A stretch of DNA of 44,459 bases from Phormidium sp. OSCR (lineage in GTDB: Bacteria; Cyanobacteriota; Cyanobacteriia; Cyanobacteriales; Geitlerinemataceae): positions 1-44,459 of the forward strand of contig LJZT01000027.1 of the NCBI GenBank assembly GCA_001314905.1. The letters are read 5' to 3'. Position numbers and translations under genes: made by a program. Shown piece by piece: positions 1-44,459 of the stretch. Numbering within the stretch: position 1 is the stretch's first letter; every line of letters begins with the position of its first letter. Below the pieces are notes generated by a model. It had not been told where the DNA came from. It was given only the letters and a program-made list of their open reading frames with translations, and ran no database searches.

Positions 1-125
1 CCCTCCCAGGAGGGGAAGGCAAGAGGCATAACCCACCCCGCCCTCCGGGCACCCCTCCCAAGAGGGGAAGGACGTAGGGGCGTACCCTTGTGGTCGCCCT
101 CTCCCGGCAAGAGGCTTTTTCTGCT
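1..125. repeat. Dispersed GC-rich intergenic repeat
   Basis: Non-coding sequence rich in short inverted repeats, such as CCCCTC/GAGGGG around 53-66. The 30 bases at 30-59 recur exactly, in inverted orientation, at 23752-23781. The stretch 75-108 (starting GTAGGGGCG) looks like half of the same kind of element that forms the perfect palindrome at 22655-22686. One unit of the CCTCTTG heptamer repeat is present in reverse (about 18-26). It lies downstream of the reverse-strand gene at 133-690 and could also act as its transcription end. The exact repeat boundaries are not certain. Confidence 0.7.
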
Positions 126-132
126 AATAGGC

Positions 133-690
133 TTACAAATCAGCTTGGACGGTGGCAATGTCTTCGACTAGCATGAGGGACAATTGGCCCAACACCGGAT
201 CTTCGCCGTCTTGTTCTGTGATTTCGAGCCAGTAGCCAAAGCGATCGCCTCGCCAGAGTTGGCCCCGCCGAACTGTTGTCCCCTCCTCGGAGACGGGCAC
301 TGTGTAATCATGGACTAGCTCAGCATTGCGATAATCTTGATAGAGATCTAAGCCGTAGATTCCTCGCAAGGCTTCGACGAGGCGATCGCTCGTCACCCCA
401 TTGCGATAGTCTAAAATCTCAATCCATTCACTGCGAATCCGAGTTTCTCCAACTCCTAACCCTCGCTCGGTGGGTAAGGTTTTGGAGGCGACGAAGGTTA
501 ACCGTTGTCCCGGAATATCACTACGACTGACTCGTAAACTCCCTCGCCGGCCATCAGGAAGTAGGGGATTCGTATAAATCCAATTGGCCACCTCCTCGAC
601 CGATTCCCCCGGAAGAGCCAAACTTGGCATTGGGGCCAGCAACAGCCCGGCGATCGCACTGCTGACAAGTCTTGCCACTGTTGTCCTCAT
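133..690 (-). CDS. Secreted hypothetical protein coupled to miaA
   Basis: Protein of about 185 residues with an N-terminal signal peptide: basic MRTT start, a hydrophobic stretch (roughly residues 8-25) and a likely cleavage after a small-residue pattern near LALPG. The mature part has no motif I can name; it is mixed alpha/beta and acidic toward the C-terminus. I chose the ATG at 690 because it forms an ATGA overlap with the miaA stop codon (687-689), a typical translational-coupling arrangement, and because it puts the signal peptide at the very N-terminus. An upstream ATG at 711 would add seven residues. It is probably exported to the periplasm or thylakoid lumen. Function unknown; its link to tRNA modification is only positional. 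Confidence 0.75.
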   Translation of the reverse strand: MRTTVARLVSSAIAGLLLAPMPSLALPGESVEEVANWIYTNPLLPDGRRGSLRVSRSDIPGQRLTFVASKTLPTERGLGVGETRIRSEWIEILDYRNGVTSDRLVEALRGIYGLDLYQDYRNAELVHDYTVPVSEEGTTVRRGQLWRGDRFGYWLEITEQDGEDPVLGQLSLMLVEDIATVQADL

Positions 691-1604
691 TCTCCTATGG
701 CCTCTCTCCATTGGTCAATCCGTGCCAAAACACGCTCAGTTAACTGACAATCGCAGACATCAAACCATTCAATCTCAGGATAGGCGCGAAACCAGGTTCG
801 CTGGCGCTTGGCAAATTGGCGCGTATGTAACACCGTTTCGGCCATCGCCTCATCTAAGGACAACTCCCCTCGTAGATAGCGTCGTATCTCCCCATAGCCA
901 AGGGTCTGTAATAAGGGTAAATCATCGCCGTAGCGATCGCATAAGTCTTTCACTTCCTCGACGAACCCCATCGCCAGCATCTGCTGGGTTCGCTGCTCAA
1001 TTCGTTGCCCCAAATACTCTGGATCGGCGTGCAGTCCTAGGTGTAAAATAGGATACCCTGGCGGGTTTTCCCCTTGCTGCTCGGACAGAGGACGACCGCT
1101 GACATAAAACACCTCTAACGCCCGTAAGCTGCGACTGGCATCGTTGGGATGAATCCGTTGACTGGCCCGTTTGTCAACCTGTTGTAACAGTTGGTAACAC
1201 TGCCGTTGACCGAGTTCCTGAAGCTGCGATCGCAACTGAGGCTGAGGGGCAATCTGGGGCATCCGCAAGCCGCGCGTGATGGACTTAATATAGAGTCCCG
1301 TCCCCCCCACCAGCAACGGCGGTGACGCAGGCGCACTCTGATGCTGCTGCGTAATCAGCTCCTGGGCCTGTCGTTGATACTGCCCCATGGTAAAGGTTTG
1401 CCGAGGATCGCAGCAATCGACAAAATAATGGGGAACCTGCTGTCGTTGCTCAAGACTCGGCTTCGCCGTGCCGATGTCAAACTCCTGATAGACTTGGCGG
1501 GAGTCAGCACTGAGAATCACCGAGCCGAACCGTTGCGCTACGGCGATCGCCAACTGCGATTTTCCCGTGGCTGTCGCTCCACAAATAACGATTACCCCAC
1601 TCAC
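687..1604 (-). CDS. miaA: tRNA dimethylallyltransferase MiaA
   Basis: Transfers a dimethylallyl group to adenosine 37 of tRNAs that read UNN codons. The P-loop GATATGKS is right at the N-terminus (VIVICGATATGKS), followed by the SADSRQVYQ motif and the GGTGLYIK motif typical of the family. The longest open frame begins at 1691, but that adds about 29 residues with no family counterpart. The GTG at 1602-1604, preceded by a GGGAGAG Shine-Dalgarno, starts the protein as (M)SGVIVICG and gives 305 residues, the usual MiaA length. Its stop overlaps the start of the next reverse-strand gene. It diverges from gyrB across about 170 bp. Confidence 0.95.
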   Translation of the reverse strand: MSGVIVICGATATGKSQLAIAVAQRFGSVILSADSRQVYQEFDIGTAKPSLEQRQQVPHYFVDCCDPRQTFTMGQYQRQAQELITQQHQSAPASPPLLVGGTGLYIKSITRGLRMPQIAPQPQLRSQLQELGQRQCYQLLQQVDKRASQRIHPNDASRSLRALEVFYVSGRPLSEQQGENPPGYPILHLGLHADPEYLGQRIEQRTQQMLAMGFVEEVKDLCDRYGDDLPLLQTLGYGEIRRYLRGELSLDEAMAETVLHTRQFAKRQRTWFRAYPEIEWFDVCDCQLTERVLARIDQWREAIGE

Positions 1605-1777
1605 CAATTCTCTCCCCGCAAACTCAACAAATTTTAGTATATCCAACCCCCACCTTAATTTATCCCCAAATTGGTCTAAACGCGCCGTCAACCATTTTGT
1701 GTTAGAATTTTGGTGATTTTTGTCATTAATCAGAAAATCTAAGGGGGTACACCCCCTATCGTGTGGAGCAATTTGTC

Positions 1778-3721
1778 ATGACTAGTAGCTACAGTGCCGA
1801 TCAAATCCAAGTTCTAGAAGGGCTGGAGGCGGTTCGCAAGCGACCGGGGATGTACATCGGCTCCACCGGACCGCGAGGCTTACATCACCTCGTCTACGAA
1901 GTGGTCGACAACGCCATTGACGAAGCCCTGGCCGGCTACTGTACGCATATCGAAATTGATATCCTCGCCGATGGGTCCGTCAGCGTCACCGACAACGGCC
2001 GGGGGATTCCCACCGACGTTCACTCGAAAACGGGACGCTCGGCCCTCGAAACGGTTATGACGGTCCTGCACGCCGGCGGCAAGTTTGGCGGTGGGGGCTA
2101 CAAAGTCTCCGGTGGACTTCACGGTGTCGGGGTATCGGTGGTCAACGCCCTCTCGGAATGGGTCGAAGTGACCGTTTGGCGTGAGAAAAAAGTCCATGTT
2201 CAACGCTACGAACGGGGCAAACCGGCATCGGAGTTGATGGTCAAACCCAGCCCCGACAAGCAACGTACCGGAACCTCGGTTCGCTTCTTACCCGATCGCG
2301 ATATCTTCGTCACCACTGGCATTGAGTTTGATTTCAATGCGATCGCAGCCCGGATTCGCGAACTGGCCTATCTCAACGCCGGCGTGCGTATTACCTTCAC
2401 CGACAATCGCCTCGACCTATTACGGGCCGAGGAACCCCGCGTTGAGACCTATTTCTATGAAGGTGGGATTCGCGAGTACATTCAATATATGAATCGCGAC
2501 AAAGACCCCCTCCATGATGAAATCATCTACGTGGAAGGGGAACGAGATGGTGTCGTCGTCGAAGCCGCCCTGCAATGGTCGGTCGATGCCTACAGCGATT
2601 CCCTCCTCGGGTTTGCCAACAACATTCGCACCGTCGATGGTGGGACTCACCTCGAAGGCCTCAAATCCGTCCTGACGCGGACGATGAACGTCACAGCCCG
2701 CAAACGCAACAAACTCAAGGACAATCAACCCAATTTGGGAGGAGAAAATATCCGCGAAGGCTTGACGGGGATTATTTCCGTCAAAGTCCCGGACCCTGAG
2801 TTTGAGGGACAAACGAAAACGAAGTTAGGTAATCCTGAGGTGCGGGGGATTGTCGATTCCCTGGTGGGGGAAGTGCTGACGGAATATCTGGAGTTTCGTC
2901 CCAATGTAGCTGATGCAATTCTCGAAAAGGCGATTCAGGCCTTCAACGCCGCCGAAGCCGCCCGTCGCGCCCGCGAGTTGGTGCGCCGTAAGTCGGTGTT
3001 GGAATCCTCGACGTTACCGGGGAAACTGGCTGATTGCAGTTCTAAGGACCCCTCGGAATCGGAGATTTTTATTGTTGAGGGGGACTCCGCTGGTGGCAGT
3101 GCCAAACAAGGACGCGATCGCCGCTTCCAGGCTATTTTGCCGCTACGGGGGAAAATCCTCAACATTGAGAAAACTGACGATGCCAAGATTTATAAGAACA
3201 ATGAGGTGCAATCTCTGATTGCAGCCTTGGGATTGGGCATTAAGGGCGAAGATTTCGATCTGTCTCAGTTACGCTATCACCGCATCATCCTTATGACTGA
3301 CGCCGATGTGGATGGGGCGCATATTCGCACCCTGTTGTTGACCTTCTTCTACCGTTATCAGCGGGATATGGTGGAACAAGGTTTTGTCTATATCGCTTGT
3401 CCACCGCTGTATAAGGTTGAACGGGGCCGCAGTCATCAGTATTGTTACAGCGATCGCGAACTGCAACGCCATCTCAATGAACTCCCGAGTAACGCCAATT
3501 ACAACATTCAACGTTTTAAAGGGTTAGGGGAAATGATGCCCACTCAGCTTTGGGATACCACTATGAACCCGGAAAGTCGCTTGTTGAAACGGGTCGAAAT
3601 TGAGGACGCAGTGGAAGCCGATCGCATTTTCACGGTCTTGATGGGAGATAAAGTCGCCCCACGCCGTGAGTTCATTGAAACCGAAGGGCCAAAACTCAAT
3701 CTCAACGATTTAGATATCTAG
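1778..3721 (+). CDS. gyrB: DNA gyrase subunit B
   Basis: ATPase subunit of the type II topoisomerase that supercoils DNA. Domains in order: GHKL ATPase with [10 protein letters not shown] (about residues 40-50) and DNGRGIP; transducer; TOPRIM with [11 protein letters not shown] (about 433) and DADVDGAH (about 506); and the C-terminal QRFKGLGEM signature. At 647 residues it is the short GyrB form without the large insertion of the E. coli protein. The open frame extends to a GTG at 1763, but the ATG at 1778 ([28 protein letters not shown]) matches the family and has GGAG about nine bases upstream. No intein or break is seen. Confidence 0.98.
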
Positions 3722-3725
3722 CCTG

Positions 3726-3758
3726 TTGCCTCTTGCCTCTTGCCTCTTGCCTCTTGCC
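3726..3758. repeat. TTGCCTC heptanucleotide tandem repeat
   Basis: About 4.7 copies of the 7-mer TTGCCTC directly after the gyrB stop codon. The same unit makes a longer array at 23785-23860. These short tandem repeats are common in intergenic DNA of filamentous cyanobacteria. Confidence 0.85.
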
Positions 3759-3787
3759 TATCCCCTGTTCCCTTCCCCCCAAAGAAA

Positions 3788-3820
3788 GCGCCCCGACTAG
3801 AGTTTATCTAGCCGGGGCGC
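3788..3820. terminator. Bidirectional terminator between gyrB and psb35
   Basis: Hairpin with 14-bp arms (GCGCCCCGACTAGA at 3788-3801 and its near-complement at 3807-3820, one mismatch) and a five-base loop. It sits between the convergent gyrB and psb35-like genes. On the reverse strand the stem is followed by a T-rich CTTTCTTT, so it fits best as the terminator of the reverse-strand gene while also ending gyrB transcripts. Confidence 0.75.
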
Positions 3821-3865
3821 GTGTTGTGATCTCAACTGGTCTAGAGAAGAGATTGAGGAAAACGA

Positions 3866-4096
3866 CTATTCGCCGAGGGTGTTGCGTTGGTACACATCCA
3901 AGCTGTAAGCGGGGACGCGCTCACGATAGTCGGTCTTTTGTCCGGTGAAGGCTTCGGCGTAGCGATCGAATCCTTCTGAGTTCCAATTCCGTTCGTGGAT
4001 GGGCTTGGTTTGTTCGCCTCGGAAGTAGGCTTGGGTTCCTAAGACGGCAACGGCTGCCCAGCCGGTGAATACTAATGCAATGATAAACAAAGTCAT
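3866..4096 (-). CDS. psb35: Psb35-like photosystem II assembly protein
   Basis: Small thylakoid-type protein of 76 residues. One hydrophobic segment at the N-terminus (MTLFIIALVFTGWAAVAVLG, residues 1-20) is followed by a conserved-looking soluble tail with GEQTKPIHERNW and RVPAYSLDVY. This layout agrees with the cyanobacterial family annotated as Psb35, reported to stabilise the CP47 assembly module and its high-light-inducible proteins. The assignment is from memory of the family, not a search. A good Shine-Dalgarno (GGAGAAACC) lies just upstream and a consensus-like promoter is found at 4154-4181. The gene stands alone, divergent from the ArsR regulator. Confidence 0.65.
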   Translation of the reverse strand: MTLFIIALVFTGWAAVAVLGTQAYFRGEQTKPIHERNWNSEGFDRYAEAFTGQKTDYRERVPAYSLDVYQRNTLGE

Positions 4097-4153
4097 ATTG
4101 GTTTCTCCTATGTGAGTGTCTTTATGTCGGTGTCTTACCGCGTTCTGTTAACC

Positions 4154-4181
4154 ATTATAACGCTTTGTAAAACTTTGTAAA
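4154..4181 (-). promoter_or_regulatory. Predicted promoter of psb35-like gene
   Basis: Read on the reverse strand: -35 TTTACA (4176-4181), 16-base spacer, -10 TATAAT (4154-4159). The nine-base TTTACAAAG occurs twice in tandem across the -35 and spacer, which might bind a regulator. Confidence 0.6.
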
Positions 4182-4215
4182 GTTTGCTTGACGCAAAAAA
4201 GGTGGTGATATCCGC

Positions 4216-4241
4216 AATCAACCCCTAACCCTGGGTTGATT
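4216..4241. promoter_or_regulatory. Perfect 9-bp inverted repeat in divergent promoter region
   Basis: AATCAACCC (4216-4224) and GGGTTGATT (4233-4241), separated by eight bases. Both neighbouring genes are transcribed away from it, so it is not a terminator for either. An operator or 5'-UTR element is more likely. Which protein would bind is unknown; the adjacent ArsR-family regulator is one candidate. Confidence 0.45.
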
Positions 4242-4281
4242 ACGAGATTCGCGACTCCACCGTCATTGTTCTTGGGGCCTG

Positions 4282-4309
4282 TTGTTCTCTTTGCACTTAC
4301 TGGTAATAT
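4282..4309 (+). promoter_or_regulatory. Possible promoter of the arsR-type regulator
   Basis: TTGTTC (4282-4287), 16-base spacer, TAATAT (4304-4309). It is followed by AT-rich direct repeats of ATGTAT up to the start codon, a plausible place for autoregulation by an ArsR-family repressor. Confidence 0.4.
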
Positions 4310-4333
4310 GTATATATGTATTTATGTAATGCC

Positions 4334-4726
4334 ATGACATCCCAATCATCTTCCGCCAACCGGACTAGCCATTGTCTTCTTACGGAAATCTCCCCAGAAG
4401 CCCTCGGTATCATTGCTGAGTTCTTTAAAACCCTCTCTGAGGTGAGTCGCTTACAGATTGTCTGTAGCCTTAAACAAGGGGAGAAAAATGTTTCGGAGAT
4501 TATTCAGTCTACGGAACTCGGACAAGCTAACGTCTCTAAGCATCTCAAGATTCTCTCTCAGGCGGGACTCGTTGAACGCCGACAACAAGGGGTTAATGTC
4601 TATTACCGCATCGCCAATCCCGTGGTGTTCTCCCTCTGTGACCTGGCTTGCGATGTGTTAGCGCTTCACCTCGAACAGCAAAGTCAATCCTTTGAATCGA
4701 TGAAGCTTCTCAAAAATTCCTTCTGA
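4334..4726 (+). CDS. ArsR/SqrR-type sulfur-responsive repressor
   Basis: Winged-helix regulator of 130 residues. The fold is visible as FFKTLSEVSRLQIVCSLKQGEKNVSEI, then the recognition helix QANVSKHLKILSQAGLVERR and the wing GVNVYYRI. Cys44 lies in the 'LQIVC' position used by the persulfide sensors SqrR/BigR/YgaV, and Cys102 and Cys106 lie in the last helix, so a disulfide or polysulfide bridge is possible. The usual arsenic ELCVCDL metal motif is absent. A gene for a persulfide dioxygenase and a TSUP exporter follow, the classic BigR-type context. The start at 4334 is preferred over 4316, whose added codons lie in AT-rich repeats; neither has a strong ribosome site. Confidence 0.85.
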   Translation: MTSQSSSANRTSHCLLTEISPEALGIIAEFFKTLSEVSRLQIVCSLKQGEKNVSEIIQSTELGQANVSKHLKILSQAGLVERRQQGVNVYYRIANPVVFSLCDLACDVLALHLEQQSQSFESMKLLKNSF

Positions 4727-4956
4727 TTTATCGGATTCAACGGATTCGTGCTATCTTATAACTAGACAAGCAAGCGTTCAGTTAATGGCGAACTGCTTTT
4801 GGGGGTCAACTCATCATCTCAGCACAATTGACAGATAAACTAGGACTTGCAGGCTCGATATAACCCCTATCAATAAGGCATTAATCTGCTTGTAGTAGTT
4901 TGGTTTGTACTGTCTGCTGCCTACTGTTGTTTTTTCTTTTCGTTCTTAAATCAACT

Positions 4957-5649
4957 ATGCTATTTCGTCAACTCTTCGACCCGGACACGTCCACGTATAC
5001 CTACCTCATCGCCGATGAGGAGACTCGCGAGGCGGTTCTCGTCGATCCCGTTCTCGAACAACTCGAACGGGATCGACAACTGCTCAAAGAACTGGATCTG
5101 ACGTTACGCTATGGCTTAGAAACCCACGTTCACGCCGATCATATTACGGGGACCGGAAAACTGCGTGAACGAACCGGATGTCAGGGGGTTGTCCCCGAGA
5201 ACGCTGAAGCCAGTTGTGCCGATCGCTTCATTAAAGATGGCGAACAGTTACCCCTCGGAGACGTCAAAATCGAGGCGATCGCCAGTTTGGGCCATACCGA
5301 CAGCCACATGGCCTATCTCGTCAATGGAACCCACCTGCTCACCGGCGATTCCCTACTGATTCGTGGTTGTGGACGGACAGACTTCCAAAGTGGTGACGCC
5401 GGAACCCTCTATGATGTCATCACCCAGCGCTTTTTCACTCTTCCTGATAGCACCCTCGTCTATCCTGGCCATGACTACCGAGGTCGCACCGTCTCGACGA
5501 TTGGCGAAGAAAAACGCCATAATCCTCGCTTCGTGGGTCGCGATCGCGCCGAGTTTATCGAACTGATGGCAAACCTGAACCTACCCAATCCCAAGAAAAT
5601 TGCCGAGGCTGTTCCCGCCAACCAAAGCTGTGGTAACGTGCCTGCCTAA
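4957..5649 (+). CDS. ETHE1-type persulfide dioxygenase
   Basis: Metallo-beta-lactamase-fold enzyme of 230 residues, predicted to use one non-haem iron to oxidise glutathione persulfide to sulfite. Visible motifs: HVHADH metal site, GHTDSHMAY, TGDSLLIRGCGRTDFQSGDAGTLY (the GRTDFQ stretch is typical of ETHE1/Blh enzymes) and YPGHDY near the end. The open frame extends to 4900 with a hydrophobic leader, but the ATG at 4957 (MLFRQLFD) is the family start; that makes it cytoplasmic. It sits 230 bp after the SqrR-like regulator and three bases before the exporter, so the two are surely cotranscribed. Confidence 0.9.
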   Translation: MLFRQLFDPDTSTYTYLIADEETREAVLVDPVLEQLERDRQLLKELDLTLRYGLETHVHADHITGTGKLRERTGCQGVVPENAEASCADRFIKDGEQLPLGDVKIEAIASLGHTDSHMAYLVNGTHLLTGDSLLIRGCGRTDFQSGDAGTLYDVITQRFFTLPDSTLVYPGHDYRGRTVSTIGEEKRHNPRFVGRDRAEFIELMANLNLPNPKKIAEAVPANQSCGNVPA

Positions 5650-5652
5650 CTA

Positions 5653-6441
5653 ATGGATATCATTTGGATTCTCGGACATATCTTAGCCCTCGGGATTGGC
5701 ATTAGTCTCGGACTCCTCGGCGGAGGCGGCTCGATTCTGGCGGTTCCTATCCTCATGTACGTCATGGGGTTGCCGCCCAAAGAGGCGATCGCCGCTAGTT
5801 TATTCATCGTTGGCACCGTCAGCTTGCTGGGACTGATTCCCCACGCCAAGGCCGGCAATGTTAGCCTCAAACTCGCCCTCACTTTCGCCCCAGCGGCCAT
5901 GGTGGGGGCTTACGCCGGGGCTAAACTTGCCGAACTTCCCGCCATTACCGAAACCATACAAGTGGTGGCCTTCGGTATCGTCATGCTCCTGGCCAGCATT
6001 TTGATGATTCGTAAGGGACAACGCAAAGAAGGCAAAGCTGAGCCGGTTGAACCGCCTCTCTCGCCCCCCAAATCCCCCTCTCTCGGCAAAATCTTGATGA
6101 TTCCCCTCGAAGGACTCTTAGTGGGGATTATCACTGGTTTTGTGGGCGTTGGTGGCGGCTTTGCGATTATCCCAGCCCTGGTGTTGTTGGGCGGCACACC
6201 GATGAAGGAGGCCATTGGTACCTCGCTGCTGATTATTGCCTTTAAGTCGGCTACCGCCTTTCTCGGCTATTTAGACCAAGTATCCCTCGATTGGGTACTG
6301 ATGATTTCCTTCACCTTAGCGGCAACTGTGGGAACCTACGCCGGTGCCATCTTGAGTCATCGTCTTGATGCCTCTCACCTGCAAAAAGCCTTTGGTTACT
6401 TCGTGTTAGCCGTCTCGATTTTTGTCTTAATTCAACGTTAG
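5653..6441 (+). CDS. TauE/SafE (TSUP) family sulfite exporter
   Basis: Membrane protein of 262 residues made of two homologous halves, each with a glycine-rich first helix (GISLGLLGGGGSILAVPIL and GIITGFVGVGGGFAIIPAL) and the following AIAASL / AIGTSL motif. About eight transmembrane segments, with a charged cytoplasmic linker around residues 118-145. It starts three bases after the persulfide dioxygenase. The inferred job is removing the sulfite that enzyme makes. Its stop codon overlaps by four bases with that of the convergent phosphatase gene. Confidence 0.9.
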   Translation: MDIIWILGHILALGIGISLGLLGGGGSILAVPILMYVMGLPPKEAIAASLFIVGTVSLLGLIPHAKAGNVSLKLALTFAPAAMVGAYAGAKLAELPAITETIQVVAFGIVMLLASILMIRKGQRKEGKAEPVEPPLSPPKSPSLGKILMIPLEGLLVGIITGFVGVGGGFAIIPALVLLGGTPMKEAIGTSLLIIAFKSATAFLGYLDQVSLDWVLMISFTLAATVGTYAGAILSHRLDASHLQKAFGYFVLAVSIFVLIQR

Positions 6442-6914
6442 TCGAGTTTGGGGCGAATCTCCTCTAACAAGCCTTCACAGGCATCGAGGAGGAGATCAAT
6501 CACGCGATCAAAGCCTTCTGCACCACCATAGTAGGGGTCTGGTACTTCCTTGATGCTATGATGACGGCAAAAATCGCACATCATGCGTACGCGATCGCCA
6601 TAGATTCCTTGGCGATCGAGGGCCATAATCCCGGCATAGTTATCGCGATCCATGGCCAAAATCAGGTCAAATTGCTCAAAATCCGCTGGAATAAATTGGC
6701 GGGCTTGTCCTACTAACTGAATGCCTCGCTTCTTTGCCGCTGAGCGCATTCGGGCATCAGGAGGACTGCCAATGTGATAACTCGAGGTTCCGGCGGAGTC
6801 ACAGATAATTTGGTCCTCAAGCCCGGCCTGGGCCACTAAGTGGCGCATGATATTTTCGGCAGAGGGCGATCGGCAAATGTTGCCCAAACAGACAAAGAGT
6901 AAATGATATGCCAT
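6438..6914 (-). CDS. Low molecular weight protein-tyrosine phosphatase
   Basis: Cytoplasmic phosphatase of about 158 residues. The catalytic P-loop VCLGNICRSPSA is at the N-terminus (nucleophile cysteine, then CxxxxCR with arginine), and the general acid is in VPDPYYGG near residue 125. The open frame begins at 6944, but the ATG at 6914 (MAYHLLFVCLGNICRS) matches the family's usual start. In bacteria these enzymes act on tyrosine kinases of polysaccharide export; the substrate here cannot be read from the context. Convergent with the TSUP exporter. Confidence 0.93.
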   Translation of the reverse strand: MAYHLLFVCLGNICRSPSAENIMRHLVAQAGLEDQIICDSAGTSSYHIGSPPDARMRSAAKKRGIQLVGQARQFIPADFEQFDLILAMDRDNYAGIMALDRQGIYGDRVRMMCDFCRHHSIKEVPDPYYGGAEGFDRVIDLLLDACEGLLEEIRPKLD

Positions 6915-6984
6915 CGTGGTTGCGATCTGTTGCGATTGTGCCATCTAAGGCTGAACGGAGGCTTGGGAGTCTCCCAGAACAGAA

Positions 6985-7020
6985 ACCCCATCAAGCCTCC
7001 CAGGGCAGCCTTGATGGGGT
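6985..7020 (-). terminator. Terminator of ybaB
   Basis: Perfect 11-bp stem (ACCCCATCAAG at 6985-6995, CTTGATGGGGT at 7010-7020) with a 14-base loop. It lies 25 bases past the ybaB stop on the reverse strand and is followed there by T-rich TTTCTGTTCT. Confidence 0.75.
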
Positions 7021-7045
7021 CAGAAGACCCAGGAAACCCTAGATC

Positions 7046-7396
7046 CTACATTCCGGGGAGATTGAGGCCACCGGTGAGTTCTTCCATCTTCTCGCGCATG
7101 GTAGCGGTGGATTTGCTGTAGGCATCCTGCATCGCTTCGGTGACGAGGGCCGACACCGCTGCTGCCCCTTTGCCGAGGGCTTCTTCCGAGACTTCGGCCC
7201 GTCGGGGTTCTTGGTTGCCACTGAGGACAACCGTCACTTGGCCATCACTCGACTGGCCGGCAATTTCTAACAGATCGAGTTCTTCTTGAAGACGTTTTGC
7301 CCCTTCTTGAACTTCTTGGGCTTTTTGGAAGGCGGCAGCAAGTTCTTTCATCTTGCCCAAGCCAAATCCAAATCCTTGTCCTTGTTGTTTAGCCAT
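7046..7396 (-). CDS. YbaB/EbfC family nucleoid-associated protein
   Basis: Small dimeric DNA-binding protein of 116 residues. The family pattern is clear: a glycine- and phenylalanine-rich N-terminus ([14 protein letters not shown]), a helix with [15 protein letters not shown], the strands [17 protein letters not shown], and the C-terminal helix with [28 protein letters not shown]. It follows murC-murB on the same strand with a 66-bp gap and has its own terminator downstream. Confidence 0.93.
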
Positions 7397-7462
7397 CGTG
7401 CTTAAAAGTCTCGCGTCAAATTAATTACAAGTACGACTCATTGTGCCATCGCAGCGCCTCGG

Positions 7463-8440
7463 TTACAAAAAATCGCTGACATCCTGGTCAAACTCGCCTA
7501 GGAGTTTGACTTCAAGTTGCAGTTGCACATCCCACACCTGTCGCACGGTTTCCCGGACATGACGAATGACGGCGATCGCATCTTGAGTGGTCCCATGGCC
7601 GCCATTGAGGATGAAATTGGCGTGTTCATAGGCCACATGGACACCTCCGACACGATACCCCTTTAAGCCCGCTTGTTCAATCAACCAGCCGGCGGCTTGG
7701 GGCTTGGGATTACGGAAGACACTCCCACAACTGGGGCGGTGATAGGGTTGGGTTCCATGTCGTTGTTTGAGATGCTTATCGGTGCGCTGTCGGACTACAG
7801 CGGAGTCCTCCCCAGGCTGCAATTGTAAGGTTGCTTGTAACACCAGACGGGATGAGCCTTGTAGGCAAGAGGTGCGATAATTATAGGCTAGGGCCGAACG
7901 AGGCAGGGTGACGATCTGACCGTCGGGTTCTAAGACCTCAACCTGACGTAAACTGTCGGCTAGACAACTGCGGTGAGCGCCAGCATTCATGACCACTGCC
8001 CCACCAACCGTCCCCGGAATGCCGACGGCCCACTCGAAACCACTGATACCGTGGTTCGCGAGTTGCCAGGCTAATTTGGGCAAGGGGAAGCCCGCCGCTA
8101 CGGTCACTTCTCCTGAGACCTCATCGAGATGCAACTCCCGTAGATAGCGGGTACTGACGACTAATCCTGAAATGCCGCGATCGCCAATCAGCAGATTCGA
8201 GCCAGCTCCGAGAAGGGTCACGGGGAAGCCTTCGGAACTGGCCCAATTCAACGCTCCATAGATGTCGTCTAAACGACGTGGCGCTATGTACCACTCAGCC
8301 GGCCCTCCCACCCGTAATGTGGTCATTTTCGCTAGGGGAATTTGACGGTATACCGGACATTTCGCACCCAGGATATGAATGGGGGTGCGATCGCTCGAGT
8401 TCATTGATAGTGGCGGGCTTGAAGGAGAAAACATCATCAT
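7463..8440 (-). CDS. murB: UDP-N-acetylenolpyruvoylglucosamine reductase MurB
   Basis: FAD enzyme that makes UDP-MurNAc in peptidoglycan synthesis. FAD-binding signatures: TTLRVGGPAEWYI, LLGAGSNLLIGD and GIPGTVGGAVVMNAGA; the catalytic serine lies in the CGSVFRNP motif. At 325 residues with the short loop arrangement it fits the type II MurB seen in cyanobacteria. The first 12 residues (MMMFSPSS...) may not be translated; an internal ATG at 8404 is an alternative, and neither has a clear ribosome site. It follows murC by 13 bases, so the two form an operon. Confidence 0.95.
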   Translation of the reverse strand: MMMFSPSSPPLSMNSSDRTPIHILGAKCPVYRQIPLAKMTTLRVGGPAEWYIAPRRLDDIYGALNWASSEGFPVTLLGAGSNLLIGDRGISGLVVSTRYLRELHLDEVSGEVTVAAGFPLPKLAWQLANHGISGFEWAVGIPGTVGGAVVMNAGAHRSCLADSLRQVEVLEPDGQIVTLPRSALAYNYRTSCLQGSSRLVLQATLQLQPGEDSAVVRQRTDKHLKQRHGTQPYHRPSCGSVFRNPKPQAAGWLIEQAGLKGYRVGGVHVAYEHANFILNGGHGTTQDAIAVIRHVRETVRQVWDVQLQLEVKLLGEFDQDVSDFL

Positions 8441-8453
8441 CGCTCAGAGGTGG

Positions 8454-9929
8454 CTAGGAACGGGAAGATTGCACGGGATCATGCTCACGTTCGACTTGGC
8501 GATGCCAGTCTAGTAAATCGGGAACGATCCCGTTGAGATCACCTGCACCTAAAAATAACGCTAAGTCGCCAGGTAGGAGAAAATCACGGAGAAAGTGTTT
8601 TAAATCCGCTAAGGTCGGCTGAGCGTAAACTTGATGGTGGTGTTCGGCGATCGCCGAGGCCAGATGCTCGCTACTGACACCGGGAATCGGGGCTTCTCCG
8701 GCGCTGTAAACTGGGGCAATGATGACCTGATCGGCTTCAGCAAAGACCGTCGCAAACTCCTGGATGAAGGTTTGGGTGCGGCTGTAACGGTGGGGCTGAA
8801 AAATGGCCACCAGCCGTTGGCTCGGGTGCCCTGAGCCGTCTACTTGAAGACGGGCTGCTGAGAGGGTTGCCGCGATTTCACTTGGATGATGGGCATAGTC
8901 GTCGATGAAGCGAATTTCATTGGCAATCCCGAGCAGTTCAAAACGACGTCTAGCACCTTGGAAGCTGCTTAGGGCTTGAGCGATCGCGTCAAACTCTAGT
9001 CCGAGCGATCGCGCCACAGCAATGGCCGCTAAGGCGTTACTGAGGTTATGTTTTCCTAACAATCCTAGGTGCAGATCTCCGAGCTGGGTTCCTCGCTCCC
9101 AAATTTGCGCTCGGGTTCCCTGGGCGGACATTTCCAGGTTGTCGGCACTATAGTCGGCTCCCTGGGTGGGATCTAGACTGTAGGTGATATCGGGTTTGAG
9201 GCGATCGCGGACGACCTCACAATCAATACAGCCAATGGTGGTTTGACAGCGTTGGGCGAAAGTGCGGAAAATGCCCGTTACTTCCTCTAAGCTTTCGTAG
9301 CGATCGGGATGATCTAGTTCAATATTGGTAATTACCCCCAGCCGCGATTGAAACTTCACCAGGGAACCATCGGATTCATCGGCTTCGGCCACCAGATAGG
9401 GGCTGCTTCCGAGGCGAGCGTTTCCTGACCAGGCTTCGACTTCACCCCCCACGATAATGGTCGGATCGAGACCCGCTTCGAGGAGTAGATAGCCAATTAA
9501 ACTACTGGTGGTAGTTTTGCCGTGGGTTCCGGCCACCGCGATGCTGTGGTGGGTTTGGATCAGAGCTGCCAGGACATCAGAGCGATGAAAAATCGGACAG
9601 CCGAGGGCAACCGCCGCTTGATATTCAGCATTATTGGGGTTAATCGCCGTTGAGCAAACCACCTGAGGCAGACAGTTATCGGGAAGGTCAACAGCCCGAG
9701 ACTCTCGGGCTACCTCAGTGCGAAATACGTCCAGATTTTTGGCGTCTTGCTCCCAGAAAATATGAACACCGAGTTCTTGCAGTCGTTGGGTAATGTGATT
9801 GGACTTGAGATCCGAACCGTAGACTCGAAGCTGGCGCTTCGCTAAAACATAGGCGAGAGCAGACATGCCAATTCCACCGATGCCGATGAAATGAAATGGC
9901 TTGCCGCTGAAATCAACAGAATCCGGCAT
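8454..9929 (-). CDS. murC: UDP-N-acetylmuramate--L-alanine ligase MurC
   Basis: Adds L-alanine to UDP-MurNAc, the first step of the stem peptide. Motifs in order: nucleotide-binding HFIGIGGIGMSALA at the N-terminus, ATP P-loop GTHGKTTTSSL, EADESDGSLVKF, the HNLSNALAAIAVA segment and DDYAHHPSEI. The start at 9929 (MPDSVDFSGKPFHFIG) is chosen over the open-frame start at 9965 because it has AGGAG seven bases upstream and matches the family. Length 491 residues. First gene of a murC-murB unit that probably also reads into ybaB. Confidence 0.96.
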   Translation of the reverse strand: MPDSVDFSGKPFHFIGIGGIGMSALAYVLAKRQLRVYGSDLKSNHITQRLQELGVHIFWEQDAKNLDVFRTEVARESRAVDLPDNCLPQVVCSTAINPNNAEYQAAVALGCPIFHRSDVLAALIQTHHSIAVAGTHGKTTTSSLIGYLLLEAGLDPTIIVGGEVEAWSGNARLGSSPYLVAEADESDGSLVKFQSRLGVITNIELDHPDRYESLEEVTGIFRTFAQRCQTTIGCIDCEVVRDRLKPDITYSLDPTQGADYSADNLEMSAQGTRAQIWERGTQLGDLHLGLLGKHNLSNALAAIAVARSLGLEFDAIAQALSSFQGARRRFELLGIANEIRFIDDYAHHPSEIAATLSAARLQVDGSGHPSQRLVAIFQPHRYSRTQTFIQEFATVFAEADQVIIAPVYSAGEAPIPGVSSEHLASAIAEHHHQVYAQPTLADLKHFLRDFLLPGDLALFLGAGDLNGIVPDLLDWHRQVEREHDPVQSSRS

Positions 9930-9965
9930 TTTCGCTCCTAACACACCACACCGTACCGATAACAC

Positions 9966-10736
9966 GCGACATCATATCAGGTATTGTTATTTTGCGATAC
10001 GACTTTGAACAAATTGAACACCATCGATCTGACCGAGATGGGCAAGAGATGACCCATCAGATGTAAGCATCAGTCTTTGGAGCGGGAAATGGAACTGCCT
10101 TGGCTCAAGGACAACTTCCGGGGTTGACGGCTATGATATCCCGTCGTGACTCAGACCCCAAATCGCGGTTGACCGTAGGGAGTTGTCTGCCCCCCCATCG
10201 CCCCCCGCTTCACTTGACCCGCTTCACCTTAATGATCTCGGTCCTAAGCTGGCTTGGGCGGCTACGGTCATCCCAAGTAGCCTTCATCACCTTGGCGAGT
10301 CAATCAGAGTAATTTGCTGCTCTCTAGTCCCTGACCTCAGTAAAAATGATCGGGAAACGGACAGGCTTTGCGATATGATGAGAGGCGCTACCCAGACTTA
10401 CCAGAGTACTACCGCCATGTCTTAAGAGCTAGGTGGTTGGAGAATGGTAAGGAGAGCAGATAGGATAGCAGACAAGCCCGATAGTCATGCTGTATTGGGC
10501 TGGTAGATGTAGGTCAAAGTCACCGAACTGCGTCACGAAAATTTCATAACGACTTGTTGACCCCAGGCACTCAGATGCAGTGTCGTTTGGGACATCAACT
10601 GGATTAAAAACTGCCTGTAGAGGCGATCAAACGAGAGCGATGACCCGTCTGGTTACACAGCGGCCTGTTTGGCCTCCCGTTTGTACTCGTTCTCAACGAT
10701 GCAGGACTCTCAGTCTGTCAAGTCAGTCTGTCAAGA
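9966..10736. other. Long gene-poor stretch between murC and gap2
   Basis: About 860 bp between murC and gap2 hold no convincing gene. Open frames at 10100-10312 and 10183-10425 lack ribosome sites and read like non-coding sequence. At 10371-10463 one frame reads RYDERRYPDLPEYYRHVLRA..., which looks protein-like but has stop codons just upstream. It may be a gene remnant. A 13-bp sequence (TCAGTCTGTCAAG) is exactly duplicated in tandem at 10710-10735. No tRNA, tmRNA or RNase P signature was seen. Part of this may be a long gap2 leader or an unrecognised small RNA. Confidence 0.5.
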
Positions 10737-10764
10737 TTGATGATCTGTGAGCGAGCATTATAGC
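10737..10764 (+). promoter_or_regulatory. Possible gap2 promoter
   Basis: TTGATG (10737-10742), 16-base spacer, TATAGC (10759-10764). A five-base inverted repeat CGAGC/GCTCG (10752-10767) straddles the -10 element and could be an operator. Confidence 0.35.
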
Positions 10765-10826
10765 TCGATTGTAACGTCAAGCCCGTTTATCGATTTGGTG
10801 GGCGATCGCTGTTAGGAGGAAACAAG

Positions 10827-11843
10827 GTGATTAGAGTAGCAATTAATGGTTTTGGACGTATTGGACGCAACTTTTTGCGTTGCTGGTTAACCCGTGAAAA
10901 TAGCGGGTTAGAAATTGTGGGTGTTAACGACACCTCCGACCCGAAAACCAATGCACACTTGCTCAAGTATGACACCATGCTGGGGAAGTTAGACGCAGAG
11001 GTCAGTTGCGATAGTAATTCGATTATTGTCAATGGCAAGACGATTAAATGCGTCAGCGATCGCAATCCCCTCAATCTCCCCTGGAAAGAGTGGGACATTG
11101 ATTTAGTCGTCGAGTCTACGGGGGTGTTTGTCACCGAAGAGGGAGCATCCAAGCACTTGCAAGCCGGAGCCAAAAAGGTTCTGATTACCGCTCCGGGCAA
11201 AGGTGGTGAAATCGGCACCTATGTGATGGGGGTTAACCACGAAACCTATAAACACGAAGACTACAATGTGGTCAGCAACGCTAGTTGTACCACCAACTGT
11301 CTAGCTCCTGTGGTCAAAGTTTTGCATGAAAACTTCGGTATCATCAAAGGAACGATGACCACCACCCACAGCTACACCGGAGACCAACGGCTACTCGATG
11401 CCAGCCACCGGGATGTCCGTCGCGCTCGTGCCGCTGCCATGAACATCGTTCCCACCTCAACCGGTGCAGCGAAAGCCGTGGCCCTGGTCATTCCAGAAAT
11501 GAAAGGGAAGCTCAACGGGATTGCCCTACGGGTTCCTACCCCCAACGTCTCGGTTGTTGACTTAGTGGCTCAGGTTGAGCGTAAAACCTTTACCGAGCAA
11601 TTGAATGAAGTGCTACATGGCGCGGCCAATGGTTCCATGAAAGGCATTCTTGGCTATAGCGATGAGCCGTTGGTTTCCTCGGATTACAAAGGTACCAATG
11701 AGTCCTCTGTGGTGGATTCGAGTCTTACCCTAGTGATGGACGGAGATCTCATCAAAGTTGTCGCTTGGTATGACAACGAATGGGGCTATAGCCAACGGGT
11801 TGTCGATTTAGCTGAACTCGTGTCCGAGAAGTGGGCCGGCTAG
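10827..11843 (+). CDS. gap2: Glyceraldehyde-3-phosphate dehydrogenase Gap2
   Basis: Homotetrameric enzyme of 338 residues. N-terminal Rossmann motif [13 protein letters not shown], catalytic cysteine at about residue 154 in [12 protein letters not shown], the [17 protein letters not shown] loop and the C-terminal [15 protein letters not shown]. The overall sequence resembles the cyanobacterial/plastid Gap2 type, which accepts NADPH and runs the Calvin-cycle direction, rather than glycolytic Gap1. The start is GTG at 10827, supported by a near-perfect AGGAGG seven bases upstream. It stands as a single gene followed by a strong hairpin. Confidence 0.96.
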
Positions 11844-11911
11844 CCACTGCTAGGGTTTGAGGGTCATTAGGACGCCTCATAGTGTTCAGTTAGACTATTA
11901 AGACACTATTT

Positions 11912-11952
11912 CCATGAAGGGAGGCGGCCGTTTTGACCGCCTCCCTTCATGG
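11912..11952. terminator. Strong hairpin after gap2
   Basis: Perfect 16-bp stem (11912-11927 with 11937-11952) and nine-base loop containing TTTT, starting about 70 bases after the gap2 stop. No U-tract follows on the forward strand, so it may slow decay of the gap2 mRNA 3' end or terminate with help. It lies only 28 bases before the antiporter start and could instead sit in that gene's leader. Confidence 0.55.
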
Positions 11953-11980
11953 CGAACGGTTCCCCCTCCGGATAAGAATC

Positions 11981-14065
11981 ATGAATCCCATCAACTTTTT
12001 TTGCCCGATTGAAGCCAGTGGTCACCTCAAGCATTTACTTCCGCTTTACCTGGCCCAGATTCTCAGTCCCACCGACGATCCCGTTGCCATTTTCCTGATT
12101 ATTCTAGCCATTATGTTGGTGGCGCCGCTTTTATTTGAGCGGTTTAAAATGCCTGGTATTATTGGGCTCATTTTAGCGGGAGTTGTGGTGGGTCCTCATG
12201 GCTTAGGAGTTCTAGAACTCGATAGTACTATCGACCTATTAGGAACAGTTGGCTTATTATTTTTAATGTTTCTAGGAGGACTAGAAACTAGCCTAGAAGA
12301 TTTGCGGCAGAATGCAAAAGGAGCAATTAGTTTTGGCTTGGCGACCTTCTTATTCCCGATGGCGATCGGAACAGCCGCTATGCTCATGCTGGACTATTCC
12401 CTACTAGCTGCAATTCTCATCGCCTCAACCTTTGCCTCTCATACCTTGGTTGCTCTACCGGTGTTGAGTCGGCTGGGGATCATGAAATCGCGGGTGGTGA
12501 CCTCGACCCTTGGGGCGACTCTGATTACCAATGTTTTAGCCCTATTGGTTTTAGCCGTTGTGGTTCGAGCCGAAGAGGGAGAACTAACCCTAGCATTTTG
12601 GTTATTTCTAATTCCTTCACTGATTATTTATACCTTTGCCACGTTATGGGGCATCCCCAAACTAGGTCGTTGGTTTTTTATTAAGTTTGGCCGTGATGAA
12701 AGAGCCGAATTTATGTTTGTCTTAGCGGCCCTGTTTGTAGTTTCCTATTTAGCCAACTTAATCCAAATTGAACCAATTGTCGGGGCCTTTTTAGCCGGGG
12801 TTGCCATTACACCGTTGGTTCCCCAGCTCAGTCCACTGATGAATCGGATTCAGTTTATCGGCAATACTCTGTTTGTACCCTTTTTCCTGATTTCCGTCGG
12901 GATGTTAGTAGACCCGATGATTTTGATCGACAAGCCTGAGGCCTTGCTGGTGGCAGGGGTGATGGTTGGGGCAGAAGTCGCGAGTAAATTTGCGGCCGCT
13001 TGGGGGACAGGCTGGTTTTTAAAGTGGTCAGGACCCGGTCGTATGGTGGGTTTTGGCTTATCTATGGCTCAGGCAGCGTCTACCTTAGCGGCAGCAACAG
13101 TTGCCCTGGACATTGGCTTAGTAGATGAGGAGACCGTCAATGGGGTGATCATCATGATTTTGGTCACCTGTGTCGCCTCGCCCTGGATTACGGCTCGCTG
13201 GGGGGCGCAATTGGATACGCCTCAAGCACAGTTGTCGGAGTCTAGGGAGAGTAGCCGTACACAAAACAGATGGGGGACAAGAATTTTAGTGCCGGTGGCC
13301 AACCCCAATACAGAAGATAGACTGCTGCAATTGGCGATTATCTTGGCCAAGCGGCAAGAAGGAACCCTGCTACCGCTGCATGTCCTATCCGATCGCGGGG
13401 GGCCTGTGTCCTCGGCGGCACGCGAGGGGCAAAAACGGCTTTTAAGTGCCGCCGAGATGATTGCTCATGGGGCGGTGGCGGCCGTTGAACCGATTGCTCG
13501 GGTGGATGATTCTATCGACTGGGGGATTCTCCGAGTTGCCCAGGAGCGCAATGCGAGTCTAGTCATTTGTGGTTGGAAAGGCTATTCTACCTATCGCGAA
13601 AATTTCTTTGGCAGTGTCATCGATAATGTTGTTCGTCAATCCCATGTTCCGGTTTTAGTCTCTCGCTTTCCCAAACCCCTCGAAAACATACAACGGGTAC
13701 GATTAGCGCTCACCGATGCTCAGGTGGCCTCGCCTCTATTTCAGCCGACCTTGAAGTTAGCGCAGTCGGTAGCCGATGAGTTGAAAAGTGATTTAGCGAT
13801 TCTACAGGTGCTTCCGAGTCGTGCCGAATCGCCACAGGTTGACTTATCTGAGCTGAAGCCGGATGTGGAGTTGGAGGTCAAGCGTGGCGGCTTAGTGGTT
13901 CAGGTGATTACGGTCTTAGAACCGAACGATTTGTTGGTGTTGATTGCCGGTAAAAATCGTGCCGGTGGCCCGGCCCTAGGCCGGGCCGCAGAAATGATCG
14001 CCCGCAGTCAACCGAAGTCCTCTATGGTGATTCTTCATTTTCCCGAAGAAAGGGAGGAGAGTTGA
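11981..14065 (+). CDS. CPA2 cation/proton antiporter with C-terminal USP domains
   Basis: Protein of about 694 residues. The first 410 or so form a KefB/NapA-type exchanger with around 12 membrane spans; typical pieces are FERFKMPGIIGLILAGVVVGPHGLG, LFLMFLGGLET and IVGAFLAGVAI. Two universal-stress-protein-like domains follow in the cytoplasm: the first starts near RILVPVANPNTEDRLLQLAI (about residue 433) and contains VICGWKGYSTYRENFFGSVIDNVVRQSHVPVLV; the second runs to the end. A frame extension to a TTG at 11933 lies inside the hairpin, so the ATG at 11981 is taken. Family role: Na+ or K+ exchange for H+ with regulation through the USP part. The transported ion is not readable here. Confidence 0.9.
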   Translation: MNPINFFCPIEASGHLKHLLPLYLAQILSPTDDPVAIFLIILAIMLVAPLLFERFKMPGIIGLILAGVVVGPHGLGVLELDSTIDLLGTVGLLFLMFLGGLETSLEDLRQNAKGAISFGLATFLFPMAIGTAAMLMLDYSLLAAILIASTFASHTLVALPVLSRLGIMKSRVVTSTLGATLITNVLALLVLAVVVRAEEGELTLAFWLFLIPSLIIYTFATLWGIPKLGRWFFIKFGRDERAEFMFVLAALFVVSYLANLIQIEPIVGAFLAGVAITPLVPQLSPLMNRIQFIGNTLFVPFFLISVGMLVDPMILIDKPEALLVAGVMVGAEVASKFAAAWGTGWFLKWSGPGRMVGFGLSMAQAASTLAAATVALDIGLVDEETVNGVIIMILVTCVASPWITARWGAQLDTPQAQLSESRESSRTQNRWGTRILVPVANPNTEDRLLQLAIILAKRQEGTLLPLHVLSDRGGPVSSAAREGQKRLLSAAEMIAHGAVAAVEPIARVDDSIDWGILRVAQERNASLVICGWKGYSTYRENFFGSVIDNVVRQSHVPVLVSRFPKPLENIQRVRLALTDAQVASPLFQPTLKLAQSVADELKSDLAILQVLPSRAESPQVDLSELKPDVELEVKRGGLVVQVITVLEPNDLLVLIAGKNRAGGPALGRAAEMIARSQPKSSMVILHFPEEREES

Positions 14066-14114
14066 GCTGTGATGGTTGATAGGGCGACGGTTCTGGGGTC
14101 TCTTGCTTATGTCT

Positions 14115-14582
14115 CTACAAAAACCGCCGTAAATCAAAGCCATCGGGATCAGGTTGATCGGGGTTGGCTTCAAACGTCAATAGTAACAAGAGGTGTTCCG
14201 TATAGTCGATCACCCCTCGTAATTCCCCTTGCAAAATTTCTAATCCACCATTGGCATATTCCTCGAAAATGGCCACCCGTTGGGCTTCCGCCTCAGCATT
14301 GCTCGGGGAGAGAATCTTTGCATCTTCCGTCGAGACGATCGCCAACAATTGAATCAGGCGATCATAGCCTCGGGAAATAAAAATATCGAGGGCGACTGGG
14401 GTCGGTTCTCGGCTGACGGCGGCCCCAATGGGCGATCGCCGCTGACGTTTCGCCCCCAAGGCCGCCGCAAAAGCCAAAATATCAGCATAGGTGGGGAAGG
14501 GAGCTGTCGTCAGGTCTCCTTGACGTAGCAGCGATCGCACCAAATCCGCTTTATCTTTCGCAACACGCACCCGATTTAACAT
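14115..14582 (-). CDS. DNA phosphorothioation-associated protein 4 family (orphan)
   Basis: Protein of 155 residues matching, from memory, the 'dnd system-associated protein 4' family: N-terminal VRVAKDKADLVRSLL, central TYADILAFAAALGAKRQRRSPIG, then GYDRLIQLLAIVSTEDAKILSP, and AQRVAIFEEYANGGLEIL with a leucine-rich DYTEHLLLLLTFE ending. In other genomes the family travels with DNA phosphorothioation genes (dndBCDE, dptFGH). None is visible in this window; neighbours are the antiporter and ftsI. It may have a separate housekeeping role in cyanobacteria. Downstream of ftsI on the same strand with a 33-bp gap, so probably in that transcript's vicinity only. Confidence 0.8.
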   Translation of the reverse strand: MLNRVRVAKDKADLVRSLLRQGDLTTAPFPTYADILAFAAALGAKRQRRSPIGAAVSREPTPVALDIFISRGYDRLIQLLAIVSTEDAKILSPSNAEAEAQRVAIFEEYANGGLEILQGELRGVIDYTEHLLLLLTFEANPDQPDPDGFDLRRFL

Positions 14583-14615
14583 CGCTCTTGACTCTAATTT
14601 TTCTTAAGGATCGTC

Positions 14616-16514
14616 TTAACCTGGAGGAATTTGATATAAACCAATCATCCGTTCGATGACCAACTTACTCACAGGAGCGGCCACCTGTCCCCCTGAGCCA
14701 CCAACAGGTTCATCTACCGCCACAAACACCAAATAACGGGGATTCTCTAGGGGAAAAATAGCTACAAAACTGGCCACCACCGCCGAACTGGAATAGCCGC
14801 TCCCATCTTCTAAACTTTTTTGCGCCGTACCGGTTTTACCGCCAATGCGATACCCCGGAATTTTAGCCCGTTGACCGGTTCCCGCCTCCACCACATCTTC
14901 CATCATCGTCACCACAGCTTGGACGGTATCTTCAGAAAAAATGCGAACCCGTTGCGGACGCTCCGGTTCTTGCTGTATCCGGCCGGCGGTATCGGTCAGG
15001 CCACGCACCACATGGGGGGTCACCAAATAACCGCCATTGGCTAAACTGCCATAGAGGCGAACTAACTGAATCGGGGTAATGGCAAATCCTTGCCCAAAAG
15101 AGGTGGTTGCCGCTTCAACGGGTGAACCCAGAAACTCCTGACGAGTTTTGAGGGCACCCGGCGTCTCCGAGGGTAAATCAATATGAGTCGGCTCACCCAA
15201 CTCGACCCGTTTCAACCAATCATAATAATCGCTGGCCGCCATACGCTCCATGATGCGGACCATGCCCACATTGCTCGAATCCCGTAAAATATCCGTTAAG
15301 GTGAGTTCTCCTCGTCCCCCAGCATAGGCATAGTCAGAGTTGGAGATGGGCCAACCATCGACAATGATGTGTCCGGGGTCATTAAAGGTGTCGCTAGGGG
15401 CGATCGCCCCAGATTCGAGGGCGATGGCAACGTTAATCGGTTTGAAGGTTGAGCCAGGCTCATATAAATCGGTCAGGGGCCAGTTGCGGAAGCGATCGAG
15501 GGGAGCCTCGTGATACTCATTGGGATTATAGGAGGGCAAAGACACCAACGATAACAACGAGCCATCCCAAGCATCCATGACAATGACCGTTCCTTGTTTC
15601 GCCTGGTAGTCTTCCATGGCCTGGGCTAAAACCGCTTCGGCGGTCTTTTGTAAACGATGATCGAGGGTCAGTTGCAGACGCTGGTTCTGAAAGCGGGCAA
15701 AGGTTGGGGCCGCGCGGTCAATAATTCCCGTCTCGTCGGGGTCTTCTCCAACCCAATCTACATCGGGTTGCAAGAGATCGGCTTGAGCAAGTTCTAGTCC
15801 CGCCCGTGCCTGGCCATCAAAATCCACATAGCCAACCACGGCGGCTGCCATCTCGTCCTGGGGATAGAAACGCCGGGAATAAGGGGTCAGTTCTAAGCCA
15901 TCGAATCTCAGACGATTAATGCGATCGGCCAGATATTCGGGAAGCCAATTGGCTAGGGGAATCCCTGTGGCTGAGCTGTTGAATTGCTGCTGAAGCTCGG
16001 CGGGGGAGCGATCTAATAACACTCCCAACTCGGCGGCAATTTCAGCGGGGGACTGGGTAAAGAGTTGCGGGTGAGCGTAGAGGCGAAAAGTTGGGCGATC
16101 AACGGCGAGGGGAATCCCCGTCGCATCAATGATGGTCCGGCGCGGGATCAGGCTACGGGGTGGAGGTTGTTGCTGAGCGGCCGCTTGCGCTTGGAACCGT
16201 TGTCCGTCAAGGACTTGTAGGGCAAACAGATTTAGGGTCAGTCCTAAGCCAGCGGCAACTAACACCGCCCAAACCACCAACAGACGTAGCCGAGAGGGGG
16301 TGGCTACAACGGCTTGTAACTCCTCGCTGCCGTGGCTAAACCCCTGTTCGAGAAGGGTTAGATATCGAGCCGCTCGAAGACGCCAGGATTGGGACGGACG
16401 CCGAGATTGGGGAAGGCGGGGCCTCTGAGGCGATCGCATCCCGGATTTTGGGAAGGAGGGCCTCATGGGTCTTTGTCGGGGGGAAACGGGTCTACCTCGC
16501 GGTTGACGCATCAA
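14616..16514 (-). CDS. ftsI: Peptidoglycan transpeptidase FtsI (PBP2/PBP3)
   Basis: Division-specific class B penicillin-binding protein of 632 residues. A long basic, proline-rich cytoplasmic tail (residues 1-75) precedes one membrane span (about 78-98). The dimerisation domain is followed by the transpeptidase with STFK (about residue 355), SSN (about 413, RDSSNVGM) and KTG (about 558, GGKTGTAQK). It crosslinks septal peptidoglycan outside the membrane. The tail, rich in RP and PR motifs, is longer than in proteobacterial FtsI. It follows the FtsL-like gene by 39 bases, the usual ftsL-ftsI order. Confidence 0.93.
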   Translation of the reverse strand: MMRQPRGRPVSPRQRPMRPSFPKSGMRSPQRPRLPQSRRPSQSWRLRAARYLTLLEQGFSHGSEELQAVVATPSRLRLLVVWAVLVAAGLGLTLNLFALQVLDGQRFQAQAAAQQQPPPRSLIPRRTIIDATGIPLAVDRPTFRLYAHPQLFTQSPAEIAAELGVLLDRSPAELQQQFNSSATGIPLANWLPEYLADRINRLRFDGLELTPYSRRFYPQDEMAAAVVGYVDFDGQARAGLELAQADLLQPDVDWVGEDPDETGIIDRAAPTFARFQNQRLQLTLDHRLQKTAEAVLAQAMEDYQAKQGTVIVMDAWDGSLLSLVSLPSYNPNEYHEAPLDRFRNWPLTDLYEPGSTFKPINVAIALESGAIAPSDTFNDPGHIIVDGWPISNSDYAYAGGRGELTLTDILRDSSNVGMVRIMERMAASDYYDWLKRVELGEPTHIDLPSETPGALKTRQEFLGSPVEAATTSFGQGFAITPIQLVRLYGSLANGGYLVTPHVVRGLTDTAGRIQQEPERPQRVRIFSEDTVQAVVTMMEDVVEAGTGQRAKIPGYRIGGKTGTAQKSLEDGSGYSSSAVVASFVAIFPLENPRYLVFVAVDEPVGGSGGQVAAPVSKLVIERMIGLYQIPPG

Positions 16515-16553
16515 TCTCTAAGCCTTTGAGTCGTAAATGGGTCGGTTTTGATT

Positions 16554-17114
16554 TTAGTATCCGAGGGGAAATTCTGTTGGAGGGGTGTCTCGGGAGGTGC
16601 TGTTGCTGTGGCGGGAGGGGTCGCGGCGATCGCGCGGGGCCGCTGGCTCGATGTAGAGGAGTTGCTCGGAGACTGAGGCCAGGTTCGTCTCGGGGTGATC
16701 GTCTTCGAGGGCAATCACATGTTGCCGCAAGGCTTCGGTCGTAATCACCAGTTGTCGTTCTTGCTGACGCAGTTGTTCGAGTTCACGGGTGGCTTCGTGC
16801 CATTGTTGTTGGGAATAGACGGTTCCACCATAGACCGTCAAAGTGCTACTGGCCAGGAGGATACCGAGGGCTGTGAGGCTACGGCGCAGCCACGGCAGTT
16901 GACTCCCTAGAGGACGGGCAGAAGCAGACCCATGAGAGGGCGCTTGGCGATCGCGCAGGGGAATGACGATGGAAGGATTGGGGTGCTGCCCCGTCCGCAC
17001 GAATTGGCCAGACTGGCGACGTAAGGCCCGACGGCGTTCAAGTGACACAACTCGGTTCGTGTCGGTCGTCGAACGAGCGGGTCTCACAGATGTAGAATGA
17101 CGTGCGTAAGTCAT
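16554..17114 (-). CDS. FtsL-like single-span division protein
   Basis: About 186 residues: a basic cytoplasmic N-terminus (about 75), one membrane span (LTALGILLASSTLTVYGGTVY), a coiled coil (QQWHEATRELEQLRQQERQLVITTEALRQHVIAL) and a disordered polar tail. This is the topology of FtsL/DivIC, and the gene lies directly upstream of ftsI, where ftsL usually sits. Sequence similarity of FtsL is low between phyla, so the call rests on architecture and position. Start set at the ATG at 17114; the open frame upstream begins with TTG. Confidence 0.65.
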   Translation of the reverse strand: MTYARHSTSVRPARSTTDTNRVVSLERRRALRRQSGQFVRTGQHPNPSIVIPLRDRQAPSHGSASARPLGSQLPWLRRSLTALGILLASSTLTVYGGTVYSQQQWHEATRELEQLRQQERQLVITTEALRQHVIALEDDHPETNLASVSEQLLYIEPAAPRDRRDPSRHSNSTSRDTPPTEFPLGY

Positions 17115-17126
17115 AAACACCACCAA

Positions 17127-17431
17127 TATCAGAGCAATAACAAGAGCAATACCAGGGACACAGATCAGAGTCTTCGCCCTAATCCGCCCTGGAAATCTCA
17201 GGGCCGTTGAGCTAAAGTGAGGCCATCATGTCCGTCTGAGTTCTCGTCCACATCATCCTAACACTGTCAATTGGTCTTGGCAGACCTCTGTTGAGTCTAT
17301 CAATAGGCACATTTTTTAGAAAATCAGGGATCCTTTAGGTTAAGTTTGAGTTAAATTACAATATCACTGCTCGACTTGGCTTCAACTCTGAGTTGCTGGT
17401 GTTGACATTTGACATAATGAGGTACAAATTC
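17127..17431. other. Divergent intergenic region, ftsL-like / lipoprotein
   Basis: About 305 bp without a gene, holding promoters for both directions. A TACAAT at 17357-17362 is a possible -10 for the lipoprotein gene but its -35 is weak. Nothing else recognisable. Confidence 0.5.
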
Positions 17432-17798
17432 ATGAAAGCTAAACTCGTAAGTTTGCTGGCTATTCTGGGACTTTCGCTGGCCCTGGGGGCATGTGCGGAA
17501 GATACCGCCCCGACAGATACCGATCCTGGGGAAGCTCCCCAGGAACAAGAGGGTCCCCCGGGAGGCGAACCTGGGGAAATGCCTGGGGGCGAACCTGGGG
17601 AAATGCCTGGGGGCGAACCTGGGGAAATGCCTGGGGGCGAACCTGGGGAAATGCCTGGGGGCTGGGGAAATGCCTGGGGGCGAACCTGGGGAAATGCCTG
17701 GGGGCGAACCTGGGGAAATGCCTGAAGGACAAGAACCCATGGAAGGCCCAATGGAGCCTGAGGATTCCGACGATGATGAGGATTCCGACGATGAATAG
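17432..17798 (+). pseudogene. Repeat-rich lipoprotein gene with frameshift in tandem repeat
   Basis: Starts MKAKLVSLLAILGLSLALGACAED, a lipoprotein signal with lipobox LGAC. A short acidic linker is followed by repeats of the octapeptide GEPGEMPG. After four full 24-bp units the fifth is five bases short (17660-17678), which shifts the frame: the first frame ends at 17725 with WGNAWGRTWGNA repeats. Adding back five bases would restore a 123-residue lipoprotein ending in EPEDSDDDEDSDDE, stop at 17796-17798. The acidic tail reads as the original C-terminus. It may be a natural on/off repeat variation, a dead gene or a sequence error. Ribosome site GAGG upstream is weak to fair. Confidence 0.75.
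17564..17726 (+). repeat. 24-bp in-gene tandem repeat, seven units
   Basis: Unit GGCGAACCTGGGGAAATGCC plus TGGG. Four exact copies (17564-17659), one 19-bp copy lacking GAACC (17660-17678), one more exact copy and a final copy diverging in its last two bases. Near-identity between copies suggests recent expansion. Confidence 0.95.
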
Positions 17799-17951
17799 TG
17801 TCAACTCTGACACTTGACAGACCAGACGGGTAACCCCATAACTCCAGGAGTTGGGTCTGCCAGTCTGTGAGTGGATTCAGAGGAGTACGTCTTTGAGATT
17901 GCTCTCTAGGACGGCTCCTCACGGTTTTTTCAATACTTTTGATCCTGGCCA

Positions 17952-18626
17952 ATGCGTCTTCTTCAGTTCAGCACCTCTCACTATTGCCGTAAGGCTCGCT
18001 TGGCATTGGGATATAAGGGGCTATCCTATGAGGTGAGCAATTTAACGCCTGGGGTACATCGCTTCAAACTTAAGCCCCTGGTGGGTTTGACGACAGTTCC
18101 GGTCTTATTGCCTGAGCACTCCGACGGCCCCGAAGCGGTGGGAGACTCGACGGACATTCTCAAGTTTTTAGAGCAGAGTTATCCTGAGATGCCATTGACG
18201 TGGGGCGATCGCGATCGCGATCGCCGGGCCTGGCTCTTGGAAGATTGGCTCGATGAGAGTATTGGTACGGCGACACGGTTTATGTATTACGATTTCCGAG
18301 CTAAAGAGGGCAAGTCCGTCAATCCCTCCTGGTTTGCGCAAACCTTAGTCAAGGTGGTGCGGTTTCAGTATGAGATCACGCCAGCGGGAGTTAAACTGGC
18401 CCGCGATCGCCTAAACTTGGCCTTAACGGAATTAGAACAACTCTGGAAAGACCAACCCTATCTGGTGGGCGATCGCCTCAGTGTCGCCGATATGGCGGCG
18501 GCGGGCCTGCTCAGTCCCCTAGCCTTAATTCCTCACTACCGACAGAACTATCCTTGGCTATTTGAGCGGATTGAGGAGATTCATCAGCACTGTCATGAAC
18601 CCCTCCCCCCAGGATTAACCTCATAA
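17952..18626 (+). CDS. Glutathione S-transferase family protein
   Basis: Soluble protein of 224 residues. Thioredoxin-like N-terminal domain (LLQFSTSHYCRKARLALGYKGLSYE, with TTVPVL as the cis-proline element and GDSTDILKFLE binding the glutathione gamma-glutamyl group), then an all-helical C-terminal domain with the N-capping DRLSVADMAAAGLLSPLA. The residue after the first strand is SHYC, so a serine or the cysteine may serve as catalytic residue. Three overlapping HIP1 octamers at 18205-18224 encode the DRDRDRR stretch. Specific substrate unknown. Ends 10 bases before the next small gene. Confidence 0.88.
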   Translation: MRLLQFSTSHYCRKARLALGYKGLSYEVSNLTPGVHRFKLKPLVGLTTVPVLLPEHSDGPEAVGDSTDILKFLEQSYPEMPLTWGDRDRDRRAWLLEDWLDESIGTATRFMYYDFRAKEGKSVNPSWFAQTLVKVVRFQYEITPAGVKLARDRLNLALTELEQLWKDQPYLVGDRLSVADMAAAGLLSPLALIPHYRQNYPWLFERIEEIHQHCHEPLPPGLTS

Positions 18627-18635
18627 CCGAGCGCA

Positions 18636-18938
18636 ATGATGGAGAGTAAACACCTTGCTGGTTGGATATTGGGATTGCCTCTGATGTTAATGGCCGTTCC
18701 CGGCAGAGCGATCGCCCTTCCCCCCGCCGACGATACCCCAGAAGAAGTGTTACGCAACGAGATTTTGCTTGAGGCGCGATCGCCCCTCGATGGCGAACCC
18801 CTCACTCCCGCCGAGTATGCCGCCCTACAAGCCGAACTGCAAGAGCCAAGCGATCCTCCTCAACTGGGTTCAGACATTCGCTACAACATTTTTTTGCTGC
18901 AACTGTTGCGGATGTTCCGAACCCTCAGCCCCTTCTAA
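18636..18938 (+). CDS. Small secreted hypothetical protein
   Basis: 100 residues with a signal peptide (HLAGWILGLPLMLMAVPGRAIALPPADD, cleavage likely after AIA or ALP), an acidic middle (DDTPEEVLRNEILLEARSPLDGEPLTPAEYAALQAEL) and a C-terminal amphipathic helix (YNIFLLQLLRMFRTLSPF). It follows the GST gene by nine bases and is followed by a clear terminator, so it closes that transcript. No named family recognised. Confidence 0.7.
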   Translation: MMESKHLAGWILGLPLMLMAVPGRAIALPPADDTPEEVLRNEILLEARSPLDGEPLTPAEYAALQAELQEPSDPPQLGSDIRYNIFLLQLLRMFRTLSPF

Positions 18939-18974
18939 CAGTCCCCAATCAAGTTGAGATTTCCTAACTTTTGC

Positions 18975-19002
18975 CCCCTCTCCCCGACAGAGAGGGGTTT
19001 TT
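18975..19002 (+). terminator. Rho-independent terminator
   Basis: CCCCTCTC (18975-18982), seven-base loop, GAGAGGGG (18990-18997), then TTTTT. Ends the GST/small-protein transcript; the rest of the gap to glgB shows nothing notable. Confidence 0.9.
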
Positions 19003-19223
19003 GCTGTATCTTCGACTGTAAAGATTTATTGCTGCTCGAACCTGTTTCAGCCAAAATCTTCAGGGAAGCCCCCGGCGAAAACCAGCGATGGATAGCCAAC
19101 CCTGGCCAGCAGACAACAGACATGTCAAACTAAGGCTGAGTCATCTACCGGGGTGCGATCGCCCCCGAACCTCTATAACAAAACAGCACAGAGCCTGAAC
19201 ACCCATCCATTCCCTTAAAACTC

Positions 19224-21569
19224 ATGTCAAAAACCATTTCCACCGAACAGATTGACTACATCGTCAATAACAGCCACCAAGACCCCTTCTCCGTCCTCGG
19301 CGCTCACACCATCGAACGGGATGGGAAATCAATTTGGGTAGTCCGGGCCTATCTTCCTGACGTCGAAGCCGCCTGGGTAGAATTGGCGGAGGAACGGAAA
19401 TCCTACCCCATGGAGTCCGTTCATCATCCCTACTTCTTTGAATGTGAACTCGATCGCCCCGTTGACAAACAAGACAACGCCGATCCCTTTCCCATCAACT
19501 ACCAACTGCGTCTCAAACAAGGCGAGCACGAGCGCGTCATCTATGACCCCTACGCCTTCCGCTCCCCCAAACTCACCGACTTCGACATTCACCTGTTTAG
19601 CGAAGGGAACCACCACCGCATCTACGAAAAACTCGGCGCTCATTTCCTAAGCAGCAATGGCGTCGATGGCGTGTACTTCGCCGTTTGGGCGCCCAACGCT
19701 CGTAACGTCTCCGTCCTCGGTGACTTCAACAGTTGGGATGGCCGCAAACACCAAATGGCCAGACGAGGTAACGGCGTTTGGGAACTGTTTATCCCTGATG
19801 TTCAAGTCGGTAGCCCCTACAAATACGAAATCAAAAACTACGACGGCCATATCTACGAAAAATCCGACCCCTACGGTTTCCAACAAGAAATCCGTCCCAA
19901 AACCGCCTCCATCGTCACCGATCTCGACAGTTACCAATGGTCAGATACGGACTGGATGGAAACCCGGCGCAATACAGACCCCATGACCTCCCCCGTCTCC
20001 ATCTACGAGGTTCACCTCGGGTCATGGCTGAATGCCTCCTTTGACGAGCCAGGAACCGACTATCTGGGCAATCCTTTACCCCCCGTGGCGGTGGCAGACC
20101 TGAAACCCGGTGCGCGCTTCCTCACCTACCGAGAACTGGCCGATCGCCTGGTTCCCTACGTGAAAGACCTCAACTTCACCCATATTGAACTGCTTCCCGT
20201 CGCCGAACATCCCTTCGACGGGTCCTGGGGATATCAAGTCACCGGCTACTACGCCGCCACCTCCCGCTACGGAACCCCCGAAGATTTAATGTATTTCATC
20301 GACCAATGTCACCAAAACGGTATTGGTGTGGTTGTCGATTGGGTTCCGGGCCATTTCCCTAAAGATGGCCATGGCTTAGCCTTCTTCGACGGAACCCACC
20401 TCTATGAACATGCCGATCCCCGCAAAGGAGAACATAAAGGCTGGGGAACCCTGGTGTTCAACTATGGCCGCAACGAAGTGCGGAACTTCCTGGTGGCCAA
20501 CGCCATTTTCTGGTTTGATAAATTCCATATTGATGGGATTCGCGTCGATGCGGTGGCTTCAATGCTGTACCTCAACTACGATCGCGAAGACGGAGAGTGG
20601 GTAGCCAACCAATATGGCGGTTGCGAAAATATTGAGGCGGCGGACTTCCTACGCCAAGTCAACCATGTGTTGTTTAGCTACTATCCCGGTATTCTCTCTA
20701 TCGCCGAAGAATCCACCGCCTGGCCGATGGTGTCTTGGCCCACATACGTCGGCGGACTCGGCTTCAACCTGAAATGGAACATGGGTTGGATGCACGATAT
20801 GCTGGACTACTTTGCGATGGACCCTTGGTTCCGCCAGTTCCACCAAAACAACATCACCTTCAGCATTTGGTATCACTACAGCGAAAACTACGTCCTGGCC
20901 TTGTCTCACGATGAGATTGTCCATGGCAAGAGTAATATGCTGGGTAAAGTCCCCGGCGATGAATGGCAGAAGTTTGCCAATTTGCGCTGTTTGTACGCCT
21001 ATATGTTCGCGCATCCGGGCAAGAAAACTCTGTTTATGAGCATGGAGTTTGGCCAATGGAGTGAGTGGAATGTCTGGGATGATTTAGATTGGGATCTGTT
21101 GCAATATCCCCCTCATCAGAATCTCAAAGGCTTTGTCAGTGCGCTGAACCAGATTTATCGCCGGGAACCGGCACTCCATAGCCAAGACTTTGAGGAAGCG
21201 GGCTTTGACTGGATTGATTGCAATGACAATAGCCATAGTGTGGTGTCGTTCCTACGGCGCGATAAATTCTCCGATGATGTGATTGTCGTGGTTTGTAATT
21301 TCACCCCTCAACCCCATAGTCACTATCGCGTCGGGGTTCCTGAGAGCGGTTTCTATAGCGAAATCTTCAACAGCGATGCGGCGGACTTTGGCGGCAGCAA
21401 TATGGGCAATCTAGGCGGAAAATGGACGGATCAATGGTCGTTCCATAATTATCCTCAGTCCGTGGATTTGTGTCTGCCGCCCTTGTCGGTGTTGATGTTG
21501 AAACTCGATCGCAACAAGTCCACCGTCACCACCTCCGCCGATACCGTATCGGTGAATACCACCCTGTAA
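19224..21569 (+). CDS. glgB: 1,4-alpha-glucan branching enzyme GlgB
   Basis: GH13 enzyme of 781 residues that adds alpha-1,6 branches to glycogen. An N-terminal carbohydrate-binding module (about 120-220, with [23 protein letters not shown]) precedes the catalytic barrel. Conserved regions: [22 protein letters not shown] (nucleophile Asp near 441), ILSIAEES (acid Glu near 494) and [10 protein letters not shown]. An all-beta C-terminal domain follows. The N-terminal extra module before CBM48 is usual for cyanobacterial GlgB. Stands alone; no clear ribosome site. Confidence 0.96.
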
Positions 21570-21709
21570 ACACCTCTGCGAGCCAACCTTGAGAGACGAT
21601 AGGGGTCGTTGACTTCCCTCCTCTGGGTTGGCGCAGCCGAGTTCTTCCCTCAAGCTGCGATAGGCTAGAGGGGACATAGATTAATCATCGTAAATTTAGG
21701 AGCGTACCC

Positions 21710-22573
21710 TTGAAGAACGCACAGCCAAGCCCCCAGAACTTACAATCGATTATTATCGGGGCCATTCTGGCGGCGATCGCCATTATTGGCTTTAGTTCCT
21801 TCGTCGTCATCTCTCCCGGCCAAGCGGGAGTCATCAGTATCCTCGGCAAAGCCCGAGATGGCGCCTTGCTAGAGGGGATTCACTTCAAACCCCCCCTGGT
21901 GTCTGTCGTGGATATCTATGACGTCACGGTTCAGAAGTTTGAAGTTCCCGCCCAAAGTTCCACCAAAGACCTTCAGGATTTGACGGGACGCTTTGCCATT
22001 AACTTCCGTCTCGATCCCACTCGGGTGGTGGAAATTCGCCGCACCCAGGGGACGTTACAGAACATCGTCAGCAAAGTGATTGCCCCGCAAACCCAGGAAT
22101 CATTCAAAGTGGCCGCCGCCCGGCGTACTGCTGAGGAAAGTATCACCAAACGGACGGAGTTAAAATATGATTTTGACATCGCCCTACAAAGTCGTTTGGA
22201 GAAATATGGGGTAATTGTTCTCGATACCAGTGTGGTTGACTTGAACTTCTCGCGGGAGTTTGCCAAAGCGGTTGAAGAGAAACAAATCGCCGAACAGCGT
22301 GCCCGCCGAGCGGTCTATGTGGCTCAAGAAGCCGAACAGGAAGCCCAAGCGGAGATTAACCGCGCTCGGGGTAAAGCTGAAGCCCAAAAACTCCTGGCAG
22401 AAACCCTAAAATCTCAGGGTGGACGCTTAGTGCTGCAAAAAGAAGCCATCCAAGCCTGGCGCGAAGGGGGCGCACAAATGCCCAAAGTGTTAGTGCTTGG
22501 CAGTGACTCGCCGGCGGTTCCCTTCTTGTTCAACCTACGAGATATGGAACTAGACGCCGTATCTAGTCCCTAA
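21710..22573 (+). CDS. Prohibitin-like SPFH membrane protein
   Basis: 287 residues: a single N-terminal anchor (IIIGAILAAIAIIGFSSFVVI), the SPFH/band 7 domain (FVVISPGQAGVISILGKARDGALLEGIHFKPPLVSVVDIYDVTVQKFE) and a long coiled coil (FAKAVEEKQIAEQRARRAVYVAQEAEQEAQAE...). Such proteins form large ring-like scaffolds on the membrane and, in some bacteria and mitochondria, control FtsH proteases. The start is TTG at 21710, supported by GGAG seven bases upstream; no ATG is positioned to replace it. Confidence 0.9.
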   Translation: MKNAQPSPQNLQSIIIGAILAAIAIIGFSSFVVISPGQAGVISILGKARDGALLEGIHFKPPLVSVVDIYDVTVQKFEVPAQSSTKDLQDLTGRFAINFRLDPTRVVEIRRTQGTLQNIVSKVIAPQTQESFKVAAARRTAEESITKRTELKYDFDIALQSRLEKYGVIVLDTSVVDLNFSREFAKAVEEKQIAEQRARRAVYVAQEAEQEAQAEINRARGKAEAQKLLAETLKSQGGRLVLQKEAIQAWREGGAQMPKVLVLGSDSPAVPFLFNLRDMELDAVSSP

Positions 22574-22654
22574 CGGCCTCGGTTCCAGGTCAGTCAATCG
22601 GGTTTTCAGGATTTAGGGTCATGAGCAAATCTTGATAGCCGCTTCAAACCCTTA

Positions 22655-22686
22655 TCGTAGGGGCGAACGGCCGTTCGCCCCTACGA
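22655..22686. repeat. 32-bp perfect palindrome (REP/MITE-like)
   Basis: Sixteen bases starting TCGTAGGGGCGAACGG are followed without a gap by their exact complement. Similar 'GTAGGGGCG' palindromes are scattered in many cyanobacterial genomes, and a divergent half-copy occurs at the start of this window. It lies between the prohibitin and DUF92 genes and may also end transcription. Confidence 0.8.
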
Positions 22687-22796
22687 CCTTCTGCTTCATG
22701 CAACCCATTAAACGGCATGACATGAAGACCTGTCATTCAACCCAAAAGACGGTATTTTGCTAATTATTTAATCTTGATTGTTTCGGGTTAATTACT

Positions 22797-23621
22797 ATGT
22801 TTGATTTGAGCAGCTTTGAGTGGATTCGCCTGCATCCTTGGCTGTTTGCCATTATTTTAAATAGTGTTTTATGGCTATTTGCCGCTCTGCTACCTAAAAA
22901 ACTGCTAACTCCCGCTGGTTACATTCATGCTTGGATTTTAGGCGTTTTAGTTTGGGGCTGTCTCGGTTGGCAAGGCTATATGATTGTCATGTTTTATTTC
23001 TTATTTGGTTCAACGGTGACGCGGATTGGTAAAGCCCAGAAAGAGGCGGCGGGAATTGCCGAGAAGCGAGATGGGGCCAGGGGGCCGGAGAATGTCTGGG
23101 GGTCAGCTTTGACGGGGACCTTGTGTGCGATCGCCCTGGCCCTCTACGCCCAAGTTCAAGGGGTTCCCAGCCATCCCTTACCGGCTGTCCCTCCGCTTGT
23201 GATTATCTTGCTACAACTGGGCTATGTAGCCAGTTTTGCCACGAAATTGGCAGATACGACGGCTAGCGAAGTGGGGAAAGCTTACGGGAAACGGACGTTT
23301 TTGATTACCAGCTTGCAGCCTGTGCCGGCTGGAACCGAGGGAGCCGTCAGTTTGGAGGGGACCCTGGCGGGACTGGTAGGAGCGGTGGCGATCGCCCTCC
23401 TAGGCTACGGATTAGAGATGATTGACAGCATCGGAATGCTCTGGTGTATCGTCGCGGCCTTCATTGCCACGAATATTGAAAGTTTAATTGGGGCCACCCT
23501 CCAGGAGCAATTGGACTGGATGACCAATGAAGTGGTGAATTTTATCAATACGGCCATTGGCGCGATTCTAGCCATTCTCCTCGGCTGGGGCTGGGCCTTA
23601 CTGTTGATTGCCAATAGTTGA
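22797..23621 (+). CDS. DUF92/VTE6-type phytyl-phosphate kinase
   Basis: Integral membrane protein of 274 residues with about seven spans. The pattern TPAGYIHAWILGVLVWGCLGW, GSTVTRIGKAQK, SFATKLADTTASEVGKAYGKRTFLIT and PVPAGTEGAVSLEGTLAGLVGA is that of the DUF92/TIGR00297 family, which includes the VTE6 phytyl-phosphate kinase of chloroplasts and cyanobacteria (tocopherol and chlorophyll phytol recycling). The acidic/glycine motifs face the cytoplasm in that family. Monocistronic, between a palindrome and heptamer repeats. Confidence 0.85.
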   Translation: MFDLSSFEWIRLHPWLFAIILNSVLWLFAALLPKKLLTPAGYIHAWILGVLVWGCLGWQGYMIVMFYFLFGSTVTRIGKAQKEAAGIAEKRDGARGPENVWGSALTGTLCAIALALYAQVQGVPSHPLPAVPPLVIILLQLGYVASFATKLADTTASEVGKAYGKRTFLITSLQPVPAGTEGAVSLEGTLAGLVGAVAIALLGYGLEMIDSIGMLWCIVAAFIATNIESLIGATLQEQLDWMTNEVVNFINTAIGAILAILLGWGWALLLIANS

Positions 23622-23627
23622 GAAGAA

Positions 23628-23716
23628 GGGAACAGGGAACAGGGAACAGGGAACAGGGAACGGGGAACAGGGAACAGGGAACAGGGAACAGGGAACAGGG
23701 AACGGGGAACAGGGGA
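23628..23716. repeat. GGGAACA heptanucleotide tandem array
   Basis: About 12 copies of GGGAACA, with occasional GGGAACG variants, starting just after the DUF92 stop. Intergenic and not translated in any plausible gene. Confidence 0.95.
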
Positions 23717-23751
23717 AAATCGACCCCTCTTGCCTCTTGCCATCCCCTCCT

Positions 23752-23781
23752 GGGAGGGGTGCCCGGAGGGCGGGGTGGGTT
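23752..23781. repeat. Inverted copy of the 30-bp repeat at 30-59
   Basis: Exact reverse complement of positions 30-59. It lies between two different heptamer arrays, so three repeat types are nested in under 240 bp. Confidence 0.9.
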
Positions 23782-23784
23782 CTC

Positions 23785-23860
23785 CCTCTTGCCTCTTGCC
23801 TCTTGCCTCTTGCCTCTTGCCTCTTGCCTCTTGCCTCTTGCCTCTTGCCTCTTGCCTCTT
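23785..23860. repeat. CCTCTTG heptanucleotide tandem array
   Basis: About 11 copies of CCTCTTG (same unit as 3726-3758) directly upstream of tldD. It runs to within 45 bases of the tldD start, so it may lie in that gene's promoter or leader; two more units lie at 23726-23739. Confidence 0.95.
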
Positions 23861-23903
23861 TTCGTTACAATAAATTAAGCAATCATCTTAGAAACTGTTA
23901 TAT

Positions 23904-25373
23904 ATGCCTCCGACTGCATTACTGACCAAAGGACTCCCCAGCGTCACACCCCATAACCCGAGCGATCGCTTCGACGATACTTGGCGCGCTCCCCTCGCGA
24001 CACTTCTCGGCTTAGGACGGGCTGCTGGAGCCGATTTTATCGAATTTTTCCTCGAACGCACTAACTACATTAGCTGTCTCGCGGAAGACGATGCCATTAC
24101 CAGCATCTCCCCCCGCCTCTCCACCGGTGCAGGGGTGCGCGTCTTCCGGGGTAAAGCCGACTGCTACGTCAGTACCAATGACCTCTCCTTTGACGGCTTA
24201 AAAGCTGCCCTAGAGAAAGGATTGGCTATCATGGGCCTCTCCCTCCCCGGACATAACGCCTACATCCCCGACATCAACCTGGAAATCACCCGCGATTACG
24301 CCAAAACCAACCAGAAAGAAGGTTGGTTGGCTAACTGTAGTTCTATGCGGGAAATGAGCGATGTCCTGCTGGCGGCCAATGACTGCATTAACCAGAAAGC
24401 CAAACACGTCCAATCCCGTCGCGCCGCCTATTTCCGCGATTGGCAGGAAGTTCTCGTGGCCGCCAGTGATGGGGTGTTTGCTCGCGATATTCGCCTGACG
24501 CAATCCGTCGGCTATAGTCTCCTCTGTGCCGATGGTGAGAACCGCTCCTCCATTAGTCAACGGATTGGCGATAGCAGTAACCCGGCCTTCCTGCGGGACT
24601 GGAACTACGATCGCACCGCTGAGGAAGTCTCCGAAGCCGCCGGAACTATGCTCTACGCCGATTATGTGGAGTCGGGACAGTACCCGATTATCATGGCCAA
24701 CTCCTTTGGTGGCGTGATTTTCCATGAAGCCTGTGGCCATCTCCTGGAGACTACACAAATTGAGCGGGAAACGACCCCCTTCTTAAACAAGAAAGGCGAA
24801 AAAATTGCCCATGAAAATCTCACCGCCTGGGATGAAGGACTCTCGAAAGGAGAGTTTGGAACCCTAGATATGGATGATGAGGGAATGCCCGTTCAACGCA
24901 CTTTGTTGATTGAAAATGGCATCCTCAAAAACTTCATTTCTGACCGAGCCGGTTCCATGCGCACGGGACATCCTCGCACCGGAAGCGGTCGCCGTCAGGG
25001 CTACACCCACGCCGCCGCCTCCCGGATGCGCAACACCTATATTGCTCCTGGTGAGTATGAGGTGGAAGACTTGTTTGCTTCCGTTGAGAAAGGCATTTAT
25101 TGCAAGAAAATGGGCGGCGGCAGTGTTGGACCAACTGGAGAATTTAACTTTGGGGTGGATGAAGCCTATTTGATTGAAAATGGCAAAATCACTAAACCCT
25201 TGAAGGGGGCAATTCTCATCGGGGAAGCGACGGAAATCATGAATAAAATTTCCATGTGTTCCAAGGATGTGGAACTTGCGCCGGGGTTCTGTGGTTCTGT
25301 GAGTGGCAGTGTTTATGTCACTGTGGGACAACCTCACATCAAAGTGGATTCTATCACCGTTGGCGGTCGTTAA
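23904..25373 (+). CDS. tldD: TldD family metalloprotease subunit
   Basis: 489 residues. The zinc-binding HEACGH motif (HExxxH type) is at about residue 273 in [14 protein letters not shown], with the conserved [20 protein letters not shown] region and the C-terminal [24 protein letters not shown]...[14 protein letters not shown]. TldD carries the metal and pairs with TldE (PmbA) into a heterodimeric protease that degrades unfolded or modified peptides. Its partner is encoded at 26040-27380, separated by a Uma2 gene. The N-terminal 20 residues are variable; the ATG at 23904 has no clear ribosome site. Confidence 0.94.
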
Positions 25374-25397
25374 GACGCACATTAAGGAGGGTACGTC

Positions 25398-25961
25398 ATG
25401 GGATTGACCACCTGGAAGTTCACCGTCAAGGACTATCACAAAATGGCTGAGTTGGGGATTCTTCACCCCGATGAGCGGCTAGAGTTGATTGATGGGGAAA
25501 TTTTTAAAATGAGTCCAATTGGCAGACGACATGCGGCTTATGTAACGAAGATTGCCAACCATTTTGTGAGATTGTTGGGTTCAGAGATGACCATTGTCAA
25601 TGTTCAAAATCCGATTATTCTCAATGATTTATCGGAGCCTGAACCGGATGTCAGTTTGTTAAAACCTCGGCAAGACCAGTATTTTTCTGGACTTCCACAA
25701 GCTGCTGATGTCTATTTGCTGATTGAAGTGGCTGAGAGTAGTTTGGAGAGCGATCGCAGTGAAAAACTCCCCCGTTACGCCGCTGCTGCAATCCCCGAAG
25801 TTTGGCTCATTAACGCCTTAACCCATCAACTCGAATGCTATCGCCATCCCGACAATGGACGCTATCGGGAATATCAAACCTTAGAACGGGGCGATTCCCT
25901 GAGATTGCTGTCTTTCCCTGATGTTGTGATTAACCTCGATTCCATTTTGTTTGAGGGTTAA
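25398..25961 (+). CDS. Uma2 family putative endonuclease
   Basis: 187-residue PD-(D/E)xK-fold protein of the Uma2 (DUF820) family, which is greatly expanded in cyanobacteria. Visible: ERLELIDGEIFKMSPIGRRHA (core start), the strand-motif EPEPDVSLLKP with the catalytic Asp, then YLLIEVAESSLESDRSEKLPRYAAAAIPEVWLIN with the ExK-like E...K pair. A strong GGAGGG ribosome site precedes the ATG. It sits in the 670-bp gap between tldD and tldE, same strand. Function of the family is unproven; nuclease activity is inferred from fold. Confidence 0.9.
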   Translation: MGLTTWKFTVKDYHKMAELGILHPDERLELIDGEIFKMSPIGRRHAAYVTKIANHFVRLLGSEMTIVNVQNPIILNDLSEPEPDVSLLKPRQDQYFSGLPQAADVYLLIEVAESSLESDRSEKLPRYAAAAIPEVWLINALTHQLECYRHPDNGRYREYQTLERGDSLRLLSFPDVVINLDSILFEG

Positions 25962-26039
25962 GGATTTGGAACGCTTAACCCATCAACCTCCCATTAGCAT
26001 CCGTTTAAACCTATCAACTAATTCAGCTCAAACTCTTCT

Positions 26040-27380
26040 ATGACAGACATTCAAAGCCTTTCTAACCAAGTTCAAGAGATTGCCCAAAAAATCGGTATCC
26101 GTAAATACGACATCTCTGGTTCCAGTGTTGATGAAACCAGTGTTCAAGTTGATCGCGGCGAACCGAAACAAGTGAAAGCCTCCAATCGTTCTAGTGTGAC
26201 GGTGCGTGTCTGGAATGACAACAACACTGTGGGGATTGCTTCGACAACAGATAGCAATGCCAAGGGGTTGGAGTTGGCGTTAAAAACCGCCGCTGAAGCC
26301 AGTGAATTTGGGGCCAAAGATCATGTTCCTGATTTTAGCCCCGAAGCCACTAAACCGATCGAGAACTTGAAGACGGTTCAGGTTCCGCCGACGGAAGTGA
26401 CGGAACTGATTGAGCGGTTGGTGGATTTGGAGAAACAGTTACTTGATGCTCATCCGGCGATCGCCAGTGTTCCCTATAATGGACTGGCGCAACGAGATCT
26501 CGATCGCTTCTATCTCAATAGCGAGGGCGCACAGCGTCATGAAGCCCATTCTGTGGCTTCGGTGTACCTCTACAGCAAAACGGAACAAGAGGGCAAGAAA
26601 CCCCGTTCTGCGGGCGCTTATAAGGTGGATGTGGGAGTCAATTATCTGGACTTTGAGGGTTGCTTGAAAGAAGCGGCGGAAAAAACCATTTCCCACCTCA
26701 ACTATGAGAAAGTCAAAACTGGTAAATATCGGGTTGTCTTCTCCCCAGAAGCCTTTTTGAGTCTGATTAACGCTTTCTCTAATCTCTACAACGCTCAAAG
26801 CATTCTCGACAACCGCAGTTTATCGAAGCCAGACTCCCTAGGAACCCAGGTCGCATCGCCACTGTTGTCGGTGTTTAATGATGCCCTTCATGAGGATAAT
26901 CCTACATCGAGTTACTTTGATGGGGAAGGCACGCCAACGCGCCGGGTTCCCTTGATTGAAGCGGGTGTTTTGACGGGATTTCTGCACAGTGCGGGAACGG
27001 CGAAACGGATGAACGCGCAACCGACGGGCCATGCGAATATGGGTGCAAAAGTCACGATTAGTCCTGACTTTTATCATATTTTTGCGGCGTCGCAACCGGA
27101 ACAAACCTATTCTTTAGAGACTGAGGATAATCTGGTCTTTATTGATGATTTAAGTGCCTTACACGCCGGAGTGAATGCGTTGCAAGGGTCGTTTTCTCTG
27201 CCCTTTGATGGTTGGTTAATCAATAAAGGCGAGAAAGTGAGTGTGGATTCTGCTACGGTGGCGGGGGATATCCGCGAGGTTCTCAAGTCTATTATCTATG
27301 TGGAACCGGAGGCTGAGGTAACGCCAGGTGGGGTTTGTCCTCGCATCTGGGTGGATGGTTTGTCGGTGACTGGGGAGTAG
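26040..27380 (+). CDS. tldE: TldE/PmbA family protein
   Basis: 446 residues, the metal-free partner of TldD. Family pieces: KYDISGSSVDETSVQVDRGEPKQVKASNRSSVTVRVW near the N-terminus, then FSPEAFLSLINAFSNLYNAQSILDNRSL, PTRRVPLIEAGVLTGFLHSAGTAKRM and LQGSFSLPFDGWLINKGEKVSVDSATVAGDI at the end. It lacks the HExxxH motif, as expected. Probably cotranscribed with tldD through the inserted Uma2 gene. Confidence 0.93.
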   Translation: MTDIQSLSNQVQEIAQKIGIRKYDISGSSVDETSVQVDRGEPKQVKASNRSSVTVRVWNDNNTVGIASTTDSNAKGLELALKTAAEASEFGAKDHVPDFSPEATKPIENLKTVQVPPTEVTELIERLVDLEKQLLDAHPAIASVPYNGLAQRDLDRFYLNSEGAQRHEAHSVASVYLYSKTEQEGKKPRSAGAYKVDVGVNYLDFEGCLKEAAEKTISHLNYEKVKTGKYRVVFSPEAFLSLINAFSNLYNAQSILDNRSLSKPDSLGTQVASPLLSVFNDALHEDNPTSSYFDGEGTPTRRVPLIEAGVLTGFLHSAGTAKRMNAQPTGHANMGAKVTISPDFYHIFAASQPEQTYSLETEDNLVFIDDLSALHAGVNALQGSFSLPFDGWLINKGEKVSVDSATVAGDIREVLKSIIYVEPEAEVTPGGVCPRIWVDGLSVTGE

Positions 27381-27386
27381 TCGCCA

Positions 27387-27404
27387 ACCCCGATAATTTG
27401 GGGT
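27387..27404. terminator. Small hairpin after tldE
   Basis: ACCCC (27387-27391) and GGGGT (27400-27404) around GATAATTT, seven bases after the tldE stop. A near-identical hairpin occurs at 28767-28786. The stem is short, so this is a weak call. Confidence 0.35.
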
Positions 27405-27578
27405 GTGTTCCGGCGTTGTTTCATCTGTTGGGTTTAGCCTGTGGGGTGAAATGCGCCGGATCGAGAGGCGATCGCTACAATATTCATATAAACAGTCAAA
27501 AAATCACTGCCCTATTTGATGGTCAATCCTGGCTATAATTTATCAAGAACCGTAACAGATTCACATCCTGCCAACGTA

Positions 27579-27962
27579 TCACCAGACTCGATGAATAGAA
27601 TAGGCATCAAAAGCTGAATCGCAACTAATCAAAACCAAGCGATGATTCATGGCCTGTGCTATCAACATCCTATCAAAGGGATCGCGATGATGGAGGGGTA
27701 AACTCAGGTAGCACTCCGTATCAGCGAATGTAATGGGAAGAACTCCTATTTTTAGGTCTTGTAGCACTTCCTCTAATTCAGAGAAGGATTTCTGTAATCT
27801 CAGTTTTCCCAAACCCAATTTAATTGAAATTTCCCATAAACTAGCAATACTTAATGAGAGATTATGATTGACATCTTCTAGAATTTTGGTGGTTCTATCA
27901 CTTAAATTTTCACTGTCTTGCAAGTACCACAATAAAGTATGGGTATCCAGTAGGCAATTCAT
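27579..27962 (-). CDS. PIN-domain (VapC-like) toxin
   Basis: 127 residues. PIN fold with the acidic triad visible: D6 in CLLDTHTLLWYL, E44 in SLWEISIK, D93/D97 in HHRDPFDRMLIAQA and S/D near LVLISCDSAF. Family members are ribonucleases that cut tRNA or rRNA when released from their antitoxin. Encoded two bases after its probable antitoxin (27965-28183), so the pair is one operon. Confidence 0.9.
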   Translation of the reverse strand: MNCLLDTHTLLWYLQDSENLSDRTTKILEDVNHNLSLSIASLWEISIKLGLGKLRLQKSFSELEEVLQDLKIGVLPITFADTECYLSLPLHHRDPFDRMLIAQAMNHRLVLISCDSAFDAYSIHRVW

Positions 27963-27964
27963 CG

Positions 27965-28183
27965 TTACATATAATTTTTGAAATCTTCCAGAGGTTCATC
28001 AAAATCATCAGACATCCAGATTTGACCCTGCCACATCCCTAGTCCGCCTCGCCGGGGTGCTTTGGAGGTTGAAGCTGGGTCTGCGGCATATTGGTTCACC
28101 AAAAAATCTGTATAGTCCAAAACTGATTTTTTTACAGATTCTGGGAGTTTTTCAACATTTTTTAAAATTTCATTTTCTATCAT
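27965..28183 (-). CDS. DUF2281-type antitoxin
   Basis: 72 residues. N-terminal helices (NEILKNVEKLPESVKKSVLDYTDFLVNQY) and a C-terminal toxin-binding tail (RRGGLGMWQGQIWMSDDFDEPLEDFKNYM), the usual DUF2281 pattern. Directly upstream of the PIN toxin. DNA binding for autoregulation is expected but not shown. Confidence 0.87.
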   Translation of the reverse strand: MIENEILKNVEKLPESVKKSVLDYTDFLVNQYAADPASTSKAPRRGGLGMWQGQIWMSDDFDEPLEDFKNYM

Positions 28184-28507
28184 ATTTACTTAAAACTATG
28201 CGTCTCAATGAATGAATTTAATCTCGTATTTTGCCTTTACAAAAGCCTGGATTTTATGGGGGCAGTCCAACTGGGGGGGGTTATGGAAGCCCAACCGGTG
28301 GAGTATAGCGAGTGATGTTTACCCACTTAATTCTAATTTTCTTGTTTTCAAGATAACATACCCCGGCCATCAATGCCAGCAACAGGAGCCACAGTTAGGA
28401 GCGATCGCCCACCATTGCGGATAACATATCGGTGGAGACTCAGAAACCGGGCTTCTACCGGAGTTTTGCCTTCTCACAGGGATTTTGCCATCAACCCGGT
28501 TTCTATT
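28184..28507. other. Gene-poor stretch with decayed palindromic repeat
   Basis: No convincing gene; the open frame at 28212-28424 has no ribosome site or motif. The right part holds the inverted repeat listed at 28442-28504. Confidence 0.5.
28442..28504. repeat. AGAAACCGGG-bounded inverted repeat element
   Basis: AGAAACCGGG (28442-28451) and CCCGGTTTCT (28495-28504) flank a 43-base centre containing CACAGGGATTTTGCC. A decayed relative with the same centre (CACAGAGATTTTGCC) lies at 34365-34422. Elements of this kind are dispersed in cyanobacterial genomes; the family statement is from memory. Confidence 0.75.
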
Positions 28508-28777
28508 GTGGTGATTGATTTAGAAACCGGAGAGTTTGAAGTCGATGCGAGTGAAATTCCCGCCTGCGATCGCCTTGAAGCCACTCACCCTGATGCTCAA
28601 ATCTGGATTGTGCGAATCGGTTCGGGCTATGTCCATCGCTTCGGTGGACGAGCTAAGAGAAAGGAAGCAGAAAGTAGCCGAGAGGTTGTCAATTTATCCC
28701 ACCAACTGGGTCTAAAAACCCGTTGGAGTCAGCCATCCCTTGAGGGTGAACGAGAGGAAACCTACCCACCCCGATAA
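28508..28777 (+). CDS. Small hypothetical protein
   Basis: About 89 residues: VVIDLETGEFEVDASEIPACDRLEATHPDAQIWIVRIGSGYVHRFGGRAKRK and a polar tail. The first 55 residues read like a real, conserved domain (alternating strands and a helix). The open frame extends back to 28373 through the palindromic element, which is unlikely to be coding; GTG at 28508 or 28511 is a better start, although no ribosome site is seen. The element seems to have landed exactly at the 5' end of this gene and may have removed its original start. Function unknown. Confidence 0.45.
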   Translation: MVIDLETGEFEVDASEIPACDRLEATHPDAQIWIVRIGSGYVHRFGGRAKRKEAESSREVVNLSHQLGLKTRWSQPSLEGEREETYPPR

Positions 28778-28786
28778 TTGGGGGTG
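28767..28786. terminator. Weak hairpin between convergent genes
   Basis: CACCCC/GGGGTG stem around GATAATTG, between the small protein gene and the 3' end of the STAND ATPase gene. Same design as 27387-27404. Confidence 0.35.
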
Positions 28787-28807
28787 AGGTGTATTCGGGG
28801 ACTGGGA

Positions 28808-30154
28808 TTAGTTTGAGTCCCCGCATTCAGCCAAGTTGCGGATGTATTGTCGGATGACGGGCTGTAGGGTTAAATGGGATGAGGAGTCTAATAAGCTGCG
28901 TCGTTTGAGAGATTGGACGGCTTTTAAGAACTCTCGGTTCGATAAAAGATTGGAGGGTTTCTGGTTGATGGTGACGGGCGGGTTTTGCTGGGCTAACCAA
29001 TTTAGCAAGGTTTTTTCCGAGTCGCTGAGGCGTTGATAATGTCGGTTGAGGATGGGTTCTAAGTCTCCTAAAAAGAGACTGGGGTAGGAGAGGAATTGCT
29101 GGACGCTACCGTTGAACAAGTCATGGATGGTCGAGGCGGTGATATTGAGCCATAAGGGGTTATGGTTGAAGAGTTGGCTGAGTTCTGGCCATTGTTTGGG
29201 GTCTTGGAGTTGGCGATCGCGGAGAATTTGGCTGGCCAGTTGAGGAAACCCTTGAACGGCGAGGGTTTTACAGTGGTGGGTTTCTGTTTCTAAGGCGGCG
29301 ATGTCTGGGGGTTGTTCCCAAGTCAGCAGCAAAACACAACTTTGATGAGAGAGAGTCCCGAGTTCACGGATGAGTTGACTATAGCCTTGATAGTCTCGAC
29401 GGTAGCTTTCGACGAAGTGACCAGGGGTTAGGCTGTGTTGGAAGTCGTCGAGGATGATGAAGCAACGGTGAGTTCTCAGAGATTCTAGGAGGGATGGCTG
29501 GGGGGTGGCGGTTGTGGCGACAAACTGGCTGATGTGGTTTTGTAGGGTTTGTAGGTTGGGGAATTTTCGCTGGCTACACCAGAGGAGGCGATCGAAGTGG
29601 TCTTTTATTTGTTCGACGAGTTGTCTGGCGAGGGCGGTTTTACCGATTCCCGATAATCCGGTGAGGGTGATGATGCGGCTATGTTCGCTGACTATCCACT
29701 GTTTGAGGGTTGTGAGTTCGTTGTGACGGGGGTGGAGGCGATCGTATTCGGGGGCTTGGCTAAGATCCTGGCGGGGTATGGTATCGGATTGGCTACTGGT
29801 GGACGATGGGTTGGTTGAGTTTTTTGGCTCGTTGTATAACTCACTACAGACATTATTTATGTGATTGCCGATATGTACGCCATCGTTGTAATAAGAGAAT
29901 ATTTTATTTTCGATGAGCGATCGCACATTCTTTTTTTTAACATCCTCTCCCAGTAGTTCCGAGAGGAGTTTCCATAAGTCGGATGCTGATTTCCTGACGT
30001 GATCGCTCGTACAGTGGTATTCGTCTGCTATGTCTTTATATCCTTTACCTTGCCATGCACCTTCTAAGATGGCACGTTGCAGGCTATCTAGGTGTTTTCC
30101 CGTAGTCTTTAGAAGCAGGCGATCGGTCCACTGCAACGCTTCCTGAATCTCCAT
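28808..30154 (-). CDS. STAND/NB-ARC ATPase with N-terminal HTH
   Basis: 448 residues. Residues 1-80 form a helix-turn-helix-like domain (DSLQRAILEGAWQGKGYKDIADEYHCTSDHVRKSASDLWKLLSELLGE) of the kind put at the front of many cyanobacterial NB-ARC proteins (vWA-MoxR-associated type HTH, from memory). The NTPase follows: Walker A GLSGIGKT (166-173), Walker B FIILDDF (232-238), LLLTWEQ (275-281) and the GxP-like HNPLWLNI (331-338), then a winged-helix region to the end. No WD40, TPR or other sensor repeats and no effector domain follow, so it is a minimal STAND protein. It diverges from the six-gene AAA+ cassette across 226 bp and may regulate it or belong to it. Confidence 0.85.
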   Translation of the reverse strand: MEIQEALQWTDRLLLKTTGKHLDSLQRAILEGAWQGKGYKDIADEYHCTSDHVRKSASDLWKLLSELLGEDVKKKNVRSLIENKIFSYYNDGVHIGNHINNVCSELYNEPKNSTNPSSTSSQSDTIPRQDLSQAPEYDRLHPRHNELTTLKQWIVSEHSRIITLTGLSGIGKTALARQLVEQIKDHFDRLLWCSQRKFPNLQTLQNHISQFVATTATPQPSLLESLRTHRCFIILDDFQHSLTPGHFVESYRRDYQGYSQLIRELGTLSHQSCVLLLTWEQPPDIAALETETHHCKTLAVQGFPQLASQILRDRQLQDPKQWPELSQLFNHNPLWLNITASTIHDLFNGSVQQFLSYPSLFLGDLEPILNRHYQRLSDSEKTLLNWLAQQNPPVTINQKPSNLLSNREFLKAVQSLKRRSLLDSSSHLTLQPVIRQYIRNLAECGDSN

Positions 30155-30380
30155 AGCTGTTCACCCAGGTTATAGTTTTGTTATTCATGCACCCCCATTT
30201 TGGCACATTTTCACCTTTTTAGGCACAGAATATTATTTTTTATCACAATCCTGGTTTTGGGTCTTGAGTTTAAAGTCCCCCTAAGTCTTACATATGGGGG
30301 TTGGCAAATTGAAAATAAGTTGAGATGATAATGAATGAAAATTAGATCAGCCATGCTGGACTTTAATTAGAGTTAACTTT

Positions 30381-31115
30381 ATGATCTTAAACTGGTTTTC
30401 CCAAAAACCCTCTGAGGGGGAAAATAAAATAACTATCGAAGATGAAAAGAGAATAGTTGATTACATCAAAGAATGGTTGCCCGAAATCCTGGCAATACCA
30501 GAAATACAGACCATCATAACTTTTGAGCAGGTAGTTAGTTATTTCAAGAGTGATAAACCTCAAAATTCTGCGATCAGAACTGGGGTAACTATCCGACAAT
30601 CCCATGCTGAAGGACAACTTCTAATACAGATTTTTTTAGATCAGTATAACCAAATTATGTGCCGTCCAGATGGAAGTCCCTATGGTCGTCAGTTAGTTGC
30701 AAGAAATTTAGATAGAAAGTTGAGCAATGCCTTTGGATCTAACTATTTTACCTATGTCCAATTAAAAGATATAAATCCAAAAAGTGATCGCGTCGATCAG
30801 GATGTCTTTAGTCAATTCGGGGACTTGTTGCGTGATCTGCTTAGATTACCAGAAGTTATCCCCTTGATTAGTTATGACGATGCCATGAAATATTTCGTGG
30901 GAGATCGCCCAAACGATTCAAGAATCAAGAAAGGCGCTCTACTTCGGAAGCCTCATCCCCAAGGCTATCATATAGTTCAAATGTTTTTGAACCAAAATGA
31001 TGATTTAGTTTGTGACTCACTGGGTAGACCTTACGGTCGTCAGTTTATCGCTAGAGAGATAGATGAAGAGTTACAAGAGTGCTTTGCTGACAAAGATGTA
31101 ATTATTGTGCAATAA
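30381..31115 (+). CDS. Cassette gene 1: duplicated-domain protein
   Basis: 244 residues, no signal peptide or membrane span. Two tandem copies of one domain: residues about 25-130 and 145-244. Shared pattern: LP/IPE(V/I)..(I)I(S/T)(Y/F)(D/E)...(K/S)YF.(G/S)D(R/K)P..S.I..G...R..H..G....Q(M/I)FL(N/D)Q...(L/I).C...G.PYGRQ(F/L)(I/V)AR. No family recognised. The spacing of helices then strands suggests an adaptor or binding domain. First gene of the AT-rich cassette; the ribosome site is weak. The next gene starts 11 bases after it with a good ribosome site. Confidence 0.8.
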   Translation: MILNWFSQKPSEGENKITIEDEKRIVDYIKEWLPEILAIPEIQTIITFEQVVSYFKSDKPQNSAIRTGVTIRQSHAEGQLLIQIFLDQYNQIMCRPDGSPYGRQLVARNLDRKLSNAFGSNYFTYVQLKDINPKSDRVDQDVFSQFGDLLRDLLRLPEVIPLISYDDAMKYFVGDRPNDSRIKKGALLRKPHPQGYHIVQMFLNQNDDLVCDSLGRPYGRQFIAREIDEELQECFADKDVIIVQ

Positions 31116-31126
31116 GGAGACACAAA

Positions 31127-31450
31127 ATGGATCCAGTAACAATTTTAACTTGGGCGGCTGTCTGGGCAGCAGTTTCGATCGCTGGCTATGTGACAATAAC
31201 GTTTATTCTTCTAAGTTTAGATGAAATAGTAAATTGGTTTAGAAAAAATGCTTATGTGGTTGCTGGAAATGATCTAGGGTTTACTGTACAAAGGGCAATT
31301 GCTAGTGGAGAATGTAATGTAATTCAAGGGGTTTTTAGCCAAGATTCAGGACAAATCAAAAAACATCGGGTTATCAAAGCATCTAACGTTGATTCAGATC
31401 TACTTCAGGCCCATGATTATGGAAGAAAGGAAGTAGCAATTTATACATAG
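31127..31450 (+). CDS. Cassette gene 2: small membrane protein
   Basis: 107 residues. One N-terminal membrane span (ILTWAAVWAAVSIAGYVTITFILLSL), then WFRKNAYVVAGNDLGFTVQRAI and a C-terminal module: VIQGVFSQDSGQIKKHRVIKASNVDSDLLQAHDYGRKEVAIYT. The C-terminal module is shared with the next gene (VAQGIFAQ...VRVIEASSVDSEILKAHDFGKTELAFWS), so the two are paralogues. Ribosome site AAGGAG eight bases upstream. Unknown function; topology suggests a membrane-anchored partner of the AAA+ protein. Confidence 0.8.
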   Translation: MDPVTILTWAAVWAAVSIAGYVTITFILLSLDEIVNWFRKNAYVVAGNDLGFTVQRAIASGECNVIQGVFSQDSGQIKKHRVIKASNVDSDLLQAHDYGRKEVAIYT

Positions 31451-31458
31451 CAAAGCTT

Positions 31459-31791
31459 ATGAGCGCTTCGGACTATCCTTGGAATGCTTGGAGTGGTGCA
31501 TGGCCAAAGGTTTACTTTGTCCTTCTAACCGTATCTTCCTTAGTAAGTTGGTTTAGACAATTTGCAGATTTGATGGTTGAGAGCGATCGCCGGGAAATAA
31601 AAGATAGAGATTACCTAGAGTTTACTTTGCTAAAAAAGACTGAAAGCGAAAATTATCAGGTCGCTCAGGGAATCTTCGCTCAAAAAGACAGTAAAGTTTA
31701 TGACGTTAGAGTTATCGAAGCAAGTTCCGTAGACTCAGAAATACTAAAGGCTCACGATTTTGGCAAAACAGAACTTGCCTTTTGGAGTTAG
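31459..31791 (+). CDS. Cassette gene 3: paralogue of gene 2
   Basis: 110 residues. N-terminus SDYPWNAWSGAWPKVYFVLLTVSSLVSWFRQFADLMVE has a shorter hydrophobic stretch than gene 2, so it may be only peripherally bound. The C-terminal 45 residues match gene 2 (pattern V.QG.F.Q....V....VI.AS.VDS..L.AHD.G..E.A). Eight bases after gene 2; 67 bases before the ATPase gene. Confidence 0.78.
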   Translation: MSASDYPWNAWSGAWPKVYFVLLTVSSLVSWFRQFADLMVESDRREIKDRDYLEFTLLKKTESENYQVAQGIFAQKDSKVYDVRVIEASSVDSEILKAHDFGKTELAFWS

Positions 31792-31858
31792 TCAGAGGAA
31801 TCGCTGATATAGCTAATACATTCATCTACTTTCCGAGAACTTTCCAAAATCCCCAAAA

Positions 31859-32986
31859 ATGAACAAAGCTTCTTCTCTCATTGTACAAGGTATTCCCGAT
31901 CGCGTTCCTGAAGCGGTTGCTGCTGTTTGTCGTTCTAGACTTTTTAATGCAGTCAATAAGCTACTGGATGAAACTGATCTTGAGGAGATCCAGATTGCTG
32001 TAGGGACTCAATCGGCAAATCAGAAAAACGGTCAAAAATCAGCGGACGTATCTAACGATCCTGCAGAAAACAAATCTAACTACGATCTATCCCCTGAAGA
32101 CCGGGCCAAAAAATATCAACCCACTCAACCTTTATTTACTTTCGAGCAATTAGTTATCACCAACGAAGTAGAAGAAGACTTACTGTTAGCTGTTGACTTA
32201 ATTGAATTAGAATCCAAAGTTTTTGATGAGTGGGGGTTGCGACAAATTGAGCCTTTTCCTCGTACCGCTCTCAATTTTCATGGCAAACCGGGAACGGGTA
32301 AAACTTTAGCCGCACACGCAATCGCCTCTAAAATTAATCGCCCGATTTTGGTCGCCAGTTATGCTCAAATTGAGAGTATGTATCACGGGGAAGGACCCAA
32401 AAATGTTGAAGCTATTTTCATGGCAGCAGAGCGAGAAAATGCCTTGCTGTTTATCGATGAAGCTGACTCGTTACTGTCAAAACGACTAACTAGCGTCAAT
32501 CAAGGTTCAGAGCAAGCGATTAATTCCATGCGGAGTCAGCTACTTATCTGCTTAGAACGATTTCGCGGGGTGGTTATTTTTTCCACAAATTTAGTGGAAA
32601 ACTATGATAAAGCCTTTGAAACCAGGGTTCGTCATGTAAATTTTCCAATGCCAGACGAAACTTGTCGTCAAAAAATCTGGGCAAAACATCTCCCTGACAA
32701 AATGCCAAAAGCAGGAAATGTGTCCCTAGCAGAACTAGCTAAAGTTGATGATGTTTGCGGTCGGGATATTAAGAATGCTGTGATTGATGCGGCAATGCGA
32801 GCAGCTCGTAAAGGTAAAATCAAGCTTGAATTAACTGATTTCATCAAGTCAATTGAGGGAATAAAAAAATCTCGTATTAATACTTCTTTCGATGGAAGCT
32901 CTGAAGATTTAACACCTCAGGAGAAAAATTCAATTGAAGAAAAAATTAAAGCTGCTCTAGAAGAGGACGAAAAACATGAGGCATGA
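31859..32986 (+). CDS. Cassette gene 4: classical-clade AAA+ ATPase
   Basis: 375 residues. The N-terminal 90 residues are a helical part and a low-complexity linker. AAA+ core: Walker A GKPGTGKT (142-149), pore-loop-like MYHGE (174-178, with an aromatic Tyr as in Cdc48/FtsH-type unfoldases), Walker B LLFIDEAD (196-203), sensor 1 FSTN (241-244), arginine-finger region FETRVRHV (253-260) and sensor 2 GRDIKN (301-306). An acidic C-terminal tail (SIEEKIKAALEEDEKHEA) follows. No protease domain is present, so it may unfold or remodel a client. It overlaps the next gene by 11 bases, evidence of translational coupling. Confidence 0.9.
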   Translation: MNKASSLIVQGIPDRVPEAVAAVCRSRLFNAVNKLLDETDLEEIQIAVGTQSANQKNGQKSADVSNDPAENKSNYDLSPEDRAKKYQPTQPLFTFEQLVITNEVEEDLLLAVDLIELESKVFDEWGLRQIEPFPRTALNFHGKPGTGKTLAAHAIASKINRPILVASYAQIESMYHGEGPKNVEAIFMAAERENALLFIDEADSLLSKRLTSVNQGSEQAINSMRSQLLICLERFRGVVIFSTNLVENYDKAFETRVRHVNFPMPDETCRQKIWAKHLPDKMPKAGNVSLAELAKVDDVCGRDIKNAVIDAAMRAARKGKIKLELTDFIKSIEGIKKSRINTSFDGSSEDLTPQEKNSIEEKIKAALEEDEKHEA

Positions 32987-33494
32987 CGAAAAAGAAATTA
33001 GTAAAAAAATACTTCAGGCCCTAAAAAAACATCAAAAACCTAAAGTTTTTGATAAAAGTAGATTGTTTTTTTCTGCTTTTTTGGCTTTATTGATTGTAGT
33101 TTTTTTTGTATGGGAAAGTCAGCCTAGAATTAATATAAGCAAACTTAAAATCCAACACAATGTCAGTAGATCTTCAGGCAAAAATATAAAAATAAACTTT
33201 GAATTAAAGACGGCACACCTAGAAAATAATAGATGTAATGCTGTTGTATACTTTTATTATAAGAACGGCCGCAAGGTAAGAAGTACTATTCCTGGTTATA
33301 AAACAAAAAATAATCAATTGTCAATTCACAGAAGTTTTCGACCGACTTATCAATATTCGATATATAGAAATTATACTTTGTATATGCCGAATAAGCATTT
33401 TGATCGGGAAAATTACCAGGGAAAAGTTACAGCATACTGCGGTAACTTGTGGGCAAACAGAAAAAAATTTAATTTTACAATTGGTCGTCTTTGA
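32976..33494 (+). CDS. Cassette gene 5: anchored protein with beta-rich outer domain
   Basis: 172 residues. The N-terminal module MRHDEKEISKKILQALKKHQKPKVFDKSRLFFSAFLALLIVVFFVWES is a basic cytoplasmic helix followed by one membrane span (about 29-46). The rest (about 120 residues) is predicted outside the membrane and beta-rich, with two cysteines (NNRCNAVVYF and VTAYCGNLW) that could form a disulfide. The anchor module is nearly the same as in gene 6, but the outer domains differ. Starts inside the ATPase gene's 3' end. Confidence 0.8.
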   Translation: MRHDEKEISKKILQALKKHQKPKVFDKSRLFFSAFLALLIVVFFVWESQPRINISKLKIQHNVSRSSGKNIKINFELKTAHLENNRCNAVVYFYYKNGRKVRSTIPGYKTKNNQLSIHRSFRPTYQYSIYRNYTLYMPNKHFDRENYQGKVTAYCGNLWANRKKFNFTIGRL

Positions 33495-33520
33495 TAGAGG
33501 TTTAATAGAGGATAAAAAAC

Positions 33521-34081
33521 ATGAAGCATGATGAAAAAGAAATTAGCAAAAAAATACTTGAAGCTCTAAAACGACAACATAAACCAAAAATATTTGATAA
33601 GAATCGATTGATTTTTTCTTCAATTTTTGCTTTCATTATTATAGTTTTTTGGAATTGGAAAAGTGAACTTAAAGTTAATTTGTTTGGATTAGGTATTCAG
33701 AATGGTGTAAATGAGAACTCACAACCTCAGCTAAATCCAAAAGAAGTTATCACACAATATTATAATCTAGCTCCTTCTGATCGGATATCGGCTTTAAACT
33801 TATTGAGCGATGAGTATAAAGCATGGTACAACCAAAATGATGGTGGTAACAGTGCTAAAAGTTTTTGGAATACAATTCAGACAGTTGAAATATATGCTTT
33901 TTTAACTTTAAGCCAATCCGAAAATAAACATCAAATAAAAGTATGGTTAAAATACTTAACAGTTGATGGTTACACTGCCTGTGAGAGCCAGGTTATTGAA
34001 GTTGTATTAAGTCAGACGGAAAATAAGTGGTTAATTGATAAAACAGGCAATGTTGAACAAAAATTTAACTGTGAACAGTAA
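33521..34081 (+). CDS. Cassette gene 6: anchored protein with NTF2-like outer domain
   Basis: 186 residues. Anchor module MKHDEKEISKKILEALKRQHKPKIFDKNRLIFSSIFAFIIIVFWNWKS as in gene 5, then a linker and a domain that reads VITQYYNLAPSDRISALNLLSDEYKAWYNQN...FWNTIQTVEIYAFLTLSQSENKHQIKVWLKYLT...ESQVIEVVLSQTENKWLIDKTG. This helix-then-sheet pattern resembles the NTF2-like domains at the ends of cyanobacterial kinases and ARC6-type proteins (inference by eye). Faces periplasm or lumen if the N-terminus is inside. Ribosome site GAGG upstream. Last clear gene of the cassette. Confidence 0.78.
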   Translation: MKHDEKEISKKILEALKRQHKPKIFDKNRLIFSSIFAFIIIVFWNWKSELKVNLFGLGIQNGVNENSQPQLNPKEVITQYYNLAPSDRISALNLLSDEYKAWYNQNDGGNSAKSFWNTIQTVEIYAFLTLSQSENKHQIKVWLKYLTVDGYTACESQVIEVVLSQTENKWLIDKTGNVEQKFNCEQ

Positions 34082-34117
34082 TACGGACACTACCTACTTT
34101 TATTTCATAAAAATACT

Positions 34118-34204
34118 ATGCAAATCTTAGATTGGATTAGTCTATTCTTGAGTGGATTTTCTGGTATTTTTATTTTAAACAAACAAAAATCGTTTAAGTT
34201 TTAA
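34118..34204 (+). CDS. Possible 28-residue membrane peptide or truncated gene
   Basis: ATG to TAA: MQILDWISLFLSGFSGIFILNKQKSFKF. One hydrophobic segment and a basic end. It follows gene 6 by 36 bases on the same strand. Could be a small cassette peptide or the start of a truncated gene, since decayed sequence follows directly. No clear ribosome site. Confidence 0.35.
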   Translation: MQILDWISLFLSGFSGIFILNKQKSFKF

Positions 34205-34223
34205 GCTATGGAAACTATATTGC

Positions 34224-34301
34224 TATCGAAAGATAACAGGCGCACTAACCGCTGATGCCTATTTTAAACAAGCAGGATTTCGAGCGTTACTCACACTCTA
34301 G
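34224..34301 (+). pseudogene. C-terminal remnant of a PIN-domain toxin
   Basis: Frame reads YRKITGALTADAYFKQAGFRALLTL then stop. 'LTAD.HF.QAGF..LL' is a common C-terminal end of VapC-type PIN toxins, including the last catalytic Asp. No start or N-terminal part precedes it, so it is a remnant. Confidence 0.55.
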
Positions 34302-34364
34302 TACCTCTTAAGGTTTAGAAGTCGCCAAGGCGATCGCGGTGACACGTACCATATTCCTTAGTCT

Positions 34365-34422
34365 AACCGAGCTTTGACCAGAGTTTCCGCATCCCCACAG
34401 AGATTTTGCCCAAAAATCGGTT
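34365..34422. repeat. Decayed member of the AGAAACCGGG repeat family
   Basis: AACCGA (34365-34370) and TCGGTT (34417-34422) flank GAGTTTCC and CACAGAGATTTTGCC, the same centre as in 28442-28504 with one mismatch. Confidence 0.6.
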
Positions 34423-34541
34423 TGTGAGGTAAAATCGCTGTAAATCGAAACTCTCAACCCTGCCTGTCCAGACAATATGACCATAGACAGTCGAGAAACC
34501 ACTGCCATCTTTAATGGTCAATCCTTAAAATAAGATCATTA

Positions 34542-34772
34542 TTATCGCGTTGGCGACAGTTCTTCTTCTCTTGCTAGTGCCGCAGCATACGCGATCTCCG
34601 AGCGCACATTTTCTAAAGTTAATGGTGGATAGTCCTCAACAATTTCTGCTAACGTCAATCCCTCAGCCAGGTTATCCAGGATGACCGAAACCATAATCCT
34701 GGTTCCTTTAATACAAGGTTTGCCATGACAAATATTTGGGTTTTTCTCAATTTTTCCTTGCCAATTAATCAT
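34542..34772 (-). CDS. DUF433 antitoxin-like protein (orphan)
   Basis: 76 residues with the DUF433 signature: NPNICHGKPCIKGTRIMVSVILDNLAEGLTLAEIVEDYPPLTLENVRSEIAYAAALAREE. Such proteins usually precede a DUF5615 PIN-like toxin. Here the 230 bp downstream (toward 34310) hold only repeats and no toxin gene, so it stands alone. Ribosome site AAGGGC upstream is acceptable. Confidence 0.87.
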   Translation of the reverse strand: MINWQGKIEKNPNICHGKPCIKGTRIMVSVILDNLAEGLTLAEIVEDYPPLTLENVRSEIAYAAALAREEELSPTR

Positions 34773-34869
34773 GGTTTGCCCTTTTTAAAGATAACTCGTT
34801 TTGCTTGCATAAAACTAAAAACTTGTCAAGCAAATATACAGACTTATAGGGCAGAAGGGACACCCCACA

Positions 34870-35190
34870 GCAGGATTTAGTCCGCCGGGTGTAGCCGCCA
34901 GCCTGTACTTCTTCGTTCATGATATACAAAATCCCAAGGATGCCTTGCTAACTTCTATCAATGCGGGTGGTGATACAGATACCATTGGAGCTATAGTCGG
35001 TGGACTTTGTGGTGCTTATCACGGCTCAGAAGCTTATCAAGAATTTCTACCCTATCTGGTAGAATTGGATTTCATTTCTCTATCAGACGTAAACGCGATC
35101 GCCACATTGTTAAGTGACCAACTCATCCGCAGCCATCAAAACATCTGCATACAGTTGGCTACTAATGCGGAAATTTGCTTGTTGCATTAA
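34870..35190 (+). pseudogene. Remnant of an ADP-ribosylglycohydrolase gene
   Basis: The forward frame reads AGFSPPGVAASLYFFVHDIQNPKDALLTSINAGGDTDTIGAIVGGLCGAYHGSEAYQEFLPYLVEL. The GGDTDTIGAIVGGLCGA motif, with its paired metal-binding aspartates, is the C-terminal signature of DraG-like ADP-ribosylglycohydrolases. The N-terminal two thirds are missing, and the 3' part runs into the oppositely oriented toxin gene from 35110 on. A broken gene, probably cut by island rearrangements. Confidence 0.8.
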
Positions 35191-35604
35191 ACTATCCATA
35201 ATAGGCTGAACTTGCGTAATTATTGTTTGGCGCTTTGCTAAGAGAAGAATCCCTAAAACTCCTGTAATCTTTACCCCAAACTCTCTGGCAGTTTGTCTAC
35301 CCAACCGTTCATCAATAATTAAGCGGGCTGCTTTCATTTCGATCGCCAGTGCAATGGCTTCAGCCTCTCCCACATTGACACGGGTTCTTAAATCATTAAC
35401 TAACCTTTGATTTTGTACGGATTGAATATCCAGCCAAGTTGCCGATTGCACTGCTGTAATCACAATGTCCCCCGCTCTGGGATCCAATAATTCCTCATGC
35501 ACCGCACAGGGAATTGAAACTCTACCATAAAGCTGAGGAATTAGGCTAAATTGCTCAACCTTCGCTAAATTGGAAAGGGGTGAAGTGTTGCTGACGACAA
35601 TCAT
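35110..35604 (-). CDS. DUF3368 PIN-like toxin
   Basis: 164 residues. PIN-related fold: MIVVSNTSPLSNLAKV at the N-terminus, then IPCAVHEELLD, VGEAEAIALAIEMKAARLIIDERLGRQTAREFGVKITGVLGILLLAKR. The combination GEAEAIALA and IIDERLGR...A...G is the DUF3368 signature. Start taken as the ATG at 35604, which forms an ATGA overlap with the antitoxin stop; the frame opens at a GTG two codons earlier. It ends inside the ADP-ribosylglycohydrolase remnant on the other strand. Confidence 0.9.
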   Translation of the reverse strand: MIVVSNTSPLSNLAKVEQFSLIPQLYGRVSIPCAVHEELLDPRAGDIVITAVQSATWLDIQSVQNQRLVNDLRTRVNVGEAEAIALAIEMKAARLIIDERLGRQTAREFGVKITGVLGILLLAKRQTIITQVQPIMDSLMQQANFRISSQLYADVLMAADELVT

Positions 35605-35846
35605 GACCACTCCGTTTCCTCTAAAGTTTTGAGGTCTTCCTGAAACTCATCAATATCATAGTGAACACAAATCCCTCGCTCAGCAATCAGTTTTTGAAAC
35701 TGCATCCGATGCAGTCCCAATAACTCACTGGCTTTCCCCAAACTAATTTTATCTTGCTGAAACAACATCAGGACAATTTCCAACAATAGCTCATTTTCAG
35801 AAAAGCCACTCGCCTTTACTAGGTCATCAGAAATCACTAAACTCAT
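35601..35846 (-). CDS. UPF0175 family antitoxin
   Basis: 81 residues: ENELLLEIVLMLFQQDKISLGKASELLGLHRMQFQKLIAERGICVHYDIDEFQEDLKTL, the UPF0175 helix-turn-helix and C-terminal tail. These small DNA-binding proteins pair with DUF3368 toxins, as here, in an overlapping operon. It likely represses its own promoter. Confidence 0.9.
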   Translation of the reverse strand: MSLVISDDLVKASGFSENELLLEIVLMLFQQDKISLGKASELLGLHRMQFQKLIAERGICVHYDIDEFQEDLKTLEETEWS

Positions 35847-35946
35847 AGTAAACTCTCCTAAGCTGAAATCTTATGCTGAAATCTTAGCAGGCGGGGGAGC
35901 GATCGCCCACAATAGCGGATGCAATATCGCCTCTTGAAATTGCTCC

Positions 35947-38829
35947 TTACGAAAAAGTAGGAACCAACAGACGACTCACAATTCGTCCATCCTCAATTTT
36001 CTCAATCAAAAAGTCTCCCCCCATCTGACGCATTAACCGTTCAAAAATAATCAATTCCAACCCCGGTGGACGATCCAACGGTGACGCCACCAGCGGATCG
36101 CGATTCTCCCGTGGGGCACTGAGAATCGCTGGTTGAAATGCCCCTAAAATACGGGGACTTACTTCACCACTATCCGTAACCGACAGTTCCACAAACTCCT
36201 GATTTCCCTCACCTTCCTCAATGACAGAACGATACCAAATATCAATTCGTCCTCCCGTGGGCGATCGCCGACAGGCAGCCAACAACACCTCCACAAAAAC
36301 CAACTCAAACTTAGCCAGATCAGCATAAAGCGTCACATTTTGATCCCGATGCACCTGCATCCAAATCTGTCGTTTCGCCGTCGCCGGTTCAACCCGTTCC
36401 AATACCCGTGAAAACAGCCGCACAATAGAAATCGGTTCAGGATTCAATTGCAAACGCCACTGCTCATATTTGAGGAGATTCACCGCCCCAGTGAGATTAT
36501 CCGACAAATGACGTAGTAGTTCCTGGTGACGCACCTGTTGAACCGATCGCGCCCGACTATCATCCTCATCCAAACGAGATAGCCCTCCCGTCAAATCCGT
36601 CAACTGAGTCAGCTGCTTAATATCCAAGCCAATACCCCGATAAAGCTCCTCCAAACGGTGCTGTTTGTACCAATTCAAGGGGTCAAGGCGATCGCGATAG
36701 CGATTCAATCGTTTTTCCAATAACATCGCCCGTCGCCCCCAAGCCAACTGGCCCGCCAGCAATTCCAACGCCTCCACCTGACGCTCACCCCACTCCCGCT
36801 GCGGCGTATCTGCCACCAAAATCACCCCAGTGGCGCGACTGCTCGTGATCGTTTGCAGAGCGATCGCCCGCAACACCAATCCCTGCAACGGCTCCAACCA
36901 GGTCTGAGTCGCCGCCGGCAAACGCGTCACCGCAACCGGGCCAAACATCCCTTGCCAAGACATCACCTTTTGCAACAGTCGTTCTTTCTTAACATTAATC
37001 TCTTGCCCTTGAGGAATTTCATAGGCCTCCTGGGCCACCAACGTACTGAGCGTTGCCGTTTTTAACCCCGGCTCCCACGTCACTAAGCCAACAAACGGAG
37101 ACTCTAAAATCTCCGCCAGATAGTGTAAATGACTCGACTCAGCAGCCTGCCAATTGGGAGCGTTGGCCAAACAATCCAAACCATGCCGGATTCCCTTCAC
37201 CATCTGCTGATTTTGCTGACTGTTCTCCTGAATCGCTTGACTGCGCAGGATTTGCCCCACTTGACGACTCGCGAGCGTCAGTAACTCCCGTTCCGAAGTC
37301 GTCCAAACTCGCGACGACGGCTCAGCAATCACCACAAAGCTTTTAGGCAGTTGTCCCGGTTCTGTATTAGCAATCAGCGGCGATCGCACCCCCGCCTCAA
37401 TCAACAACGGTTGCCAAGACGTAAAGCGCATATCCCCACCGCCGCGAGTCGAGGCCTCATTAAAATCATCACTCAATTGCAGGGCGATCGCCCCCTCACT
37501 ATGTTGCAGCAACTGCCAATCCACAAAAGACAGGGAGGGAAACAACTCTCCCACCTCCCAACCCAAACTAGCCGGATAAGCCGACACCAGCTCAATCTGA
37601 TTCGTCTGTGAATCCGCCGAAAACACCAACACCGGCGCATCATGAAGCCGTTGACTGAGCCGTTGACTATAGCTGTTTAAACTGGTGGCTCCCTGAGGTA
37701 AACCAATCGTCAAATCGCGATCGAGTTCAATCTCGGCCATGCGCTCTTGCAGATGAGACAGCGGGGTCGTCAGGGCCACCAACTGAGCGGCCCCCCGAAT
37801 ATAGTCCTTCTCCCCTTCCTGCCAAATGCGGGCTTCCGTGCCTTCAACCGAGAGAAACCCTAATAACTTCCCTTTCGAGAGAATCGGCGCCGCCAGCAGC
37901 GATCGCGCGCCAATTTGGGCCATCAAACGACTCGTCGCATCGGCCTTGAGAGATGAGTAGGCTTCACCAATGGCCACGATACGGTTATCACAGAGGGTTT
38001 TATGAAAGCCGCTAAACTCCGCCAGAGGAATTTCCGTTCTGTCGCGATTCTCCGTTTCCTGACGAGAGGTGCTGCCGCGCGTGGCACTTTTGCGAAACGA
38101 GAGCGAGGCCTGTTCTTGAGTCCGTAACCAAAATAGGGCGCGATCGCCGTCATACCAATAAATATGCGTGCGAGCCGGTAGCAAAAACTGTTGCGTTGTG
38201 GCGACGATGTTGCGTAGGCGATCGTCGAGACTTTGGGACTCTTGCAACTGAGACATCATCTCCAACAGCGGCTCATGGGGACGTTTGAGCCGTTCCCGTT
38301 GCTGATCCATCTCCGCCTGATGCAACCCCATCGCCAACTCCCCGAAGAGCATCGACAGTAGCGATCGCTGCTCAACCGAGGGAAAATCGCCCCAGAGCGT
38401 TGAACCTAACACCACAACCCCAAAACACAGATGACGGTGACAGAGGGGAAAAACAACCGTTCCCTGGATACCATAACGACTAGCCACCGTTTGCCATTGC
38501 CCTGCCCGACTTTCTTCCCGTAAATCCGCCACTTGAACCGGTGCTTGTTGAATCACCGTTTGCTCCATAATATCCCCAGGACTCAGAGCAAACTGTTGAG
38601 GCAGAGTTTGCTGAGCCATTTGACTGAGTTCCCCATCAATCCCTCGTAAACGATGACTGAGGCGATCGTAGAGTCCGATCCAAAGTAGGGCGTAGTTAAA
38701 CTCAGTGCGGAGATAGTCTAAGGTCGTTTTCACCAGGATTTCAACCGTCTCCTGTTCCCGGAGGGTTTGTAGAGTATGACTGAGACTAACTAGAGGATTA
38801 GCGGAAGTGGTCGTGTAAGTATCTTGCAT
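35947..38829 (-). CDS. Multi-GAF signalling protein with degenerate kinase domain
   Basis: 960 residues, soluble. At least three GAF-like modules can be traced: about residues 20-170 (YALLWIGLYDRLSHRLRGIDGELSQ...GTVVFPLCHRHLCFGVVVLG), 200-350 (THIYWYDGDRALFW...SLLAAPILSKGKLLGFLSVEG) and 560-690, with another weaker one in between. The C-terminal 220 residues resemble a histidine kinase: a dimerisation helix (RHQELLRHLSDNLTGAVNLL) and an ATPase-like domain. The N-box reads FVEVLLAACRRSPTGG without the catalytic Asn, and the G1 box is VTDSGEVSPRIL rather than DxGxG. Kinase activity is doubtful; it may be a pseudokinase sensor. No response regulator is adjacent. Confidence 0.8.
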   Translation of the reverse strand: MQDTYTTTSANPLVSLSHTLQTLREQETVEILVKTTLDYLRTEFNYALLWIGLYDRLSHRLRGIDGELSQMAQQTLPQQFALSPGDIMEQTVIQQAPVQVADLREESRAGQWQTVASRYGIQGTVVFPLCHRHLCFGVVVLGSTLWGDFPSVEQRSLLSMLFGELAMGLHQAEMDQQRERLKRPHEPLLEMMSQLQESQSLDDRLRNIVATTQQFLLPARTHIYWYDGDRALFWLRTQEQASLSFRKSATRGSTSRQETENRDRTEIPLAEFSGFHKTLCDNRIVAIGEAYSSLKADATSRLMAQIGARSLLAAPILSKGKLLGFLSVEGTEARIWQEGEKDYIRGAAQLVALTTPLSHLQERMAEIELDRDLTIGLPQGATSLNSYSQRLSQRLHDAPVLVFSADSQTNQIELVSAYPASLGWEVGELFPSLSFVDWQLLQHSEGAIALQLSDDFNEASTRGGGDMRFTSWQPLLIEAGVRSPLIANTEPGQLPKSFVVIAEPSSRVWTTSERELLTLASRQVGQILRSQAIQENSQQNQQMVKGIRHGLDCLANAPNWQAAESSHLHYLAEILESPFVGLVTWEPGLKTATLSTLVAQEAYEIPQGQEINVKKERLLQKVMSWQGMFGPVAVTRLPAATQTWLEPLQGLVLRAIALQTITSSRATGVILVADTPQREWGERQVEALELLAGQLAWGRRAMLLEKRLNRYRDRLDPLNWYKQHRLEELYRGIGLDIKQLTQLTDLTGGLSRLDEDDSRARSVQQVRHQELLRHLSDNLTGAVNLLKYEQWRLQLNPEPISIVRLFSRVLERVEPATAKRQIWMQVHRDQNVTLYADLAKFELVFVEVLLAACRRSPTGGRIDIWYRSVIEEGEGNQEFVELSVTDSGEVSPRILGAFQPAILSAPRENRDPLVASPLDRPPGLELIIFERLMRQMGGDFLIEKIEDGRIVSRLLVPTFS

Positions 38830-39022
38830 GAGCCGGGTGGGGGAGGGAACAGTTCAGGGGGTCACAGACAACAGTGGCGTAAGGGAGCAGTCGTGATTAT
38901 TAATACTTGAGAGTGAATTGCTGAGACGTTTACTGCATATAGTTTTGTTTTTGTCAAGTTTTTTTTATGATGATATTTGACGATCGGATAACGTCGAGTT
39001 TGAGCTGCCGGCGGCGCGATCT

Positions 39023-39054
39023 GTGAAGTCCCAATGTCCGTGAAGTCCCAATGT
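39023..39054. repeat. 15-bp direct repeat upstream of pyrD
   Basis: GTGAAGTCCCAATGT at 39023-39037 and again at 39040-39054, 17 bases start to start, 38 bases before the pyrD start. The period is under two helical turns. Possible regulator binding sites or simple duplication. Confidence 0.7.
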
Positions 39055-39091
39055 AGGGTTGAATTGAGACAATGAAGTTTAAAGAATTGAC

Positions 39092-40243
39092 ATGAACCTA
39101 TATCAACACATTGTGCGTCCGGTCCTATTTGCCACTGCCGATGCAGAATGGTGGCATGGGAAACTGATGGCGAGTTTACGATATGTATCGCGCCAGAGAT
39201 GCGTCTCCCCGCCGAATTTTGTCGCCGGGGCGATCGCCTCCCAACTCGAAGCGCAATTTTGTTTTCGCGATGAGCGCCTTGTGCAAAACCTTTGGGGATT
39301 ACGTTTTCCCAATCCTCTCGGCTTAGCGGCTGGCTTTGATAAAAATGGCGAAGTGGGAGAGTTTTGGGGAGCCTTGGGATTTGGCTTTGCCGAACTCGGA
39401 ACCGTCACCTGGCATCCCCAACCGGGAAACCCTCCCCCGCGACTGTTCCGTCTCGTTGAAGACCAAGCTGCCTTAAATCGCATGGGGTTTAATAATTGCG
39501 GGGCCATGACCATGGCCGAGAACTTAACACAGGTGCGATCGCCGCAACTTCCCAAGATTCCCATTGGCGTTAACCTGGGTAAATCTAAAGTGACCCCCCT
39601 CGATGATGCAACGGGGGACTACCGCGACAGTTTCGGAACCTTGCAGGCGTTGGGAGACTACTTTGTCGTTAACGTGTCTTCGCCCAATACCCCAGGACTG
39701 CGATCGCTCCAGGCTCCAGAACGTTTGGAGCAGATTGTCAAAACCCTGATGGACATGAATGTAGATGCTAAGCCTATTCTAGTCAAAATTGCCCCAGATT
39801 TGGAAACCGAGGAAATACGGGCCATTCTTGATCTGGCGATGGGCCTAGGGTTAAGTGGAGTGATTGCCACCAACACCACCATCTCCCGCAAGGGATTAAA
39901 AACGCAACGACTGGCCAAAACCGGAAAATCCCTCCAAGACGAAGCCGGAGGAATTAGTGGTGCGCCCCTAAAATCTCGCTCAACGGAGGTCATTCGCGAG
40001 ATTTGGCACTATACCCAGGGAAAACTGCCCATTATTGGCACCGGAGGCGTGGCCAGCGCCGAGGATGCCTGGGAGAAAATCACCGCTGGGGCCAGCCTAC
40101 TCGAAGTCTACACCGGCTGGATTTACCAAGGCCCGGAAATGCCGAAACAGATTCTCTCAGGACTCATCAGCAAATTAGAGCAACAGGGCCTATCTCACTT
40201 AAGCCAAGCTGTCGGACTCGCTCACCGAGTTGAAGTCTCCTGA
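39092..40243 (+). CDS. pyrD: Dihydroorotate dehydrogenase (quinone), class 2
   Basis: 383 residues. Oxidises dihydroorotate to orotate in pyrimidine synthesis, passing electrons to quinone at the membrane. The N-terminal helical extension ([26 protein letters not shown]) is typical of class 2 enzymes. FMN and active-site motifs: [36 protein letters not shown] (catalytic Ser), IATNTTISR, and [27 protein letters not shown]. Upstream has a 15-bp direct repeat. No clear ribosome site. Confidence 0.95.
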
Positions 40244-40437
40244 GATCCCAAAGACATCTCGGAAAAAAGCGCCCTCGGTGCAACTTTCCCGATACAATGG
40301 CTATCTGCGGGCGGGCGGTGGAGCAGTGTGTTTATAAGCTGCAAACGTCAAATCACCAGCGATCGCGCCCTCTTCTCCCCAACCAACACACCAGCGATGG
40401 GGAGGGGTTGCCACAAGCGAACACCAAGCTGCACATT

Positions 40438-42021
40438 ATGCCAAAAGTTCTTGTCTCCGATTCCGTCGATCGCGCAGGGATCGAAATTCTCTCTCAAGTC
40501 GCGCAAGTTGATGTCAAAACCGGACTCCCCCTGTCCGAACTCATCTCCATTATCCCCGAATACGATGCCCTCATGATTCGTTCGGGAACCCAAGTCACCA
40601 AAGAGGTCATCGAAGCCGGCGCCCAACTGAAAATCATTGGTCGTGCCGGAGTTGGCGTTGATAACGTCGATGTGGCGGCCGCCACCCGACAGGGGATTGT
40701 CGTCGTCAACTCTCCCGAAGGCAACACCATCGCGGCTGCCGAACATGCCCTAGCGATGATGATGTCTCTGTCTCGCTATGTCCCCGATGCCAACCACTCC
40801 GTCAAAAACGGCGAATGGAATCGTAAAGCCTTTATCGGGGCAGAAATCTACAAGAAAACTCTAGGATTGATTGGTTTAGGTAAAATCGGCTCCCATGTCG
40901 CCAATGTCGCCAAAGCCATGGGCATGAAACTGATTGCCTATGATCCCTACATCTCCAACGAACGGGCCGAACAAATTGGCTGTCGTCTCGTAGAACTCGA
41001 TGTTCTCATTCAAGAAGCCGACTATATTACCCTTCATATCCCTCGAACCGAAGAAACCGCTAACCTCATCAACGCAGAAGTCCTGGCCAAAATGAAACCC
41101 ACGGCCCGCATCATTAACTGCGCTCGTGGGGGACTCATTGATGAAGCGGCCTTAGCCGAAGCCCTCAAGGAAGGACGCATCGCCGGGGCAGCCCTCGATG
41201 TGTTTAGCAATGAACCCCTCGAAGCGGATTCACCGCTGCGAGAGGGCGACAAAAACCTGATTCTGACCCCTCACCTGGGCGCGTCAACCGCTGAAGCTCA
41301 GGTGAATGTTGCTGTGGATGTGGCCGAGCAGATTCGCGATGTTCTCCTGGGCCTTCCGGCTCGTTCGGCGGTCAATATCCCCGGCTTGTACCCCGATGCC
41401 TTGGCGAAATTGCGTCCCTATCTGGAGTTGGCTGAGGCGTTGGGCAACATGGTGGGACAACTGGCCGGCGGCCGGGTGGAATCCTTAACTATCTCTCTAC
41501 AAGGGGATTTGGCTAACCAAGACAGTAAACCGATTACCATTGCCGCTCTCAAGGGCCTGCTCACACCAGCGTTACGGGAGCGGGTGAATTACGTCAATGC
41601 CAACATTGAAGCCAAGGAACGGGGCATTCGTATTATTGAGATGCGCGATGCTTCGGTTCGTGACTATACGGACTCTCTACATCTCGAAGCCAAAGGTTCT
41701 CGGGGACAACATACGGTGACTGGAGCGTTACTCGGGGATGGTGAACTGCGGATTACGAACGTGGATGAGTTCCCCGTCAATGTGCCGCCAATTCAGCATA
41801 TGCTCTTTACCCGTCACCGGGATATGCCGGGGATTATTGGCCGGATTGGTTCCCTGTTGGGGAGTTTCAATGTCAACATCGCCAGTATGCAAGTCGGACG
41901 CAAGATTGTTCGGGGTGATGCGGTGATGGTCTTGAGTTTGGATGATCCCCTACCTGAAGGAATTTTAGAGGAAATTCTCAAGGTTTCTGGGATTCGCGAC
42001 GCATATACCGTCACAATGTAG
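40438..42021 (+). CDS. serA: D-3-phosphoglycerate dehydrogenase SerA
   Basis: 527 residues; first enzyme of serine synthesis. Substrate- and NAD-binding domains: VLVSDSVDRAGIEIL, GRAGVGVDNVD, TLGLIGLGKIGSHVA (Rossmann), INCARGGLIDE, and catalytic His in LTPHLGAST. An intervening domain and a C-terminal ACT domain (HRDMPGIIGRIGSLLGSFNVNIASMQVGR) follow, as in the long SerA form. The frame is open back to 40297, but those 47 codons do not resemble the family; the ATG at 40438 (MPKVLVSDS) is the start. Feedback by serine through the ACT domain is likely. Confidence 0.96.
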   Translation: MPKVLVSDSVDRAGIEILSQVAQVDVKTGLPLSELISIIPEYDALMIRSGTQVTKEVIEAGAQLKIIGRAGVGVDNVDVAAATRQGIVVVNSPEGNTIAAAEHALAMMMSLSRYVPDANHSVKNGEWNRKAFIGAEIYKKTLGLIGLGKIGSHVANVAKAMGMKLIAYDPYISNERAEQIGCRLVELDVLIQEADYITLHIPRTEETANLINAEVLAKMKPTARIINCARGGLIDEAALAEALKEGRIAGAALDVFSNEPLEADSPLREGDKNLILTPHLGASTAEAQVNVAVDVAEQIRDVLLGLPARSAVNIPGLYPDALAKLRPYLELAEALGNMVGQLAGGRVESLTISLQGDLANQDSKPITIAALKGLLTPALRERVNYVNANIEAKERGIRIIEMRDASVRDYTDSLHLEAKGSRGQHTVTGALLGDGELRITNVDEFPVNVPPIQHMLFTRHRDMPGIIGRIGSLLGSFNVNIASMQVGRKIVRGDAVMVLSLDDPLPEGILEEILKVSGIRDAYTVTM

Positions 42022-42034
42022 GCAGGCTGAGTTG

Positions 42035-42056
42035 CTCGGGGGCGATCGCCCCCGAG
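42035..42056. repeat. 22-bp palindrome containing HIP1
   Basis: Perfect palindrome CTCGGGGGC-GATC-GCCCCCGAG centred on the HIP1 site, between serA and prmA. It can form a strong hairpin and may end part of the serA transcripts. Confidence 0.65.
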
Positions 42057-42091
42057 ACCTATAAGCCGCCGGATTTAAGACGAGAGGAGTT

Positions 42092-42985
42092 ATGAGCAGT
42101 AGCTGGTGGGAAATCCAAATTTTGGGACATCCGGCGCTAGAAGAGAGCATTTTCTGGCGTTTGGAAGAGTTCGGCTGTCGGGGGGTGGTGAGTGAAGTTC
42201 AAGCCGACTCCTGTTTGATGCGGGGCTATTTGCACCAAGATCACGTGCAAATGCTGGATTTGGCCGCCTTGTCGCTCTGGTTACGTCAGGATGCGATCGC
42301 CATCGATTTACCGCCCCCAGGAACCCACTGGCACTTGATTGAGGAGGAGGATTGGTCTAGTAGTTGGAAGGAGCATTGGCAACCGACGGATATTGGCGAT
42401 CGCTTTACCGTCTATCCCGCTTGGCTTGATCCCCCTCAGGGGAGCGATCGCATCCTCCTGAAACTCGATCCCGGTGTCGCCTTCGGAACCGGTGCCCACG
42501 CCACCACGCAACTCTGTCTCGAATCCCTAGAAATGCGGTTTAGCATGGGGGAAGAACATCCCATTGTGGCCGATATTGGCTGTGGTTCGGGGATTCTCTC
42601 GATTGGTGCGGCCTTATTGGGCGCGAAAAAGATCTATGCGGTAGATGTTGACTCCTTAGCGGTGAAAGCGGCACGCGCGAATCAAGCTCTCAATAACATT
42701 TCCACAGAGACGATGATTGTCGAAGAAGGCAGCCTCGATCGCATCGTGAGTTTGACCAATCAGCAGCCCGTTGATGCCATTCTCTGTAACATCTTAGCTG
42801 AGACAATTGTCGAGTTAGTCCCTCAGATGAGTGCTATTTCCTCTCCGAATACTTGGGGCGTAATTAGTGGAGTCTTACTCGAACAAGCCAAACCCATGGC
42901 TGATGTTTTAGAACAACATGGTTGGATTGTCGCCACTCTTTGGAAACGGCAAGAATGGTGTTGTTTCAACATTCGCCGTAGTTAA
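42092..42985 (+). CDS. prmA: Ribosomal protein L11 methyltransferase PrmA
   Basis: 297 residues. Cytoplasmic SAM-dependent enzyme that methylates L11. The PrmA-specific loop [18 protein letters not shown] precedes the SAM-binding [18 protein letters not shown], the acidic [19 protein letters not shown], and [13 protein letters not shown] (NPPY-like position). The N-terminal L11-binding domain ([32 protein letters not shown]) is complete. Ribosome site GAGGAG two to three bases before ATG is close but strong. Confidence 0.95.
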
Positions 42986-43021
42986 AACTCTCGTCAACTC
43001 AGGAACTCCCAGTAGCTTGCT

Positions 43022-43444
43022 ATGGCTGAAGAATTAAAGGTGCGCTATCGGCGAGGAATTGGTGTGACGTTGCTGATTGCCTCTAGCTTTGTCCTCTTAG
43101 ATGCCTTCGTGGTCTCCCTCAAAGGGGGATTTCCCTTTAGCCTCATTTCGGGATTTATTACTCTCTATGGTGGCTATTTATTCGTCAGTAAAACCTATGT
43201 CACCCTCTCTCGCCATGAATTAAAACTCTATAAATTGACCGGAAAACTCGATCAGACCTATTCCCTGCGATCGCTCAAAGACCTGACCCTAGACGAAAAC
43301 CGTATTCTTTACTGCCCCAAAAAAACCGAAACAGCCATTCCTATTTACCCCTGGCTTTGTCACCCAGATGACTGGACACAGCTCGTCACCACCATACAAA
43401 CCTCCAGCCTCTCCCCTCAAGACAAAACTCTAAAGTCAAACTAA
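43022..43444 (+). CDS. Two-span membrane protein with PH-like domain
   Basis: 140 residues. A short basic N-terminus, two close hydrophobic segments (GVTLLIASSFVLLDAFVVSL and LISGFITLYGGYLFVS), and then a strand-rich domain (YVTLSRHELKLYKLTGKLDQTYSLRSLKDLTLDENRILYCPKKTETAIPIYPWLCHPDDWTQLVTTI). This is the plan of bacterial PH-domain membrane proteins. No specific function is known. 36 bases after prmA; perhaps cotranscribed. Confidence 0.75.
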   Translation: MAEELKVRYRRGIGVTLLIASSFVLLDAFVVSLKGGFPFSLISGFITLYGGYLFVSKTYVTLSRHELKLYKLTGKLDQTYSLRSLKDLTLDENRILYCPKKTETAIPIYPWLCHPDDWTQLVTTIQTSSLSPQDKTLKSN

Positions 43445-43543
43445 AGAACCGACCAGGCATATCTCAATCCCAGCCCAGTCGCCTACAATAGAATTTCAAG
43501 ACCGCCTTAACCCGTCCACAATCACATTCGAGGAGATAGTCAC

Positions 43544-43639
43544 ATGACTAGCCATGAACTGTTTATGCTTGCTCTCTTACTCTCCCCTGGCTTGCTCTTA
43601 TCCGCCTTAGTTATGGGGGCCTTTTCCCGAGGTGGCTAG
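43544..43639 (+). CDS. 31-residue single-span membrane peptide
   Basis: MTSHELFMLALLLSPGLLLS then ALVMGAFSRGG. One membrane span with short polar ends, the format of small photosynthetic or NDH subunits. The ribosome site AGGAG at about eight bases is excellent, a TACAAT near 43482 may be a -10, and a 12-bp hairpin follows the stop. I do not recognise which subunit it is; it does not read like PetL, PetN, PsaM, PsbX or Psb30 as I remember them. Confidence 0.7.
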   Translation: MTSHELFMLALLLSPGLLLSALVMGAFSRGG

Positions 43640-43677
43640 TGTAGCAAGCTTGGCCAACGACAAACCGCCCAAAACGA

Positions 43678-43729
43678 ACCGCGTGGTTAAGTTGAGATTG
43701 AGAGCAACCGATTAGCCTAACCACGCGGT
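43678..43729. terminator. Bidirectional terminator (small peptide / petJ)
   Basis: Perfect 12-bp stem ACCGCGTGGTTA (43678-43689) and TAACCACGCGGT (43718-43729) with a 28-base loop. Lies between convergent genes; T-rich GTTCGTTTT follows on the reverse strand, suiting petJ. Confidence 0.7.
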
Positions 43730-43748
43730 GAATTGCCTCGATCAAGCT

Positions 43749-44081
43749 CTACCAGCCAGCTTCGGCTTTGTATAACACATAAGCCGCAACATCTTGAAGA
43801 TCCTCTTCGTTTAAACGTCCTCTGAAGGACGGCATCGCATTCTTACCATGCGTAACTTGGTAAACGATCTCCTCAATCGAATCCATGCCATACTTCTCCA
43901 ACGCATCCTTACGGAGTGTTTTGGCGGCATTAACAACATTCCCGCCACCGGCATGACAGGCAGCACAGTTGGCACTAAAAATTTGAGCCCCATGTTCAAT
44001 TTCACCCGCAGACGCTGAACTACCCCAGCTAAACAGAGCGAGTGCCGCAAAAACTAAGGCCGCAGAAATCAGCTTTTTCAA
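43749..44081 (-). CDS. petJ: Cytochrome c6 PetJ
   Basis: Soluble lumenal electron carrier between cytochrome b6f and photosystem I. Signal peptide MKKLISAALVFAALALFSWGSSASAGEIEHG, haem-binding CAACH, axial Met in NAMPSF, and the C-terminal AAYVLYKAEAGW. The longest open frame starts with ATG at 44099, but the bases of its codons 2-3 spell AGGAG, an ideal ribosome site for the TTG at 44081, eight bases later. That start gives MKKLISAAL, the usual PetJ beginning, and 110 residues. A tnpB remnant begins fewer than 60 bases upstream. Confidence 0.93.
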   Translation of the reverse strand: MKKLISAALVFAALALFSWGSSASAGEIEHGAQIFSANCAACHAGGGNVVNAAKTLRKDALEKYGMDSIEEIVYQVTHGKNAMPSFRGRLNEEDLQDVAAYVLYKAEAGW

Positions 44082-44117
44082 AATGTGTTCTCCTTTCATC
44101 GAAATTCTCTAACAACA

Positions 44118-44459
44118 TTGACATCCTCCCACGCTAATTCAAAGAATATAGCCTGGGATTCCCATCATCACTGATGAGGTTTCCTCTTTCTACGACTCGA
44201 CTTACCTTGAGGAGTTTCCCCACCCAAGCAGAGGTCGATATCTCCGGAGGCGTGAGTTTCCGTATGCCCTACGGTACTTACGTTTTAGCGGGATGTATGA
44301 TTTCCTGCTAGGTATTACGCTTTCAAGTCCTCATAGGCGACCAAGTCGTTAGACTAGACCACGCACGATGCCATCTTAATGGCAAAGTTTTTACGCTGCC
44401 TACTTACCTTGAAGTATTTCCCGATTATACTACAGTGGTTGCCGCGATTCATCTCAACG
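44118..44459 (-). pseudogene. Decayed IS200/IS605-type tnpB 3' end
   Basis: Reverse-strand frames recall TnpB. The upstream piece (44315-44419) reads KYFKVSRQRKNFAIKMASCVV-stop-SNDLVAYEDLKA, matching the conserved 'NDLVAYEDLK' region with an in-frame stop. The downstream piece (44168-44281) reads VSTVGHTETHASGDIDLCLGGETPQ..., the C-terminal end after the zinc finger. The roughly 80-100 residues normally between them, including the zinc-finger cysteines, are missing, so the gene carries a deletion and frameshift. The right end of the element is probably near 44118 (TTGACATCCTCCCACGCT). It runs off the window. Confidence 0.75.

Follow-up and report, generated by a model that had tools for sequence, protein, structure and literature searches.

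The locus and its gene content

The stretch of Phormidium sp. OSCR DNA analysed here (44,459 nucleotides; hereafter the window) contains, at positions 30381-34081, six closely spaced open reading frames on the plus strand, and raises the question of whether these genes form a functional unit and, if so, which role such a unit may have. The genes are separated by gaps of 11, 8, 67 and 26 bp, with an 11-bp overlap between genes 4 and 5, in agreement with a previous sequence-only reading, which had described six tightly packed same-strand genes with short gaps and a 4/5 overlap; the richness in A and T claimed there is also borne out, the GC content of the region being 0.367 versus 0.499-0.552 in 281 segments of equal size outside positions 27000-36000. 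The features of the locus are the following:

27579-28183: PIN and DUF2281 genes (Pfam), toxin-antitoxin-type neighbours
28808-30154, minus strand: g0, 448 aa, N-terminal HTH-like region and NB-ARC/STAND NTPase, divergent from the cassette
30155-30380: shared g0/g1 intergenic region (no strand), degenerate direct-repeat array, candidate operator
30381-31115, plus strand: g1, 244 aa, two copies of the shared small domain, without membrane segment
31127-31450, plus strand: g2, 107 aa, predicted membrane segment followed by the shared C-terminal domain
31459-31791, plus strand: g3, 110 aa, paralogue of g2, membrane segment of marginal hydropathy
31859-32986, plus strand: g4, 375 aa, predicted p97-class AAA+ ATPase with a family-specific N-terminal region and no protease match
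32976-33494, plus strand: g5, 172 aa, N-terminal tail, predicted membrane anchor and variable outer domain
33521-34081, plus strand: g6, 186 aa, tail and anchor as in g5, different outer domain
34542-34772: DUF433 gene (Pfam), toxin-antitoxin-type neighbour
35110-35846: DUF3368 and UPF0175 genes (Pfam), toxin-antitoxin-type neighbours

The PIN, DUF2281, DUF433, DUF3368 and UPF0175 neighbours, which we take to have toxin-antitoxin roles, thus lie on both sides of the cassette, as had been reported.

A small domain common to g1, g2 and g3

The duplication proposed for g1 is evident from its two half-profiles, which align at 100% hhalign probability. The products of g2 and g3, read earlier as two small membrane paralogues, are indeed paralogous (33% identity), and the hydrophobic segment of g2 is clear (Kyte-Doolittle 19-residue maximum 2.05), while that of g3 is only marginal (1.32). 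The second repeat of g1 aligns with g2/g3 at 93% hhalign probability (P=3e-7) and the first at 66%, versus at most 0.3% in 12 control comparisons; these profiles indicate that the g1 domain is homologous to the C-terminal part of g2 and g3. Positive charge is greater C-terminal to the hydrophobic segment in 16 of 19 g2-type proteins, and by this charge distribution the shared domain of g2 and g3 should be inside. On a Planktothrix plasmid, the shared domain forms the end of an Hsp70-like/TPR protein, which is encoded upstream of the AAA gene.

The shared domain has no credible match in Pfam or PDB. The g2/g3 profiles gave no match to PDB; the g1 profile gave four, the best of which, a PCNA chain (3.5e-5), is the sum of three weak stretches and is not credible. 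Among Pfam families, Hen1_L (E 0.0059 for g1) is absent from the other 13 members, and PUA_3 is weakly matched by 4 of 14 g1 members (best 0.011). The pattern of FtsH_ext is attractive for g1-g3, but only one of 19 g2-type members matches it at 1e-4; hhalign of the shared domain with four FtsH sequences reached 0.2-2.3%, and a scan of ten further small proteins gave no support for this family. Neither Foldseek nor VIA-align gave a credible fold for g1 or g3: with the g1 model the best E was 5e-3 and the best VIA Z 4.0, with the g3 model 0.16 and 3.7. Since these AF2 models are middling (pLDDT 74 for g1, 68 for g3), the absent fold match carries little weight.

The AAA+ ATPase

The g4 product matches Pfam AAA at 4.9e-24 (85.7 bits, cut-off 21.2), no protease family occurs among its 13 Pfam matches, and the best PDB matches of its profile are VCP-like ATPases (171.8 bits). 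The GTGKT (Walker A) and FIDEAD (Walker B) motifs, R256 and the MYHGEG pore loop are invariant in 18 aligned AAA proteins, comprising g4 and 17 of its 20 relatives. From its sequence, g4 is assigned to the p97-class (classical) AAA+ proteins; the earlier claims of a classical-clade ATPase devoid of a protease domain and carrying an aromatic pore loop are upheld. In the Planktothrix AAA protein the pore loop reads ESPLLGVG instead of ESMYHGEG, and the aromatic sequence is missing, so that threading may not be general.

The PAN, FtsH, CDC48 and IteA models of NCBIfam scored 102.7, 84.1, 76.6 and 73.8 bits, every one below its own cut-off. In PADLOC, g4 matches the IetA, TRIP13, AbiO and Nhi models (9e-24 to 3e-4), IetA being the best (82.6 bits). 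Identity with FtsH, whose AAA chain carries a zinc protease domain and two N-terminal TM helices, was rejected, as a peptidase is absent from the Pfam matches of g4 and no 19-residue window exceeds a hydropathy of 1.6. With p97/Cdc48, PAN and Vps4-type proteins g4 shares the AAA core, the Walker A and B motifs, a weak AAA lid match and the aromatic pore loop; it differs from them in that its only AAA domain is joined to a short N-terminal region peculiar to it, and in the small transmembrane partners encoded within its operon.

Predicted membrane anchors with differing outer domains

The tail and anchor of g5 and g6 are 55% identical over 67 aa, whereas no similarity was detected between their outer domains. 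Both proteins have clear hydrophobic segments (19-residue maximum 2.31 in g5, 1.68 in g6) with a basic N-terminal side (8 K/R in 20), consistent with a topology in which the N-terminus is inside and the outer domain outside. The sequence-only reading had proposed outward-facing subunits; such an orientation is proposed here for g5/g6 only, the shared domain of g2/g3 being predicted from charge to lie inside. An anchor of this type occurs in the loci of 4 of 20 relatives, the same four that also seeded the anchor model. The g5/g6-type genes can thus be described, from these comparisons, as one kind of anchor with differing outer domains, as the earlier reading had anticipated.

Distribution of the gene set

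Twenty AAA loci, 15 of them cyanobacterial, were searched by tblastn with the window proteins: g1 was found in 13, g2/g3 in 13, and an adjoining and divergent g0 in 12, all cyanobacterial (12/15). The five non-cyanobacterial loci yielded no g0, nor does one adjoin the AAA gene in L020, L021 and L025. This tblastn count is the independent measure of co-occurrence, the HMMs (g1, g2/g3, AAA, g0 and anchor) having been run on their own source loci. Among 386 cyanobacterial genomes, g1 is present in three; g2/g3 occur in the same three, plus one weak match, and these three genomes also account for three of the four top-scoring AAA matches. The two samples overlap, as one of the 386 genomes (G227) appears, by shared genes, to be that of locus L011. 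Co-inheritance is seen in nine cassettes, in which distances correlate with those of the AAA protein for g1 (r=0.83, Mantel p 0.0005), g2/g3 (0.63, 0.0010) and g0 (0.65, 0.0065; the L029 g0 is a fragment).

Thus, g0, g1, g2/g3 and g4 recur together in conserved order, and genes 1-4 co-occur across cyanobacteria and partly in other bacteria. The six-gene conserved unit proposed from the sequence holds for genes 1-4; genes 5 and 6 are variable, and g0 is part of the set in most cyanobacterial loci. L014, L022 and L062 are decayed copies, and g1 is missing from L014 and G103. In two planctomycete loci the AAA relative is linked to a TerB-like gene. Neither the membership of g0 nor the domain homology of g1, g2 and g3 had figured in the sequence-only reading.

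The STAND gene g0 and its upstream repeats

The g0 product scores 37 bits against Pfam NB-ARC (cut-off 23.5), which places it among STAND NTPases, and NB-ARC is present in all eight aligned g0 proteins. The HTH region gives weak Pfam matches, Sigma70_r4_2 being found in two of the eight (best E 0.014); no sensor repeats were recognised in g0. A g0-type gene is also divergent from the AAA operon, with other AAA subfamilies, at 10 of 13 places (six full-length, four partial or weak) retrieved by an AAA search of cyanobacterial genomes, although eight genomes hold just 3-20 g0-type matches each.

Many g0-type genes have, in their upstream DNA, direct repeats that recur every 10 bp, in units that differ from gene to gene. 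The mean relative lag-10 signal of 20 held-out g0-type genes is 0.162, that of the 124 intergenic regions used as controls 0.008 (Mann-Whitney p=7e-7), and 15 of the 20 exceed the controls' 95th percentile (0.097); the period had been noted before the held-out genes were fetched, while the statistic took its exact form only once their sequences and lag spectrum had been seen. Several g0 regions are related in both sets (e.g., L112-L114), so that the p-values of the repeat tests are optimistic. The arrays also precede the held-out short-frame members L118-L123 (162-223 aa), which have the N-terminal HTH region. Among ten cassette loci, five are clearly above controls, L019 is borderline, and the window, L011, L017 and L018 are not above; the window array, with a score of 0.03, is below the controls' 95th percentile and not significant alone. 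It contains CAC elements at 30204, 30212, 30224 and 30244 (spacings 8, 12 and 20), and the DNA upstream of the window g0 has 78% mean column identity with that of two g0 genes located beside other cargo.

Tetramer recurrence, the first statistic used, reached p<=0.05 in 12/42 g0 regions versus 13/126 controls. An ACWWW core, picked after viewing the sequences, occurs in 16/36 g0 regions of the discovery set versus 6/124 controls; as a general core it was rejected for its poor generalisation (4/20 held-out versus 6/124 controls, p=0.03). The ACWWW and lag-10 tests were run without L013, L014, L022, L029 and L062, whose g0 pieces were judged to lack a natural N-terminus, and without L064, a duplicate of L011. 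The arrays make the role of many cyanobacterial HTH-NB-ARC proteins testable, as binding to the own array and control of the neighbouring operon; if each HTH region acts in this way, these proteins would be a natural set of orthogonal regulators.

Genomic surroundings

The genes flanking the cassette are PmbA and a gene for a 960-aa GAF-domain protein. Their separation is about 47 kb in both G002 and G066 and about 82 kb in G296, and G118 has them on separate contigs; the sides next to the cassette in the window point away from each other in the first two of these genomes. Since the flank genes are far apart, on other contigs or outward-facing, no clean empty site could be demonstrated in these four genomes, and the cassette position is a synteny breakpoint. 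A phage origin was rejected; viral contigs gave eight loci, with 23-34% identity to the AAA protein. In PHROGs, g1, g2, g3 and g6 have no match and g5 a weak one.

The defence role suggested earlier was not substantiated. The flanks of 14 loci were sampled for non-core ORFs of 100-1299 aa, which gave 92 proteins from 13 of them (none from L013), a mixture of housekeeping, transposon-type and toxin-antitoxin-type proteins and scattered PADLOC matches. The sample, taken with no matched control, matched 45 PADLOC families at 1e-10; among the 25 listed, 15 are single-member and seven are Cas12f/u models. These surroundings do not clearly amount to a defence island. No full PADLOC system is present in the cassette: g1, g2, g3 and g6 have no PADLOC match, g5 matches one candidate model (0.005) and g0 several (7e-4 or weaker). 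No name for the set was found in the literature or PADLOC, in line with its earlier description as unrecognised.

A possible mechanism and its alternatives

Taken together, the locus may be a portable, STAND-controlled membrane AAA+ cassette, in which g0 is the regulator and g4 pulls anchored subunits via the shared domain, a tentative reading to which we give a little less than an even chance. As a STAND transcription regulator, g0 would oligomerise through its HTH region on its own repeat array and switch the divergent operon; on the membrane's inner face, g2 and g3 would carry the shared domain, g1 being a soluble protein with two copies. Vps4, Msp1 and p97 pull on, separate or reload their clients; by analogy, a g4 hexamer would recognise the shared domain and its aromatic pore loop would pull, separate or reload the anchored subunits, while the inner tails of g5/g6 would couple the complex to outer domains exchanged between genomes. 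The outcome would be an inducible membrane response. A response against stress or invaders is likelier than a housekeeping function, given a set that is rare and patchy, rich in A and T, and located at a synteny breakpoint; a stress or defence role is only inferred. With this cassette, bacteria would offer a small defined gene set for the joint study of a p97-class unfoldase, membrane anchors sharing one tag domain and an NLR-like protein.

The ATPase could instead extract or refold damaged subunits in membrane-protein quality control or as an envelope-stress chaperone (Psp, Ter or Msp1-like), with no defence involved. The p97-class g4 without protease match, the relatives linked to the Hsp70-like/TPR protein and the TerB-like gene of the planctomycete loci speak for this, as do the classical AAA+ proteins next to PspA/Snf7 in membrane systems described in the available part of PMC11237479; yet the set is rare and patchy (g1 in 3/386 genomes), its outer domains vary and no cassette protein matches PspA or Snf7 in Pfam, so that we regard this explanation as unlikely, if a serious one. 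An IetAS-type anti-phage defence, completed by a protease encoded elsewhere, appears improbable: among PADLOC families g4 comes closest to IetA, but the IteA score is far under its NCBIfam cut-off (510 bits), the PAN, FtsH and CDC48 models score above it, and the partners differ. A Pfam scan of the six cassette products, g0 and nine flanking proteins of the window found no S8 peptidase IetS; its sole peptidase match was PmbA, and g1-g3 match no peptidase family.

For g0, a role as NLR-like sensor or effector of the complex, with a protein-binding HTH region and repeats serving another factor, is rather unlikely. The lack of recognised sensor repeats favours it, together with the argument, in the accessible passages of PMC7159879, that bacterial conflict-system STANDs act more as their eukaryotic counterparts do than as transcription regulators; against it, even the held-out short-frame members with the N-terminal HTH region have arrays, the array units are gene-specific, and the DNA upstream of the window g0 is also found at its closest relatives, which lie next to other cargo. 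That the neighbours accumulated by accident in a decaying island, with no joint function, is disfavoured and very improbable: decayed copies exist, toxin-antitoxin-type genes lie on both sides of the cassette and its position is a synteny breakpoint, but the window cassette ORFs are all open and closely spaced, gene order is kept in distant genomes and distances are correlated. An extension of the STAND-controlled cassette, doubtful at present, would be multi-subtype membrane-remodelling conflict systems, with p97-class AAA+ proteins acting on small transmembrane proteins tagged with a new domain, under a large family of NLR-like STAND regulators with their own 10-bp arrays, regulator and operator being exchanged between cassettes as a unit; numerous circuits for immunity or stress, each insulated from the others, would then operate side by side in one genome.

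Relation to known STAND-containing systems

MalT, LAL and SARP-LAL proteins are STAND transcription regulators; g0 resembles them in the combination of HTH and STAND NTPase and in the upstream direct repeats, and differs in its N-terminal, weakly sigma4-like HTH, in having no recognised sensor repeats and in 10-bp units that vary between paralogues. The MoxR-vWA ternary, EACC1 and related NTP-dependent conflict systems of PMC7159879, as far as its accessible passages describe them, similarly join a remodelling ATPase to variable partners and, in cyanobacteria and planctomycetes, to STAND NTPases, while here the ATPase is of the classical clade and the subunits appear membrane-anchored; neither a vWA nor a MoxR-type family is among the Pfam matches of the six proteins and g0, and a MoxR-vWA ternary was rejected. 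The cyanobacterial proteins with sigma70 regions and NB-ARC or AAA_35, treated as sigma70 homologues in PMC11119718, whose available passages mention neither repeat arrays nor AAA cassettes, have the same broad architecture as g0.

Layout and genomic setting

The gene set in this region is real and conserved, and it is larger in scope than the six genes first noted. The following features are considered:

26040: PmbA gene
28808-30154 (-): g0, divergent gene with HTH-like and NB-ARC STAND regions
30155-30380: g0-g1 intergenic region with a weak repeat array
30381-34081 (+): six ORFs, g1-g6
35947: gene for a GAF-domain protein, 960 aa
Both sides of the cassette: toxin-antitoxin-type genes (PIN/DUF2281; DUF433; DUF3368/UPF0175)

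The six ORFs are spaced by 11, 8, 67 and 26 bp, with an 11-bp overlap of genes 4 and 5; the tight one-strand packing described in the sequence-only reading was thus confirmed, as were the toxin-antitoxin-type genes on both sides and the AT-richness, GC content being 0.367 against 0.499-0.552 in 281 equal-size windows outside 27000-36000. In the three genomes of the genus that were searched, PmbA and the GAF-domain gene are separated by 47, 47 and 82 kb, which places the cassette at a synteny breakpoint. Two short ORFs at 28212-28777, between a toxin-antitoxin-type pair and g0, are perhaps remnants; the 134-aa one has zero Pfam matches.

Co-occurrence and rarity

A protein scan of genome contigs yielded 20 loci with a relative of the AAA+ ATPase g4: 15 are cyanobacterial, two of them from one Microseira genome, and the others belong to Armatimonadetes, Geobacteraceae, Planctomycetia, Thermoguttaceae and Acidobacteria, one apiece. 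When the window proteins were used as tblastn queries, g1 and the paralogous small membrane proteins g2/g3 were each found in 13 of the 20 loci, absent partners being due in part to a contig end (L023) or decay (L014, L022). Divergent g0 adjoins the set in 12/20 loci, that is 12/15 cyanobacterial ones; an adjacent g0 is absent from L020, L021 and L025, and the five non-cyanobacterial loci yielded no g0 (0/5). The expected co-occurrence therefore held for g1-g3 with the ATPase, but not for genes of g5/g6 type (4/20), and the unit proposed as six genes is both larger, by g0, and smaller, by g5 and g6. In the decayed cassettes L014, L022 and L062, g0 is truncated and g1, or g1 and g2, are missing; the AAA gene is interrupted in L022.

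Of 386 cyanobacterial genomes drawn evenly, three have g1, and the g2/g3 profile matched the same three plus one weak match within a long frame. The AAA profile, at 1e-60, matched 10/386, the top four matches being in the three g1 genomes and in G103, which has the AAA gene and a g0 fragment without g1/g2. One genome of the draw (G227) is apparently that of locus L011, so the two samples overlap. The set is thus rare, yet coherent in the places where it occurs. Across nine cassettes, pairwise AAA distances correlate with those of g1 (r=0.83, Mantel p=0.0005), g2/g3 (r=0.63, p=0.0010) and g0 (r=0.65, p=0.0065; one g0, in L029, is a fragment).

A small domain shared by g1, g2 and g3

Profiles of the two g1 halves match each other in hhalign (100%), and the C-terminal part of g2/g3 matches half 2 (93%, P=3e-7) and half 1 (66%); all 12 control comparisons gave <=0.3%. 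AF2 models of middling confidence (pLDDT 74 for g1, 68 for g3) have b-a-b-b-b-a-b in each g1 half and a matching b-b-b-a-b in g3. Pfam, PHROG and PDB gave no credible match. g1 is without a membrane segment; in proteins of g2/g3 type the C side is the more positive in 16/19, and by this charge rule the shared domain is predicted to be inside.

A plasmid of Planktothrix agardhii encodes an Hsp70-like/TPR protein that ends in the domain; five small proteins (one of g1 type, four of g2 type) precede an AAA relative of 57.5% identity, and on the other side are a CHASE2 gene and, in divergent orientation, an HTH+AAA_35 gene of STAND type. In a Geobacteraceae locus (L024:2613-3848), the g1-g2-g2-AAA set is preceded, two genes upstream, by an FtsA-type actin-like ATPase with an SHS2 domain, which parallels the Hsp70-like protein.

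The ATPase

g4 belongs to the classical clade of AAA+ proteins, and its nearest solved structure by profile is VCP/p97 (171.8 bits). The best PADLOC family is IetA (82.6 bits), but with the NCBIfam model g4 reaches 73.8 bits, far below the cut-off of 510. An alignment of g4 with 17 of the 20 relatives shows no variation (18/18) in Walker A, Walker B, the arginine R256 or the MYHGEG pore loop. The aromatic pore loop pointed out earlier is thus well conserved, but not universal: the Planktothrix AAA is without the aromatic residue, which disfavours a uniform threading mechanism.

A constant anchor with variable outer domains

g5 and g6 have in common about 50 N-terminal residues, an inner tail and a membrane segment, also found in a downstream gene of L010-L013 (4/20 loci); L064, which duplicates the L011 contig, carries the anchor gene too. 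An anchor model seeded by these same sequences found no additional member among 1931 ORFs of 36 loci. Past the anchor, one outer domain is shared by g5, L010 and L011, another is in g6 and a third in L012/L013; the suggestion of variable outer domains is borne out by these three types, in a small sample.

The divergent putative regulator and its repeats

All eight g0 proteins analyzed match NB-ARC STAND, and in two of the eight the N-terminal HTH-like region weakly matches sigma70 region 4 (E 0.014). Cyanobacterial proteins that combine sigma70 regions with NB-ARC and AAA_35 domains have been reported (PMC11119718), and an ECF-like HTH fused in conflict proteins is mentioned in PMC8195603. Eight genomes gave 3, 19, 20, 13, 4, 13, 16 and 8 g0-type matches.

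The g0-g1 intergenic regions contain direct repeats with CAC, about 10 bp apart, and other g0-type genes have different units with a period of 9-10 bp.

Repeat units upstream of other g0-type genes
L072: GTACTTTTC
L098 and L125: TCCGACATTT
L100: CTAACATTTT
L106: CCAACAATTA
L112-L114: TCAGGTATTT

The period was a prior hypothesis carried to 20 previously unused g0-type genes; with a relative lag-10 statistic whose exact form was written only after these sequences had been seen, the mean signal was 0.162, while 124 control intergenic regions averaged 0.008 (p=7e-7), and 15/20 genes lay above the 95th percentile of the controls. For the discovery set the mean was 0.108, with 19/36 above that percentile. 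A fixed core motif failed to generalise (4/20 held-out genes, 6/124 controls). The array in the window itself scores weakly (0.03); of ten cassette loci, the signal clearly exceeds the percentile in five, is borderline in one and does not exceed it in four. The TAACTGA repeats described in PMC4679880 are a distinct, 7-bp phenomenon.

Window g0 is at most 45% identical to any cassette g0, whereas its closest relatives, at 68% and 59%, are two genes beside other cargo, whose upstream DNA aligns with that of window g0 over nearly all 226 bp; for this reason, regulator and operator may be read as having been exchanged as one unit. A CCCCC...GGGGG inverted repeat at 30277-30300, between array and g1, is possibly a leader hairpin; a similar one precedes the two related g0 genes, shorter in G261. 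The genome to which the window belongs has another g0-type HTH gene (G000:C183, L119; 218-aa frame) with upstream 10-bp-phased repeats of TCCGTC type.

Proposed working

A plausible, hypothetical mechanism is that an AAA ring remodels an anchored assembly under g0 control: g0 would hold the operon off or on via its array, and a signal would lead to production of the ring together with g1 and the small membrane-anchored subunits. The ring would recognise the shared domain and then remodel the assembly, which g5/g6 would link to swapped outer domains. A stress or defence role is tentatively favoured over housekeeping because of the rarity, patchiness, AT-richness and company of the set. As far as searched (titles and abstract openings), no published name for the set was found. 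The portion of PMC7159879 consulted describes MoxR-vWA ternary systems, one with an added FtsH-type classical AAA+, and contains no system of this make-up; that of PMC11237479 describes a classical AAA+ adjoining PspA/Snf7.

Related operons and neighbourhoods

A g0-type gene is divergent from the AAA operon in 10/13 places of the AAA profile search (six full-length, four partial or weak), some of them in AAA subfamilies whose small partner proteins differ. A second subfamily (L065, L066, L068, L069) has operons of ~143, 113 and 190-207 aa proteins plus the AAA, with a divergent g0-type HTH gene in 2/4 loci; in a third (L070, L071, L072), full-length g0 is divergent from an AAA of 284-299 aa, followed by small ORFs of ~115-125 and 132-133 aa. 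In the planctomycete loci L026 and L027, a TerB-like gene (Pfam TerB 8.3e-9 in L027) adjoins the AAA, along with proteins resembling g1 and members of a different small TM family. On a Paraburkholderia megaplasmid (L038:3743-8280), a related AAA is followed by coiled-coil-like, MotA/TolQ-like and OmpA-like genes, which by inspection alone are reminiscent of Zorya-type membrane parts.

Most of 20 further g0 neighbourhoods hold other cargo. At L110:6921-11140, a g0-type gene is divergent from what by inspection are two vWA-like, a phosphatase-like and a kinase-like protein, a group resembling a TerY triad.
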